Made by a program: the position numbers and the translations under genes | Source of the DNA: Sorex araneus | Lineage: Eukaryota; Chordata; Mammalia; Eulipotyphla; Soricidae | Assembly (NCBI RefSeq): GCF_027595985.1 | Contig: NC_073311.1 | Coordinates: 27,369,892-27,433,891, forward strand | Direction: 5' to 3' | Length of the DNA: 64,000 nucleotides | The notes under the pieces: generated by a model | Database searches by the model: none | The model's input: the letters and a program-made list of their open reading frames with translations, nothing else | What the model was told of the DNA's origin: nothing | Shown here: one piece after another, positions 1 to 64,000 of the stretch | How the letters are laid out: each line of letters begins with the position of its first letter | How positions within the stretch are numbered: position 1 is the first letter of the stretch

Positions 1-1490
1 ACAGCTCTAGTCCACTGGTCACCTCTGAATCGCATTACATGTCTGCCCATCTGATTTCTGTTGTCTTGGCAAATGAGACAGCATCCCTGATTCTTGATCA
101 TCGACAGAGGTCGGAATTCTGGATTCCTTCTCTCACTTGAATGAGACGTGATGCTCCTAGCATAGCTCTTTCAATTCCTCTTTGGGATACACAAATAGCG
201 TTCTCATCCTGTTTGCATAGCGCCCAGGTCTCTGAGGCATACGTTAGTGTAAGAAGAACGGTGGACTCAAAAAGATTTGCCTGGATCCGGAGGTCCTTTG
301 TCCTCTTAACCATTTCTTCAATGCTCTTAAAGGCTTTCCACGCTGCTCTCTTCCTCCTGCACAGTTCTGGCACCAATTCGTTCCTTAGTTGATTTCTCGA
401 CCCAGGTACACATAGCTGCTGCATTCAGAGATGTTCGTTCCATTGAGAGTAAATGGAGCGTTAGGTACTAGTTCGTTTTTCATGAGCATTGTCTTGTTGA
501 GCTTCAGCTGCAGTCTGACCTTACCACACTCGCGGTCAAAGTTGGCCGGCATTTGTGCTGCTTGGCTAATGTTTGGTGTTATGAGAACGATGTCATCAGC
601 GAAGCGGAGGTGGTGTAGTTGCTGACCATCTATCTTCACTCCCATTCCTTCCCATTCCAGTTGTCGCATGACATTCTCAAGGGTGGCACTGAAGAGTTTC
701 GGTGAAATGGTATCCCCCTGCAGATCCCCTCTCTTTACGTCAATGATCACTTCCTTGAAGAATGGTGAGATCCTGGTGGTGAATCCGTAATAGAGCTTGC
801 AGAGGATTTTGATGTACTGAGTTTGGCAAGGGCTTCAATGACCGCTTCAGTCTCAACAGAATCAAAGGCCTTCTTTAAGTCGATGAACGTTAGACAGAGT
901 GGCATCTTGAACTCTCGAGAAATTTCAATAAGCTTGGTCAGTGTGTGGATATGGTCGATCGTGTTGAATCTTTTTTGGAACCTGGCTTGCTCGCATGGTT
1001 GTCTTTTATCTAGTGTTCTGCTTATTCTATTCAGGATGACATGAGTGAACAACTTGTAGATGAAGGACAACAGTCAGATTGAGCGATGGTTACCGATGTC
1101 GTGGATGTCTCCCTTCTTGTACAACAGAACGGTCCTACAGGTTTTCGACTGAGACAGAACCTTGCATTCAGACAGGTGGCATGTGAAGAGCTGAGCCAGG
1201 GTATGACGAGTACTGGCGGCAGATTGTTCAGGTGTTCAGGTCTGACCTTGTCTGGACTGGGTGCTGTACACATCTTTACCGACAAAATGGTGTGTCGGAT
1301 TTTGGAAGGAGGACGTTAGGAACGATATATCCATTCTGTGGAATTTGGTATGTGGGCAGGTGGACGTGGCTATCAAAGAGATCCAAGTAAAAGTCGTGAA
1401 TAATCCTCTCCATTGCCCTTCTGGAAGATGTGATAGATCCATCAGGATGTCAGAGGACAGTCATTTTGGTCTTGTAGTTGGCGAAGGTCA
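1..1490 (-). mobile_element. RTE-clade LINE fragment, nematode-like reverse transcriptase, 5'-truncated and frameshifted
   Basis: Minus-strand frames at about 1031-1285, 747-1070, 385-750 and 98-424 join into one degraded reverse-transcriptase region. Visible landmarks, in protein order: a P-D-K-V-R-P-E-H-L segment (near 1250), the motif A region F-I-D-L-K-K-A-F-D (near 880), Q-G-D-T-I-S-P-K-L-F (near 715) and the catalytic R-F-A-D-D-I-V-L-I (near 600). C-terminal to these come N-G-T-N-I-S-E-C and L-T-Y-A-S-E-T-W. Frameshifts near 1060, 820 (small deletion) and 410, plus stops, make it dead. Similarity ends near 1490 on the 5' side, so the endonuclease is missing. The 3' end runs off the left edge of the window. 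The motif wording matches RTE elements of hookworm-like nematodes as I know them and differs from mammalian BovB. Clade call is strong; nematode affinity rests on recognition. Confidence 0.88.
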
Positions 1491-1619
1491 AAAATTAGTT
1501 AAAATAATAAAAAAGCATAAAAATATATTTTATTTCTACCAGAATATTAAAACTGTTATGGAGCTTTGTATAAAGTCTGTGGTTACTTATGACTTCTAGT
1601 AAATAGTAAAATACAGAAA

Positions 1620-1790
1620 TGAGACTGTAAGGCATCAGAGTGAGAGCACAGAGGCTAGGATATCACCAGGGTTCAGTCCCCAGTATCCCATATGGTCTTT
1701 TGCTTCCCTCCATAAATGATCCCTGAGTGCAGAACCAAAAGTAAGCCTCGAGCACCACCAGTTATGGTTCATAAACAAAACAAACAGAAA
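1620..1790 (+). repeat. SOR-type SINE, old copy
   Basis: Diverged tRNA-like head (gagagcacagaggctagg) followed by the body landmarks cagtatcccatatggtc and gatccctgagtgcagaacc, then an A-rich tail. Same order as the cleaner copies at 20.5 and 48.6 kb. Confidence 0.8.
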
Positions 1791-1836
1791 AATTTAAAAA
1801 ACCCACAAACATTCAGATATTTGAACACCTTGATGG

Positions 1837-2078
1837 CCTCTCAGTATCTGCATTGCAAATCATAAAGCTTAAAAGTAGAGAGAAAGAAGGAAATTGTCTG
1901 TCATAGGCAGGGGATAGGGTCAGGTGTGACTAGCGGGAGGGATACTGTGGACATTGCTGGTGGAAAAATGTACAGTGTTGGAGGGATGAATGTTCGATCA
2001 TTTTATGACTGAAACTCAATCATAAAAGCTTTGTAACTGTATCTCAAGATGATTCAATAGAAAACAAAAAATAAAAAA
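1837..2078 (+). mobile_element. L1 3' end fragment
   Basis: L1 3' UTR in sense orientation. It shows the gggagggatactgtggacattg and ggagggatgaatgttcgatc segments, then tttgtaactgtatctcaag and gattcaatagaaaa, before an A-rich tail. It is the reverse complement of the 3' ends at 8.36, 34.2 and 53.4 kb. No coding part survives. Confidence 0.8.
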
Positions 2079-2564
2079 AGAATGAAAAAAACAAATTTGC
2101 TTAACACCATCTCATTAATTATCTACTATATAATATTCCCTTTATTTATTTTCTAACCTTGCTTTAAAATTTGTATCCATATCTATTCTGTTATATAAAG
2201 TATTAGAAATATATTATGAAATCTAGCTAAAAATCTACATATTTCAGACCTCAGTTTCATGAAATGTGTTTTTCTAGTAGATTTAATAAAAATTTTCATG
2301 GTTTTATTGTTAATTATGAACATATTTATTCCAAAAATACACTCAGAAATTTAGCATTTATGGTATGTCTTTAAACAAAATTATAGCATGCTTCAGAACA
2401 TAAGAACTACCTGGGCAAAGTAAACTTTCAAAATTATCACTTGTCCAATTTTTTTTTATTTTATAGACATTATAATCATATTCAATACTGCTAAATATCA
2501 TGAACATATCTAATATATGAGTGATATTTATTGTACTTGTGATACTTTTTATAATATATAATGT
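2079..2564. other. AT-rich single-copy DNA
   Basis: AT-rich sequence with many stops in all frames. I recognise no repeat, gene or RNA here. Confidence 0.5.
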
Positions 2565-2790
2565 AGCACTGTTGCACTGTCATCCTATTGCTCATCGATT
2601 TGCTCGAGCGAGCACTAGTAATGTGACCACATTTGGTGATGCTCAGGATTTACTCCCGACTCTACACTGGGGTTCACTCCTGATAAGCCTCAGGGATCAT
2701 ATGTGATGCCTGGACCGAAAACAGGTTAACTGAACACAGGGCGAGGACCCTACATGCTGTAATTTCTATCCAGCCCCTATGTTCGCATTT
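2565..2790 (-). repeat. Chimeric SINE: SOR head and body joined to an RTE-type tail
   Basis: Read on the minus strand, a full SOR-type head and body (about 2790-2628; complement shows ctatccagcccc at the head and agggatcatatgtgatg in the body) runs directly into the 3' tail typical of the second SINE family. The complement of that tail contains catcctattgctcatcgatttgctcgag in pieces at 2580-2608. No A-rich tail separates the two parts. This could be a template-switch product or a SOR copy inserted at the edge of an older tail. Confidence 0.65.
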
Positions 2791-3292
2791 TCTAAGCTTT
2801 CTTTTTTGCATGCCAAACTTGTCATAATAATCAGAGTTGATGATACCTATGTCCAAACTCGGGCCTTATATGCCATCAGTCTGTTTTCTTTAAATTCTCT
2901 AATAACCTGTATGTATAAGTGTGAGAAAAAAACTACTTAGATATATCTTAAGAAATTGTATATAAATAATGCTCTAGTTTTTCATATAATAGGCCGTTGA
3001 AAATCAGTATCTCTATCCTAGTATCGAGCATAATACTTAAGGTGGAGTGATGCATATTATGTGTTTGTAGAATAGTTATAAGGCCTGAATGACTTTAAAT
3101 TACTAATTTCCCATATTCTGATATGTGGCTCTTTTAATTTTTTTCTTACAACTCTTACTATTTCTAGTACTTCTTAATTTGAGATTGGGGAATGTCTTCA
3201 TCTTTCATGCCATAGACATGCTTGATATGCTAAAAACCTGGAAAAAATCAGAGATGATATATACAGGTACAATCTGTTTTTTATTTTATTTT
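2791..3292. other. Unassigned AT-rich DNA
   Basis: No gene or recognisable repeat. Short open frames are not supported by codon bias, start context or similarity I can recognise. Confidence 0.45.
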
Positions 3293-3462
3293 CATTTTTT
3301 TTGGCCACACTAGAAGATACTCTAGGATAACTCCTGACTCTACACTTGGAAATTACTCCTGATGGTGTGTGGAGGAATATATGGAAAATCAAGGGCTTAA
3401 CCCAGATTGACCACATGCAAGGCAAACACCCTACTGGCTGTATTGGCCTTATGGTTTTGTTG
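3293..3462 (-). repeat. SOR-type SINE
   Basis: Complement begins with a T-rich tract and ggccacac, then ggataactcctgactctacac (body) and caaggcaaacaccctac (head). Diverged; A and B boxes are mutated. Confidence 0.75.
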
Positions 3463-4009
3463 ACATTAGACATTCTGTAAGAATTCTCTTTATACTAACC
3501 TTGAATGCTGCAAATATGTACCTGAGAGTACATTACACTGTCATTACAAAGGGCTTTCTAATTTGCCGATTTTTAGGGAAAGAGCAAGAATTCTAAGCTT
3601 TGCTTTCAACATAAATGATGCTTGTTGTTTTCATTTAACAGTAGTTTGGAAATCACTGATGTAACTTCACGGTCTTAAAGGAGCAGAATCAGAATCCAGA
3701 ATTGGTCTGCTTTTTTGCCTAATGTCACCTGTGTTTTAGAAATGTTATTCCATGTTCCAAACTAAAGGAGCAGACTTCCTTTGATATGCATAAATCCTAA
3801 CCTCAGAGAAAGATTGTGGCTAGCCATCCTGGCCTGGTCTGGCCCAACTACTGAACCTGGACACGAAAAGGACAGGCAGGCTTGGAGTTCAGAACTCTGC
3901 ATTGAACTCAGGAGGTCGATTCTACTCCACAGATATGCATGAATCCTGCCCGTGTTGTGCATTTCTTCACCTTTCCATAATTCACTGTAAACATCCTAAC
4001 TGTAAGGTT
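3463..4009. other. Unassigned, possibly L1 5' region in the second half
   Basis: The first half is unassigned. From about 3780 the base composition changes, and a 15-base motif gatatgca(t/g)aaatcc-like recurs at 3782 and 3931, just ahead of the L1 ORF1 remnant. It may be L1 5' UTR, but I cannot prove that. Confidence 0.3.
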
Positions 4010-4768
4010 GCCAACCACACAACAAAACACAAGAACCAAGTCTAAACCGCAAAGGTCACAATGGTAAGTCAATGCAGAAACCCACCAGGGTTAGTGAGTG
4101 AAGACACCAGTCCAGATACCCAATCAGTAGTAATATACAACCTCTCTGATAAAGAATTTAGAATGGATTTGTTGAGGGTGCATGAGGAGCTCAAAAAAAA
4201 AAAAAAAGGAATGTACCACCAATGAAATACAAGAATGTATAAAAACAAAAATGAGAAAAATTTCAAACAAAAACACAACCAGAAGTGACAGGTCTGAAAA
4301 GCCCGGGAGGTGAAATGAAAACTCACTGGAAAGCCTCAGCAGGATAGTAATAGCTGCTGGAGACAGAATCAGAGAGCTCCAAGATGAGCTGCAGAAAATC
4401 TCCAGATAAGAGCAAAAGATGGAGAAGAGGTTCAAAATAAACCAACAGATGACAATAAAACTTTGGAATGAATTTAAGAGGAACAACATAAGAATCATTG
4501 GGGCATAAGAGGGGCAGGAAGCAAACTCTGGCGATGAAGCAACCGTCAAAGCCATCATTGCTGAGAAGGTCCCAGAGCTGAAGAGTTCATGCACGCAGAT
4601 CCGGGTGGTCCAAAGGGTACCAGCTAAAAGAAATCCGAATAAAAATACTCTAAGACACATCCTAATCAGGATGATGAAAACCATAGATAGAGATAGAATA
4701 CTGATAGCAGCAAGATCAGAGAAGGAAATTACAAAGAAGAGTCCAAGATTTGAAGCTGATTTATCAGT
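4010..4768 (+). pseudogene. L1 ORF1 remnant (RNA-binding chaperone of L1), degraded
   Basis: Parallel to the better ORF1 copy at 44.2-45.1 kb. It shows the tctctgataaagaattta segment near 4141, the conserved I-G region near 4495 and the C-terminal block R-V-P-A-K-R-N-P-N at about 4611, followed by I-L-I-A-A-R-S-E-K-E-I-T near 4695 and F-E-A-D-L-S near 4750. ORF1p binds L1 RNA as a trimer and helps target-primed reverse transcription. An oligo(A) run at about 4193-4206, in-frame stops and a missing coiled-coil frame show it is non-functional. Similarity stops after the ADLS codons; there is no ORF2. Confidence 0.8.
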
Positions 4769-5302
4769 CTACTGGCTGTATAGTCACTCTAGCTCTGATA
4801 ATCTGGTTTTAAGCATGCCTATCCTAATAGCACTGAAATTTTTTTCAAATAATTATAGCTTATTTTACTTAGATTCTCTAAACAAGAAAAATAGCAGAAT
4901 TAAAAAAATGTTGGAAGAGTCCCTCACATTTTCATAGTATGTTCCTATTCAAATTATTTAAATTTATGATGAAATGAATAAAAAGAACATATTTCATGAA
5001 ATTCAACATAAAATTGCTTGTTCAGGCTTGGTTTATCTAACAAGAGATTGAGCGTATTTATTTTTGAATCATCAATTTCAATGACATATAGTAGGATTAG
5101 ATATTTAAGACATCTACAGACAAATTTAAATAATGCATTATAAATATCAGTGATGAATATATTTCTACCTAAAAATTTTAACTTGTTTACATCAACATAG
5201 AATTTTAGGATTTTAGTTTCAATATTATATGACTCTAAAATGGTATACTGATAACTCTTTTTCCTAAATTCAAGAGTTATCATCTTAGAATTTTATTTTA
5301 TT
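4769..5302. other. Unassigned AT-rich DNA
   Basis: A minus-strand open frame of about 109 codons lies at 4954-5283, but it is lysine, isoleucine and leucine rich, matches nothing I know and looks like chance in AT-rich DNA. Confidence 0.4.
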
Positions 5303-5556
5303 TAGCACAGCAGGTAGGGCGTTTGCCTTGCACGTGGCCAACCCAGGTTTTATTCCTTCATCCCTCTCAGAGAGCCCAGCAAGCTACTGAGAGTATCTCA
5401 CCCACACGGCAGAGCTTGGCAAGATACCTGTGGCATATTCAGTATGCCAAAAGCAGTAACAATTGAGTCTCCCAATGGAGACAGTACTGGTGCCTGCTCG
5501 AGCAAATCAATGAGCAATGGGATGAAAGTGATACAGTGATACAGTGATATTTGCTT
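5303..5556 (+). repeat. RTE-tailed SINE (second shrew SINE family), near full length
   Basis: Has the same tRNA-like head as SOR (agcacagcaggtagggcg, 5306 on), but after box B the body is cctct(c)agagagcccagcaagc, gtggcatattcagtatgcc and cccaatggagacagtactgg. It ends with ctcgagcaaatcaatgagca and an 8-base (CAGTGATA)-like repeat instead of poly(A). Confidence 0.85.
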
Positions 5557-5710
5557 GTTTAGGAAATGATCTTAGTGTGCCTTGTTTAAGAATAGCATCT
5601 GCCCTCAGTATTATTACTCAGGCCCCCCAAATTTTCTGAATAAAAAAGTCTAGTAAATGCATAATTATGATGTCAATAGAAATTTGTATGTGAGTAACCA
5701 TTGGAAGTTT

Positions 5711-5935
5711 TTTTTTTTTTTACTTGCCACTTTATCTAGACACCATGGTCTACAAAGTTGTTCATGGTGATCTGTTTCAGGCACTTGAAATTCCAACACC
5801 AATCCCACCACCACTGTCACCTTCCCGCTGTCATTGTCTCTATTTTCCCAACCGTCCCTCCAGCCTGCTCCTGTAGCAGGCGGACAATAATTTATTTTAT
5901 ATTGCTTGTTACTACTAAATGGCTAATGGGATAAT
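5711..5935 (-). mobile_element. L1 3' end, older subfamily
   Basis: Starts with a T-run (reverse poly(A)), then accatggtctacaaagttg, caggcacttgaaattcc and aacaccaatcccaccacc, the complement of an older L1 3' UTR. The same motif order is seen at 20.2, 22.0, 27.6 and 41.5 kb. Confidence 0.75.
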
Positions 5936-6719
5936 AAAAACTTACTTGCGTAAAAGAAATTTTGTGAAAATTGTTTCTCAACACTGAGATATTAGGTCCT
6001 TGTCTGAAGGCTTACTAAGCAATTGTTGCAAGTTACACCTTCTATGTTATTGCTTTTGTTAGTTAAAATTAGTTGCTATCTACATTACATTACCATCAAA
6101 TATAGTGTGCTCCTACTGGGGTGCTAGTAGGAGTAGGCTGTTAGTTAGAGATGTCCCTCCAGAAAGTCTAGAATATTAAACTAAATAATTAATGTTTAAT
6201 TAAATATTAATACTTAATATTTTACTAGGCAGTTGGACAGGAGGCATAGTGACAGGTGTTGGAGTTTGTTGCTGGAGCTTTGATATGGTGGGAACTTGGC
6301 TTTCCCCCATCCTGAAATAGCCCTGGAGGTCTCAACTAGATTTAGGTATCTGAGAAATTTTTATGGCTAGTTGATCTCTTTTGAGAATTAATCATAAGTC
6401 TCTGGTACAAGGCCAGTAGATGAGCCTAAACGGCGGCAGTGGTGGGACATGGGCCAGAGTCTATTTGTTTTTTTATAACATATTTGAGTGGTTGGGGCAT
6501 AGGGTAAAATGAAGGAATACTTAACAAGTCTGCTGAAGAGAAGCCAGATATTGTGAAGTGACTAACTGGGGGAAATGAACTTAAGTTATGTCTTGTGAAC
6601 CAGTAAGAAGATATTAAATTTTTTCAAGCATAGACTAACAGTACAGTAGATTTCGTTATTTTTTAAAATTTATTGTACAGTTAAAATTGATGTCTCTGGG
6701 TTCCTTGTGTATGACTCCT
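5936..6719. other. Unassigned DNA
   Basis: No gene recognised. Moderately AT-rich, with no obvious repeat and no long frame. Confidence 0.45.
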
Positions 6720-6811
6720 ATTTCTCTCTGTCTCTGTCTGTCTCTGTCTTTGTCTCTCCCCTCTCTCTCTGTCTCTCTGTCTCTCTGTCTCTCTGTCTCT
6801 CTGTCTCTCTG

Positions 6812-6853
<42 letters not shown>

Positions 6854-6872
6854 CCTCTTCTTCTCTCTCTCT
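6720..6872. repeat. (TCTG/TC)n compound microsatellite
   Basis: Alternating tctg and tctc units pass into pure (TC)n at about 6815-6850, then a degenerate CT-rich end. The long serine/leucine frames on the plus strand are only translations of this repeat. Confidence 0.97.
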
Positions 6873-7167
6873 CCTCCTGGATTACCACAAACTGGTCACC
6901 TCCAATATGGGATTATCTAGCCTTGTCCCTATGCTGTTCTTGCCTTCAGTTTTTGTTTTATGATCTAGAATTTGTCTATCTGGGAGAAACTCTTTTGCTC
7001 TTTTAAGCTCTGCCTGTCTTAATATCGGACCCCTGCCTGGTTCTGCCCTCTACATGTCTTGTTCCTGATTTTAGTAGATTTATTTTTAAGGGAAGTTTGG
7101 TATTAAAATGAGGCATGCTGGTATTGGAGTCAGGGGTATTGTAATAGTTTAAGAATAATAATGTGGA

Positions 7168-7335
7168 GCTGGAGTGATAGCACAGTGGGTAGGGCATTTG
7201 CCTTGCACGTGGACGACCCGCATTTGATTCCCAGCATGTAATATGGTCCTCTGAGCACCGCCAGGGGTAATTCCTGAGTGCAGAGCCAGGAATGACCCCT
7301 GTGCATCGGTGAGTATGACCCAAAAAGCAAAAGAA
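7168..7335 (+). repeat. SOR-type SINE
   Basis: Near-complete copy: ggagctggagtgatagcac head, box B region gcatttgattcc, body gagcaccgccaggggtaatt, and the end gtatgacccaaaaagcaaaag with an A-rich tail up to about 7395. Confidence 0.93.
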
Positions 7336-7610
7336 TTTTTTAAAAAGCAAAAAAATAAAAAAGCAAAACAATTTAAAGAGCAAGAAAAAAAAAGGTGGTA
7401 AAGTGTTATGTATGAATGCCTATCAGCAATCGTACTGTGAATCACATTGCAAAAGTGTCTTTAAAAAATTACCTCTCTATAAACTGACTTGTGGGTAGGA
7501 AGCAAAAGGTAGAGGGGCATTGGTGGATAGAAATGGACACTTGTGAAAGAATCAGTGTTGAAACGCTATAGCCTTAAACCCAACCTTGAATAAGTTCATA
7601 ATTTTAGGGT

Positions 7611-7757
7611 AACTCGGAGAGCCCAGCAAGCTATGGAGAGTATCTCGCCCTCATGGCAGAGCTAGCCATGGTGTATTCGATATGCCAAAAACAGTAACAA
7701 GTCTCACAATGGAGACGTTACTGGTGCCCTCTCGAGCAAATCAATGAGCAATGGGTA
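7611..7757 (+). repeat. RTE-tailed SINE, head missing
   Basis: Starts in the body (ctcggagagcccagcaagc) and runs through cgatatgccaaaaacag and tcacaatggagacgttact to gagcaaatcaatgagcaatgg. The tRNA-like head is absent and the terminal microsatellite is very short. Confidence 0.88.
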
Positions 7758-8145
7758 ACTAAAAGAGAAAAAAAAGGTTGATTCAAGAGATATAGATAAT
7801 TAATTTAATTTTGGTCAAGTTTCTGTGCTAAAGTTTAGACTTGTTAGGAAAAAAAGACACTGGTATTTAGAAAATTGAGTTTTAAAGGGTAAGTGCAAGA
7901 TGGCATTGGTTTGTATAATAAATGTGTTGACTTACTTTAAATCAGAAAGACCTGCCTAGGGAAGAGACAGGTAAGGGAGGTGACACTGGAAACAGGAGGA
8001 GTTAAACAGCAAACATTGCTGGAGACAGGGGACAAGGGAAAGAAAATCATTGGCTCAGGAATATGAAATATGATAGAAGTAAAAAAAAAGATTTTAAATT
8101 AAAAAATACGACAAAATTTTACATGTTTTAACTTTCAAAAGTGGT
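7758..8145. other. Unassigned DNA
   Basis: AT-rich sequence with A-runs near 7857 and 8082. I recognise nothing specific. Confidence 0.4.
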
Positions 8146-8330
8146 TAGAAGTAGAGGACCTGAAAGAATGCAGAGTTAAGGAGCTGACAATGAGCGGATG
8201 CTGGTCCAATCCCTGGCATGGCATATAGTACCTGGAACTTACCTGGGTTCCTGAGAGCAGAAATAGGAATAACCTCTGAACATTTGGGTGTAGCCCTAGT
8301 CCCACTGTGCCACAAAGAAACATTTTAAAG
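8146..8330 (+). repeat. Old SOR-like SINE
   Basis: Weak match in SOR order: aatccctggcatggcatat in place of the box B/body junction, ttcctgagagcagaaatagg and tgggtgtagccc near the 3' end. Confidence 0.5.
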
Positions 8331-8340
8331 GAAAGAGAAT

Positions 8341-8357
8341 TTGACAAGTAATTTATT
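8341..8357. repeat. Left target-site duplication of the L1 at 8358-10761
   Basis: ttgacaagtaatttatt recurs as ttgacaattaatttatt at 10762-10778, one mismatch in 17 bases. Confidence 0.8.
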
Positions 8358-10761
8358 TTTTTTTTAAATTTTATTGAATCACCATGAGATAGTTACAAGC
8401 TTTCATGTTTGGGTTACAATCTCACAATGATCAAACACCCATCCCTCCACCAGTGCACATTCCCCCCACCAATATCTCAGGTATACCACCCCTTTCCCAT
8501 CCTCCCCATGCCTCTTTGGCAGACAATATTCCCCATACTCTTTCTCTACTTTAGGGCATTATAGCTTGCAACACAGACATTGAGAGGTCAGCATGCTTGG
8601 TCCATCATCTACTTTCGGCATGCATCTCCCATCCCAACTGGTTCCTCCAGCCATCATTTTCTTAGTTATCCCTTCTCTATTCCATCTGCCTTCTCCCCTC
8701 CGCTCAAGAAGCAGTCTTCCAGCTATTGGGCAATCCCCCTGGCCCTTGTATCTACTGTCCTTGGGTGTCAGCCTCATGTGATGCTACCCTACACTCCACA
8801 AATGAGTGCAGTCCCTCTATGTCTGTCCCTCTCTTACTGATTCATTTCACTTAGCATGATACTCTCCATGTTTATCCATTTATAAACAAATTTCATGACT
8901 TCATCTCTCCTAACATCTGCATTGTATTCTATTATGTAGATGTACCTAAGTTTCTTTAACCAGTCATCTGTTTGAGGACACTCGGATTGTTTCCAGATTT
9001 TGGCTATTGTGAACAGTGCTACAATGAATATATAGGTACAGATGTCATTTCTACTGTGCTCTTTTGTGTCCTCGGAAGTGGTATTGCAGGGTCATATGGA
9101 AGCTCAATTTCTAGTTTTTGAAGGACTGTCCATATTGTTTTCCAGAATGGCTGGACCAGTCGGTATTCCCACCAACAGTGAAGGAGCGTCTCTTTTTCCA
9201 CACATCTACGCCAGCACTGGTTGCTTTTGTTCTTTTGAATGTGTGCCAGTCTCTGTGGTGGGACATGATATCTCATTGTTGTTTTGGTTTGCATCTCCCT
9301 GATGACTAGTGATGTGGAGCATTTTTTTCATGTGCCTTTTGGCCATTTGTATTTCTTTTTTAAGGAAACTTCCGCTCATTTCTTCTCCCCATTTTTTGAT
9401 GGGGTTGGAGGTTTTTTCTTATACTATTCTACAAGTGTCTTGTATATCCTGGATATTAATCCCTTATCAGATGGGTATTGGGTAAATATTCTTTCCATTC
9501 TGTGGGGTCGTTCTGTATTTTGGTCACTGTTCCTTTTGAAGTGCAGAAGCTTCTTAGTTTGATGTAGTCCCATTTGTTTATGTTTGCTTCCACTTGCATG
9601 GTATTGTTTCACCCTTAAAAATGCTTTTAGCTTCAAGGTCATGGAGATTTCTGCCTACATTTTCTTCTATGAACCTTATAGATTCATTTCTGATATTGAG
9701 GTATTTAATCCACTTTGATCTAACTTTTGTGCCTGGCATTAGACAGAGGTCAGAGTTCACTTTTTTTTTGCAGGTAGATATCCAGTTTTCCCAGCACCAC
9801 TTGTTGAAGGGGCTTTCCTTATTCTAACTTTGCATTTCTTGCTCTTTTGTCAAAGGTTAAGTGGCCATATATTTGCGAGTCTGTGACAGTATATTCAACT
9901 CTGTTCCACTGGTCTGCAGGTCTGTTTTTATCCCAATACCTGTTGTTTTAATAACTACTGCTTTATAGTAGAGTTTGAAGTTGGGGAAGGTGATGCCACC
10001 CATCTTCTTTTTTTCCAAACATTGCTTTCACTATTCGTGGCGGCTTATTGTTCCATATAAATTTCAGGAGTGTTTTGTCTATTTCTTTGAAATATGTCAT
10101 GGGTATCCTGATAGGTATTGCATTAAATTTGTATAGTGCTTTGGGCAGTATTGCCATTTTGATAATGTTAATTCTCCCTATCCATGAGCAGGGGATGTGT
10201 CTCCATTTCCTAGTGTTCTCCTTTATTTCTTGAAGTAGTGTTTTGTAATTTTTCCTTCACTTCTTTGGTTAAGCTGATTCCAATGTACTTGATTTTCTGA
10301 GGTACTATTGTGAATCAGATTGTTTTCGTAATGTCTCTTTCTTCTCTTTCATTATTTGTATATAAGAAAGCTATGGACTTTTCGGTTTTGATTTTGTAGC
10401 CTGCCACTTTGCTGTATTGACTTATTGTTTCTAGGAGCTTTTCTGTAGACTTTAGAGTTTTCCAAGTATAGTATCATATCATCTGCAAATAGTGATAACT
10501 TGATCTCTTCCTTTCCTATCTGTATTCCCTTGATATCTTTTTCTTGTCTAACAGCTATGGCCAGGAGTTCCAGTCCTATATTGAATAGGAGTGGCGAAAG
10601 TGAGCAACCTTGCCCTGTGCTCGATCTTAGAGGGAAGGCTTTTAGTTTTTCCCCATTGAGAATGATACTTGCTGTGGGCTTTTTGGCTTTGACTATATTG
10701 AAGAAAGTTCCTTCGATGTCCATTCTGCTGAGAGTTTTCATCATAAACGTGTGCTGAATCT
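8358..10761 (-). mobile_element. 5'-truncated L1, 2.4 kb, ORF2 3' half plus 3' UTR
   Basis: On the minus strand the element starts inside the ORF2 reverse transcriptase (about 10760, Q-H-T-F-M-M-K-T-L) and keeps the catalytic F-A-D-D-M-I-L-Y near 10480 and the thumb region (10157-9963). The C-terminal Cys-rich block (C-W-R-R-C, H-C-W-W-E-Y near 9190) has its last Cys changed to Tyr. The 3' UTR and A-tail follow (about 9010-8358). Several frameshifts and stops split the frame, so it is dead. Target-site duplications of 17 bases flank it. The 3' UTR belongs to the subfamily ending gtaactatctcatggtgat. Confidence 0.93.
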
Positions 10762-10778
10762 TTGACAATTAATTTATT

Positions 10779-11099
10779 ATTCTTTGTTCCTATTGTCAAC
10801 CTCTTTTTGATATATATACAACATATTTATATAAGAAATTTTGTTTTACTTATTTTTATTGCTTTATATTAATGAATATGTGTCTTTGACTAACATATTA
10901 ATGATCTACTGTAACATTTCAATATTATATTTTAATAAATACATTACTAAACCTTATCAATTTTTATTTTATTGAAAGGGATCCACCACATAATTTTTTT
11001 ACTCAAAGCAATTGAGTTATCCATGACTATTATAAATTAGAAAAGTCATGTTCGTTATTTTATAGCTTGTTAATCTGAGAGATATCAAATTTAACCTAT
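10779..11099. other. AT-rich single-copy DNA
   Basis: Very AT-rich. No gene or repeat recognised. Confidence 0.45.
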
Positions 11100-11262
11100 C
11101 TGAGGTCAGAGAGATAGTAAAGTGGGTAGAGCAGTTGCCTTGCACAAGTTGCCAGCACCTCACTTACGGTTCCCTATGTGCCACCTTGAGAAGAGAGCCA
11201 GGCATAAATCTGGAGTACCACCAGGGGTAGGCCATCCCCAAACAAATGACCAAAAAGTCTAC
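11100..11262 (+). repeat. Old SOR-like SINE
   Basis: gaggtcagagagatagtaa, gtgggtagagcagttgcc and ttgcacaag match the head; tctggagtaccaccagggg and ccccaaacaa match the 3' part. Confidence 0.65.
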
Positions 11263-11743
11263 TAAACCATCTATTCATCACTTGGTTTGTTTTCAGAATT
11301 ATGTTTTCTCAATAATGCAACTCTGAGAGTTATCACCTGTTGCACAAGTGAAAGTTTTTCTGTAATATCTACCTGTGGCATAATCCCCTGCCATGAAACC
11401 TGAACACATTGTTAGTATAATCATGAAAAGCCTAAAAGTTTTGGGAGACCAGAGTTTTTAAGTATCTGAAGGAACTAGAAATCATTAAAATGCATAGAAA
11501 ATACATATCATAAGAAAGTAAAACCAAGGAAAAAGTTCTAAGTGTGTGTGTGTGTGTGTGTGTGTTTCTTTGCATGTTTCTAAGCAAAGAAATACACACA
11601 TATTTTAGGGAGAGCACATGAAACACAAACCAGTACAGAGAAGATAAATAAAAAAGATGAGAGTGAAAAAATATATTCATGACACAAGCTCTCCAAATAG
11701 GAGTGAAAACATGACTTTCAAATGATGGGGAGGAAGAATTGAT
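11263..11743. other. Unassigned DNA with a (TG)n tract
   Basis: Contains (TG)n at 11542-11565. Otherwise I recognise no gene or repeat. Confidence 0.5.
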
Positions 11744-11890
11744 GAGTGGGGATAGCACCGAGGCAGGGGCCTGCCTTGAGATCAGGAAACTGTCAGTTCA
11801 TTCCCATCATTACATCACACATCCAAGTGTGGCTCCAGAATAACAATAAAGCACACTGCTCTGGGGCATCACGGTCAGACATACACTAGT
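11744..11890 (+). repeat. Old, degraded SINE of the SOR group (tentative)
   Basis: ggatagcaccgaggcagggg followed by a cagttcattccca box-B-like stretch and a bipartite body. Weak similarity only. Confidence 0.35.
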
Positions 11891-12511
11891 ACTTTAACTG
11901 AAGTGTGCACATGCCACAAGCATGTGGGACTCTGATAGAGAAATAACAATGACAATAGACAAGGAGCAAAAAAATGGAAACTCAGAAAGAGCAAGTGGAT
12001 TGAAAAGTAACAAATTTGAGTTGCATGGTTGGTATCTCTTTCCACTGGTTAAAACTGGAAAAAAAATATAGCAATGCAATCTTAAAGTAATATATTTTTG
12101 CTTCATAAAATAAAAAAATATAAATTTAATAGGGTGAAAAGGTATACATCTCATACTTTTTTCAATTAACTAATGCTATTTAATGGAGGGGAGTGAGTGT
12201 GTGTGTGTGTGTGGTGTGTGTGTGAGAGAGAGAGAGAGAGAGGGAGAGAGAGAGTAAGAGAGAGATTTAAGAACATAGAACACAAGTACTCCAAAGATTT
12301 TCTCTTGTAATTATCTCTTAAAAATATTTCTTAAATTTTATGAGTCAACACATTCACAGGCAGTAAATAGTTTGATTACCTTTCTGCTATGTTTATAAAG
12401 ATTTATTGTCAAAAGAATACCTATCTGATTGAATGTTCTTTTCCTTATATTGCTGATTTCATTATAACAAGTGTCAAGGGAATAATATCTTCACCATTTT
12501 GTTGAAATCAC
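11891..12511. other. Unassigned DNA with a (TG)n(AG)n microsatellite
   Basis: A (TG)n then (AG)n compound microsatellite occupies about 12196-12265. The rest is AT-rich and unassigned. Confidence 0.55.
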
Positions 12512-12780
12512 CAACATAAGAACTGTCACTATCACTGTCATCCCGTTGCTCATTGATTTGTTTGAGCGGGCACCAGTAACGTGTCCATTGTGAGACTTGC
12601 TGTTACTGTTTTTGGCATATAGAATATGCCACGGTAGCTTGCCAGGCTCTGCCGTGCGGGCAAGATACTCTCAGTAGCTTGGCTGACTGTCTGAGAGGGG
12701 TGGAAGAATCGAACCCGGTCAGCTGCATGAAAGGCAAACGCCCTACCGCTGTGCTATCGCTGTAGCCCAACATAAGAACT
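12512..12780 (-). repeat. Full-length RTE-tailed SINE with target-site duplications
   Basis: caacataagaact at 12512-12524 and 12768-12780 are identical 13-base target duplications, so the insert is 12525-12767. On the minus strand: head with tagcacagcggtagggcg, box B in ggttcgattcttcc, the body, then cgctcaaacaaatcaatgag, caacgggatgacagtgata at the 3' end. No poly(A). This fixes the boundaries of the family. Confidence 0.92.
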
Positions 12781-14100
12781 AAGTAGGGAAAATATAAGCA
12801 TTTGAAATGTGTCCTTGAACTGCTACTTGAGTCAGTTGAAGTGACTGTCAATTAATCATCTGCTCCCAAGGAAGTATGCATAATGACTTTTCCATTTTTG
12901 GCAAAAATCCATCTCTCTCTCCACATATATACACACACATCCACATATCATTTTCTGGACATATTTTTGTGCATATCTATTTTATCTATATGCAATAATA
13001 TATGCAATGCATGCAATATCTTTCATAAGTATATATGTCTTTTGAAGAAATATCTATAATATTTGTACTACCTTTCAAATCTATTTTTAATTCTTTTAAA
13101 TGCTTAGATATTTTGGAAAAGCTAATTTTTCTAAATTGGAATATGAGCTCTAAGATTCTACCTTTTGTCTAAATAAATGGCTTTCCATAGTCATTTAAAA
13201 ATGTACTGATAGTAAAAATTAATCAAAAGAAGGGTAAATGGTTCCAGACTTTTGCTACTCTTTATATCTAGGCTAGACAAGCCTATCTCAGTTTATTGTT
13301 ATCCCGGTCCTTCAAATTTACTCTGCATTTAATGACTATGTTAATTGCATCTGCTGTATGTTTTTCAAATATTTTATCATCGAGTTGTTTTATCCCCATG
13401 AATATTTTATTTACAGGTGTAGCTTGACTTATATATAAAATGTATGCGTGTGCATTAAATATATATGTTGGTTACTCCTTGAGGACACTCTCACTGGAAA
13501 AATACTTCCTGTTCCCTTTCTCCTAAAGTCAGTATCCATGCCTTGTTTATATTGCTATCTGTGGTCAAAACAGTAAAATCTTCCAGCCAGCCTGCTTTTG
13601 CTTTTAGCTAAAAGCAGTTATAAGTTTGGAAACTAATGTATAATTTATATGCTGTAGAAAATTTCCTTAGCACTCTGCTTAAAAAAGATTTCAAGTCAAG
13701 CCTGGCTGGTCTTCCACTCTCACACCCCTGTATCTGGTATGAGGTCATCAAAATCACATGTGCATTTATTCCCCAGTGTGTGTGGGGGAACACGTGAATA
13801 ACATTAAAGTTCAACATGATTTTTCCATTGCTGCCAAATCTAAGGTCACAAACAACTGTAACCTCAGCTTGGAAAGATAACATTATTTCATATGGTCTTT
13901 TCCGAGGAAAGGTCTCCATTTTCTTTATAACCCAGGTCACCTCAGAAAAGATTTGTGATTACCATTTGTTAGAGAGTGCTTTAGCTTCTGGCTATAACTT
14001 CTGATTTTTATACAGGTTTGGTTTCCACGTCCATTCTGTCCTGTACTCCGGTGGGACACAAAGAGCCACAATACAATATGGAGTGGTGTTGTTTTTTTTC
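12781..14100. other. Mostly single-copy DNA
   Basis: About 1.3 kb without recognised repeats. Short opposing frames at 13608-13940 and 13816-14004 overlap each other and show no known domain. No gene called. Confidence 0.45.
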
Positions 14101-14135
14101 ATTCTCACTTCCTCACTCCATACATAGATATACAA

Positions 14136-14180
14136 ATGTATATATATATGCATATATATATATATATATACATACATACT
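14136..14180. repeat. (TA)n microsatellite
   Basis: tatatatatgcatatatata-type tract followed by catacatac. It generates the Tyr/Ile-rich minus-strand frame. Confidence 0.9.
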
Positions 14181-15292
14181 TGAGAATAGACATTAGAGGG
14201 GGGGAAATAGATGTTATATGAGATGCATGTGTCCAGATTTATAGTGCAATTTTGAAAAGATCCTGTTGTAAGGTGAAAAGTTATAAGCTGGCCTCTCCAA
14301 ACTAGCTGCTGATAACCTGCTTCATCTGTCTTATGTCTGGGAGCCGAGCTGAACTCAGAGATGGGGCAACCTTTCCCACTCCGAAGTCAGGGTGAGAATA
14401 AACAGTGACAGAGTGGGTTTGCGATGATTTATAGACCTCTGACTCCTCTTACCTTCTTCAGTCTCGCAAGGAAATATTCCAGTGATGTTTCTGCCCTATT
14501 TGTGCTCAGAAAAATTTAACTTTCTTGCTTTCAGTGTGTTAGTTATTGACTGTGGGGTTTATTTAATGAATTTGTTTTGTTATAATTCTGTGAGCAAATA
14601 AATTTCAAAGTATTTTCCCCACCATTATTGCATTTAGCTTTGTTAGACAACTTTCAGGAAAAAAAAGACCAAGCATTAAATAAAATCCTTCCAGTCTCCT
14701 GCTAAAAAAAAAAGGTGGCTAAAAGTATTTCGCTAATCATCTCAAAGTCACAAAATTTAAAAAATATAAAATTCTTTATTTATCCCCAGCACTAAGTTTT
14801 ACTATGCTTGCTAGAGTGATATATGCTTGCTATATGCTGAATTATAATGGAGTTGTCTCAGTTCACATTTAGAATTTTTCTTCAACATTTAGTGTTTAAT
14901 GTATTTCCCGGTTGGAACCATTCTTGCTCAAATTTGCCCCAACCAATTCTCAGCTACACAAAAGGCCCAGTGTATATATGCTATTATAAATCAATTAACT
15001 TCCTTTACTTATTGCTCAAAGTTTCAGACTTCAAATGAATTGCCCATTAATTTTGACTATGTGCCCAGTGTACTAACAACAATAAAAACAAACATTTATA
15101 TGATGTGCTGAATGTGCTTGTTATTATCAATTCAGTTTTCTGATGCATTACTTTAAACAGGCCATCAGGAATTGGCACTGATGCATGGTGCCAAGGAAAT
15201 ACTGATATAAAGAAGCTGTTATGGATGACTCCTTCACAAGAACTGACTGTTATTTCAAATAGTTTTAACTAAAATAATCCCAAGCTGAGGTA
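14181..15292. other. Single-copy DNA, possible conserved noncoding stretch at 14260-14520
   Basis: 14260-14520 is richer in GC than its surroundings and free of recognised repeats. It might be an old conserved element. No coding evidence: frames are short and unsupported. Confidence 0.35.
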
Positions 15293-15470
15293 GGGCAAGT
15301 GGAGAGATAACTCAATGGCTTTGAGTGCAGGAGGACTAGTTTGGTCTTCAGAAATGCATGGACCCCCAAAACTACTGGGACCACAAAACTACCTCCTCCT
15401 CTGGGCCCATCACCATGTTAAGAGCAATCTCTGAACACTACTGGACATGACCCGCCCCCAAAAACTAAAT
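15293..15470 (+). repeat. Old SOR-like SINE
   Basis: gtggagagataactcaatgg (head), tggtcttcagaaatgcatgg (box B/body) and atgacccgcccccaaaaac (3' end) keep the order of the family but are heavily diverged. Confidence 0.5.
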
Positions 15471-17330
15471 ATTGGTTTCATAGTCTCTGTCCAGAACTAA
15501 TATGTAAGAAATTCAGAATTTTGTATGCCAAGCAGAATAAAGTCCTTACAAGTACAACATGAGAAAATGAGTCAAATATGCAAATTGTATAACATTTTCA
15601 AATATTTCGTAAAGCTTCTTGTTCTCAGTATGAGGAATATGAAGAGCTTCAATTTATTTCATGAACAAAAGAAACCATATAATGTTGTTTAGTCATACAT
15701 AAAATCAAAGAAGGAAACATCAGGTTATACACCATAGAAGTTGACTGTAATTCCAAAGAAAATATATTTGATGTTTCTTCCTCCTTGCTCTTCCTCCCTC
15801 CCTCATTCTTCTCTCCCTCCATCCTCCCGCTTTTCTTCATTCTGGACATGTTCTTTCTTCTAGGTGGAATTCATTCCCTTCTTTCTGAGTTCTGCTTATC
15901 TCTAGTCAAGAACAGATAAAATTCTGTAAATGTTCAGAGAGTATCTTTAGACTCTAGGTCATGTAGTCTGGTCACAATTATCCAACTTTTTCATGGTAGA
16001 ACAAGAATTCTAAAGGAGCAAATGTAGTCCCACTACAATATTACTGATAGGAACAAACTTTTGTATTTTATGTAATTTTATGTGTAGAAAATATTTTACT
16101 CTTCCTCAAAAATACATTTTAATGTAAAGCCAATTTTAGATCAACAGAGATGACATAATCCGCAGATCAGATAGTCTAAAATTATAGGTTAAATGACAAG
16201 TTTCCTTAACTTCTAATCTAATAGATAACTATCTCAGCACTGTCTTATTTTAATTTGTTTTACTTTTCCTCATTTCTTTTGGAAATTATTGTTATGCAAT
16301 GATTGTGTGTAGAAACTGCCTTACTATTCATTTACAATCTTCCACAATTCTGACTTATTTTGTGGACAGTTACAGTTTAGTACTTTTTGACTAAATTAAT
16401 TCTGTGACCTCATTTCACAGTAGCTCCGTGTACTTTTCAAATAAAGTAATATTTACCTGTTTGCTTTAGGAGTTAAAAAAAAACTGAAAGAGTATCAATT
16501 GATGACAAACCCTTGTTCTGGATTGCAAAACTCAGAATCTCAAACAATGGTGGGTACTTATTGGAGGAAGAAAGAGCAACCAAGGGATAATTTAGGGACA
16601 CGTCAGCTGAAAGGTTTTGGTGGGTGGGGTTCAATAACTTCATATATTGACACCATAAACTTTAATACTATTGCTATCATGTTACCTAAACTGTAATTTT
16701 AAAAAGGAAAAAGAATACTAGAAATGAGACTTACTCAAAATAAATGTCTGCTTGTTCATCTCATTGAATCCTGTCAAAGCTAAATTTGAGAGAATACAGT
16801 CTTAATTTATTCAATCTGCAAATAACAGTGGATAGCCCCATATTACAGTACAAAGGAAAAGCTTACATATTGACACTCTACATGACATTGTGTTTCCAAA
16901 TTATCATAAAAATGCATTATTATAGTCTTAAGAAAATATTTTTATTTGACATTCAAATTACAGTCATTATCATTGAAGTGGATTCCTGTGGTAAGATTTG
17001 TGAGTCTCACAGCTTTTCTCTGTTGGAAAAACAGAAGCAGCAAAAGAGTTTTGGCAGTCATTGCTGATGACTATTCTCCCCATAATTTTCTTAGTAGTAG
17101 AGCCTCTGTGCCATTTGTGTGTGCCCAGGAGTGCTGACCCTTCCTGAATACTTAGCCATCCTCCTCAATCCCGTCCTTTCAATCCCAACTATTCCTGTAA
17201 TGATATCTTTCAGTAGGAACCAATGGCATCAAAAGAGATGAAGGAATATTAGAATATCCTTTGTAAACAAGGCAGTGCTTTTGCAAAAATATTTCTCCTC
17301 ACCAAAAGAAAAAAAAAGGAACTGCTCTCC
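15471..17330. other. AT-rich DNA, no gene recognised
   Basis: A pyrimidine-rich patch (cctccctccctcattcttc) sits at 15790-15815. Frames at 16499-16696 and 16786-17067 are short and unsupported. No clear repeat. Confidence 0.4.
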
Positions 17331-17334
17331 CTAT

Positions 17335-17490
17335 CTTCAACGAAATTATGTGAAGGCATGATATACAGAGTTATGCTAATCTTCTTGGGACATTAAGTCA
17401 AAGGCTTAGAATTAGATTTCAACAAAATCATGTGAAGACATGGTATACAGACTTAGCCTTCTTGAAACATAAATCAAGAGTTTCTTGGAC
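17335..17490 (+). repeat. Imperfect tandem duplication of about 82 bases
   Basis: cttcaacgaaattatgtgaa...gatatacagagtta at 17335 recurs as tttcaacaaaatcatgtgaa...ggtatacagactta at 17417. The second unit ends at the target site of the composite repeat that follows. Confidence 0.7.
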
Positions 17491-18163
17491 TCATCATCAT
17501 CATCATCATCCCGTTGATCGTCGATTTACTTGAGCAGTCTCAGTAACATCTCCATTTGTCCTAGTCCTGAGATTTTTGCAGCCTCTCGTTACTCGTCCTT
17601 CCCAACGGTGACACATTGGAGGCTCTTTCAGGGTCAGGGGAATGAGACCCATCATTGTTACTGGTTTTGGCATATGAATACCCCATGGGGAGTTTGCCAG
17701 GCTCTCCCATGCTGGCAGAAAATTCTTCGTGGCTTGTCAGGTTCTCCAAGAGGGAGAACTAAGCTATAAGAAGCTCCTGCACACTTCCAGGAGCTCAGTT
17801 TTATAATCTCTGGATGTTGGTCCTTGTTGGTATTACATGGCGCTAGGGGCAGTTCGTGGGTGTGGCTGCCAAACTATGGAAAATGGGGGATCTGGGTGGA
17901 GAGGGCCCAGTCCGAATGTGAAGAGGCTTGAAGATCTCAGCCCCGGGTCTCACATATCTGGGTTTCTCTGCTGGTTCCTTCATGTGTGAGGCTACTCTGA
18001 ACGTGTGGAGAGGGGCCTAGAGCATGGCTGTGGCTGGAATCCGGAGGTCTTCAGCTGCCAGGCCTCTGCTCAGGATGGGGAGGGAAACTTCAACCCACCA
18101 CCTCAGAGGGGCTCCGTTGAGGACAGCCAGGCTAGGGGCCAAGAGACTCTGCCTTCTTGGACT
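17482..18163 (-). mobile_element. Long RTE-tailed composite repeat, copy 1, with target duplications
   Basis: ttcttggact at 17482-17491 and 18154-18163 are identical duplications, so the insert is 17492-18153 on the minus strand. Sense order: gcagagtctcttggcc start, about 430 bases of GC-rich body (18100-17770), then a part homologous to the body of the short RTE-tailed SINE (17760-17640), and an end that translates as D-K-W-R-C-Y-W then, one base shifted, I-D-D-Q-R-D-D. A (GAT)n tail closes it. There is no open frame over the length. I read it as a non-autonomous element that uses RTE machinery. Confidence 0.8.
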
Positions 18164-18170
18164 ATTAAAT

Positions 18171-18201
18171 CACTGTCACTGTCACTGTCACTGTCATCCC
18201 G
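18171..18201 (-). repeat. Scrap of an RTE-type tail
   Basis: (CACTGT)n then catcccg is the complement of the cgggatgacagtgacagtg end seen on the RTE-tailed SINE. It lies 8 bases beyond the duplication of the composite repeat, so it is probably an older insertion remnant. Confidence 0.65.
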
Positions 18202-19712
18202 ATTGAGAAATTTCTGGTTGTGAAGAAATAGAAACTACTTTCCATTTCTGTAAAGTAAGAAAAAGTCCACTTAATTAGAACAGGATTGTCAAATTATGAT
18301 ATGCATTTAAATTACTTGAGAATCTTATTAAATTTAAGATTATTATGAGTAAATCTACATGTTCTTAAGGAAATTGAGAAATTGTGGTTGACCTAAGAAA
18401 CATATTTTTAGATCTCTGTAGACCATTTAGTTCCAGAATAATTAGTTAACTATTAGTAAAAGTTGCACATACCTTATTTTATGCAAATGAGTTTTGCATA
18501 AGGAATGAGAAATTGTTTCCCCATCTCTTTTAACATTAGTTATAATGTAAATATTCATTATCCACTAAATATACTTTGCATAATGAAAGTAACTGTTGCA
18601 AAGGATTCTAATTTCATAAAAGCCTTTTACATATTTATCCAATCTAAATAAAGGTCATACTGAATGAAAAGTTCACGCCTGAGAATGAGTAACTGGTTAG
18701 ATTTGCAACCAACCCAGATGCAAGGCCAACTGATGGGTTATGAAATCATTTTAGCAATCCAGGATTATGATGTTGATTTTGGCCAGTCCCTAAAGAATGT
18801 TTGTCCAAATATTCAGGGTAGAGCTGACTTAGGTTTTTTTTTTTGTTTTTTTTGTGCTAGGAGGATGCTTAATAAGAAATCTACAAATCTGTTTCCTAAG
18901 TATTTATTCCTTGGTGCTTAAACTATAAAAGTTTTCCTTTTTTAATTGTATGATTTTTCCTAGACACTTAATCAGATCCATTTCTATAAAATCCCAGGAT
19001 TTGGTCTAAAAAGATAAAGAACTGGAATGACTATCTAGACCTCAACTATTTAAGCAAATCATTATCAAGGACAGATTTATGTTTTCCTGGTCCTATAGAA
19101 TCAATGTCAGTTCACTTCTCTCCAATATAGAAGTCTTCAACCAAATGTTGACTCTGAGTGCTGTAGATTTATAAACAGTGATATCTACTGTGTTCAGTGT
19201 TGGGTGATTCCTATGATCTTTGGTTTTGTGTCGCATGATTTGTTTATGTTTTTTATTAGATAGCTCATACTATATAATTTTCATATCTGATTATAGATGT
19301 TAAATCTTATTTAAGTGGACTTAGATTAAGAAATATCAACATAGAAATCTTACTTTAAAAGCTGAAGACATTTGTGCTTACAGAGGAATAAAAATGATTT
19401 AAAAGTAAATGAAATTTAATAAAATATTTTCTAAATATTATTAAAGATAAATTTAATAAAATGTTGAAGGCTATGCCTAGGTTACCACAAACATTATATA
19501 TGATACCAAGTTACTTACTCACATGATTCATAAATATTTAAAAATGGCTTATTTTTATTTAAAAACTATTTTGGTATACGATACAAACTACATGCACCGA
19601 AACTTATCCAAGCAGAGCAATTCTTGAATATTATGTATTTTGGGCCCTCTTGCTCAATCCTGTGCTGAGCAAGCTACTCTTATTTGTTTCTTGTTTCAGT
19701 TAAAAAGGAAAA
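18202..19712. other. AT-rich DNA, no gene recognised
   Basis: About 1.5 kb with only oligo(T) near 18835. The frame at 18664-18921 contains that T-run as a phenylalanine stretch and is not convincing. Confidence 0.45.
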
Positions 19713-19866
19713 GGAGAGGGACTGGAGCGATAGCACAGCAGGTAGGGTGTTTGCCTTGTGCACGGCCAACCTGGGTTCGATTCCCAGCATCCCATATGGT
19801 CCCCTGAGCACCGCCAGGAGCAGAGCCAGGAGTAACCCCTGAGAATCACCAAGTGTGACCTAAAAA
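19713..19866 (+). repeat. SOR-type SINE with small internal deletion
   Basis: gactggagcgatagcacagc head, exact box B ggttcgattcc, body gagcaccgccaggagcagag, which lacks the usual taattcctgagt piece, then gtgtgacctaaaaag. No long A-tail. Confidence 0.93.
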
Positions 19867-20231
19867 GATGAATATGGCTGATTGGTAGCAACAAAGTAAG
19901 ACTAGTGGAATCAAAGTGCTGTTATTCCACTTAAATGCAACCATCTACATATTTTCATTATTTTTTCAAATTTTCCATACCATCACATTAGGTTTTCTTT
20001 ACCTGACAAATTTTAGTATTCTGCAATACTGTCATGTTAACAAGTCTCAACCATGAAGATGTGACAATTTAATAATTATCATGTCTAAATAGAGAAGAAT
20101 TACTATATCTGCATCTGTTTCACTGAAAGTGTTGTTTCCAGCATCTTCAAAAGAAATTTACTTGGAGCTAGAATCTTTGATTTCTTATAGTAAAAGATCT
20201 AGTAAACACATCAATACATCTTTATCTAAAG
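19867..20231. other. Unassigned AT-rich DNA
   Basis: No recognised repeat or gene. Confidence 0.4.
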
Positions 20232-20335
20232 TTTAAAATAATTTATTGAGGTACCATGATTTATAAAGTTATTCATAATATAACAGTTTCAGGCATACAA
20301 TGTTTCAACACCAGTCCCACCACCAAGTTTGTATC
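20232..20335 (-). mobile_element. L1 3' end, older subfamily, short
   Basis: tttattgaggtaccatgatt, ataaagttattcataat, caggcatacaatgtttcaac and accagtcccaccacc are the complement of the old L1 3' UTR also seen at 5.7 kb. Confidence 0.75.
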
Positions 20336-20471
20336 TTATTGTGGTAATTATCATGTATGTTATGTCTGTCCTAAGTGAAACTTCAAAAAAATTCTGTGCT
20401 AATGAATCTTAGAGTTTTCATGAAATAGGCAAAACCAACAAATGTAAAATTCAGTAAGAGTTAAGAGTATT

Positions 20472-20686
20472 AAGAAAACTTAAATGGGGGCTGGAGCGAT
20501 AGCACAGCAGGTAGGGCGTTTGCCTTGCACGCGGCCGACCCGGGTTCGATCCCCGGCATCCCATATGGTCCCCCAAGCACTGCCAAGAATAATTCCTGAG
20601 TGCAAAGCCAGGAGTAACCCCTGAGCATCGCTGGGTGTGACCCAAAAAGCAAAAAAAAAAAAAAAGAAAAAGAAAACTTAAATGGG
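20472..20686 (+). repeat. Young full-length SOR-type SINE with 17-base target duplications
   Basis: aagaaaacttaaatggg is present at 20472-20488 and 20670-20686. Between them lies a near-consensus copy: ggggctggagcgatagcaca, box A, box B ggttcgatccc, body, gtgtgacccaaaaagc and a poly(A). The best reference copy of this family in the window; the pol III promoter boxes look intact. Confidence 0.96.
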
Positions 20687-21471
20687 AAAATATGAATAGA
20701 CCTATAACAATGCCTTACCCACTTTTTTATCTTATAGGTTTTATCTTATAGGTTTTATATCAAAATATTATATTAAGATATTGCTTAAATATTTACATTC
20801 ATAACTAAAATAACATACTAAAGTCTCTGGATGTAAAAAACCTAATCAAAAAGCAATAATATAAATGGCATGTTAATTCAAAATTAAAAAGTATAAAATT
20901 CCTTAGCAAGCTTAAAGTAAACATACCTTTCTTAATCTAGTAGTGAATAGCCATATGCACCAGTAGTGAGTATCATACTTAGTTTATTTAAAGTTTGAAT
21001 GCTGCATTAAGCCATTGTTTAATTCTAGGTTATAGTGGTTTTTGCAAAAAAAAAAAGTTATATCTTACTTTTTTCAAAATCAAAACTAATTTATTTGAGG
21101 GGTGGTTTTGAAAATTATAACCTACTGATTTCAATTCACTCTACTACTAATTCAATAACTAGCAGACTATGACCATCAGGATAATTTTAAATAACAAATT
21201 GTTAAGAAAAACATAGTTTAGACATTGCAGAAATAATCCCTATGTATTTATTCTCCTACATCTAAAGAGGAACTTGTAAAATGAATTTTAAAACTATGCA
21301 CAGCACTCCATCTGTGTAATAGCGTTTTCTGTGGTAAAACACTATAATACTTCATGTCAAGAGTGGAATTGGCCTCAGTAATAACAAAGGGAACTCTGGT
21401 TACTCATTAAGGAACAAGTGCTGTGTCTCACACTTAAAATCGATCAATTATTTCTTTATGGAATAATAAAG
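20687..21471. other. AT-rich single-copy DNA
   Basis: Contains ttatcttataggtt repeated twice near 20730. Otherwise no gene or repeat recognised. Confidence 0.45.
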
Positions 21472-21486
21472 AATGGAATCATTTCT

Positions 21487-21742
21487 TTATGGAGCAATAG
21501 CGCAGTGGGTAAGGCATTCTCCTTGCATGAGGCCGACTTGGGTTCGATTCCTCCGTCCCTCTCGGAGAACCCGACAAGCTGCCGAGAGTATCTCGCCTGT
21601 ACAACTGAGTCTGGCAAGTTACCTGTGGCGTATTTGACATGCCAAAAATAGTAACAACAAGTCTCACAATGGAGATGTTACTGGTGCCCGCTCGAGCAAG
21701 TCTATGAGCAATGGGATGGCAGTGATACAGTGATACAGTGAT
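21487..21742 (+). repeat. RTE-tailed SINE, full length
   Basis: tRNA-like head (gcaatagcgcagtgggtaag), exact box B ggttcgattcc at 21541-21551, then body and tail. Positions 21670-21699 translate in one frame as W-R-C-Y-W-C-P-L-E-Q, as in the C-terminus of nematode-like RTE proteins. Ends in gtgatacagtgatacagtgat. A short duplication (tggaatca) may flank it. Confidence 0.93.
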
Positions 21743-22024
21743 GGAATCAACCCAGAAAATTATGGACTCTATCTCTCTGTCAAAGACTGGGAAACTTAAA
21801 ATAGTTGAATGATTTTCTGAAGGGTAAATCATGGGCAAATATTTGATCCAGAAGATTTATTTACATCCAAGCAGTCTAACTCCAGAGTGCAATTGCTTTT
21901 ATTTTAAACTATATTCTTGACACAATTTTGAAGCCTTCTATAAAATTGTTAGCCCCCTTTTTTAAAGCACCTGATCAAATTAATACATTTACATCACTTC
22001 TTAGATTATATATTTTTCAAGTTT
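21743..22024. other. Unassigned DNA
   Basis: AT-rich with no recognised element. Confidence 0.4.
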
Positions 22025-22200
22025 AAAAATTTTTATTAAAGCTCTAAGGTTTGGGAAATTATTCCAAGTTAAGTGTTTGACATAGAGTGTTTCAGCATGA
22101 ATACCACCACCAGAGCCAGCTTCTGTCCATGAGCGTCTCCAGGTTCTCTCCCACACCTCAGTCTGACTCCTTAGCAGCAGGTTTTTAAATTTGGTTGCAG
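22025..22200 (-). mobile_element. Old L1 3' end (degraded)
   Basis: tttttattaaagctctaagg, gtgtttcagcatgaatacc and accaccagagccagcttc follow the order of the older L1 3' UTR on the complement. Divergence is high. Confidence 0.5.
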
Positions 22201-22675
22201 TAGTTCAGATCTCATGTTTCCAGTGTTGCTGTTTTTTGCGGTTTTGATAACTAGTTATGCCTCTTGTCTACATCACTGATTTACCCGAGGACCTTGACTC
22301 ATGGGATACTCCATGTCCCCCCCCCCTTTTTTCTGACTTTTCTTACTCCCCCCCAAACAACCTATTTTCTTCTCTGTCCTCTTCTCTATACTTTAGAGTT
22401 ATTTAAATCTTTTTTAAAAACTTTTCTTTTGGACCTCTCATATTCTGAGCTTCCCTTTACTGATGATACTTTCTCCAAAGCCAGATATTTGACAACTAGA
22501 AATAATCTCTGTGGTGAATCACGATATATTATTCAAATTACTTATTTCTGGGGAGCTGTGAAGACTTTTCCCTATGCTGTTACCTTGCCTCTGGCAGCAC
22601 TTGAGATATGTTCCCTTTCATTTATTCATGTGATATATTGTATCCCAGCATCAAATCCATATTATTTGTTGTTTC
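22201..22675. other. Unassigned DNA with poly(C)
   Basis: C-runs at 22317-22326 and 22350-22354. An open frame from 22264 runs on into a SINE and so is not a gene. Confidence 0.45.
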
Positions 22676-22832
22676 TGCTGATTTTGGGGCCATATCCAGC
22701 TGTGGTCAGGGCTAATTCTTGGCTCTGCACTTATGGATCACTCCTGGGAGGCTACAGATCGTATGGGATATTAAGGATTGAACTTGGGTTGGGTATGTAC
22801 GAGGGAAGTGCCTTACCAGCCCCAAACACATT
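22676..22832 (-). repeat. Old SOR-like SINE
   Basis: gattttggggccatatccag, ggctctgcacttatggatc, cagatcgtatgggatatt and ccttaccagcccc are the complement of body and head. Confidence 0.7.
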
Positions 22833-22845
22833 TTTAAGTACTATA

Positions 22846-23010
22846 AGATAGTCCAACCGGTAGGGTATATACCTTGCATGCGGCCAACCCAGATTCAATC
22901 TCCAGCATCCCATGTGGTCCCTCAACTCTAGCCAGGAGTAATTTCTGAGTGTAGAAACAGGTGGCCCTAAGCACTGTCGGTTTTGTCCCCCAAACAACCC
23001 CCCAAACACC
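22846..23010 (+). repeat. Old SOR-like SINE
   Basis: ccggtagggtatataccttg and catgcggccaacccagattc (head/box B), then cagcatcccatgtggtccct and aggagtaatttctgagtgt. It lies next to a minus-strand copy. Confidence 0.8.
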
Positions 23011-23039
23011 AAACCAAATAAGATCAGGTCTATTACAGC

Positions 23040-23212
23040 ACGACCCAGAGAGATAAATAGCAAAGTGGGTAGGGCACTTAATGTGGATGCAGCCAATCAG
23101 GCTTCAATGCTGACCATCATATATGGCAGCCAAGCAACACCAGGAATGTCATAGAGTGTGGAGGAAGACCTGAGCACAGTTGGATGTATCCAAACAAACA
23201 AACAAACAAACC
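23040..23212 (+). repeat. Old SOR-like SINE with (CAAA)n tail
   Basis: cccagagagataaatagca, gtgggtagggcacttaatg and acacaggaatgtca-like body. The A-tail has become (CAAA)n at about 23193-23212. Confidence 0.75.
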
Positions 23213-23609
23213 TAAATCAGAAAAAAGTGCCTGTCATTAACTTCTGTATACTTTCTCTCATCTAGAAAAGTAAAGGTATGTAAGCAGTTACCAATCAGCT
23301 TAAATTTGTTGAAACTAGGATAACTCTAGACCAGAACTATAAATAAAAATACAGCTAATACTTCACTATCTCCTATACATAAATTGTTTAGATTTTTATT
23401 AGCTAGAATTGATCATATGTACTTCATGAAACACTTTTCCCATATGTGTCAACAAAGAATATATTTAAGATAAAATTAAATTCATTAGGGCATAGAAAGT
23501 TTGTAGAAAAAAGAGATAAATCATAAAATTATATTTTGCTTTCTGGCAGGTTATATATAATAAGTAGATAAGAAAATTCATCAGTTAAGGATCACACACA
23601 CAAAAAAAA
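23213..23609. other. Unassigned AT-rich DNA
   Basis: No recognised repeat or gene. Confidence 0.4.
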
Positions 23610-23765
23610 CATGATGCTGCTGAATGTTTCTAGGTAGACTAGTTGAGATTGACATCTCTGGTTCCTTAATGGAACTGGGACAGGCAGATCCCCCTTTCTC
23701 CCGTAAGGAACAGGAGCCTGCAGTCACACCCTTCAACACAGAAATGGCCCAACTCCAAAACTTCG
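23610..23765. repeat. Unclassified repeat unit, copy 1
   Basis: acatgatgctgctgaatgtt...gggacaggcagatcccccttt...ggagcctgcagtcacacc. A related unit lies 482 bases downstream at 24091-24245. Together they flank an L1 endonuclease fragment. Confidence 0.65.
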
Positions 23766-23769
23766 AGCA

Positions 23770-23908
23770 GCTAAATACTTAAAAGAACTCCTAACAGAAT
23801 TTAAAAAGAACATAACTAGCACCATGATAGTAGTTGGAGACTTCAACACTGCCTTATCACCTCTGGATAGACCAACTCCAAAAGTGATTTCAAAAAGAAT
23901 GATGAACA
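23770..23908 (+). pseudogene. L1 ORF2 endonuclease fragment
   Basis: From 23777 the plus strand translates through K-E-L-L-T-E-F then T-M-I-V-V-G-D-F-N-T-A-L-S-P-L-D-R. G-D-F-N-x-x-L-S is the catalytic block of the APE-like endonuclease that nicks target DNA in L1 retrotransposition. Only about 45 codons remain, so it cannot work. Confidence 0.85.
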
Positions 23909-24090
23909 GCTAAATCTCCCCAGGTGGGGCTAGTCTCTGCGTTGAAAACTCAAGGGTGTTCTCAGTATGGCAGTGGGCACATGACCCCTATTCTTACCCC
24001 ACACTTGCCATCAGGATATCCATCAGCCAGTACCCATCCCCACCAGCTTGCCAGCAGAAATACAACCCAGCTCCACAAATAATCATGAGA

Positions 24091-24245
24091 ACATGATGCC
24101 ACGGAATCTTCCAAGGCAGACTGGTCAGGGATGACTACTGTCGGGTCTACTTGAAACGGGGGTGGGCAGATTCCCCTTTCTGCCTGAACGCACAGCAGCC
24201 TGCAGCCACACCTGACATAGAAAAGGTCCATCTCCACAACTGAGC
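24091..24245. repeat. Unclassified repeat unit, copy 2
   Basis: acatgatgccacggaatctt...gggtgggcagattccccttt...cagcctgcagccacacctg matches the unit at 23610. It continues into another 250 bases (ccaccaagctcagagaggca etc.) that I cannot classify; L1 5' UTR is one option. Confidence 0.6.
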
Positions 24246-24502
24246 CTCATCAAATTGCCAAGCCACCAAACTGTTCCAACTTGGTTATTCCTGGAACGTA
24301 CAGCCACGCATAACTCTACATTTTAGTGTTGTCGACCCAGTAGGATCACAGCAAATCTGATGGGGCAGTCGCACTGCCCACCAAGCTCAGAGAGGCAAAG
24401 CAATAACACTGAAGGCTCAACTACTAACAACCAGCCCGGTAAATTCTCCAACTTTAGTGACACCATTGAAAGATAAAACAGTGATCAAAAATGGACTTTT
24501 AT

Positions 24503-25011
24503 TGATCTATCATCATCATCCCGTTGATCGTCGAATTTCTCTAGCAGTCTCAGTAATCTCTCCATTTGTCCTATCCCTGAGATTTTAGAAGCCTCTCTCT
24601 ACTTGGTCTTTCCAACGATGCTGCATTGAAGGCTCTTTCAGGGTCAGGGGAATGAGACCCAGCTTGTCACTGGCTTTGGCATATGAATACACCATGGGAA
24701 GCTTGCAGGAAACTCTCATTAGCGATATCTCATTAGGTTATAAGATATCGCTTCTGGGAGCTTGCTTTTAAGTCTCTGGATGTTGGCCATTGATGGGATT
24801 ACACACACTGGGGTTCCTCTGCTGGTACCTTCATGTGTGAGGCTTGTCCGAACGTGTGGAGATGGGACTTGAGCATGGCTGTGGCTAGGTTCTGGAGGTC
24901 TTTGGCTGCTGGGAGCTCTGCTCGGGGCGGGGAGGGAAGCTGGAGCCCATCCCCTCTGAGGGGCCCCGGAAAAGACAGCCAGGCACGCAAACAAGAGACT
25001 CTCTGATCTAT
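24503..25011 (-). mobile_element. Long RTE-tailed composite repeat, copy 2, with target duplications
   Basis: tgatctat at 24503-24510 and 25004-25011 bounds an insert at 24511-25003. The minus strand starts agagagtctcttg, as in copy 1. It has lost about 200 bases of the middle relative to copy 1 (the mgattacatggcgc to cacacctggg part), and ends with a stretch reading R-D-R-D-K-W-like and I-R-R-S-T-style frames around cgacgatcaacgggatgatg. (GAT)n tail. Confidence 0.78.
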
Positions 25012-25959
25012 GATTTTATAAATCCATTTGCCTTTGTGTTGTACAAACAATATGAAGTAAACTTTGTTTGTGCCTGCAAGGGGTCAGGCTGGGTGGTGGG
25101 TGGAAAACTGAGTACATTGATAGAAGGAAGGTCATGGTGGTGGGATTGCTGTTGAAACACTGATGACCTGAAACAACTTAGTATGGACAATTTGGTAAAT
25201 CACAGTGTTATGATAGAAGGGGGAAGAATAAAATTTATTAGATGATGAAAATAATTACTATAGCATCTAAGCAACTTAAGTACTGTAAATATGTTAGGAT
25301 TCAAACAAATAATTATTTCCACTTGACCACTTGTGCAGAGGATATAAAAGCATTAGTGCTAACTCCCTATGTGTGAGAAGAGTTTATAACATATAAGCTG
25401 TTATTAATTGCTTTTATAGTCTTACACTGGATTTAGAAAATTTATTTTAAATGTTCAAATAGCAAAGACTTTAGGGCCATACTATATTTGTCCCAAGTTC
25501 CCAATTTCTCTCTCAGTGGTTTTAAAATTGGTTGTTAAACTAATGGTTTTGTTTTTTAAATAAAAGCTTACTTACAAAAATAGTCCATAGATTAGGCCCA
25601 TGGATCAAAGTTTGATGACCACCTTCTTAATATGCTCTATTAAAATTTGATCTTCTTTCTCAGTTTTGAATTGTTAGAGTCTTATAAATGGATCCGAGTT
25701 TAGGAAGCATGAGGTCTACCTCCATGAACAAAGAACTCAAAAGTGAGTCAGTCCAAGGTTTGTTGTTCTGCAATAACATTATTTGCATAATTGAGCTAAT
25801 CTTTTCAGGGAAATTGGTGTAGATCTTATAAAGAAACAAAATAGTGCTTTTCTAATACTGGCAGCTTCATAAGACCACTAATTTTCATGCTAATGTTTAT
25901 CTGACATGCTTCTCTGCACTTTCCACTTGCTAGTTTTCAAGTAATCTTTACTCTGGAAG
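25012..25959. other. Mostly single-copy DNA
   Basis: No gene. The first 170 bases carry aaggtcatggtggtgggattgctgttgaaac in pieces, which resembles old L1 3' UTR in sense, but I do not call it firmly. Confidence 0.35.
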
Positions 25960-26160
25960 CCTGAGAGTGCCTCAGAGAGTAAGGTGCTTGCTCACACAAA
26001 CTGACTTGGAATCAAACCCTGGCACTTCATGTGGTCTTCAATGGATTGCCAGGAATGATCCCAGAACACAGAGTCAGAATTAAACCCTGAGTACAGCCAG
26101 GTGCCATATTCCTGCACCCCCCCTCTCCCATGAGTGGGGAGGGGTGGGAGAAATAAGCAA
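25960..26160 (+). repeat. Old SOR-like SINE
   Basis: gagagtgcctcagagagtaa, tggaatcaaaccctggcac, caggaatgatcccagaacac and gagtacagccaggtgcc keep the family order. Confidence 0.65.
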
Positions 26161-27617
26161 AAACCTCCTTTGGAAAGCTCCACTTTTTTCTGTGCAATGA
26201 AATACCAGGATTCTAAATAAATGACAAAATTTTATATTTCATAGTTATTTATTGTATGTTATATGAAATTCTGCTGTACTCTTTAATACTCAGTCATTTT
26301 TGTTTTAGTCTTCTCTCATGCCATGAATTGGATTTTTTATTTTATATCCTTTACTATACCTCCCCCACCTCATAGCTCCTCTTTTAGGTAACCTCAAAAA
26401 TTACTATTATTTTCTTCCCAAACTGGCAATGGTCAGGATCAGTATTTTATCATTCTATCACTCTTGTCTAAAACATGTTAGGTGCTTGACAGGCTCCTCT
26501 GTGGTGATGGTTTTTATTTTTACTTATTTACATATTTATTAGAGAAGAGCTTGGCCAGGAAGTGATCGTCAGATATTTATGGCCACGGTGTAGTAGGAAG
26601 CAGATGAAAGGTTCAATTCTGGAGGCCCATCAAGGTGACATAGCTGTACAAAGGGACTATCAGCCTTGAAGCCTTCTAGCACAAATTATAGACTTAAAAC
26701 TTGGTTTATGAATGCTACATTTTTTAGTTTGCTACATTGTGAGATAACTTCAATTTCACTCCTTTTTCTGGGCAGCACCCCGTCGTCTGATTGCATGTTG
26801 GTTTGTTTGCACAAGTGAAGGAGAGAGCCAGTTTGTAAACAAACCAAGGCTGGAGATTGCTTTCCGACTCTAATTCCCCCTCTGTTTGTGTTTACCACAG
26901 TACCAGAACTGGGGTGCCCTTAGAGATGTATGCAGATAGGCTACCAGGAATGAAATTTCAATTTAAGTTTGGCACTAACAAAGCTACTCACCCAAATATC
27001 TTTTACAATGTGCTGACTGTAATACTTTGACCATAAACCACTGGTAATAGCTAGAAATTAGACCCTGGTTAGAAATGTATTACTGTATTGCCAAATCCTT
27101 CTGTGGAATTCAACTACTACATATTTTTAGGTTAAAGAAAACTAGATCTCCGGAACTTCGGCCAAATCTAACTTTGGTTTCAGATTACCTCAGAGAAAAA
27201 ATTTTAACTGATAATTTATTTTATATGGTTTGTTTTATATGGAGATATATTTATAAAATATTTGATAAGTAAACATCCATTTCATTTAAAAGACAATACT
27301 TACTAATTAGTAGAAATTCCTAGAAGAAAATGCTGCTATTGTTATGAGGGGTGGTGGGAGGGGGGCTGGAAGTGAGAGGAATCATGATTTTTTAGGTCAC
27401 TGAAAATGAGGAAGTATGAGATTGAGAAGTGGAGAGATTATGCAAGAAAAATAAAGCAATATTGAAGACTGTAAAGAAATTCTGAAAAGTCTAGGACCTT
27501 ATTTGAGTTCATTTACTTAGATTGGTGCCAAATGCTCTAATTTAGAATGAGCCTGGTTGGTTATTTATGTATACCACACATGCATATCTCCTACACTCTG
27601 ATCTGCTTCATTTTTTA
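26161..27617. other. Single-copy DNA, possible conserved noncoding stretch at 26740-26910
   Basis: 26740-26910 is less AT-rich and holds two forkhead-like motifs (gtaaacaaacc near 26836, tgtgtttacc near 26887). No coding evidence. The rest is unassigned. Confidence 0.35.
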
Positions 27618-27793
27618 AAATAAAATTTTTAATTGAATGAGAATGATATACACATTTACAAAGTTTTTCATGATTAGATTTCAGTCATACAATGTTGCAA
27701 CACCCATCCCACCACCGGTGGGTCCAGTTTCCCACCCGTTCCCCCCCTCCCCCACCCTTCCCACTAAGCCACTAGGACAGGAACTCAGGCACT

Positions 27794-27825
<32 letters not shown>

Positions 27826-28620
27826 CTTTTGGGCTTTATGGTTTGCAATACAAATATTTAAAGGTGATCAGATATATCTTTTTTCCTGTGCCTTTCATCC
27901 CTCCCCACAACACACACACTTTTGTGGCAAGCTTCCAACCATTGAACTGTACTCCTGATTACTATTTGCCTTCATCTTGAATATTAGTCTCATACTACTT
28001 ATATATATGTATATATATACATATACATACATATATGTATATATACACACATACAAATGTGTGTGCATGCATGTGTGTATATAGATACACATATATATAT
28101 GTGTATAATACAGATATGTATACATACAGATAGATATATTTCTATAGAGATGCATCTACATATCTCTTTATATAAATATATTATATATCTATATATATCT
28201 CCCTCTATATATTTTATATCCCACAAATTAATGCAGTCATTCTATACCTGCCCCTCTACTTCTGACTCATTTCACTCAACATGATACTTTCCATGACAGT
28301 CCATTTATAAGAAAATTTCATGACTTCATTATTCCTAACAGCTGTATAGTAATCCATTGTGTAGATGTACAGTATTTTCTTTACCAATCATCTGTTCTTG
28401 GGCACTTGGATTATTTCCAGATTCTGGCTATTGTACATAGTGCTGCAATGAACATAGGCATGCAGATGGTGTTTCTGCTGTGTGTTTTGGGGCCCCCAGT
28501 CTATATTCCCAGAAGCGGTGTTGCTGGGTCAAAAGGGAGCTCAATTCCTACTTTTCATGGCATGTCCCTGTTATTTCTCAGCTTCATTTTTTGTTGACAG
28601 ATTTTACTCAGTCCCTTTCG
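27618..28620 (-). mobile_element. Old L1 3' end interrupted by AT microsatellites
   Basis: The complement of an L1 3' UTR (gattagatttcagtcatac, aacacccatcccaccaccg), a (CT)n tract at 27797-27820, then (TATA/CATA)n at about 27998-28210. L1 3' UTR/ORF2 end follows (cctaacagctgtatagtaat, cagattctggctattgtac, gtgttgctgggtcaaaagg) up to about 28575. Old and broken. Confidence 0.85.
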
Positions 28621-29029
28621 CTTGAAAGATGAAGTAGTGAGAATACATAAAGGTAAAGAGACTCCCTGTAAGACATCCTCTAAACTCATTCATTTGCCAC
28701 CTTTAACAATATAAAGGTGAGCATATAAAAAATACCAGTGTTTCAGGGAAACATTTCATTAGAATTTCTAAAAAGAGAAATAAAGCATTTCTAGGGCAAG
28801 AGTTTGTATTAAGGAGTGACTAAGAATTATTTACTAACTCATCAAACATTTATTGAGTTTGCAGTACAGATTTAATTATTTCCACTCCCTTTAATGATTT
28901 TTCTTTAATGTTTAACACTAGCATGCCTTCTATGACATCCATGACTCCCATGCAATATTCTAATAGAGTAATCTGGGGCCCATGTTACTCCTTATTTCTC
29001 ATGATTTTCTCATTATGAAAACTGTACTG
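28621..29029. other. Unassigned DNA
   Basis: Includes aaacatttattgagtttgc at 28847, which resembles a widespread old mammalian repeat motif but is too short to call. Confidence 0.35.
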
Positions 29030-29262
29030 CAGTGTTTGAGTTTGACTTTCAGCTCTATGGATCTACTACCCAGAAGTCTATCCTCGATGCTATGACCCTT
29101 GGAAAAATAGCTGATTTTTAGTGTCATCATTTCCTCAACTGTAGAATGGAAAAAAGTCTTTGGTGGTGTTGTACTAACTGTGATCTATGTAGAGTTCTTT
29201 GAGTATAAATAATCTAACAAAGAATGAGCACTCAATAGTGTTATGTCTTAATGTTGCCACTA
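29030..29262 (+). repeat. MIR (mammal-wide interspersed repeat)
   Basis: Follows the MIR consensus in order: gtttgagtttgactttcagctc, ctatgacccttggaaaaat, atttcctcaactgtagaatgg and gagcactcaatagtgttat. Shared across mammals, so it predates shrews. Confidence 0.8.
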
Positions 29263-29265
29263 TTG

Positions 29266-29516
29266 TAGTACTGTAGCACTGTCATCCCATTATTCATTGA
29301 TTTGCTCGAGCGGGCACCAATAATATCTCCATTGTGAGACTTGTTACTGTTTTTGGCATATCGAATACACCACAGGTAGCTTGCCAGACTCTGCAGTGCA
29401 GGCTCAATACTCTCGGTAGCTTGCCGAGCTCTCTGAGAGGGGCGAAGGAATCGAACCCAAATCACCAGCGTGCAAAGCAAGTGCCCTACCCGCTGTGCTA
29501 TCGCTCCAGTCCGTTG
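29266..29516 (-). repeat. RTE-tailed SINE, full length
   Basis: Complement of tail (tgtcatcccattattcattg, gctcgagcgggcaccaat), body (ggcatatcgaatacaccac) and head (gccctacccgctgtgctatc, gctccag at 29507). Inserted at or near the 3' end of the MIR. Confidence 0.93.
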
Positions 29517-29723
29517 CCACTATAATCATCATTATTACTTTTAGGTGTATCTCCTGACTCACTGCTATTTGTGTTCTTTTATTACTTCAGAATCTTTAAC
29601 TTGGACTTGGAGCAATGGATTCCTACATGTTCTTTCATTTCCAGTTATGTTCGATCTTAATTTGCGTTTTGCTCTGAGACTTGTGTGAATCTGCGTACAT
29701 TCAAAAAATAAAAATCTCCCTTG

Positions 29724-29872
29724 GGCTGGAGACATATGGCACAGTGGATAGGACACTTCCCTTGCAAGGGATCTCCAGCGTTCTATATGGTCCCCTCGTA
29801 CCCCAGCAGGAGTGATCCCTGATTACAGAGCCAAGAGTAAGATCTCGGTACCATCAGGTGTGGCCTCATGAC
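29724..29872 (+). repeat. SOR-type SINE with head deletion
   Basis: gggctggagacatatggcac, then a shortened box B region, ttctatatggtcccctcg and gaagtgatccctgattac-like body, ending at atcaggtgtggcc. No clear A-tail. Confidence 0.8.
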
Positions 29873-31039
29873 AACTATATTTACATGTCTTTCTGATATT
29901 AGCAAGGGAAATTATAATACTTTTCACAGTTTTATTTTTCCAGTACTTGCATGTCAAACTAAAAGAAAATGAATAAATATTAGTTATTTAGAACTATCAT
30001 ATGAAAGATGCAAAATGTCCTGATTATCAAACTATACTAACTAGAATAAGATGACATACTTTAAATTATAATTGTTATTTGAAGCTTGATATTGCATTAG
30101 AAGAATCTTAAAACAATTGTGGCAGGATGTTTGCATATCTAATTTAACACTTTTCTACCTAAATACAACTACTCTGTTTAGTCTTTTACCTTTGTCTGAG
30201 GCCAATTACAAACCACATTTTTTCCATGTTTTCTTAGAGAATTAAGAATTCTTGATATCCCTCTCTAACCCTGCTAGGGGGTCCAAGAAGTCCAGTGACT
30301 TTTAAGCCCTGCATTTGGTGAAACAAATATTTGACATGTCTTTCCCCCTAACCCAGACCTCCCCACCCCCAGTCTGCCTGGGACAGCACAGCAGGCTATC
30401 CCATTAGATTAAGTATAAGTTAAAGCCTCCAATCCACATTTCACTGTGTTTAGTCAGCATCTAATTGGCTGTTAATCTTTCAGAAAAACAGAAGTGGTGA
30501 AGTCTTTGTAGCTATAAATTACCCATTTCAAAAATACTGGTTTAAGGATAATTTCTTTTGCTTGCTACTGAATATATTCTGGTTGTGCCAGAAGATTTAT
30601 TAAATCAATCAGTGTCAGCTCCAACTCCAAGTAATTTTGGAAAAAATTGTGTGTGTGTGTTAATTTTGACATGTCTAAAGCAATAATCTAAACAGCAATC
30701 CTGAAAATTGACTAACTGGGGTATTTTATTAGGCTTGACAATTAAGTAGAACTTTTTGAAAAATGAATGACATATTTTTTTCTCAGGCGGTAAATTATTG
30801 CATGAGATCAACCTGTCACTTTTCAACAAATTTTGGTGTTATGGACATAAGTGAAGATTCATGCATAACTACTTTACTTACAAATAATTTAATATTTTAA
30901 TACTTATTTGTATATCATGAAAAGTAATTATGTCTTTTTAAATAATTTAGATATTTATCACTGAACTTCCCTATTAAAGTTCTGAACTTAACTCTGTTCT
31001 TGCTTATCTTGTATTTTTTCTCTCTCTTTTGTTCTTCCA
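29873..31039. other. Single-copy DNA; GC-richer stretch 30230-30560
   Basis: Free of recognised repeats apart from a short (TG)n at 30649-30660. 30230-30560 includes ctaattggctgttaatc (30462 on), AT-rich homeodomain-like motifs, in otherwise non-repetitive sequence. No coding evidence. Confidence 0.35.
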
Positions 31040-31286
31040 AACCATGCTCAGGCATCCAGAAGCAACTCCCAGCAGGTACTTGGCCTACTAATAGTTTAGT
31101 GCTTTGGCAGGCAGTGCTGTGTTGTCTGGGCTCTTCAATGGTGGGGGTTATCAGGGCTAGCCTAAAAGTGCTCAAGAGTCTACAAGGCCATGTGCTTAGT
31201 GGGCCATGTCGTGCTGGAGTTCAAACTTGGGTCAGTTCATGCCAGACATCCATCCCTGACCACTGTGCTATCACCTCAGCCCTTAG
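31040..31286 (-). repeat. Old SINE variant with SOR-like head
   Basis: The right end (ccactgtgctatcacctcag, cccttagg) is the complement of the tRNA-like head. The body (gtgctcaagagtctacaagg etc.) differs from both main families and may be an ancestral variant. Confidence 0.55.
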
Positions 31287-31435
31287 GTTATTTGTCTTTA
31301 CTAAAATACATACTTTTAAATCGAAAAATTCCCTCCAATGAGTCTTTGCATTATCTTTCCATGTTTTGTTCACTTGTTTGTGTTTAGCATATTGTATATA
31401 TAAAAAATAACCAAAGCTTTCATTTGTGTTTATAG

Positions 31436-31560
31436 CTTTACCATTTTATGGCTTCAATCCTCAAAGTAACTTTATGAGATAAGTGCTATTACACGTATTT
31501 ATAAATAAAACACCAAAGACTCCGAAACTTTAAAGAACCTCTCCTCTAATTTCCCCTAGG
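31436..31560 (-). repeat. MIR fragment
   Basis: tcaatcctcaaagtaacttt, atgagataagtgctattac and accaaagactccgaaac follow the complement of the MIR consensus (…ctcacaacaaccctatgagg… …gaaactgaggc…). Confidence 0.65.
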
Positions 31561-31925
31561 CTTAAAATGAAAAGGACAGATTGAAGCCTATGACATACTG
31601 AATTATATACGGAAACAAAGAATATCAGTCTCAGAAAAAATATTTATTAGCTGAAATTAATTTAAAAATTAAAACCAATTCCTTAGCAATAACTATTCAA
31701 GAACTCTGGCCTAATGGAAAGCAGGAGGTTCTGGTTCTGGCTAAAATCAATGGGAAAATGGATAAACGGGAGTATTCCTTCATGTAAACTAACATGTCTT
31801 AATTTCTGGTCAGTTTAGTAAGTTGACTAGGATTTTACTCCAGATTTGGGATGTAGAAAATATAAGCTATCTTTGGGATGTAGAAAACAAAATCTATCCT
31901 TAAAATGATGAAAACAAAATAAAAC
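31561..31925. other. Unassigned AT-rich DNA
   Basis: A short repeat, atctttgggatgtagaaaa, is found at 31847-31890 in two copies (gatttgggatgtagaaaata and ctttgggatgtagaaaaca). Nothing else recognised. Confidence 0.4.
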
Positions 31926-32162
31926 AAATCACTGTATCACTGTCATTCCACTGCTCATTGATTTACTCAAGCAGGCACTGGTAACGTCTCCATTGTGAGA
32001 CTTGCTGCTACTGTTTTTGGCATATCGAATACGCCACGGGTAGTATTCCAGGCTTTGCTGTGCGGGCAGGATACTCTCAGTAGCTTGCTGGGCTCTCCTA
32101 GAGGGATGGAGGAATTGAACCCAGGTAGGATGCATGTAAAGCAAATGCCCTACCCGCTGAGT
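31926..32162 (-). repeat. RTE-tailed SINE
   Basis: Complement: aatcactgtatcactgtcatt tail in pieces, gtctccattgtgagacttg, ggcatatcgaatacgccac, and the head to cctacccgctgag at 32148-32160, where the last ~20 head bases are missing. Confidence 0.92.
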
Positions 32163-32513
32163 TCCTGTATATCTATTCTTCCATTACATCAGCAATAATT
32201 ACATATGTTTTTTGCTGCTGGGGTGATTCTGTATATATTGAGATCTTCTGTTCTCTGTGGCCTCCAGGAATATGATTTTCAAACTTTAATTCATTATAAC
32301 AGTTTAAGGAGTGTTTAACCAAAAGTATTCTTTTCTTCTCTATCTTTGTGGTACCTCCCTACTCATTTAAAAGACCTTGTATAAGAAAGTTAACTTTGTG
32401 CTTTATTTCTAGGAAATAATAATATGCTACCTAAGGAAAAAACTCAAACACAATTTAGAAATCAACTTACAGATGAAGAACTTTAAAGTGACCCCTTATT
32501 ATTAGTAGTATTT
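32163..32513. other. Unassigned; start shares an old repeat with 38.64 kb
   Basis: 32165-32250 (tatctattcttccattacatc...) resembles 38640-38730. The remainder is unassigned. Confidence 0.4.
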
Positions 32514-32672
32514 TCTTTTTGGGACACACCCGATGATGTACAGGGGTTACTCCTGGCTTTTACTCAGGAATTACCCCTGGCGGTGCTCAGAGGACCATAT
32601 GGGATGCTGGGAATCGAACCCTGGTCTGCTGTGTGTAAGGCAAACACCATACCCGATGTACTCTAGCACAGT
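32514..32672 (-). repeat. SOR-type SINE
   Basis: tttttgggacacacccgatg, gttactcctggcttttactc, accatatgggatgctgggaa and tctagcacagtgacac (degraded head). Confidence 0.9.
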
Positions 32673-32734
32673 GACACATTATTTTTATTGGATAGATTAT
32701 AAAATTCTACTAAGGACATGTTGAAGGAATAACA

Positions 32735-32955
32735 CAATATTTAACCTTTGTCTATCTATCTATTTATTTATTTATTTATTTTTGGGTCACACCTGGCGAT
32801 GCTCAAAGGTCACTCCTGGCTCTGCACTCAGGAATCACCCCTGGTGGTGCTCAGGGGACCATATGGGATGCTGGGAATCGAACCTGGGTCGGCTGCATGC
32901 AAGGCAAACACCCCACCCGCTATGCTATTGCGCCAGCCCCCAATATTTAACCTTT
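32735..32955 (-). repeat. SOR-type SINE with 15-base target duplications
   Basis: caatatttaaccttt at 32735-32749 and 32941-32955 is a perfect duplication. The insert 32750-32940 has an A-tail turned into (TTTA)n on the complement (tatctatttatttatttat), the full body and the head ending gcgccagccccc. Confidence 0.95.
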
Positions 32956-34225
32956 AATTTAAATAAATAACTACAGTGATTTGTCATTCCAAGGTTGTTG
33001 CCTAGTTGAATAGTTTCTTAATATATTTTAATATATACAATAGAATTTCTCAAATTTTGCTTCTTGATATTTTAGAAAATTTTAGAATGATGAAAAAACT
33101 AAGGGAAGTAAATTTGATCTATCTTATAAATGTCAAATATTAGCTACCCCTTGACTAACAAAGGTAACTAAAAATGAAAATCTCTGAAAAAGCTAGAGGT
33201 AAGAGCTTTTAATTCTCTACATTTCCATGATTATTTATATATGGGGCACATTTTCTTCCAAAATTCTGAATTTTTGTACTATTTGTAGTGGAAAATTGTC
33301 ACAATGCTCCTTCTCGATCATTTTAAAACATACATTTTTAAAATAAATAATTTATATGTTTAAAAATCAGAAAAAGTGAAAAAACATTGCATTAAATTTT
33401 TCTTTTCCATTGATATCCTTCTTCAGTACTTTTGTGATAGCCACTCTTTTACATTTTTGTATGTATTAAGTGATTCTTTAATACTAGTAAAATGTAAGTA
33501 TTTTAGTTATCCACTTTACTGTGCAATATATCACAATATGTGGATCATTCTTTACTTCATATTTTCCACTTAAAGTATACCTGCATTTTCTTTCCCCATT
33601 AATATTTACAATAATTCTTTTAATTTTTTAAGTTGCTGCATTGGGTTGTTATTTTCTGGATTATTTTTCAATTCCCAAAATTTGAATAAGTAAATTGTTT
33701 AAAAGTTCTTGTCATTATAAAAAAAAGTCACAACAAACATGAATGTACATTGTCTTTTCATAGTTGTGCCAGCATATCTGTAGGGTAAATTCCCAAGTTT
33801 AGTAAGTCAGTGAATGCATTTGCAATTTTGTTAGACATTACCAAGTTTTTCTCGATAGAAATCACATTTTTCACTTCCACAGTTTGTCTGCAGCCTTGAC
33901 TACAGAATGCTTTTCCAAAACTTTGAATTTTGCTGTTACAGTCAAAAAATAATAATCTAATTTATATTTTCTCTTACTATGACTGAAGCTGAGGATCATT
34001 TAATATGTTTAAAGTTATTGTATTTATTTTTGTGGAAAGTATGAATTCACAACCTTTATCTATTTTTTTTCTGAGATTTATATCTAAAATGTGCCACTTT
34101 TGTGTTATTATTCATTTGTTTTCCCTGCTTGCCATTTATCTTCTGGTTTTGCTTTTGATAACTTTTTTAGCCATATAATTTATATTTAAGTATTCAAAAT
34201 TGTTTACTCATTCTTTGGCTTTCTT
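32956..34225. other. AT-rich DNA, no gene recognised
   Basis: About 1.3 kb with many short A/T runs. Nothing recognised. Confidence 0.45.
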
Positions 34226-34876
34226 TTTTTCCTTTTTTTTAAAAAAATTATTGAATCACTATGAGATAGTTACAAGTTTTCATGTTTGGATTACAATCAC
34301 ACTATGATCAAACACCCATCCCTCCACCAGTGCACATTCCCCACCACCAATATCTCCGGTATACCCCCCCTTTTTCACCCTTCCCCTGCCTCTATGGCAG
34401 ACAATATTCCCCATATTCTCTCTCAAATTTGGGGCATTATGGCTTGCAATACAGACACTGAGAGGTCATCATATTTGGTCCACTATCTACTTTCAGCAAA
34501 CATCTCCCATCCTGACTGATTCCTCCAGTCATCATTTTCTTAGTGATCCCTTCTCTGTTCCAAATGCCTTCTCCCTTCCACTAATGAAGCAGGCTTCTAG
34601 CTACTAAGCAATCCTTCTGGCCCTTGTATCTACTGTCCTTGGGTGTCAACCTTATGTTATGTTATTTTTTACTCCACAAATGAGTGCAGTCCTTCTATGT
34701 CTGTCCCTCTCTTTCTGACCCATTTCACTTAGCATGATACTCTTCATGTCTATTCATTTATAAACAAATTTCATGACTTCATATCTCCTAACAGCTGCAT
34801 AGTATTCCATTGTGTAGATGTACCAAAGTTTCTTTAACAAGTCATCTGTTCAAGGGCTCCTGGGCTGTTTCCACAT
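34226..34876 (-). mobile_element. L1 3' end, interrupted by a SINE
   Basis: Complement of the subfamily ending in atgagatagttacaag: agtgcacattccccaccacc, ggcagacaatattccccat, cttagcatgatactcttc, then the ORF2 end (cagctgcatagtattccatt, tctgttcaagggctcctggg). It stops at the SINE at 34877; the expected continuation (gctattgtgaacag) is not found beyond. Confidence 0.9.
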
Positions 34877-35130
34877 TTTGGGCACAGTGGTAGGGCATTC
34901 GCCTTTCATGTGGCCAACCCGTATTTAATTCCTCTGCCCCTCTCGGAGAACCCGGCCCCGACAAGCTACCGAGAGTATCGTGCCCACATGCCAGAGCCTG
35001 GCAAGCTACCCATGGTGTATTGGATATGCCAAAAACAGTAATAAATAAGTCTCACAATGAGAGACGTTACTGGTGCCCACTCAAACAAATCAATGAGCAA
35101 TGGGATGACAGTGACAGTGACAGTGAACAA
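34877..35130 (+). repeat. RTE-tailed SINE at the edge of an L1
   Basis: gggcacagtggtagggcatt head (5' end shortened), box B gtatttaattcc (mutated), body with an extra ccccgaca insertion, tail ctcaaacaaatcaatgagca, atgggatgacagtgacagtg ending at about 35127. Confidence 0.92.
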
Positions 35131-35204
35131 TTTCAGAATATTTTAGCTCTCTATATGATAACGATCTCTTTCCTACAATGTACTCTTTTTACAATGTGAA
35201 GGAT

Positions 35205-35480
35205 TGAATTAGGGTACTAATATTGTCATAACAAAATTCCACAGGCTTGGTGATATAAATAAGAAATAAGACAATATATTGTTCCTTAAACTCTGGGTAT
35301 AAGCAATTAGAAAGTATTAGTAGGATTGATTTCTTCTAAACCATCTCTTCTTGTTTTATAGATTACTATGTTCATTCTTTGTCTTCACAGTAAGTTCTTC
35401 ATAATAAACTCTTACCTCTGTATCTGTTCTAATTGCTTATTATAAGATCATTTGTATTAAGGCCCACAATAAATATTATA
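35205..35480 (+). repeat. Ancient mammalian interspersed repeat (unclassified)
   Basis: gtcataacaaaattccacag, gcttggtgatataaataag and, downstream, ctcttacctctgtatctgtt and aagatcatttgtattaagg are reminiscent of a widespread placental repeat (…tgtaacaaattaccacaaac… …cccttgtgattacattgggc…). Family name uncertain. Confidence 0.45.
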
Positions 35481-35627
35481 TATACCTTTTATTTTATTTG
35501 TAAAATCTCTGATTCCCACTAATCAGAGATTACTAATGAACTGCTAGATGTTAGGGAATTGGGGGAACTGTGTAATAATTCATAATAGTGATTTTGTTAC
35601 TTATATTCCTATATATTTGCTTGTTGA

Positions 35628-35792
35628 AGACTGTACCCAGCAGTGCTCAGGGCTTATTTCAGGCTTTGTGCTTAGAGATCAGACCTGGCATTGCTTAGGG
35701 GACCATATGTAGGATGCTGGGGATCAAACCTAGTCTGGTCTTACATGCAAGGAAAGCATCTTTAACTCACGTATTATAGCCAAGGCCCTTGG
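35628..35792 (-). repeat. Old SOR-like SINE
   Basis: ccagcagtgctcagggctta, ggggaccatatgtaggatg and gatgctggggatcaaacc are the complement of the body; the head (tagccaaggccc) is degraded. Confidence 0.75.
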
Positions 35793-35918
35793 ATGGTTGT
35801 TTTGATGATTAGAACATGAAACTTCTGAATACCAAGGGTATGTTCTAAAAGGTAACACTACTCTTGACCTATTGTTTTTGAAACACTAACTGTGGAAATC
35901 AGCCAAAATGCAAAGAGG

Positions 35919-36117
35919 TTCACTGTATCACTGAATGACTGTCATCCCGTTGCTCATCAATTTGCCCGAGCGGGCACCAGTAACTTCTCCATTGTGAGAC
36001 TTGTTGTTACTGTTTCTGGCATACCAAATAAGCCACGGGTAGCTTTCCAGACTCTGCCACGTGGGTGAGATACTTTCGGTATCTTACCCGGCTCTCCAAG
36101 AGGGGTGGAGGAATCAG
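35919..36117 (-). repeat. RTE-tailed SINE, head missing
   Basis: Complement of tail and body (catcccgttgctcatcaatt, tgcccgagcgggcaccagt, caagaggggtggaggaatc), ending at the box B position. The tRNA-like head was not copied or was lost. Confidence 0.9.
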
Positions 36118-36520
36118 CAAGGAGGTTACCCTTGGAAAAGAGACCTTCGAATAAAAAAATATATATATCCTCATGGAAAAGTAGCTCAGAGGCATAAGGA
36201 ACTCATCCGTTTCAGATGCAAATCTTGAGGTTTTGGAGATGAAATCCTGCTGCACCACCCAGAAACTGAAGACCCACCCACAAAAGAGTAAATTCCCTTA
36301 GAAAAGAAGCCACAAGAGAATCTAATGTCATTACAAGAGAACTTAAGGATCATGATAAGAATCTGAAAGGACTATCAATAGTGATATTGCAAGAATTTTT
36401 TCTTAAGAATTTTCTTCTCTGCAGAAGCCTGTATTCTCTCTTGAACCAGATATCAGTTCCTGCTGTGTTCCTGCTTACATCTCTTTAAATGAATTTAGTT
36501 CAACAAAAATGACTTGCCTC
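36118..36520. other. Unassigned DNA
   Basis: No gene or known repeat. Its right end passes into a purine microsatellite. Confidence 0.4.
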
Positions 36521-36622
36521 ACAGAGAGAGAGAGAGAAAGAGAGAGAGAGAAAGCGAGAAGAAAAGAAAAGAAAAGAAAAGAAAAGAGAAGAAAAGAAAA
36601 GAAAAGAAAAGAAAAGAAAGGG
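36521..36622. repeat. (GA)n / (GAAAA)n purine microsatellite
   Basis: gagagagagagaaagagaga followed by aagaaaagaaaagaaaagaa. Fully purine over about 100 bases; the Phe/Leu/Ser-rich minus-strand frames are artefacts of it. Confidence 0.97.
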
Positions 36623-36907
36623 AAAGTAAAGGACTGAAACTTCCAAATAAAAATATACCCCATAGAGAAGAGGATGAGCAATAGATCTCAAAAAAGGAGA
36701 GAATAAAGTGAGAAATTGTCAAATGCTATGTAATTCAATAGTACAAAAAGAATTTGCTTTTTAAATTTCTACCTGTCAAAGCATCAATGTGAAAGTTAAT
36801 GGAAAAAAGAAAAAAAAGTCATTCACAGCTTCAAAGAGCTTGTTAATTGTAAAAGTAATATTATATTATATTTCACTGGAACATTAAAAACTCAAACTGA
36901 AAACTTG

Positions 36908-37040
36908 GGCCAGAGAGGCAATAAAGTGGTAAGAAGTTTGTATGCAGCTAAACTACATTTGATCCCCAGCACTATATATGGCCTAGTCAGGAACGATACT
37001 GAGAACTGCCAGATGTAGCTTAAAAACAAAACTCAAAATA
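36908..37040 (+). repeat. Old SOR-like SINE
   Basis: gggccagagaggcaataaag, catttgatccccagcacta and caggaacgatactgagaac follow the family order with high divergence. Confidence 0.6.
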
Positions 37041-37704
37041 CATTTGACTGAAAATAAATTTAATTAGGTAGTTACTTTAAAACATATGCATGTGCACATT
37101 ATTTTATATATAATTTTAAAATAACCTATATAATATATACACATATATTATTTTAAAGCATATATGTGTATATATGTATATATAAGTATCACAAAGAGAG
37201 AAGTTGTTAAAGTTGAAGAGAAGATTCAATTATATCAACAAGTTTAAGTTTAAGATAGTAAACATAATTTTGATAGTTTTTTAATTTTACTAGTCCGTCA
37301 AATAAAGATACATTGGTTCTAAAATTCAATAAGCAAAAGACATCAATAATACCCTCCAAAGACATTGAACTTGGAAGGGAGGTTAGCCCTGTTAAGAGGA
37401 TTAATCACATTCAAACACTCTCAAAATGATGGCTATAAGCATGAAATTAATCATCTAGTAGACTTCTCAACAAGGCCTTTCATGAGAGCTATTCTTTAAG
37501 TACTTTCAGGCTTAATACCATTTAAAACAAATGGTTTTAAAATTTACTAATTTTACCTAAATGACAACTTGAGGGAATGTGAAGAAGTTTCAAGTGGATA
37601 GTGTCAAAATATGATGGCAGTTTTAATTTCTGTCTAATTTATGGGACATAATCCTTTTGGGTTGACTTTCTAAATTAGGAAGCCCAATGGTGTTTTAAAG
37701 GGCT
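37041..37704. other. AT-rich DNA with (TA)n tracts
   Basis: (TATA/CATA)-rich at 37100-37190. No gene or other repeat recognised. Confidence 0.5.
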
Positions 37705-37895
37705 GCGGTGGAGCCAGAGCTATAGTTGAGCTGTTAGGACATTTGCCATGCCACGAGACCAATCCAGAATCGATTTCCTGGAACCATATGTTTCCCTGAT
37801 TACTGCCAGGAGTGATCCCTGAGCACAGAGCCAGGAGTAAGTCCTGAGAATTGCTGGGTGTAGCCTTCAAACAAAAACAAAAATGCAAACAAAAA
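37705..37895 (+). repeat. SOR-like SINE
   Basis: ggagccagagctatagttga head, atcgatttcctggaaccata, gccaggagtgatccctgagc and gctgggtgtagccttc, then an A-rich tail. Confidence 0.85.
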
Positions 37896-37974
37896 TGAAT
37901 ATTTCTTGTTTTATAGTCATTTCCTTCACAAACTTTAATGATATGTTTAGTGAATCAATTTTTCTTCTTTCTTT

Positions 37975-37992
37975 ATATTCACTGTTATTTCT
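37975..37992. repeat. Left target-site duplication of the L1 at 37993-38381
   Basis: atattcactgttatttct is repeated exactly at 38382-38399. Confidence 0.95.
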
Positions 37993-38381
37993 TTTTTTTT
38001 TTTATAATTTATTTATTTTTAATTAGAGAATCACCGTGAGGGTACAGTTACAGATTTATACACTTTTGTGCTTATACTTCCCTCATACAAAGTTCAGGAA
38101 CCCATCCCTTCACCAGTGCCCATTCTCCACCACCCGTAAACCCGGCGTCCCTCCCACCCTCCCCACTCCCATCTCCCCCCCACCCCACCCTGCCACTGTG
38201 GCAGGGCATTCCCTTCTGTTCTCTCTCTCTAATTAGCTGTTGTGGTTTGCAATAAAGGTGTTGAGTGGCCGCTGTGTTCAGTCTCTAGCCCTCATTCAGC
38301 CCGCAACTCCTTTCCCCCACATGGCCTTCAACTACAATGTAGTTGGTGATCGCTTCTCTGAGTTGCCCTTTCCCCGGAACG
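37993..38381 (-). mobile_element. Young 5'-truncated L1 (3' UTR only)
   Basis: A T-run (reverse poly(A)), then accgtgagggtacagttaca, cccatcccttcaccagtgcc and the pyrimidine-rich stretch 38150-38210. On the minus strand that stretch is the G-rich tract of the L1 3' UTR. A perfect 18-base duplication on both sides (37975-37992, 38382-38399) marks a recent insertion of the same subfamily as 60451-62057. Confidence 0.95.
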
Positions 38382-38399
38382 ATATTCACTGTTATTTCT

Positions 38400-38794
38400 G
38401 CAATATGCATGTTGTACATATGTGTGTAAGTTCTATACAAACATTGAGCATATATGCACACATATGTATTTTTAGTGTCTTCTTTTTCTTTCTGTAATTG
38501 CATTCATATTTCTGAAAATGTTTTGCCCTTTTGTGCCTGTTCTGTTCCTGAATTCTGTCAGTTGTTTTTTTTTTTTTTGCCTTTGTCTTTGTCCTGTTGC
38601 CTCATGTCACTTATAGCAGTATATACAATTCTGAGCTCTTATATTTCTATTGCTTCATTACATCAGCAATAATCACATTAACTTTTTTGTAGGTTGCTGG
38701 TGGTAGTGCTACTATATATGTTGATTTGTGTTATAATTTGTAAATTCTGTGCAATACTTTTTCTAGTAAATTTTATTTTTAATTTTATTTTAGC
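38400..38794. other. Unassigned DNA
   Basis: A T-run at 38566-38577 and a stretch (38640-38730) shared with 32165-32250. No gene. Confidence 0.4.
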
Positions 38795-39739
38795 TAAATT
38801 TTCTTCACTGTCACTGTCACTGTCATCTCATTGATCAATGATTTGCTCATGCGGGCCCAGTAATGTCTCCATTCATCTTAACCCTGAGATTTTAGCAGCC
38901 TCTTTTTACTTGTCCTTCCCAATGGTGCCACATTAGAGGCTATTCAAGATCAGGGGAATGAGAACCATCACTGTTACTATATTTGGCATATGAATAGGCC
39001 ATGGGGAGATTGCCAGGCTCTCCTGTGCAGGTAGTAAACTCTCAGTAGCTTGCCAGGTTCTCCAAGTGGGAGAACTAGGCTATCAGATGTCAAGTGGCTT
39101 CAAATGCCAGGATAAAACTGGGAGCTTGGTTTTATAGTCTCTGGATGTTGGCCATTGATGGGAGATGGGATTACATGGCGCTGGGAGGTGGGGTGGGGGG
39201 CATTTTCTAGGTGTGACTGCCTAGCTACTGGAAAATGAGGAATCTGGATGAAAGAGGCCCTGTCCCTATCCAAGCAGCTTAGGAGATCTCGGCCCCTGGT
39301 CTCGCACACCTGGGTTCCTCTGCTTGTTCCTACATGCATGAGACTCGTCCGAACATGTGGAGAGTGATCTTGAGCATGGCTGTGGCTGGGTTCTGGAGGT
39401 CTTCAACTGCCGGGGATCTGCTCAGGGCAGGGAGGGAAACTCAATCTACACCCTCCGAGGGGCCTGGGTGAAGATAGCCAGGTGTGAGGGCAAGAGACTC
39501 TGTGTCGCCCGCTTCCAGGAGCTTGGTTTTATAGTCTCTGGATCTTGGCCATTGGTGGGATTACACGGCTCCAGCCACAGTTTCTGTGTGTGACCGCCTA
39601 GCTGGAAAATGGGGGATATGGGTGGAAGAGGCCCAGTCCTGATCTGAGCAGCCTTGGAGATCTCGGCTCTGGGTCCCACACACCTGGGTTTCTCTGCCGG
39701 TTCCTTCATGCGTGAGGCTCATCTGAGTTAAATTTTCTT
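38795..39739 (-). mobile_element. Long RTE-tailed composite repeat, copy 3, with internal tandem duplication
   Basis: taaattttctt at 38795-38805 and 39729-39739 bounds an insert at 38806-39728. The 3' end (low coordinates) is (CAGTGA)n plus gatcaatgagatgacagtg-type sequence, so its tail follows the hexamer type, not (GAT)n. The 5' region holds the unit ggagcttggttttatagtct twice, at 39121 and 39518, a repeat offset of 397 bases. The 5' end is truncated inside the second unit. Confidence 0.8.
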
Positions 39740-41485
39740 AAAAACCATAAATAAATATTTATATTTAAAAGTTATGGATTTTCCTATATAAACTATTATC
39801 AAGCAATTCCTGTGTGTGTGTAGGCCAGGAGAGTTTGAAAAATTTCAGTCTTGGATCCCATTCTTTCTAGGTATGTAAGATTCTGTAAGTAATTTAAATT
39901 CCCGTGCCTTTATATACTCATACTTATTTCACTGGCTTCTGTGGAAAAAGAGTCAAGTACACTGTTGGTTATATAATGAGCATGCTGTGTAGGGAACTTC
40001 TTGTTCTAGCTTTTCTCTGACCTGATTTGACTGTGCTATAAAAGTTAGAAATGGTTGGCTTCTGTTGTAGCATACATTTAAATATAAAAGGAAATAAAGG
40101 TCGAAGTCTGAGTAACCAAAAACTTTTCTCCATAATTCTATGTACTTTTTTTTTTTTGGCATCAGCTTCATTGTCTTGGACAGAAAGCAGATGCCAACTT
40201 TGGCCAGCTCCATAAGGAAACTCTTTGATACTCGTTAATCATTTTAGTGAATGGAAATTTACAGATGCTAGAAAAGGGATGAATGAAAATCATCTTTAGA
40301 ATATCAATCCTCATCATATTTAGTAAAAACAAGGACCTTGTTTTATTTAGTGAAAGATTCTTTTGACATTGAGTGCCCTTATGGGGCACATTTATTGATC
40401 AGGGGTCACATTTTTCTACGACTGTGTGGTAAAAAATACTAGTACATCTATCATGAGTTTAAAGATTATGAACATTTGATTTATTTATGAAATAAATGAT
40501 CATTCAAATCTATATCTTTAGATAAAAACATTAATACATATTCAATAAAGTATTTAATATTTGATATAATGGTTTAGTTAAACCAACAAAATGAATGAAA
40601 AAGAAATTATTGCACATTTAATTTATATAACAAATGCACATGTAAAATTAACATGCACATTGCTGTAGAAAATGCTATACATAATTGAAAATAAATTTCT
40701 AATTAAAATGTATCAAAATTCATTCTTCTTTACAACTATGTGGTTATTTTATGTACTTATGTATTTTTTAAATTTAGAATTATTTCACATGAAGAAGCAA
40801 GACATTTATTTATAAACTATGATAATTTATATACACATCAAACTAGGATCTATCTTCAAGCAAACTTTAGAAAACTTGAATAATTTATGAAATTGAACTT
40901 GGCAGCTTAAAACCAAGAAAGAGCCAACATTCCTATGCTATGGCTACTGTATTTTAGTCACTTATTTAAGAAACAACTCTTCCATTTAAATAATTTTAAG
41001 AGGAAAAATGAGAAAGCTAAGAAATCCAAAACCATTGTCATTTGTTGGAAACTGAAATATTTTTAGGAGTTCATCTAAACATAAATAGATTTATTTTTGT
41101 CCTTTGGAGTTGAAGCTAAATACTGGGTTTAAATGAACTTCCTTTTCAAAGATTTACAATTCTTCATTTTTTTCCATGAGAACAGAATGCTGAAATATCA
41201 TTTCCCTTTAAAAGTACAGTATTTGTGTTTCAGAGCCAAACCAAACTAAAGATATTTGGGACATTGCCATTCCTCACCTTTCAATTTATTCACTGAATGA
41301 AGATGACAACCCACAGCTCTTAATGTTTTAGCACTTATGTTCACCTCAACGGCATTGAATGAATGCCATTTGTTTGTCTTTGAAATTTGTACCTTTTTAT
41401 TATTCTCATTTTTCCTATAAGTATAATCTTGTTCCAATAATGCTACAATTACTATAATGTGCTAGAAATTCAATAACACTATAGG
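39740..41485. other. AT-rich DNA, no gene recognised
   Basis: About 1.7 kb; T-run at 40147-40158. Frames at 39953-40213 and 40168-40389 are short and unsupported. Confidence 0.45.
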
Positions 41486-42425
41486 CTTTCTTTTTTTTTA
41501 ACTTTTTAATTGAATCACTGTGAGATAGACCATTACAAAGCTGTTCGTGATTGGATTTCAGTCATACAGTATTCCAACACCCATCCCTCGACCAATGTAC
41601 ATTTCCCAGCACCAGTATCCCTAGGATCATTCACATAAACCCCACTCTCCACCCCTTTCTTCTCTTCCTCCCCCTCCTCCCCATTCTCCTCCTTCTCCTC
41701 CTCCTCCTTCTTCTCCTTCTCCTTCTCCTTCTTCTCCTTCTCCTTCTCCTTCTCCTTCTTCTTCTTCTTCTTCTTCTTCTTCTTCTTCTTCTTCTTCTTC
41801 TTCTTCTTCTTCTTCTTCTTCTTCTTCTTCTTCTTCTTCTTCTTCTTCTTCTTCTTCTTCTCCTCATCTCCCCCTCCTCTTCCTCTTACTCCTCCTCTTC
41901 CTTCTCCTCCTCTTCCTCCTCTATTCCTCTCTCCCTCTCTTTCTCTCTTTCTCTACCTCTCTCATTCTCTTTCTCTCTCTCTCCTTTTGGGCATTGTGAT
42001 TTACAATATTGATACTGAAATGTTATCGATAATACCCTTTACCTACTTTTAACCCTCAGATCTTGTCCAGTGTACTCATTCCCAGCTACTATTGTGATGC
42101 TGGTTTCCATCTCCATCTTTTCTACCATAAGCCCCCCACACACTTGTGGTAAGATCCAACCACTGACCAGTTCTCTTAACCCCCATTTTCCATGGCCATG
42201 GATATTATTCTTTTAATATACATTTTTATATGCCACAAATGAATGAAGTCATTATATATCTGTCCCTTTCCTTATGACTCATTTCACTCAATATGATACT
42301 CTCCATGTCCATTCATTTATAGGCAAATTTCATGACTTCATTTCCTAACAGTATTCTATTGTGTCTATGTGCCATAGTTTCTTTATCCATCCTTTTGTTC
42401 TTGGGCACTCAGGTTTTTTCCAGTT
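41486..42425 (-). mobile_element. Old L1 3' end carrying a large (CTT)n expansion
   Basis: T-run, gaatcactgtgagatagac, gattggatttcagtcatac and aacacccatccctcgacc (3' UTR complement), then the microsatellite at 41660-41990. After it comes gggcattgtgatttacaata, ctcaatatgatactctccat, and cacaaatgaatgaagtcatt to ctcaggttttttccagttct. The element carried an A-rich purine region in the sense strand that probably seeded the repeat. Confidence 0.9.
41660..41990. repeat. (CTT)n / CT-rich microsatellite
   Basis: Pure CTT from 41755 to 41860, about 35 units, flanked by ctccttctccttc-type imperfect repeats and CT-rich ends. GAA on the minus strand. The poly-Leu and poly-Arg frames here are translation artefacts. 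Confidence 0.98.
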
Positions 42426-42787
42426 CTCTTTTTAAAGAAAGTGTTAATGTACAATAATCTATGTTTGATTCATCTGATTTGATAGTGTATTTCTTATACA
42501 AGATCACATAGTGTATATATATGTATAGTGGCTCTCTGTGATGTATATATGTGTGTATATATATATATATATACACATATATATAGTGGTGCTCTGTGAC
42601 CATAATAGAAAGTGATGACTGTATCACTAAGATTTTAGCTTACCAGTCTAACAAAGAACATCTTAACATTCTATTTTTTCAATAGCATATAGCTAAAATG
42701 ACATAACATATAATTACAAGCATATTTTAAATCATCTTACTATATGTTGACCTGTATGTGTCACTTATGGGCTTTTTATGGATTTCA
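42426..42787. other. AT-rich DNA with (TA)n
   Basis: (TATG/TA)n at about 42510-42590. No gene. Confidence 0.5.
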
Positions 42788-42958
42788 TTTTTTGGGGGGG
42801 GGTATCACACCCGGCGATACACAGGGGTTACTCCTGGCTCATGCACTCAGGAATTACTCCTGGCAGTGCTCAGGGGATCATATGGGATGCTGCATTTGAA
42901 CCCGGGTAGGCCGCGTGCAAGGCAAACGCCCTACCCGCTGTGCTATCGCTCCAGCCCC
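42788..42958 (-). repeat. Young SOR-type SINE
   Basis: ggggtatcacacccggcgat, gttactcctggctcatgcac, atatgggatgctgcatttga and the intact head ccctacccgctgtgctatcg ending gctccagcccc. A ggattt(c/a)att-like duplication may flank it (42780 and 42959). Confidence 0.95.
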
Positions 42959-43599
42959 TGGATTTATTTCTTAAGGCATAGATCTCACACAAACAAATTC
43001 AATGTCTTAGTTTGAGTTAACTCAGGCAAAGTCACTGTGGAATAAAGACATTTTTATGAGGCACATATGCTGCCTAAGTCCATATGCTGCTTGTGCCCAC
43101 GTGGCTGAGAACATGTGATGTCTAAGCACATGTGTCACTTGCATCTCCCCTCTTGAGATGTGTACTTTCGTGCTTCCATGTCTAATGCTGGGGTGTATGA
43201 AGGGGCTCTCTCTGCCCCTGGAGAAGCTCCGGTTTTCTCTTGAGCACATTATTCTCCACTCTCTCCCACTTTCTCTTCTTCCTTCCCTTTAAAACCTCCA
43301 AATACAATCTGTTTTACTTAAAAAAAAATGTTTGCATGGACAATTTGTTGGAAAAGTACTCTCAGAACTATCCCATCTGAAGGGACAGAGGAGGCAAAAC
43401 TGGGTAAGAAATTTACTTGACTATTATGAGATTGCAACAAATGCTTCAGTTCATAGAATTTTTGAAATTTGTATGAGTTTTCAAAGTTTTCTTTCCTTTG
43501 AATAAGGGATTAAACATTTAAATGTCTATACTGATCAATCATTTAATGTAGACTGTCCTCAGTCACTTAATGTAGACTGGAGCTATAACCTGGTGTGTG
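42959..43599. other. Unassigned; GC-richer stretch 43040-43320
   Basis: 43040-43320 contains two atatgctgc copies (43067, 43083) and a pyrimidine-rich end with ttaaaacc. It could be a solo LTR, but I find neither ends nor duplications. Confidence 0.3.
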
Positions 43600-44183
43600 T
43601 GTGTCCCTTCAGCTGAAGCCATTTTTCAAAAAAGGACATCTGAGACCCGCATCACCTTCAGCGCCGGCCCACTGGTCCGCTCCCTTTTCAGGTTAGTGGA
43701 GTGAATGGGCACCATCCCATCGGCCCCTGCACCTCCCCACCCCCTGAGGTCATCCAGGAACATTGTGTTAGTGGGCGGGGCCTCAACAAAAGTGGGCGTG
43801 GCTTCAATAAAGTGGGCGTGGCCTCCTCCTGAGCGGCTGCCCTTATTTTCTTTCAAATACCGAGCAATTTTTTGGTACTTCTCAATATTCATCACCTATA
43901 TCCCTGAGTATCATCTTAGAGGGCCTTAAAATACTTCCTAAATAAGTTCCTAGCTAATTCCAAATTTGTAACCTACCAATGAATAGAAGCAGCTATTCAA
44001 GCCAAAGCTAACGGACCTCACTCTCAAAAAGTATTGCTTGAACTTTCACATAAATAATAGAGGAACATCAGAGAGGGACATGTGCTAGAGGGAGTAGAGA
44101 AGAAATTGATCACCACTGACCAAGCCCATTCAGAATTCTTTTTCACAGCCAGAGGTAAACCTTTTCCATACTACCACAGCAAT
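43600..44183 (+). promoter_or_regulatory. Probable L1 5' UTR with three GC-box-like repeats
   Basis: Lies directly upstream of an L1 ORF1. GTGGGCG(G/T)GG-type boxes occur at 43771, 43792 and 43812, spaced about 20 bases, each followed by cttcaataaa-like spacer. GC boxes bind Sp1-type factors, which fits an L1 promoter. The upstream border is not defined, so the assignment depends on the downstream ORF1. Confidence 0.5.
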
Positions 44184-45137
44184 ATGAAGAAACAGCGCAA
44201 ATCCCCCCCCCCCCCCGCAAGGGGAGGACGAAGAAAAGAGTCTTGATGCATCAGTAGACCTTACCTACAAACTGGATCTCTCTGACAAAGAATTCAGAGG
44301 TGAAATCCTCAAGATGTTCAATCAACTCAATCGAAAGTTTGACAAGGTATTTATTACATTAAAGGAGGACCTCACAGAAATGATACAACAGACAGCTGAG
44401 AAATTACGGGAAGAAATGAGAACAGAAAGAAAAAACCTACAGAAGGAAATGTCACAAATAAAGAACTCCGTAGATGAATTAAAAAACTCAGTGGGTGCCC
44501 TCAACAATAGAATGACTGCAGCAGAGGACAGAATCAGTGAACTTGAAGATCAGCTCCAGGCAGCCTATAGGCAATAACAATCAATGGGGAGAGACCTCAA
44601 AATTGCTCTAGGGAGAATTAGAGTCCTAGGGGATGAATTCAAGAAGAACAACATTAGAATCATTGGACTACCAGAAGGACAGGGAACCAATCCCAATGAA
44701 AAAGCCACAGTCAAAAAAATCATTGCTGAAAAGTTCCCAGAGCTGGACAATGCAGACATCCAGATTCAAGGAGCCAGAAGGGTACCAGCTAAAAGAGACC
44801 CTAACAGAAAAACTCCAAGACATATCATAGTTAGGATGATGGATGGAACAGAGACACATTCCTGCAAGCCGCAAGGTCGAAGAAGGAAATCACATACAAT
44901 GGAGCACCCCTTAGGTTCACAGCAGACCTATCGGAGGAAACCCTTCAAGCTCGAAGGCAGTGGTGGGATATAGTGAAAAAACTCAATGAAATGAATGCCT
45001 CACCAAGAATACTTTATTCGGCCAAACTCTCATTCAAACTCGAAGGAATTATACACTGTTTTGGGGATAAACAACAACTCAGGAACTTCATAGACTCTAA
45101 ACCAAACCTAAAAGAAGGGCTAAAGGGGCTACTATAA
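44184..45137 (+). pseudogene. L1 ORF1 pseudogene, nearly full length
   Basis: Starts M-K-K-Q-R-K-S-P with a poly(C) run (14 C at 44203-44216) that shifts the frame by one. The coiled-coil part is at 44314-44574 (M-F-N-Q-L-N-R-K-F to E-L-E-D-Q-L-Q-A). A CAA-to-TAA stop follows at 44575, then the RNA-binding domain in the same frame (I-R-I-I-G-L-P-E-G, R-V-P-A-K-R-D-P-N-R). Another shift occurs near 44845, and the C-terminal domain (F-T-A-D-L-S-E-E near 44920, I-L-Y-S-A-K-L-S-F near 45010, I-D-S-K-P-N-L near 45090) ends in a stop at 45135. At least three disabling changes. In life ORF1p is the L1 RNA chaperone. Confidence 0.93.
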
Positions 45138-45803
45138 GTCAAAAACGGAGATCCAATGTGACTTGACAACTCTGAAAGTTCTCAGCATCTTGAAGAATAA
45201 TTGCCTATAAACTGAAGAAGGACTTAGAACTGTGAACAATATCATACAATAAGGAAATATCATATAATTTATCCAACTACACAGCTTCTTTCAGAAGGAA
45301 AAGAATAGTCTGCTGATAAATATCACTATGTATTTTGTATGTTAAAGATAAATGATGAACAATATAATAAACTTATCTGTAAACATAATTTTCTATTGTG
45401 AATTACTAGCAATTACAAGAGAAATGTGTAACTCAACAATTGTAGTTTGAAATATATACACTTTCATTTTAAAAATTGAAAAACAAGAGCAAATATATGG
45501 AAAAAAGTCTAACTTAATTTTGAATTCAAACCTGTAAAGTCATAAAGATCTCAACACAAAGGGCAAATAAACGTATTTTTTTAAATTATGAGATGTTCAA
45601 AAGTCTTTATCAAATTCTTGATCATAAATCATTTAAAAATGAATATAAAGAACTATAATCCAACAAAACATGTTGTTTTGCCAGAGGCAATACAATTGAT
45701 AGGTTTCAAAAGTTATATATGGAAACTCAAAAATAATTATTAAATCACCTTTGAGTTAAAAAGGTGAAGTACAAGGACTGAAACAGTAAACAATATTGGA
45801 ATA
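45138..45803. other. L1 inter-ORF remnant, then AT-rich DNA
   Basis: The first ~100 bases may be L1 sequence after ORF1; no ORF2 start is visible. The rest is AT-rich and unassigned. Confidence 0.4.
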
Positions 45804-46073
45804 AACAAACCTCTATAGCACTGTAGCACTGTCATCCTACTGTTCGTCAATTTGCTCTAGTGGGCACCAGTAACATCTCCATTGTGAGACTTGTTGTTAC
45901 TGTTTTTGGCATATTGAACACACCACAGGTAGCTTGCCAGGCTCTGCCGTGTGGGTGGGATACTCTCGGTAGCTTGCTGGGCTCTTTGAGAGGGACGGAG
46001 GAATCAAATACGGGTCAGAACATGCAGGGCAAACACCCTACCTGCTGTACTCTTATGTTTTAACAAACCTCTA
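45804..46073 (-). repeat. RTE-tailed SINE with 12-base target duplications
   Basis: aacaaacctcta at 45804-45815 and 46062-46073 is identical. The insert 45816-46061 is a full-length copy on the minus strand with tail, body and head (gggcaaacaccctacctgct). Confidence 0.93.
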
Positions 46074-46479
46074 AGTTTAAAAAATGTCTTTAAATTACAT
46101 AGGATGGGAAAAGTGCTATTTATTGATACAAATACCCCCAAAATGGAAATACGTAAATAATTTGAATAATAAACATAAAAATCAAATGGTAAGGACAGAA
46201 GGATGTTTAATAATACGGAGAACAGTATCAACAAAAGGACATTGGGGACCAGGGAACTGTTAGAATTAAATAACAAGGAATTTGACTCAGGACCTCAGGA
46301 TTACACTCAGTATTATCTAAATAGCAAAGTCATCTTCTTGGTTTTTCTCACTGGAATTATAAAGGACTAAAAAAAAATTAGTCAATTCAGTGCAGATGGC
46401 CTTGAGCCATCTTATAGGACCATCAAAATCTATTTTTCAGAATATTACTAAAATGAGCACTTCAAATTATTGATCTTGA
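46074..46479. other. Unassigned DNA
   Basis: No gene or recognisable repeat apart from a possible degraded SINE near 46245-46300. Confidence 0.35.
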
Positions 46480-46628
46480 ACAGTCACTGTCACAGTAATC
46501 CCATTGCTCATTGATTTGCTCGAGAGGGCACCAGTAACATCTCCATTGTGAAACTTGTTGTTACTGTTTTTGGCATATTGAATACACAACATACATGGGT
46601 AGCTTGCCAGGCTCTCTGAGAGGGGAAG
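46480..46628 (-). repeat. RTE-tailed SINE with internal deletion
   Basis: Complement: cactgtcacagtaatcccat, gctcgagagggcaccagtaa, ggcatattgaatacacaac, then a jump to ggtagcttgccaggctctct and gagaggggaagag. The GC-rich middle and the head are missing. Confidence 0.85.
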
Positions 46629-46682
46629 AGCATGAACAATAGGAATCCTAATAAAATACAAATAGAAAATAGAAAACAAAGG

Positions 46683-46782
46683 GTTGGGGAGATATCTCAG
46701 GTGGTGTATGCATTCCTGATATGTACAAAATCCTGAGGCAGTCCACCAGCACCGCTGGTGTGACCTCTATAATAAGACACAA
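46683..46782 (+). repeat. Possible degraded SOR-like SINE
   Basis: ggttggggagatatctcagg, cctgatatgtacaaaatcc and caccgctggtgtgacc echo the head and the 3' end. Weak. Confidence 0.4.
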
Positions 46783-46799
46783 AAAGTGTTATTTATCTT

Positions 46800-48190
46800 G
46801 GCCCTAGGCTTTTTGAGGATGGTAACTTGCCCCAGTGTAAGCTCTGTGTTGCTTGTGTCAGCTACCTGAACGCACCTGTGGAAATGTACCACCTCCTTCC
46901 AAGCTGTCCAGAGTGATGTCCAGATTGGGGATGCCTGTTGTATGCTATGTTGCATGGAATTTGGTAACCAGCTGGACAAACAGATCCCCAGTGATAAGAC
47001 TGATGACAGAAGAGAAAACTCCTCAACACTTCCTTCAATGAAATAGATACTGACAAGCATATTTCCAGAGCAGTGCAGTTAAGAGCCAGAATCACCGTCA
47101 ATCACAAAGTTCACACTGACACTACAGGCAACTCCCCTCCCCTAAACAGCTCAGCGCAGGCAAGAAAGCTGCTGCCAATAACTGCTGTCTAGGACAGAAT
47201 TCACAATCTGATTGACCTTGGTCCATGTGCTTCTTGGTTTTCCATAGCTTTGTTCACGGGACTGGTTGTGATTTGACTTCTGTGCTGTTAGAATGCCCTT
47301 CTGTTGATTATGGCAAAAAAAGTCCAAGCTGAGTTCTTTTTTTACCTAGCTCCAAGTTTTCCGCACACTGTGATTAAGCTCTATAACTCTATCCATGCTA
47401 TGCTAAATCACTCTGAAATGACATCTATCACAGAAGCCTTGATATGGAGGACCCCAAATTACTAATCTTCACCACTTTAGAGTCAGATTGTGTTCTCTAT
47501 CACTGTTTGTCTTAGACTTGATGGAGCCTTGAATAATCTGGAATTCTAGATTAACTTGATGCCTTACTCTCAAATCCACTTCCCTTGCTGCAAACATTCT
47601 TGTCATCTTTGATGACTAAGCCCACCATGAACATCTTTTTGTCGCACTGATCACCAGTGCAAGCTTTGAGTCAGTCAACAAGAGAGTAAAATGTGACCAT
47701 GATAGTTAAACAAACGGTTTCTGCTCAGTAGTGGTATTAAGGATCCTCTTATGTTGATGTTGCCACTATCCATTTCAAGATCAAACATAGCATGCAGGCT
47801 GGAGATTGGTATCCTTTTGGCTTTTGAAGTTGGTGTCATTTACTAGTCTCCCACTGTGGTATGTGGTGGAAATCCAGTCAAAGTACAGGGAGATGTGTAT
47901 ATGCTGAGGAACACCACAGCTGAGACTCCACTGGACCAAAGTTTAATCTGATATATACCAAATGTGCCTATGTTTACTGGTAGATAGAGGAAGACAGAAA
48001 GAGAGGAAGATTTCTGAGGCCTGTTGAGGACATGACCTGAGAAAGGTTTTGAAGAGGCTGGTGTGCATTCTTTTGAAGGAAAGAGTGAGGAATAAGAGAA
48101 AACAGTTATTTCCTTCTTCAATTTTAGAGCATGTCCACCTCAAAACTTCAGCTTTGATATTTGCTGGAAGACATTAAAGCTTTCTGATTA
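46800..48190 (+). pseudogene. Alpha-tubulin processed pseudogene, heavily degraded
   Basis: Intronless and collinear with alpha-tubulin over nearly its full length, in pieces on all three frames. Landmarks: G-D-V-Q-I-G then D-A-C near 46916-46940, the dataset region of S-D-K-T near 46990, F-N/S-E-T near 47035, G-K-K-A-A-A-N-N near 47160, D-R-I-H-N-L-I near 47195, F-L-V-F-H-S-F near 47230 (degraded), V-D-Y-G-K-K near 47305, the N-L-D-M-E-D-P near 47435, S-I-T-V-C-L-R near 47500 and D-V-A-T-I-H-F-K near 47755. The acidic C-terminal region (D-M-T, E-K-G-F-E-E-A-G) is near 48030. Alpha-tubulin pairs with beta-tubulin in microtubules; this copy cannot code. Residues are seen only in short patches and the parent paralog cannot be named. 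Confidence 0.85.
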
Positions 48191-48249
48191 GACTGTCTAT
48201 TTTCAACTATGAATCAAGAGTTTTCTGTAAGGTTCTTTGTGATTCTTTT
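48191..48249. other. Presumed 3' flank of the tubulin pseudogene
   Basis: Short AT-rich stretch up to the next L1 tail; no clear poly(A). Confidence 0.3.
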
Positions 48250-48540
48250 ATTTTTCTTTTCTTCTTTTTTTATTGGATGACTGTGAGATACAATTATGAA
48301 ACTGTCATGTTTGAGTTTTGGTCATACAATAATCGAACACCCATCCCTTAACCAGTGCACTTTCCACCACCAAAATACCCAGTATCCCCCCGGCCCCACA
48401 ATCCCAACCCTTCTCCTACCTGTGTGGCAGACAATTTCCATAATACTCTCTCTCTACTCTGATTACACTTCTACCATTATTATTTGAAATTTTCCCGCCA
48501 CCACTCAAACCTGCCAAAAAGGCAATGCTAGACAATTTAT
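48250..48540 (-). mobile_element. L1 3' end
   Basis: T-rich start, attggatgactgtgagatac, catgtttgagttttggtcat, aacacccatcccttaaccag, ggcagacaatttccataata. Complement of an L1 3' UTR, ending near 48540, where a tttgtattgcttgttatgaa piece resembles 5896-5915. Confidence 0.85.
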
Positions 48541-48560
48541 TTTGTATTGCTTGTTATGAA

Positions 48561-48757
48561 GAGCATAAGATGTTTTTTTTTTTTTGGGTCACACCCGACG
48601 ATGCACAGGGGTTATTCCTGGCTCTTCACTCAGGAATTACCCCTGGCGGTGCTCAGGGGACCATATGGGATGCTGGGATTAGAACCCGGGTCGGCCGCGT
48701 GCAAGGCAAACGCCCTACCCGCTGTGCTATCGCTCCAGCCCCGAGCATAAGATGTTT
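48561..48757 (-). repeat. Young SOR-type SINE with 15-base target duplications
   Basis: gagcataagatgttt at 48561-48575 and 48743-48757 is identical. The insert 48576-48742 is near-consensus on the minus strand: T-run, gggtcacacccgacgatgca, gctcaggggaccatatggga, accctacccgctgtgctatc head in pieces. Confidence 0.96.
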
Positions 48758-48759
48758 TA

Positions 48760-49080
48760 TAGCTGCTCTTGCTCCTGGAATTCTAAAATTTTACATAATT
48801 CGGGTCCGGAGAGATCTCTGCAGCAAGCTGCTTGGTTCCAAGATTCTTTTGAGCATCTCTGGATCATGGCCATTTAGGATCTTACATAGTAACTGGAAGC
48901 AGTTCGTGGTTGGCATCTCAAGGTCTCATCCAGGTGGAGGGACAGCACTTATTCCCATCTGGAGTAGCCCAGTGAAATCGACCTATTGCGAAGTCTGGGG
49001 GTATCTCTTCAGTGAGCTCTTGGTTCTGAGATTCTTTTGTTTGTCTCTGTGATTATTTCAATAAAGGCTTAAAAGAACAC
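48760..49080. repeat. Possible diverged relative of the long composite repeat
   Basis: gcatctctggatcatggcca near 48853 and ggaagcagttcgtggttgg near 48894 resemble tagtctctggatgttggcca and gggcagttcgtgggtgtgg of the composite repeat (17.8 kb). A second gagctcttggttctgagatt segment follows near 49014. No RTE-type tail was found, so this may be the source family of that body. Confidence 0.35.
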
Positions 49081-49089
49081 AAAAAATAA

Positions 49090-49262
49090 AAATGGGGCCA
49101 GAGAGAAATGTGCTTGTTTTGTAATCAGTCCACCTGGATTTGATCCTCAAAGCCACATATATTTCTTGAGCACTGCCAAGAATGATCCATAAGTGCAAAA
49201 CTGGCAATAAGTCCTGAGCATCTCTGGACCTGGCTCTAAACCCCAAATAAATAAAAAGTAAA
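49090..49262 (+). repeat. SOR-like SINE
   Basis: aaatggggccagagagaaat, ggatttgatcctcaaagcc, gagcactgccaagaatgatc and ctgagcatctctggacctgg; A-rich tail. Confidence 0.8.
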
Positions 49263-49571
49263 CAAATCACTTAAAATAACTGCATATTACTAATATTGAT
49301 AACTAAAAATAACTTGTTTGAAAAATTTTACTATGAATTTTTTTGAAAATAAGATATTCACCTTTGTGGTATTAGGAATTGGACCTAGGGCTTCACTTAC
49401 ACAAGGAAAATGCTACACTGCTGAGCTATATTTTCTACCCAAATAAATTATCAAATAGAACAAAACAAAATATAAAATACCAACTATTAAGAATGTTCCA
49501 GGGGCAAATTATTTGATAAGTACAATGTATTATATTTTAAAAATCCCAAGAAAGCATTATTATATCATTTG
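49263..49571. other. Unassigned AT-rich DNA
   Basis: A weak SINE-like stretch may lie at 49360-49440 (gaattggacctagggcttc, tgctacactgctgagctat). Not called. Confidence 0.35.
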
Positions 49572-49745
49572 TAAGTTATTTTGGGGCATACATGGGTACA
49601 CTTGGGGCTTACTCCTGGTCCTATGTTCAGAAATGACTAATTTCTGGCTGGGATAGGGAGACCATATATGTTACTGAGGATCAAAAAACCTGGGTCAGCC
49701 AGTGCAAGGCAAGTATTCTATCTGCTATACTATCTCTCAGACCCC
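49572..49745 (-). repeat. SOR-like SINE
   Basis: ttttggggcatacatgggta, ggcttactcctggtcctatg, gagaccatatatgttactga and tctgctatactatctctcag form the complement of body and head. Confidence 0.8.
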
Positions 49746-51014
49746 AATAATATTCTCATATTTTATCGTACTTCAAAAAGAGAATAAAAAAGAATCTGCT
49801 ATGTTTATTTGTAATGCTAATATTATCTTTATTCTAAAACAAGCTGGACAGCACAGAAAGGAAAATATATATATATATATATATAAGTTTTAGTTATGAG
49901 TATAGTTTCAACAATTCTAAATAAAATATAAGGTCAGTAGTTATTAAAATAATTTATAAAATTTAAAAACCTATTATAAAAAAGGAATGAAGCTCCAACA
50001 TTAGAGACATCTATTTGTTTTGATGTAAAGAATATGGATACTTATCTCCTTGGTCTCAGCCTTTTGTTGTTTTAGCAAGAAAATAATGTTAAGTTTACCT
50101 CAAAAGACAGTTCTATTTACAATGCTTAGTAAAAATTGAAATGGAATAGAATTGGAGAGTTGGGATCAGTAAGGAAACTATTTTATAAATCTAATAAACA
50201 GTGACAAGATTTTTAACAGCAATAGCACTGACTGGAAATAATGAGAAGAGTAATAAATCACTTATATTTATCATTAAACAGGAGCTTCTTGTAAATGGAA
50301 AAGACAGTGTTTTCAATTGGAAGAATAGGTGAAATCTGTGTTTTCCTTGGAATTAGGAAGCGTTAATTCAACTCATATTCAACACAGATATGAGAGACTG
50401 TCAGAAAAAAGAATATGCAGGATTGACCTATAATTAATTGTGGGGCATCAGTGAACTGAAGATACCCTAGATTTTTGGCTAGGGTCACTGGAAGATAAAT
50501 AATAAAAGATTAAAGGGTTAAAGGCAGAGAATAGTGAGATTATGCTATAATCTACAATAATTTTCACTACTGATTGTGAAGTATCCAGGTGTAGAAGAAG
50601 GTTCTTGGATAATTTTTTACAATAAAATCAGAAGTCTGGACTGGATATATGCACTAAATGCCAGTAACATATTGATTGATTTCATCTGAGAGTAGATAAA
50701 TATCTCTAAAAAGCAAATACAACTTTTCACAGACACAATTCATTAAATTATCGAGGGGGGGAAGGATACTAAATCCGCTGAATATGAGTTTAACAAACAT
50801 TTCCATTTTTAAAAACATTCTAAGAATATTTTTTAAAAATTAAAAATAAAATGAGTATAAAGTGCTCTTTATCTTTGTATTTTAAAGTACTTTATAGATA
50901 AGTTAGATAAATTATGTATTATAAAATGTGAAAAGAGGTATAGTTCTTAAATGTTGCAATTGTAATTTTTGATATGAATGAACATATTACTAAAGCACAT
51001 TATTATTATTATTT
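49746..51014. other. AT-rich DNA, no gene recognised
   Basis: (AT)n at 49866-49885. Otherwise unassigned. Confidence 0.45.
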
Positions 51015-51077
51015 TTTAGGCCATGTGGAAGATTCTTACGGATTACTCCTGGTTCTGTACTCAAGAATTTTTACTGT
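51015..51077 (-). repeat. SOR-like SINE fragment
   Basis: ttttttaggccatgtggaag, gattactcctggttctgtac, tcaagaatttt is the complement of the 3' half of a SINE. It is cut by the L1 that follows. Confidence 0.7.
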
Positions 51078-51985
51078 TGAGTGTGTCCACAACCAGTGTT
51101 TGCACAGATATGGGGAGAAGGCAATTCCCCTTCACTGCTGGTGGGAATGCCAACTGGTTCAGCCTTTTTGAAAAATAATATGGACATTTATCAAAAAACT
51201 AGAAATTGAGCTACCATTTGACTCAGCATTATCACTTCTAGAAATATATCCTGGAGATAAAATACAGTAGTAATGACATCTGCACTTGTATGTTTATTGC
51301 TGCATAATTTATAATAGCCAGAATCTGGAAAAATGTTGAGTGCCCGAGATCTGATGACCGGTTAAAGAAACTTTGGTACATCTACACAATGGAATACTAT
51401 GCAGTTGTTAGAAAAGATGAATCAGGAAATTTGCATATAAGTGGATCAACATGGAAAGTATCATGCTAAGTGTAATGAGTCAGAGAGAGAGGGGGACAGA
51501 CATAGAATGACTGCACTCATTTGTGGAATATAAAGTAACAGAATGGGAGACTAACACCCAAGGATAATAGAGATAATGGCCAGGAGGATCACTCCATGGC
51601 TTGGAAGATGGCTTCACATGCTGGGGGAAAAGGCAGCTGGGATAAAGGTAGGTCCACTAAGTGAATGATGCTTGGAGGGCTAACTTGAGATGGGAGATGT
51701 GTGCTGAAAGCAGACTATAGAACAAACATGATGGCCACTTATTATTTGTATTGCAAACCATAACAGTCAAAAGGAGAGAGAGAGAGTTAAAGGGAATGTG
51801 ACTGTCACAGAGGTGGGGGGCAGGGGGGAAGGTGGTGGTGGATGGGGGAGATGGTGGGAGGGATATTGTGAACATTGGTGATGGAGAATGGACACTGGTG
51901 GAGGGATGGGTACTCAATTCGTGATTACATTTTAGTCATAACGAAAGTTTGTAAATCTGTAACTATCTCAGGGTGATTTATTAAT
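51078..51985 (+). mobile_element. L1 ORF2 C-terminus and 3' end
   Basis: Plus strand keeps the C-terminal Cys-rich region (Q-C-L-H-R-Y-G-E near 51095, L-H-C-W-W-E-C near 51135, Q-P-F near 51160), then I-Y-T-M-E-Y-Y near 51385. The 3' UTR follows, with the G-rich stretch 51810-51870 and ggagggatgggtactcaatt, to gtaactatctcagggtgat at about 51980. The frame is broken by stops; the first Cys of the box is replaced or shifted. Dead, older than 60451-62057. Confidence 0.9.
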
Positions 51986-52095
51986 ATATATGCATATATA
52001 TATATATCACTGTCACCATCACTGTCATCCCATTGCTCATCGATTTGAGCGGGCACCAGTAACGTGTGAGACATAGTGATATATATATATGGAAA
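51986..52095 (-). repeat. Tail-only RTE-type SINE fragment between AT repeats
   Basis: (TA)n at 51984-52006, then tcactgtcaccatcactgtc, atcccattgctcatcgattt, gagcgggcaccagtaacgtg (52007-52068). Only the last ~60 bases of the SINE were inserted, consistent with strong 5' truncation. A second (TA)n follows. Confidence 0.85.
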
Positions 52096-52210
52096 AAAAA
52101 AAAGAATTACTGCTGGTGGTGCTTGGGGAACCAAGTGAGATTTTGGGGATTGAACTCAGGTCAGCATGTTCAAGGCAAATGCCCTAAGTGCTATAGTATC
52201 ACTTGTCCAC
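52096..52210 (-). repeat. SOR-like SINE, partial
   Basis: T/A-run boundary at about 52092-52103, then gaattactgctggtggtgct, ggattgaactcaggtcagca, aatgccctaagtgctatagt. Body and head on the complement. Confidence 0.75.
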
Positions 52211-53364
52211 TGAAATTTGTTTTGATCTCCTATTTTGCATTAAGCAGTCACCTAGCTGACCCGTTTAAATAGTCTTATTCAAAATTCTCAAATGTAGGAG
52301 ATACTACTTTAATCTGTGGTTTACAGTGTGAGAAAATGGAGGTTCTCAAAATTTGTTACTGCTCAAATTCATTTCAGCTACTTTTTTGTAATGAGGCTCC
52401 AATAACTAAAACATTTTTATTTTCAAACATGCTAAAATGAAAGCTATTATTTCATTATGTAGAATTATTTTCTTTTAGTAGGTAAACTTTTAAACTATTC
52501 AAAACCAATTTAATTATAAAAAAGTTGGCAGATTCACATACCTGATAAAAATATTAAACTCAGATTAGTTTTTAACAGTACTCTTCCTTCTCCTTCAAGG
52601 CTAATTTACAATCAACATATACTTGTTCTACTTTTGTAAGGTCTTATAACCTTCTCTTCTATTCCTTCTTCTATTCCTATTATCTGCACTACAGGTTACT
52701 TTCTTATTACCTTTAAACCTCTTGGGAAGGCTATTTGGAAGCATAGGGAAGCATAGATGTAGAGTTTGATATAGTGCTCTGATACTGGAAAATAATGAGT
52801 TTAGTATCATGTAAACTAAAATTCCTCAATTACAGTTTAAAATGATTTCCTTAAAGAACTAGATAAATAGTATTTACTATTTTATTTTTATTCAGCTTGA
52901 CTCATTCATTATACCAGTTCCAGACAAATCTTCACTAAAGTACTATGATGATGTGTTCACAAGATTAAAACTTTTCTAAGGTGTTATCCTTCCTAGTTAA
53001 TTATATCCCTGTCACTTGATTAAAGTGGTAGTATAGTCCTCTATGAGTGAACCTTTCATTTTTCCCACTTCCTGATTCTCAGTTGATTTTTCAACATGGA
53101 ATAACTTTGAAATTGAACAGTTCTTCTTGTTAACTGATATGTGCTTCAAAACAGCTCACATGACACTTTTTATAGAGTAATAGTACATCACATGTCATAA
53201 ATGACTTGTTTCTATCTTTTGAATCTCTACAATTGCTTTTATATTTCTACCTAACATTTACCCAAGTTCTACTGTTTACCCCCTAATTCTTGACTAAATA
53301 GTCTTTGACAGAACGACTCTTTATTTTTGTTTATTTTTATATTTATTTTTAATGCTCATATTTA
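52211..53364. other. AT-rich DNA, no gene recognised
   Basis: About 1.15 kb without recognised repeat or supported frame. Confidence 0.45.
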
Positions 53365-53490
53365 TTTTTTCATTTTTTTATTGAATAACCATGAACAACA
53401 CTTACAAAGCTTTCATGTTTGTGTTTCAGTCATACAATGATCAAACACCCATCCCTCCACCAGTGTACATTTTCCACCAATGTCCACACA
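53365..53490 (-). mobile_element. L1 3' end, short
   Basis: tttttttattgaataaccatg, ttacaaagctttcatgtttg, catacaatgatcaaacaccc, atccctccaccagtgtacat. Only the last ~120 bases of an L1 were inserted. Confidence 0.88.
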
Positions 53491-53924
53491 GCACGGCTAT
53501 TTAACGTCCATTTCTTATTCCTTATGGAATATTGTCATATGTTTCTGCAGAGTATCTCATGTACTTTATTCCTCTGAGTTGATAAAACACTGAAAAATTG
53601 AAAAATAAAATTGCTGAAATAATTTCATGTACCTTATGTGTTCCACATAAAATCACTTCAGTGCAGCTGATCTATTTACTATGTCCTAATCTCAAATAGG
53701 ATCTATTTTTGGAAAATATGACCATGTAAATTTCTTTGTCTGGGATATGGTACATTTAAGCATTTATACTAAATTATGTTTGTAAAATTTTACCTCATTA
53801 ACACGATATTTCCTTTTATGAAGAAGAGAATTATATCTTATCTTCATAAACTATTGAGTACTTCCAAAGCACTTAGGATAGAGCTTCCACTCATATTCTG
53901 AATATAATGTTTCATGAATAGATT
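53491..53924. other. Unassigned DNA
   Basis: No recognised element. Confidence 0.4.
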
Positions 53925-54012
53925 TTTCATAAGTCTCTGTATTCCCTTCAGGGCTTAATGGTGCTGACCACATTGTAGTCACTCAATAAATAGCTGTTGA
54001 TTGATTGATATG
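53925..54012 (+). repeat. L2 or MIR 3' end fragment (ancient)
   Basis: gtattcccttcagggcttaa and gtagtcactcaataaatagc, ttgattgattgat match the common 3' end of these old mammalian elements (…ctcaataaat…). Confidence 0.6.
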
Positions 54013-56394
54013 TTAGTGAAACATAAAAACTGAAAGTAGTTGAAAATTAGAATTGTACTTTACTGAATTCAATAAAGCTATCTTCTGTTTCTAAGTATTT
54101 TAATGTTTTCAACTGTTGTTCTATCTTTATTTAACAGTGAAATTTTTTATGTAATGTCATGAGGCAGTTGTCTGTCCAAATTTATAAGACCCTTAAATGC
54201 CCTATAGCAATGTTAGGATCTAGGAAATCTGTACTCATTTATGATTAATGATGCTCTATGTTTTGTGAAGGATTATTAAAAGCAGAAGCCTATGACTTCA
54301 CTATTTCTTACAATAACTTTGAACATGGGGTCATTCCTTCAATGTGAACATTTCTTTGTGAGATTAAAAGAAAGTAAAAACAATTGCACTGGGAGCTTCA
54401 CCCAGATGTGACAAAATCAGAGACACAAGTTTTCAATCTGCTTCTTCCAGTGGAATGTCACCTTATCCATATAATATAGATGATTAGCAAATGTTTCTGA
54501 AGGACCAATCTGGTTATCAGAAAAACATTGAGTTCATGGTTCTATTGGGCAGTACACAGTCAATACATAGAAGATGTTAACTCAAAGACTTAAAAAGAAC
54601 TTAAGAAATGATTAATAACAAATAGTTTAGTAATGGCATTTTTCTAAAGAGGAATAGCTAGAGTAACAGTTTGCACTTAAAAATAAAAATATTCGAGGTT
54701 TTACCAAAAATGCAAGTACACTGTCAACATTTCCTGAAAAAAATGTTACAATGAAATAATACTTATGTGCATAGAAAATTATCAAAAAGAAACATGGGAA
54801 TCAATTTTAACTGGAAATTCCATGTTCAAGAACAAATTTATATCCATAAATTCATAACTTATCTATAATAGATTATTTGATTGAAATTACTGATGTTCTA
54901 AGAGGAATAAATGCTTTTAAAGAATTAATTCAAGCTTTTCCCACTCTGTTTTCTGGAAAGACTGCATGTAGAAAATAAAATCTTACTTTGGATAAAAGTT
55001 ACAGTTTCAGGATACTTCACTGCACTGAATTCTACCTCTACTACCATCTCAAGAGCAATATCTTAATGGCCACATCATACAATGATTATATTCAGAATAG
55101 CTATATGTTGTATGGTTCGTTCTGTGTTACAATAACCTCACTGGTTGCTAGGCGACACCCTGACCTTAAATTTGTATGAAAAATTAAGTGGAAGATCAAT
55201 GATTGAGTTGTGGTTTTTCTCAGTTTAATATGATTGCCCTGGAGTCTGGCAGGGGAAGAAAAAAACAGCTGCTTGATAGGAATTGTCACTTTCCAGTCCT
55301 TCAGAGAAACAGCAATAAAAAGGATTTAGTTGGAGCCAGCTCTCAGCCAATTCTTCTTTCTGAAAATGTGATGACGTGAGGATAGACAGGCCTAAAGGGT
55401 GGAATAATCCAAAAAATTTCTTTCTCACTTTATTATTGCAAGTTAACTTCTATTTTTTTAAAGGGCTTCACTTGCCTCTCTTGCTTCAAAGCAGTAAAAT
55501 AATGTGTCAGTGCTCTCCAATTAAATGAAATAGCCCTGGACTATAAGAACAAAGATACTATCATGTCATGTTTTCAGTTGTTACAGTAACCCCAATTTAA
55601 CTGACTTAAACAAGAGATATCAGAAGAAAAAGCATCCATTCATAACTATGCAGTTTCTAAAAAACCTTCTTTTCTATTAAACTGAACAGGATTTGTGAAT
55701 TAGAGAGTGTTGCAGTAATGTGCTGAAATAAAGCTCTTTGCAGTTAATGCCACAGAGGAAGTGAGTTATAGTTTTTGTAATAGAATACTTTTCTCTGCAA
55801 GTAATGAGAGCTATTATGCTTTCTACCAAAAAAAACTCGTCCTCAGTTGATGGATTTTTCAGTTGTTTATTTAAAATTTCTGATCTATTGTTTCATGTAC
55901 ATCTTTAGTACTTTACCAATCATTTCCAAAATACTGTATTTTGAATGTAGATCAAAATATTCAGGGTGTAGATTTCTAAACACATTGGCTAAACTCTAAG
56001 AACTGGAAAATGTAAATATTTGGTATAACAAAATAGTTATGAATATTTCCTCAATATATTTTCCGTCAGGCAAACTAGAAATAAATAATATAAATGTAGA
56101 ATATTTTTTATTTTGAATAACCACCCTAAACACATGAATTTAATCAACAGAATTCTTTATTGATTGATTCCATAAAATATAATATGCATTGGCGTTTTAA
56201 TTAGGTAACATGTGCATTAGAGTAAATATCTAATGAGTCTCTGATAAAGGATATGGTTACAGGCTGAATAGTCAGCACTTTTGATTTTGTACTCCATATG
56301 GTCTCTTACAAATTTACTGATTTATTTATTTGAAAATAGCATTGGAGTTGTGATCTTAAAATTCCAACTGCTATAACCCTTCCACAACTGGAAG
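54013..56394. other. Longest repeat-free stretch; no gene recognised
   Basis: No SINE, L1 or microsatellite seen over nearly 2.4 kb, unusual for this window. 55130-55160 contains ggttgctaggcgacacc, similar to RFX X-box half sites. Frames are short. Possibly regulatory or conserved DNA, not shown. Confidence 0.35.
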
Positions 56395-56500
56395 TCTCTA
56401 TTCCTTTGTAGCTTATAGTCACTCACTTATTCCTTCAACATTTTTGTTGAACATCTACCATGATAAGCCTTTATTCTAAGACCTCAAAATGTAGAAATGA
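56395..56500. repeat. Ancient interspersed repeat fragment (unclassified)
   Basis: actcacttattccttcaaca, gttgaacatctaccatgata, ttattctaagacctcaaaat are like a widespread mammalian repeat 3' segment (…ttcattcaacaaatatttat… …gcactgttctaggc…). Confidence 0.4.
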
Positions 56501-57478
56501 AAAAAATCATACCTCGACATTATGTCCACTTTCATAAACCTGAAAGTTTAGTGATGTGAAATGAATTCTGACTACGTTAAAAAAACATATATTAGGAAAG
56601 AATCAGAACCATAATAGCCATGTTAGGTAATATCTTAATGAAACTTTGTCATCCATTAATGTGACTAAGTATATAGAAAATTTCCAGCAGAGCCTACAGC
56701 CATAGCCCCCGAGAAAATAAAGTTGTTGTCACTGAGGTTATGACATAGAGGTATCTATTGCCAAAGTGCAGTGCTGCTGGATAATGGGGTGCTCAAAAGA
56801 GGTGTGAAACAGATCAAAGAGAAATACAGGGCCATAGCATGTGTTGCTTCACCTACTAGGGCAAGGAGGATGAATTTTCACTAGCTAAGCTGGAAGTGTA
56901 TTAAACATATTTTAAAGAGAGGACTAATATGTTTTGATTTTTTTGAATGAGCCCCCTTATCTACACTGTAGAAAATAGATTCTAGAGTGGAAAAAATGAG
57001 GTAGATTTCTAATCATTGTAGTATGGACAACACAAGACAATCTGAGATAGAGGAGGAATTTGTGTATATAATGGAATTGTGATAAGTGTCTCACCTAAAA
57101 ACTTAATTTTGTGTGACTGTGAATACTGTCTAGGCCTTGATTCTGAAATGCACTTTTCTTTCAATTTTCTAATATTCTATAAGTCCTGTCTCCATCATAA
57201 AATCTTCCACCATTATGACAGTAACATTTGTGGACATTTTCAATAGTAAACTGTCCATTCTAATAATATGTGAACATCATAGCTATAACAATAATTGATT
57301 TTTATTTAATTTATTCTAACCAATCAAGAAAAATATATTATTCTCACAAATAATAAATTAATAATTCAAAGGAGCCAGTAAGATCACCAACAGAAAATGG
57401 TGAAATCTAGATTTGAACACAGGTTTTCTCACTTTTCTTTTATGTTTCCCTAAACTAAGCATCCTTTCATTAGAGTAT
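56501..57478. other. Unassigned DNA; source-like copy of a 50-base insertion
   Basis: 56585-56634 (aacatatattaggaaagaat...) recurs at 58419-58468 inside the RNF181 pseudogene. No gene recognised. Confidence 0.5.
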
Positions 57479-57652
57479 TCTTCTTCCTTCCTTCCTTCCT
57501 TCCTTCCTTCCTTCCTTCCTTCCTTCCTTCCTTCCTTCCTTCCTTCCTTCCTTCCTTCCTTCCTTCTTCCTTCCTTCCTTCCTTCCTTCCTTCCTTCCTT
57601 CCTTCCTTCCTTCCTTCCTTCCTTCCTTCTTCCTTCCTTCCTTCCTCCCTTT
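57479..57652. repeat. (CTTC)n microsatellite
   Basis: About 170 bases of ttcc units with two phase slips near 57565 and 57629. The Lys/Arg/Gly-rich minus frames are artefacts. Confidence 0.98.
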
Positions 57653-58050
57653 CCATATGACAAGGATTTGATACACTCTGCCATCAAAGATAATGTCCTT
57701 GTATAATAAAAATATAGAAGGGATATTGATAGGTAAAAGTTGTTTCAACCACAGAGAAGTCCTAACATTTTACTCTCAGAAAACATGCAGTAGAGTATGG
57801 ATATAAATATCATGACTTCATTTCAAGTGACCATGGAGATAATGAACACAGAGTGATGATTTTTTTGTGGTGGATAACAATAATAAGTGGTGAATACTTA
57901 TTTTTGTATTTCTGTTGATATATGCAGTGAATGCTACATGCTTAAATAAAATTTTCTTGTGGTTAGTGCTTTTTTCTAATTCCAAACCTCTTTAGAATAT
58001 AGCTTTATATTCTACTTTAAGACATAATTCTGTCATAAACCTTCCTTAGT
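57653..58050. other. Unassigned DNA
   Basis: No recognised element. Confidence 0.4.
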
Positions 58051-58060
58051 CATCATCATC

Positions 58061-58303
<243 letters not shown>

Positions 58304-58930
58304 GTAAAAAAATCTTTAAAGAGGATCAGAGGTGCAAGATGATGATGTAGTGGACCACTGCCCAGCCCCGGCTGCCTCAGGCATACATGGCGCCATGGAG
58401 ATTCTCAAACATTAAAACAAACATATATTAGGAAAGAATCAGAACCATAGTAGCCATTTTAGGTAATATGCTTCTGCTGCTCCTTTCGAGCCTTGTCTCG
58501 TCTGTGCTCCTCATAAGTACCATCATCCGTGGGCAGCTCATGGCGGCACCTGGGGCAGGAATTTGTCTTGGTGAGCCAGGGCAGAATGCAGCTGGAATGG
58601 AAGAGATGCTGGCATGGCATCTCAACGGCCGTCTCCTCCTCCTCCTCAAATTCCAAAAGACACACAGGGCCCCTGAGCTCAGCCTGGTAAGCCCTGATGA
58701 CTGTCCTGGGCAGATTCTCAACCACGGTCTTGGCAGCAGGTTGGGGGTAGCTGGGGATCCCAATCTACGACTACGAAGCCCCAGTCTTTCAAGTCCATCC
58801 TATTGAACAGCCAGCGAGCGAGCTCCAGCAGCCTGTGGCTTCCGGTGTCCTGCTCGCGCCCCACCGGCTCGCAGTCGTGCTCATCAGAATAAGACGACAC
58901 GGCCGCCGGCTGCCTGACACAGCCCTGGAG
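58304..58930 (-). pseudogene. RNF181: RNF181 processed pseudogene (RING E3 ubiquitin ligase), interrupted by an insertion
   Basis: The intronless minus strand matches RNF181 (about 153 residues in humans). N-terminal part 58900-58718 ([21 protein letters not shown]), frameshift near 58720, then [10 protein letters not shown] and the RING finger (58660-58530: [22 protein letters not shown]) and [10 protein letters not shown]. The start codon is GTG (58898-58900) instead of ATG. The first zinc-binding Cys of the RING is Gly, and one Glu is added. About 50 foreign bases (58419-58468) split the last residues (E-N-L-H-G-A-M-Y-A near 58385-58410). RNF181 ubiquitinates proteins with an E2; this copy cannot. 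Imperfect 15-16 base duplications (atcatctc(t/c)ttctttt-like at 58055 and 58931) support retrotransposition. Confidence 0.93.
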
Positions 58931-58946
58931 ATCATCTCCTTACTTT

Positions 58947-59320
58947 AGAAAAAAATAAAAGTATTAGAATGAATTAGATGACAGACTGTTTTCTAGTTTT
59001 TCTCTCTCATCACTCTCATGACCACACAAAACACAGCATAAAGCAAGAATAACATGCATTTTTTTAAATGAATAATCACTTGGATACACTTTCCACAATA
59101 AGGGTTATTAAAAAATTATTGTGGATTCCTGTTTTGCTATTTCAGGAATCTCTTACAGGTTTTTCCTTGAACAGATGGATTCTGATTATAGCCCTACTCC
59201 ATTTAGGTAAATAAATACTGATTTTAAATGAATAACTTAAGATTGATTTTCATGAGAGAAACAAGGGGAAAAGGTTTGTGATCCAGTTCACTTATAAAAT
59301 GGAAATGTTGGCAAAAACGT
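58947..59320. other. Unassigned DNA
   Basis: No gene or repeat recognised. Confidence 0.4.
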
Positions 59321-59516
59321 TAACTTTAAGGGCTGGAGCGATAGCACAGAGGGCAGGGTATTTGCCTTGCACGCGACTGACCCGGGTTCAATTCCCAGCA
59401 TTCCATATGGTCCACTGAGCACCGCCAGGAGTAATTCCTGAGTGCAGAGCCAGGAGTAACCCCTGTGCATCAACAGGTGTGACCCAAAAAAACAGAACAA
59501 AAAAGTTAACTTTGAT
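59321..59516 (+). repeat. SOR-type SINE, near full length
   Basis: gttaacttt at 59318 and 59504 forms a short likely duplication. Between: gggctggagcgatagcacag, box B ggttcaattcc, gagcaccgccaggagtaatt, gtgtgacccaaaaaaacag tail. Confidence 0.95.
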
Positions 59517-60434
59517 TTTGTATTAGCACATAACAGGAAAATTAACAAACAATTCCCAGTTTCAAAATATATTTAGTTTTAAACAGAAGAATTTAAGAGT
59601 ATAACCATTTTAGAAAGTTTAACATAAAATGAAAAATTGCATATTCCAGCTATCTAACAAAAGTAGATCTATACTATGATTTTAAAGGTACTTTAAATAG
59701 TGGAAGCAAAACTAAAAATTATTTCAAATTACACAATATAGTTTGTATTTTCTTAATTTTACTTTAAGTTTTCATGTCTGCCAGTGGAATATTATGCTGC
59801 TATTCATATTCAGTTAGATTATCTGAATTCAGTTTTCATAAATGCCTGTTTGAATAAAATCTAATGATTAAAGATAATATACTATACCCTCTCTAGAAAC
59901 TATTGTTTTTAAACCAGTGTAAACCTGAGTTTAAATCTAGGCAAAATGAGTTTTCATTATTATATAAGAATGACAAATTTTTATTTTATACAGTGAATCA
60001 CTCTGTTTTGATTCACTTAAATTAAATAGAAAAAGTTTTATGTTTCAGAATAGAGCTTTGCTTTACACATCTATAGATATTAAATAAAATCTTTCATTTA
60101 CCACTGAACGACTACTAGATTTTAGAAATGAAATCAAATGTAATAACGTGTTTTGAAAAAATGATTTGAAACATTATATTTCAATAAAGATTAATAAATT
60201 TCAGAAAAAAGGATATCAGCTTCCATATGATTATTTTGATCTTATAGCTTCAAATTGCATGGCATTAAGCAACATTAACATATTAAATATATCAACATAA
60301 GCAACAAAAACAAACATATATTCATTTTTACATATAACTGGGCATTATTAGTAAACAAATTAAAGCTGAGTTATGTATTTTATACAAACAGCATATTATC
60401 TAGAGGACAAGGCACAGCTCTCTTTTCATTTGAA
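59517..60434. other. AT-rich DNA, no gene recognised
   Basis: About 0.9 kb. Nothing specific. Confidence 0.45.
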
Positions 60435-60446
60435 TAGAACAGTAAT

Positions 60447-60450
<4 letters not shown>
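60435..60450. repeat. Left target-site duplication of the L1 at 60451-62057
   Basis: tagaacagtaattctt is repeated exactly at 62058-62073. Confidence 0.95.
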
Positions 60451-60480
<30 letters not shown>

Positions 60481-62057
60481 TATAGTTTATTTTTAATTAG
60501 TGAGTCAACGTGAGGGTACAGTTACAGATTTATACATTTTTGTGCTCATGTTTCTCCCTTACAAAGTTTGATAACCCATCCCTTCACCAGTGCCCATTCT
60601 CCACCACCAGTAAACCCAACATCCCACCCCCCCTTCCCAGTCCCGTCTCCCCCCACCCCACACTGCCACTATGGCAGGGTATTCCCTTTTGTTCTTTCTC
60701 TCTGATTAGGTGTTGTGGTTTGCAATAAAGGTGTTGAGTGGCCATTGCGTTCAGTCTCTAGTCTATATTTGGCCCGCATCATCTTTCCCCCACATGACCA
60801 ACAACCACATTTTACTTGCTGTTCCCTTCTCTGAGTTGCCCAGGATGAGAGAACAGCCTCCAAGCCATGGTGACAACCTCCTGGTACTTATTTCTACTAT
60901 TCTTGGGTGTTCGTCTTATAGTCTATTATTCTATATTCCACAGATGAGTGCAATCTTTCTATGTCTGTCTCTCTCTTTCTGACTCATTTCACTTAGCATG
61001 ATACTTTCCATGTAGAACCACTTATATGCAAACGTCATGACCTCATTTTTTCTAACAGCTGCATAGTATTCCATTGTATATATGTACCAGAGTTTCTTCA
61101 ACCAATCATCTGTTCTAGGGCACTCGGGTTTTTTCCAGATTCTGGCTATTGTAAACAGTGCTGCGATGAACATATAAGTGCAGATGTCACTTCGACTATA
61201 CTTTTTGGCTTTTCTGGGATATATTCCCAGCAGCGGTATTGCTGGGTCAAATGGGAGCTCAACCTCAAGTTTTTTGAGAATTGTCCATACTGTTTTCCAA
61301 AAGGGCTGAACTAGCCGGCATTCCCACCAGCAGTGTAGAAGGGTCCCTTTCTCCCCACATCCTCTCCAACAGCGGTTGCTTTTGTTCTTTTGGATGTGTG
61401 CTAGCCTCTGTGGTGTGAGGTGGTATCTCAAAGTTGTTTTGATCTGCATCTCTCTGATGATTAGTGATGTAGAGCACTTTTTCATGTGTCTTTTGGCCAT
61501 TCGTATCTCTTCCTTGGTAAAGTTTCTGTTCATTTCTTCGCCCCATTTTTCGATGGGGTTGGATGTTTTCTTCTTGTAGAGTTCAACCAGTGCTTTATAT
61601 ACCCTTGATATCAACCCCTTATCTGATGGGTATTGTGTAAATATCCTTTCCCATTCTGTAGATAGTCTTTGTATTCTGGTCGCTGTTTCTTTTGCTGTGC
61701 AGAAGCTTTTTAGTTTAATGTAGTCCCATTTGTTGATCTCTGTTTTTACTAGATTGCTTAGTTCCGTGTCATCTTTGAAGATACCTTTATCTTCAATATC
61801 CTGGAGGGTTTTGCCTACCTTGTCTTCAATGTACCTTATGGTTTGTGGTCTGATGTTGAGGTCTTTAATCCATTTTGATCTGACTTTTGTGCATGGTGAC
61901 AGATCGAGTTCTAAGCCCATTTTTTTGCATGTGGTTGTCCAGTTGTGCCAGCACCATTTGTTAAAGAGACTTTCCTTGCTCCACTTCACATCTCTTGCAC
62001 CTTTATCAAAGATTAGATGATCATACCTTTGAGGTTGTGTGTGGGGATATTCCACCC
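60451..62057 (-). mobile_element. Young 5'-truncated L1 with open ORF2 C-terminus
   Basis: A 29-base-plus poly(T) (reverse A-tail), 3' UTR (60480-60930) and then an uninterrupted ORF2 3' part on the minus strand from 62057 to the stop at 60931, about 375 codons. Visible: W-S-K-E-S-L-F-N-K-W near 61960, I-F-T-Q-Y-P-S-D-K-G near 61630, H-M-K-K-C-S near 61490, the Cys box C-W-R-G-C...H-C-W-W-E-C near 61370-61320, and Y-I-Y-T-M-E-Y-Y near 61075. Endonuclease and reverse-transcriptase domains are missing, so it cannot move. Perfect 16-base duplications (60435-60450, 62058-62073) and the open frame show a recent insertion. Confidence 0.97.
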
Positions 62058-62073
62058 TAGAACAGTAATTCTT

Positions 62074-62326
62074 AATTGGAGCTGACAGTGTCCCCCAAAG
62101 GACATTTTTTTCATGTATGAAGAAAATTTTGATTATTGTAGTTAGTGCCAATTTTGAGGAATTTCAGAGCAGAGAGTTACTGAAAAACATTAATACAAAC
62201 AAGTTCAATAAAGATAAAATAGCATGGACATTAAGCATTGCGAAGTCAGAGGCTGGGTCTTTCTAATAGTAACCATATCTTGCACAATATAGAAATTAAG
62301 TAAGTATTTGCTGAGTAAATATCTTC
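62074..62326. other. Unassigned DNA
   Basis: The L1 open frame continues 31 codons upstream into this flank (to 62151) by chance. No gene. Confidence 0.5.
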
Positions 62327-62490
62327 ACGGGGGCCAGAGGTAGTATAGCATGTAGGATATTAGCCTTTCATATGGCCTATCAGGGTTTGATCCCAGTACC
62401 ACATGTTTCCCTGATCACTCCCAGGAGGGATACCTAAGACCAGAGCCAGAATTAAGTCTGCACTGACAGTGTGTCCCACACATCAAAAAT
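62327..62490 (+). repeat. SOR-like SINE
   Basis: gggggccagaggtagtatag, tttgatcccagtaccacatg, gatcactcccaggagggata, agagccagaattaagtctg. Diverged. Confidence 0.85.
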
Positions 62491-63886
62491 GTATATTTAT
62501 GTACACATATATACTCATAAACAGATAACTGCAATTAATATCTGAACGCTTATTTAGATTTTTATATAAAAATGACAATGTGATTATTATTATTTTCTCT
62601 ATCAAAACAAGTTAGTAATTATCTTTTTAGGGCAACATATCTTATTTAATATATGGGATGCACTTATAGGATTATGTTCATGACATTTTTCATAATGCTT
62701 GTAAATAAACAATTGAAATATTTCAGCTTGTTCTACTATATAGGACATGTTAAGATGGATTTAGAAACACATTCATGTAGCCATTTCATTATAGTGTGAA
62801 ATTACTGCTCATAACTATGGAAAAATGAAATTTGTGGAAAGGGCCTTTCTACAATTTTTAGACATAAATTATAGAATTTTGTATACCCCAGGCAGTAATA
62901 TTACTTATAAATGTATACCATACACTGCTTTAACTTAAACTTTTTATTTTGTACTGTTATGGAGACTGATCAGAGTCAAAACCATATGCTGTGGCTTTTG
63001 CCCTATGGAACTCTCAAATATACTGCAAGAATAATTATTCCTACTTAATGAAGTCACAGAAGAGAATTTGGCGCTGGATGGTAAGACATATTTAATCTAA
63101 TAAAAACTCTCTGGAAATGTTTCCAAAGTTTTGTGCTAGGAGTTTTGAGTTTTTTGGATATTCCCTTATTAAAAAAAATTTAATAGCAGTTGAATTCCCT
63201 AAGAGAATAAATGGGTGCTAAGGCTTTAAGAGTGCTTTCCTTCCCAGAGGATTTTGAAAGAGTAAAGAGTCTGGTCCTGTGTGATGGGAAATAAGTCTTT
63301 ATGAGATGGGAGGGAGTGAGACAAAGCGGTGTTTTATATTTCTCTGAAAAATGTCATATGGGATTTTTCTGTATTGAAAACCAAAACACACACTTAGACC
63401 CTTCTCACATTCTTTGACTAGCCTCCCAAGTGTTGCACAAAATCTCTTTTCCATCAGCCTATTGTTAAGGGCTTTGTTTTGTGTTTTATTTTCAGAAGCA
63501 TAGACCTGAGATGTCTGTCTCTAACCTTAAGATGTCTGGCCCCTTAATTATGCAAAATAATTTAAAAAATCTGCTTCATTTCCTTGTCAACTATGTTATC
63601 ATAGGTCATGAACTGTCCAGAAACAACTTTCTATCTTTCCGAAAATGTTGTTATTTTAAAATGTTTAATAGCAGTTGAATTCCCTAAGAGAATAAAGGAA
63701 TGAGGAGAGGACAGGATGATTACAAAAATGAGAGAGGGCACTTCTGAGAGTGATGGATATATCCACTATCTTGATTTTGATAATGATTTCAGGATATAAG
63801 ATATGTCAAAATATATGCTATTGCATATTTTAAAGGGTACAGTTTCTTCTATGTCAATTTTATTTTTAAAAATCTTTGTAAAGTAG
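62491..63886. other. AT-rich DNA with a 32-base local duplication
   Basis: A 32-base block starting ttaatagcagttgaattccc is identical at 63179-63210 and 63665-63696. No gene recognised. Confidence 0.5.
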
Positions 63887-64000
63887 GGGCTGGAGCAATA
63901 GCACAGCGGGTACGGTGTTTGCCTTGCACGAGGCTGACCTGGGTTCGATTCCCAGCATCCCATATGGGCCCCGAGCACCGCCAGGAGTAATTCCTGAGTG
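63887..64000 (+). repeat. SOR-type SINE, cut by the window edge
   Basis: aggggctggagcaatagcac head, exact box B ggttcgattcc, gcaccgccaggagtaattcc at the edge. Young-looking. Confidence 0.96.

Follow-up and report, generated by a model that had tools for sequence, protein, structure and literature searches.

The SINE copy at positions 21487–21742 (+) belongs to a tRNA-Ala-headed family that is built from three parts: a tRNA head of the SOR type, a piece of the 5′ UTR of an RTE LINE, and the 3′ end of this LINE. Ten full or partial copies of the family occur in the window, by which the whole stretch of 64 kb that was analyzed is meant. The three-part make-up follows from the match of the body to the LINE 5′ UTR and of the tail to the LINE 3′ end; the LINE 5′ UTR origin of the middle was overlooked in the original prediction, which had described a head in common with SOR and a tail derived from the RTE protein end. 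With a probability of roughly 0.93, the family was assembled within the shrew lineage from the head of a host SINE and a nematode-type RTE LINE with an internal deletion. A new element family seems to have emerged from the arrival of a worm-type LINE; the proposal that the transfer had created a new family of SINEs is supported in that the host head and both LINE parts were matched in the same genome.

Layout of the SINE and its tRNA-Ala-like head

The given copy is flanked by a 9-bp target-site duplication, ATGGAATCA, at 21473–21481 (left, +) and 21741–21749 (right, +), with eight unexplained bases (21482–21489) between the left duplication and the head. The head spans 21490–21551 (+) and is nearly that of SOR up to the B box at 21541–21551. 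The body, placed by the alignment of the refined SINE consensus with the LINE 5′ UTR consensus, spans 21550–21660 (+), and the tail—the last LINE codons, the stop region, and (GTGATACA)n—spans 21668–21742 (+), as judged by the match to the LINE 3′ consensus. The tail hence closes in a microsatellite and not in poly(A), as had been foreseen. The other copies in the window lie at 5303–5548 (+), 34882–35126 (+), 31928–32159 (−), 12530–12768 (−; target-site duplication of 14 bp), 29264–29512 (−; target-site duplication of 11 bp), and 45813–46051 (−; 12-bp direct repeat at its ends), and three partial ones at 7613–7755 (+), 35920–36115 (−), and 46484–46614 (−). Target-site duplications of 9–14 bp are present in four of the eight copies examined; they were sought in the other four as well, where none is clear. 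A search of the 2.4-Gb assembly with the SINE gave 7948 first-look candidates, and all 40 that were scored match. The mean divergence of 26 SINE copies is 0.064 (non-CpG K2P), in a sample that is biased because it includes copies from up to seven loci picked by likeness to the given copy. In a separate comparison of the window copies, eight of the 10 differ by 8–18% at non-CpG sites, and two partial ones (7540 and 46440), which are poorly aligned, by 32% and 35%.

The head is predicted to be of the polymerase III type, with a putative promoter box in the given copy, the B box GGTTCGATTCC. ARAGORN detects a tRNA-Ala-like head in one SINE copy (29437–29508) and in three SOR copies, and the SINE head at 29438–29507 reaches the Rfam tRNA threshold; a scan of the window at the Rfam gathering thresholds, including ribozymes and other RNA families, returns this one tRNA match and nothing else. 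The refined head consensuses of SOR and the SINE show three differences over approximately 66 bases, all of them at CpG sites as judged by eye. The two heads coincide up to the B box and diverge right after it, in agreement with the common head that had been claimed; beyond this point, the SOR body and A-rich tail are absent from the tRNA-Ala-headed SINE. The SOR (Sor) SINE of shrews, as described in passages of PMC11240701 and PMC8608897, is thus similar in having nearly the same tRNA-Ala-like head and differs from the RTE-tailed SINE in its own body and A-rich tail. The forward shrew-SINE primer given in PMC8608897 matches the window exactly at four places and the searched part of the reverse primer at one, the matches being SOR copies, and the best match of the probe given there has two mismatches.

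SOR copies occur in the window beside those of the SINE. The divergence of 53 SOR copies has a mean of 0.137 and a median of 0.094. At 2555–2785 (−) and 51980–52203 (−), RTE tails stand immediately after SOR sequence; the former looks like a SOR body fused to an RTE tail, where a target-site duplication was sought and not found, and the latter could reflect the insertion of a truncated copy into an AT repeat. The window also features two open frames. The one at 58462–58764 (−) contains a RING finger (PF13639), is perhaps a processed retrocopy, and presumably resembles RNF181; the one at 60934–62163 (−) comprises 410 codons and is taken, by likeness, to be part of L1 ORF2.

The RTE LINE and its pieces in the SINE

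The partner LINE is present at the left edge of the window as a 5′-truncated, decayed copy (L009) at 1–1488 (−), which covers part of the reverse transcriptase and terminates at its 3′ end immediately beyond the left boundary of the window. In this left flank, the 3′ end reads LARDRDKWRHYWHAL, two stop codons, IEDQQEDM, and a further stop codon. The divergence of this copy is 0.102. Protein searches with the LINE pieces at the edge yield 994 matches at E ≤0.001; among the 120 listed, 115 carry nematode names and five are nameless, and none is named as a vertebrate. The listed matches include Haemonchus, Necator, Nippostrongylus, Ancylostoma, Heligmosomoides, Parelaphostrongylus, and Angiostrongylus, all of which we take to be strongylids. 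The LINE protein ends in KWRRYWRPLEQIEDQRDYK followed by the stop codon, much like the RTE proteins of strongylid nematodes. The C-terminal pattern xW[RK]xxW[RY]PL-9 residues-R is found in 24 of the 120 listed proteins in 16 distinct forms, e.g., EWRRYWRPLEQIDDQRDDR, and most of the nematode C-termini examined carry QRDD.

A search of the 2.4-Gb assembly with the nematode RTE protein P0009 gave 118,152 first-look candidates, of which 80 were scored, and 159 matches, with an amino-acid identity to P0009 of 67–81% among the matches listed. We retrieved the 20 copies of lowest E-value together with upstream sequence and aligned them at their 3′ ends. Their 3′ consensus ends in RDRDKWRRYWRPLEQIEDQRDYK and the stop codon; the latter is located within the terminal repeat (AAGTGATAC)n, and the LINE hence has next to no 3′ UTR. 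The mean divergence of the copies from the consensus is 0.032 substitutions per non-CpG site (range 0.013–0.117), in a sample biased toward the best-kept copies. Because the SINE and LINE samples are both biased, the divergence figures give no order of birth.

Several further observations concern the LINE loci. The listed matches to P0009 mostly fall into two stretches that are broken at residues ~204–207 with approximately 80 extra bases in between—perhaps because the nematode gene model includes an erroneous intron—and the two best matches are unbroken. At four of the 20 loci (L035, L047, L048, and L049), an upstream 5′ piece of the LINE is inverted relative to the 3′ part, a pattern expected from twin priming, and a short inverted 5′ piece lies upstream at L042. 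In viral contigs, the exact tail pattern was not found, and the RTE protein pattern gave two matches, neither of which was confirmed. The LINE is very probably RTE1_Sar, with which it was matched by description: PMC6542046 describes a nematode-like RTE that is abundant in the shrew genome and that is, unlike the SINE, an autonomous LINE.

The body of the SINE is a piece of the LINE 5′ UTR. The refined SINE body and the 5′ UTR consensus are identical at 104 of 111 positions without gaps, with a score of 187; 1000 letter shuffles reached at most 29. This consensus was derived from six of the 20 LINE copies (L030, L033, L034, L037, L039, and L044), in which the 5′ UTR and the 3′ end are oriented alike; L033 lacks part of the 5′ UTR. 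The piece starts approximately 110–140 bases inside the stretch common to the LINE copies and, hence, does not represent the extreme 5′ end of the LINE.

The tail of the SINE features the predicted frame W-R-C-Y-W-C-P-L-E-Q at 21670–21699 (+), a remnant of the RTE C-terminus that continues with V-Y-E-Q-W-D-G-S in the given copy. The continuation expected for the family, I-D-x-Q-R-D-D, is not read from the majority consensus of the 10 window copies, which has I-N-E-Q-W-D-D-S, and it emerges as I-D-E-Q-R-D-D-S when CpG decay is undone by eye. A 19-residue profile built from 16 different C-termini of nematode RTE proteins scores the SINE consensus at 56.7 and the given copy at 45.3, far above the best of 5000 dinucleotide shuffles of each (29.7 and 32.3, respectively), which bears out the assignment of the tail to the RTE C-terminus. 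Run over the whole window in six frames, the profile has as its top nine matches tails of the tRNA-Ala-headed SINE, with scores of 38.9–62.8—the highest belonging to the partial copy at 35920–36115 (−)—and as its tenth a longer element with 31.8; the best score in 20 window shuffles is 27.2. In addition, tblastn with eight of the 120 listed proteins finds the LINE copy at the edge and the C-terminal 15–26 residues in nine SINE tails; the SINE-tail matches are each weak alone (best E 0.002), and other matches are weak and scattered. Since three of the 10 window copies carry an in-frame stop (45884, 29334, and 31995), no function is seen for this frame, which is a leftover of the coding end of the LINE.

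At the nucleotide level, the likeness between SINE and LINE tails begins at AATGGAG and is absent further upstream. The refined SINE consensus shares 64 of 70 aligned bases with the consensus of 20 LINE copies; for the given copy, the count is 60 of 70. Single LINE tails range from 85% (52/61, L038) to 93% (63/68, L040) identity to the refined SINE tail, and only L034 matches it without gaps (62/68). The terminal repeats are (GTGATACA)n in the SINE and (AAGTGATAC)n in the LINE. An identity of more than 80% had been anticipated over the last 150 bases of the LINE; this level is exceeded against the LINE consensus through the coding end, stop, and terminal repeat, with the match extending over only ~70 bases. 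Compared with the decayed edge copy L009 alone, the consensus tail stays just under 80%, at 79% (49/62, one gap), and the given copy reaches 74% (46/62). The shared tail folds no better than shuffled sequence (z of −0.39 for the SINE and 0.17 for the LINE). The coding end reads QRDYK in the LINE consensus compared with QRDD in the SINE, and the GATGAC form occurs in only two of the 20 LINE copies (L031 and L034); hence, the direct parent of the SINE was probably an older or side lineage of the LINE.

Origin of the SINE and of a longer non-autonomous family

A longer element in the window carries the same two LINE pieces as the SINE, with the 5′ UTR region in a longer cut. Its three copies are located at 17495–18165 (−), with a (GAT)n tail and a target-site duplication of 10 bp; at 24505–25020 (−), with an 8-bp direct repeat at the ends; and at 38805–39730 (−), with a (CAGTGA)n tail and a target-site duplication of 11 bp. 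The last 19–23 codons of this element correspond to the RTE coding end, with scores of 41–52 in the individual copies and of 44 in the consensus, compared with a best in 100 shuffles of 30 for the consensus and 35 for the third copy. The longer element has diverged further from the LINE than the SINE has and is therefore probably older. Its approximately 100 extra bases were also considered as LINE coding end in a frameshift-tolerant alignment; this assignment was rejected, as 154 of 200 shuffles scored equally, and these bases match the LINE 5′ UTR instead. A bare RTE 3′ stub of about a dozen bases and (CAGTGA)n adjoins the longer element at 18170–18205 (−).

Other explanations for the LINE-like parts of the SINE differ widely in their plausibility. 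Chance or simple-repeat likeness as the source of the tail match is so improbable that it is already refuted: The tail finishes in short repeats and the match extends over just ~70 bases, but the alignment of the unrefined SINE consensus with the LINE 3′ consensus has 63 of 70 identical bases, two one-base gaps, and a score of 95, whereas 1000 letter shuffles reached no more than 27. The likeness also persists in the ~50 bases preceding the repeat, and the nine top profile matches in the window are all SINE tails. It is likewise very unlikely that mammals inherited the RTE vertically as an old LINE of their own, with no transfer behind the SINE. Among the 120 listed protein matches (of 994), 115 are strongylid, five are unnamed, and none has a vertebrate name, and the 20 best LINE copies, a sample biased toward well-kept ones, lie on average 0.032 per non-CpG site from their consensus. 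Horizontal transfer of an RTE of this kind between strongylid nematodes and Sorex araneus is described in PMC6542046, which reports no RTE hits in reads of hedgehog, solenodon, and mole and an absence of RTE1_Sar from the other mammals searched there; the word SINE does not occur in the main text of that article. The horizontal acquisition of the partner LINE, which had been part of the original prediction, is backed by both the nematode-like proteins and the published transfer.

The body could also have moved in the opposite direction, as a shrew repeat that was captured into the LINE 5′ UTR after the arrival of the LINE; in this case, the LINE-derived portion of the SINE would be limited to its last ~70 bases. 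The longer element speaks for this possibility by carrying a more diverged version of the body piece (144/186, 107/133 with 11 gaps, and 139/184 to the LINE 5′ UTR in the three copies). We consider it unlikely, as the piece is embedded in a longer stretch that is common to the six LINE copies and continuous with the downstream coding part. Moreover, the cut is shorter in the SINE and longer in the longer element, as deletion products would show, and this build fits the AviRTE SINEs described in PMC4844689.

Assembly of the SINE from a host head and an internally deleted LINE is, hence, the preferred reading. As a host family supplied the head and the LINE the rest, the parts were most likely joined in the shrew lineage, once the LINE had entered. 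We infer that the SINE could arise only after this entry, an order that rests on logic and on the printed record. The tRNA-Ala-like head shared with SOR suggests that the SINE would be transcribed by RNA polymerase III. The LINE reverse transcriptase may then recognize the SINE RNA by its last ~70 LINE-derived bases and the short terminal repeat, as the shared 3′ end implies, and would copy it into a nicked target site by target-primed reverse transcription—a route consistent with the build, the terminal repeat, and the target-site duplications.

The two non-autonomous families may have a single source. We give even odds to the view that a single LINE transfer from a parasitic nematode led to at least two such families—the tRNA-headed SINE and the longer element—both composed of LINE 5′ UTR and 3′ pieces and both keeping the QRDD coding end that is lost in the present LINE consensus (QRDYK). 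If true, the SINE and the longer element would form a record of the LINE as it first arrived.

Comparison with known RTE-derived SINEs

Similar RTE-derived SINEs are already known in birds and ruminants, and the shrew SINE adds a new case. A description of a tRNA-Ala-headed, RTE-tailed SINE was not found in a search of the open-licence literature. The 2013 table of SINE/LINE pairs in PMC3747384, which includes Bov-tA, Bov-A2, and the AfroSINEs, contains no shrew pair in its table passage, and the word shrew is absent from the text. In this case, the host is a mammal, which made a parasite-type transposon into a repeat family of its own, and a single genome still shows all three parental components. 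The case is relevant to the recruitment of a foreign LINE by a SINE, and SINE sites in other shrews offer a way to date the transfer.

The ruminant SINE Bov-tA, as listed in Table 1 of PMC3747384, is similar to the shrew SINE in combining a tRNA head with the tail of an RTE-type LINE. It differs in its tRNA-Glu head and in its partner, which is Bov-B and not a nematode-type RTE; Bov-B itself is thought to have been horizontally transferred, according to a passage of PMC13295347. Bov-A2 is listed in PMC3747384 with the 5′ end of BovB and, hence, parallels the longer element.

The SINEs mobilized by AviRTE in birds (ManaSINE1 and others) combine, as described in PMC4844689, a head with a bipartite tail that stems from the 5′ and 3′ UTRs of an RTE common to birds and parasitic nematodes. 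They share with the shrew SINE the order of promoter head, LINE 5′ UTR piece, and LINE 3′ piece as well as the lineage-specific emergence. However, they belong to another RTE family and to other hosts, and their heads are derived from tRNA-Glu, 5S, or 28S or are GC-rich (PMC4844689). The shrew SINE, in contrast to those described there, has taken its head from SOR, a SINE of its host, and its shared 3′ part includes the last codons of the LINE. Taken by analogy, the builds based on AviRTE in birds and Bov-B in ruminants suggest that RTE LINEs make such derivatives readily.
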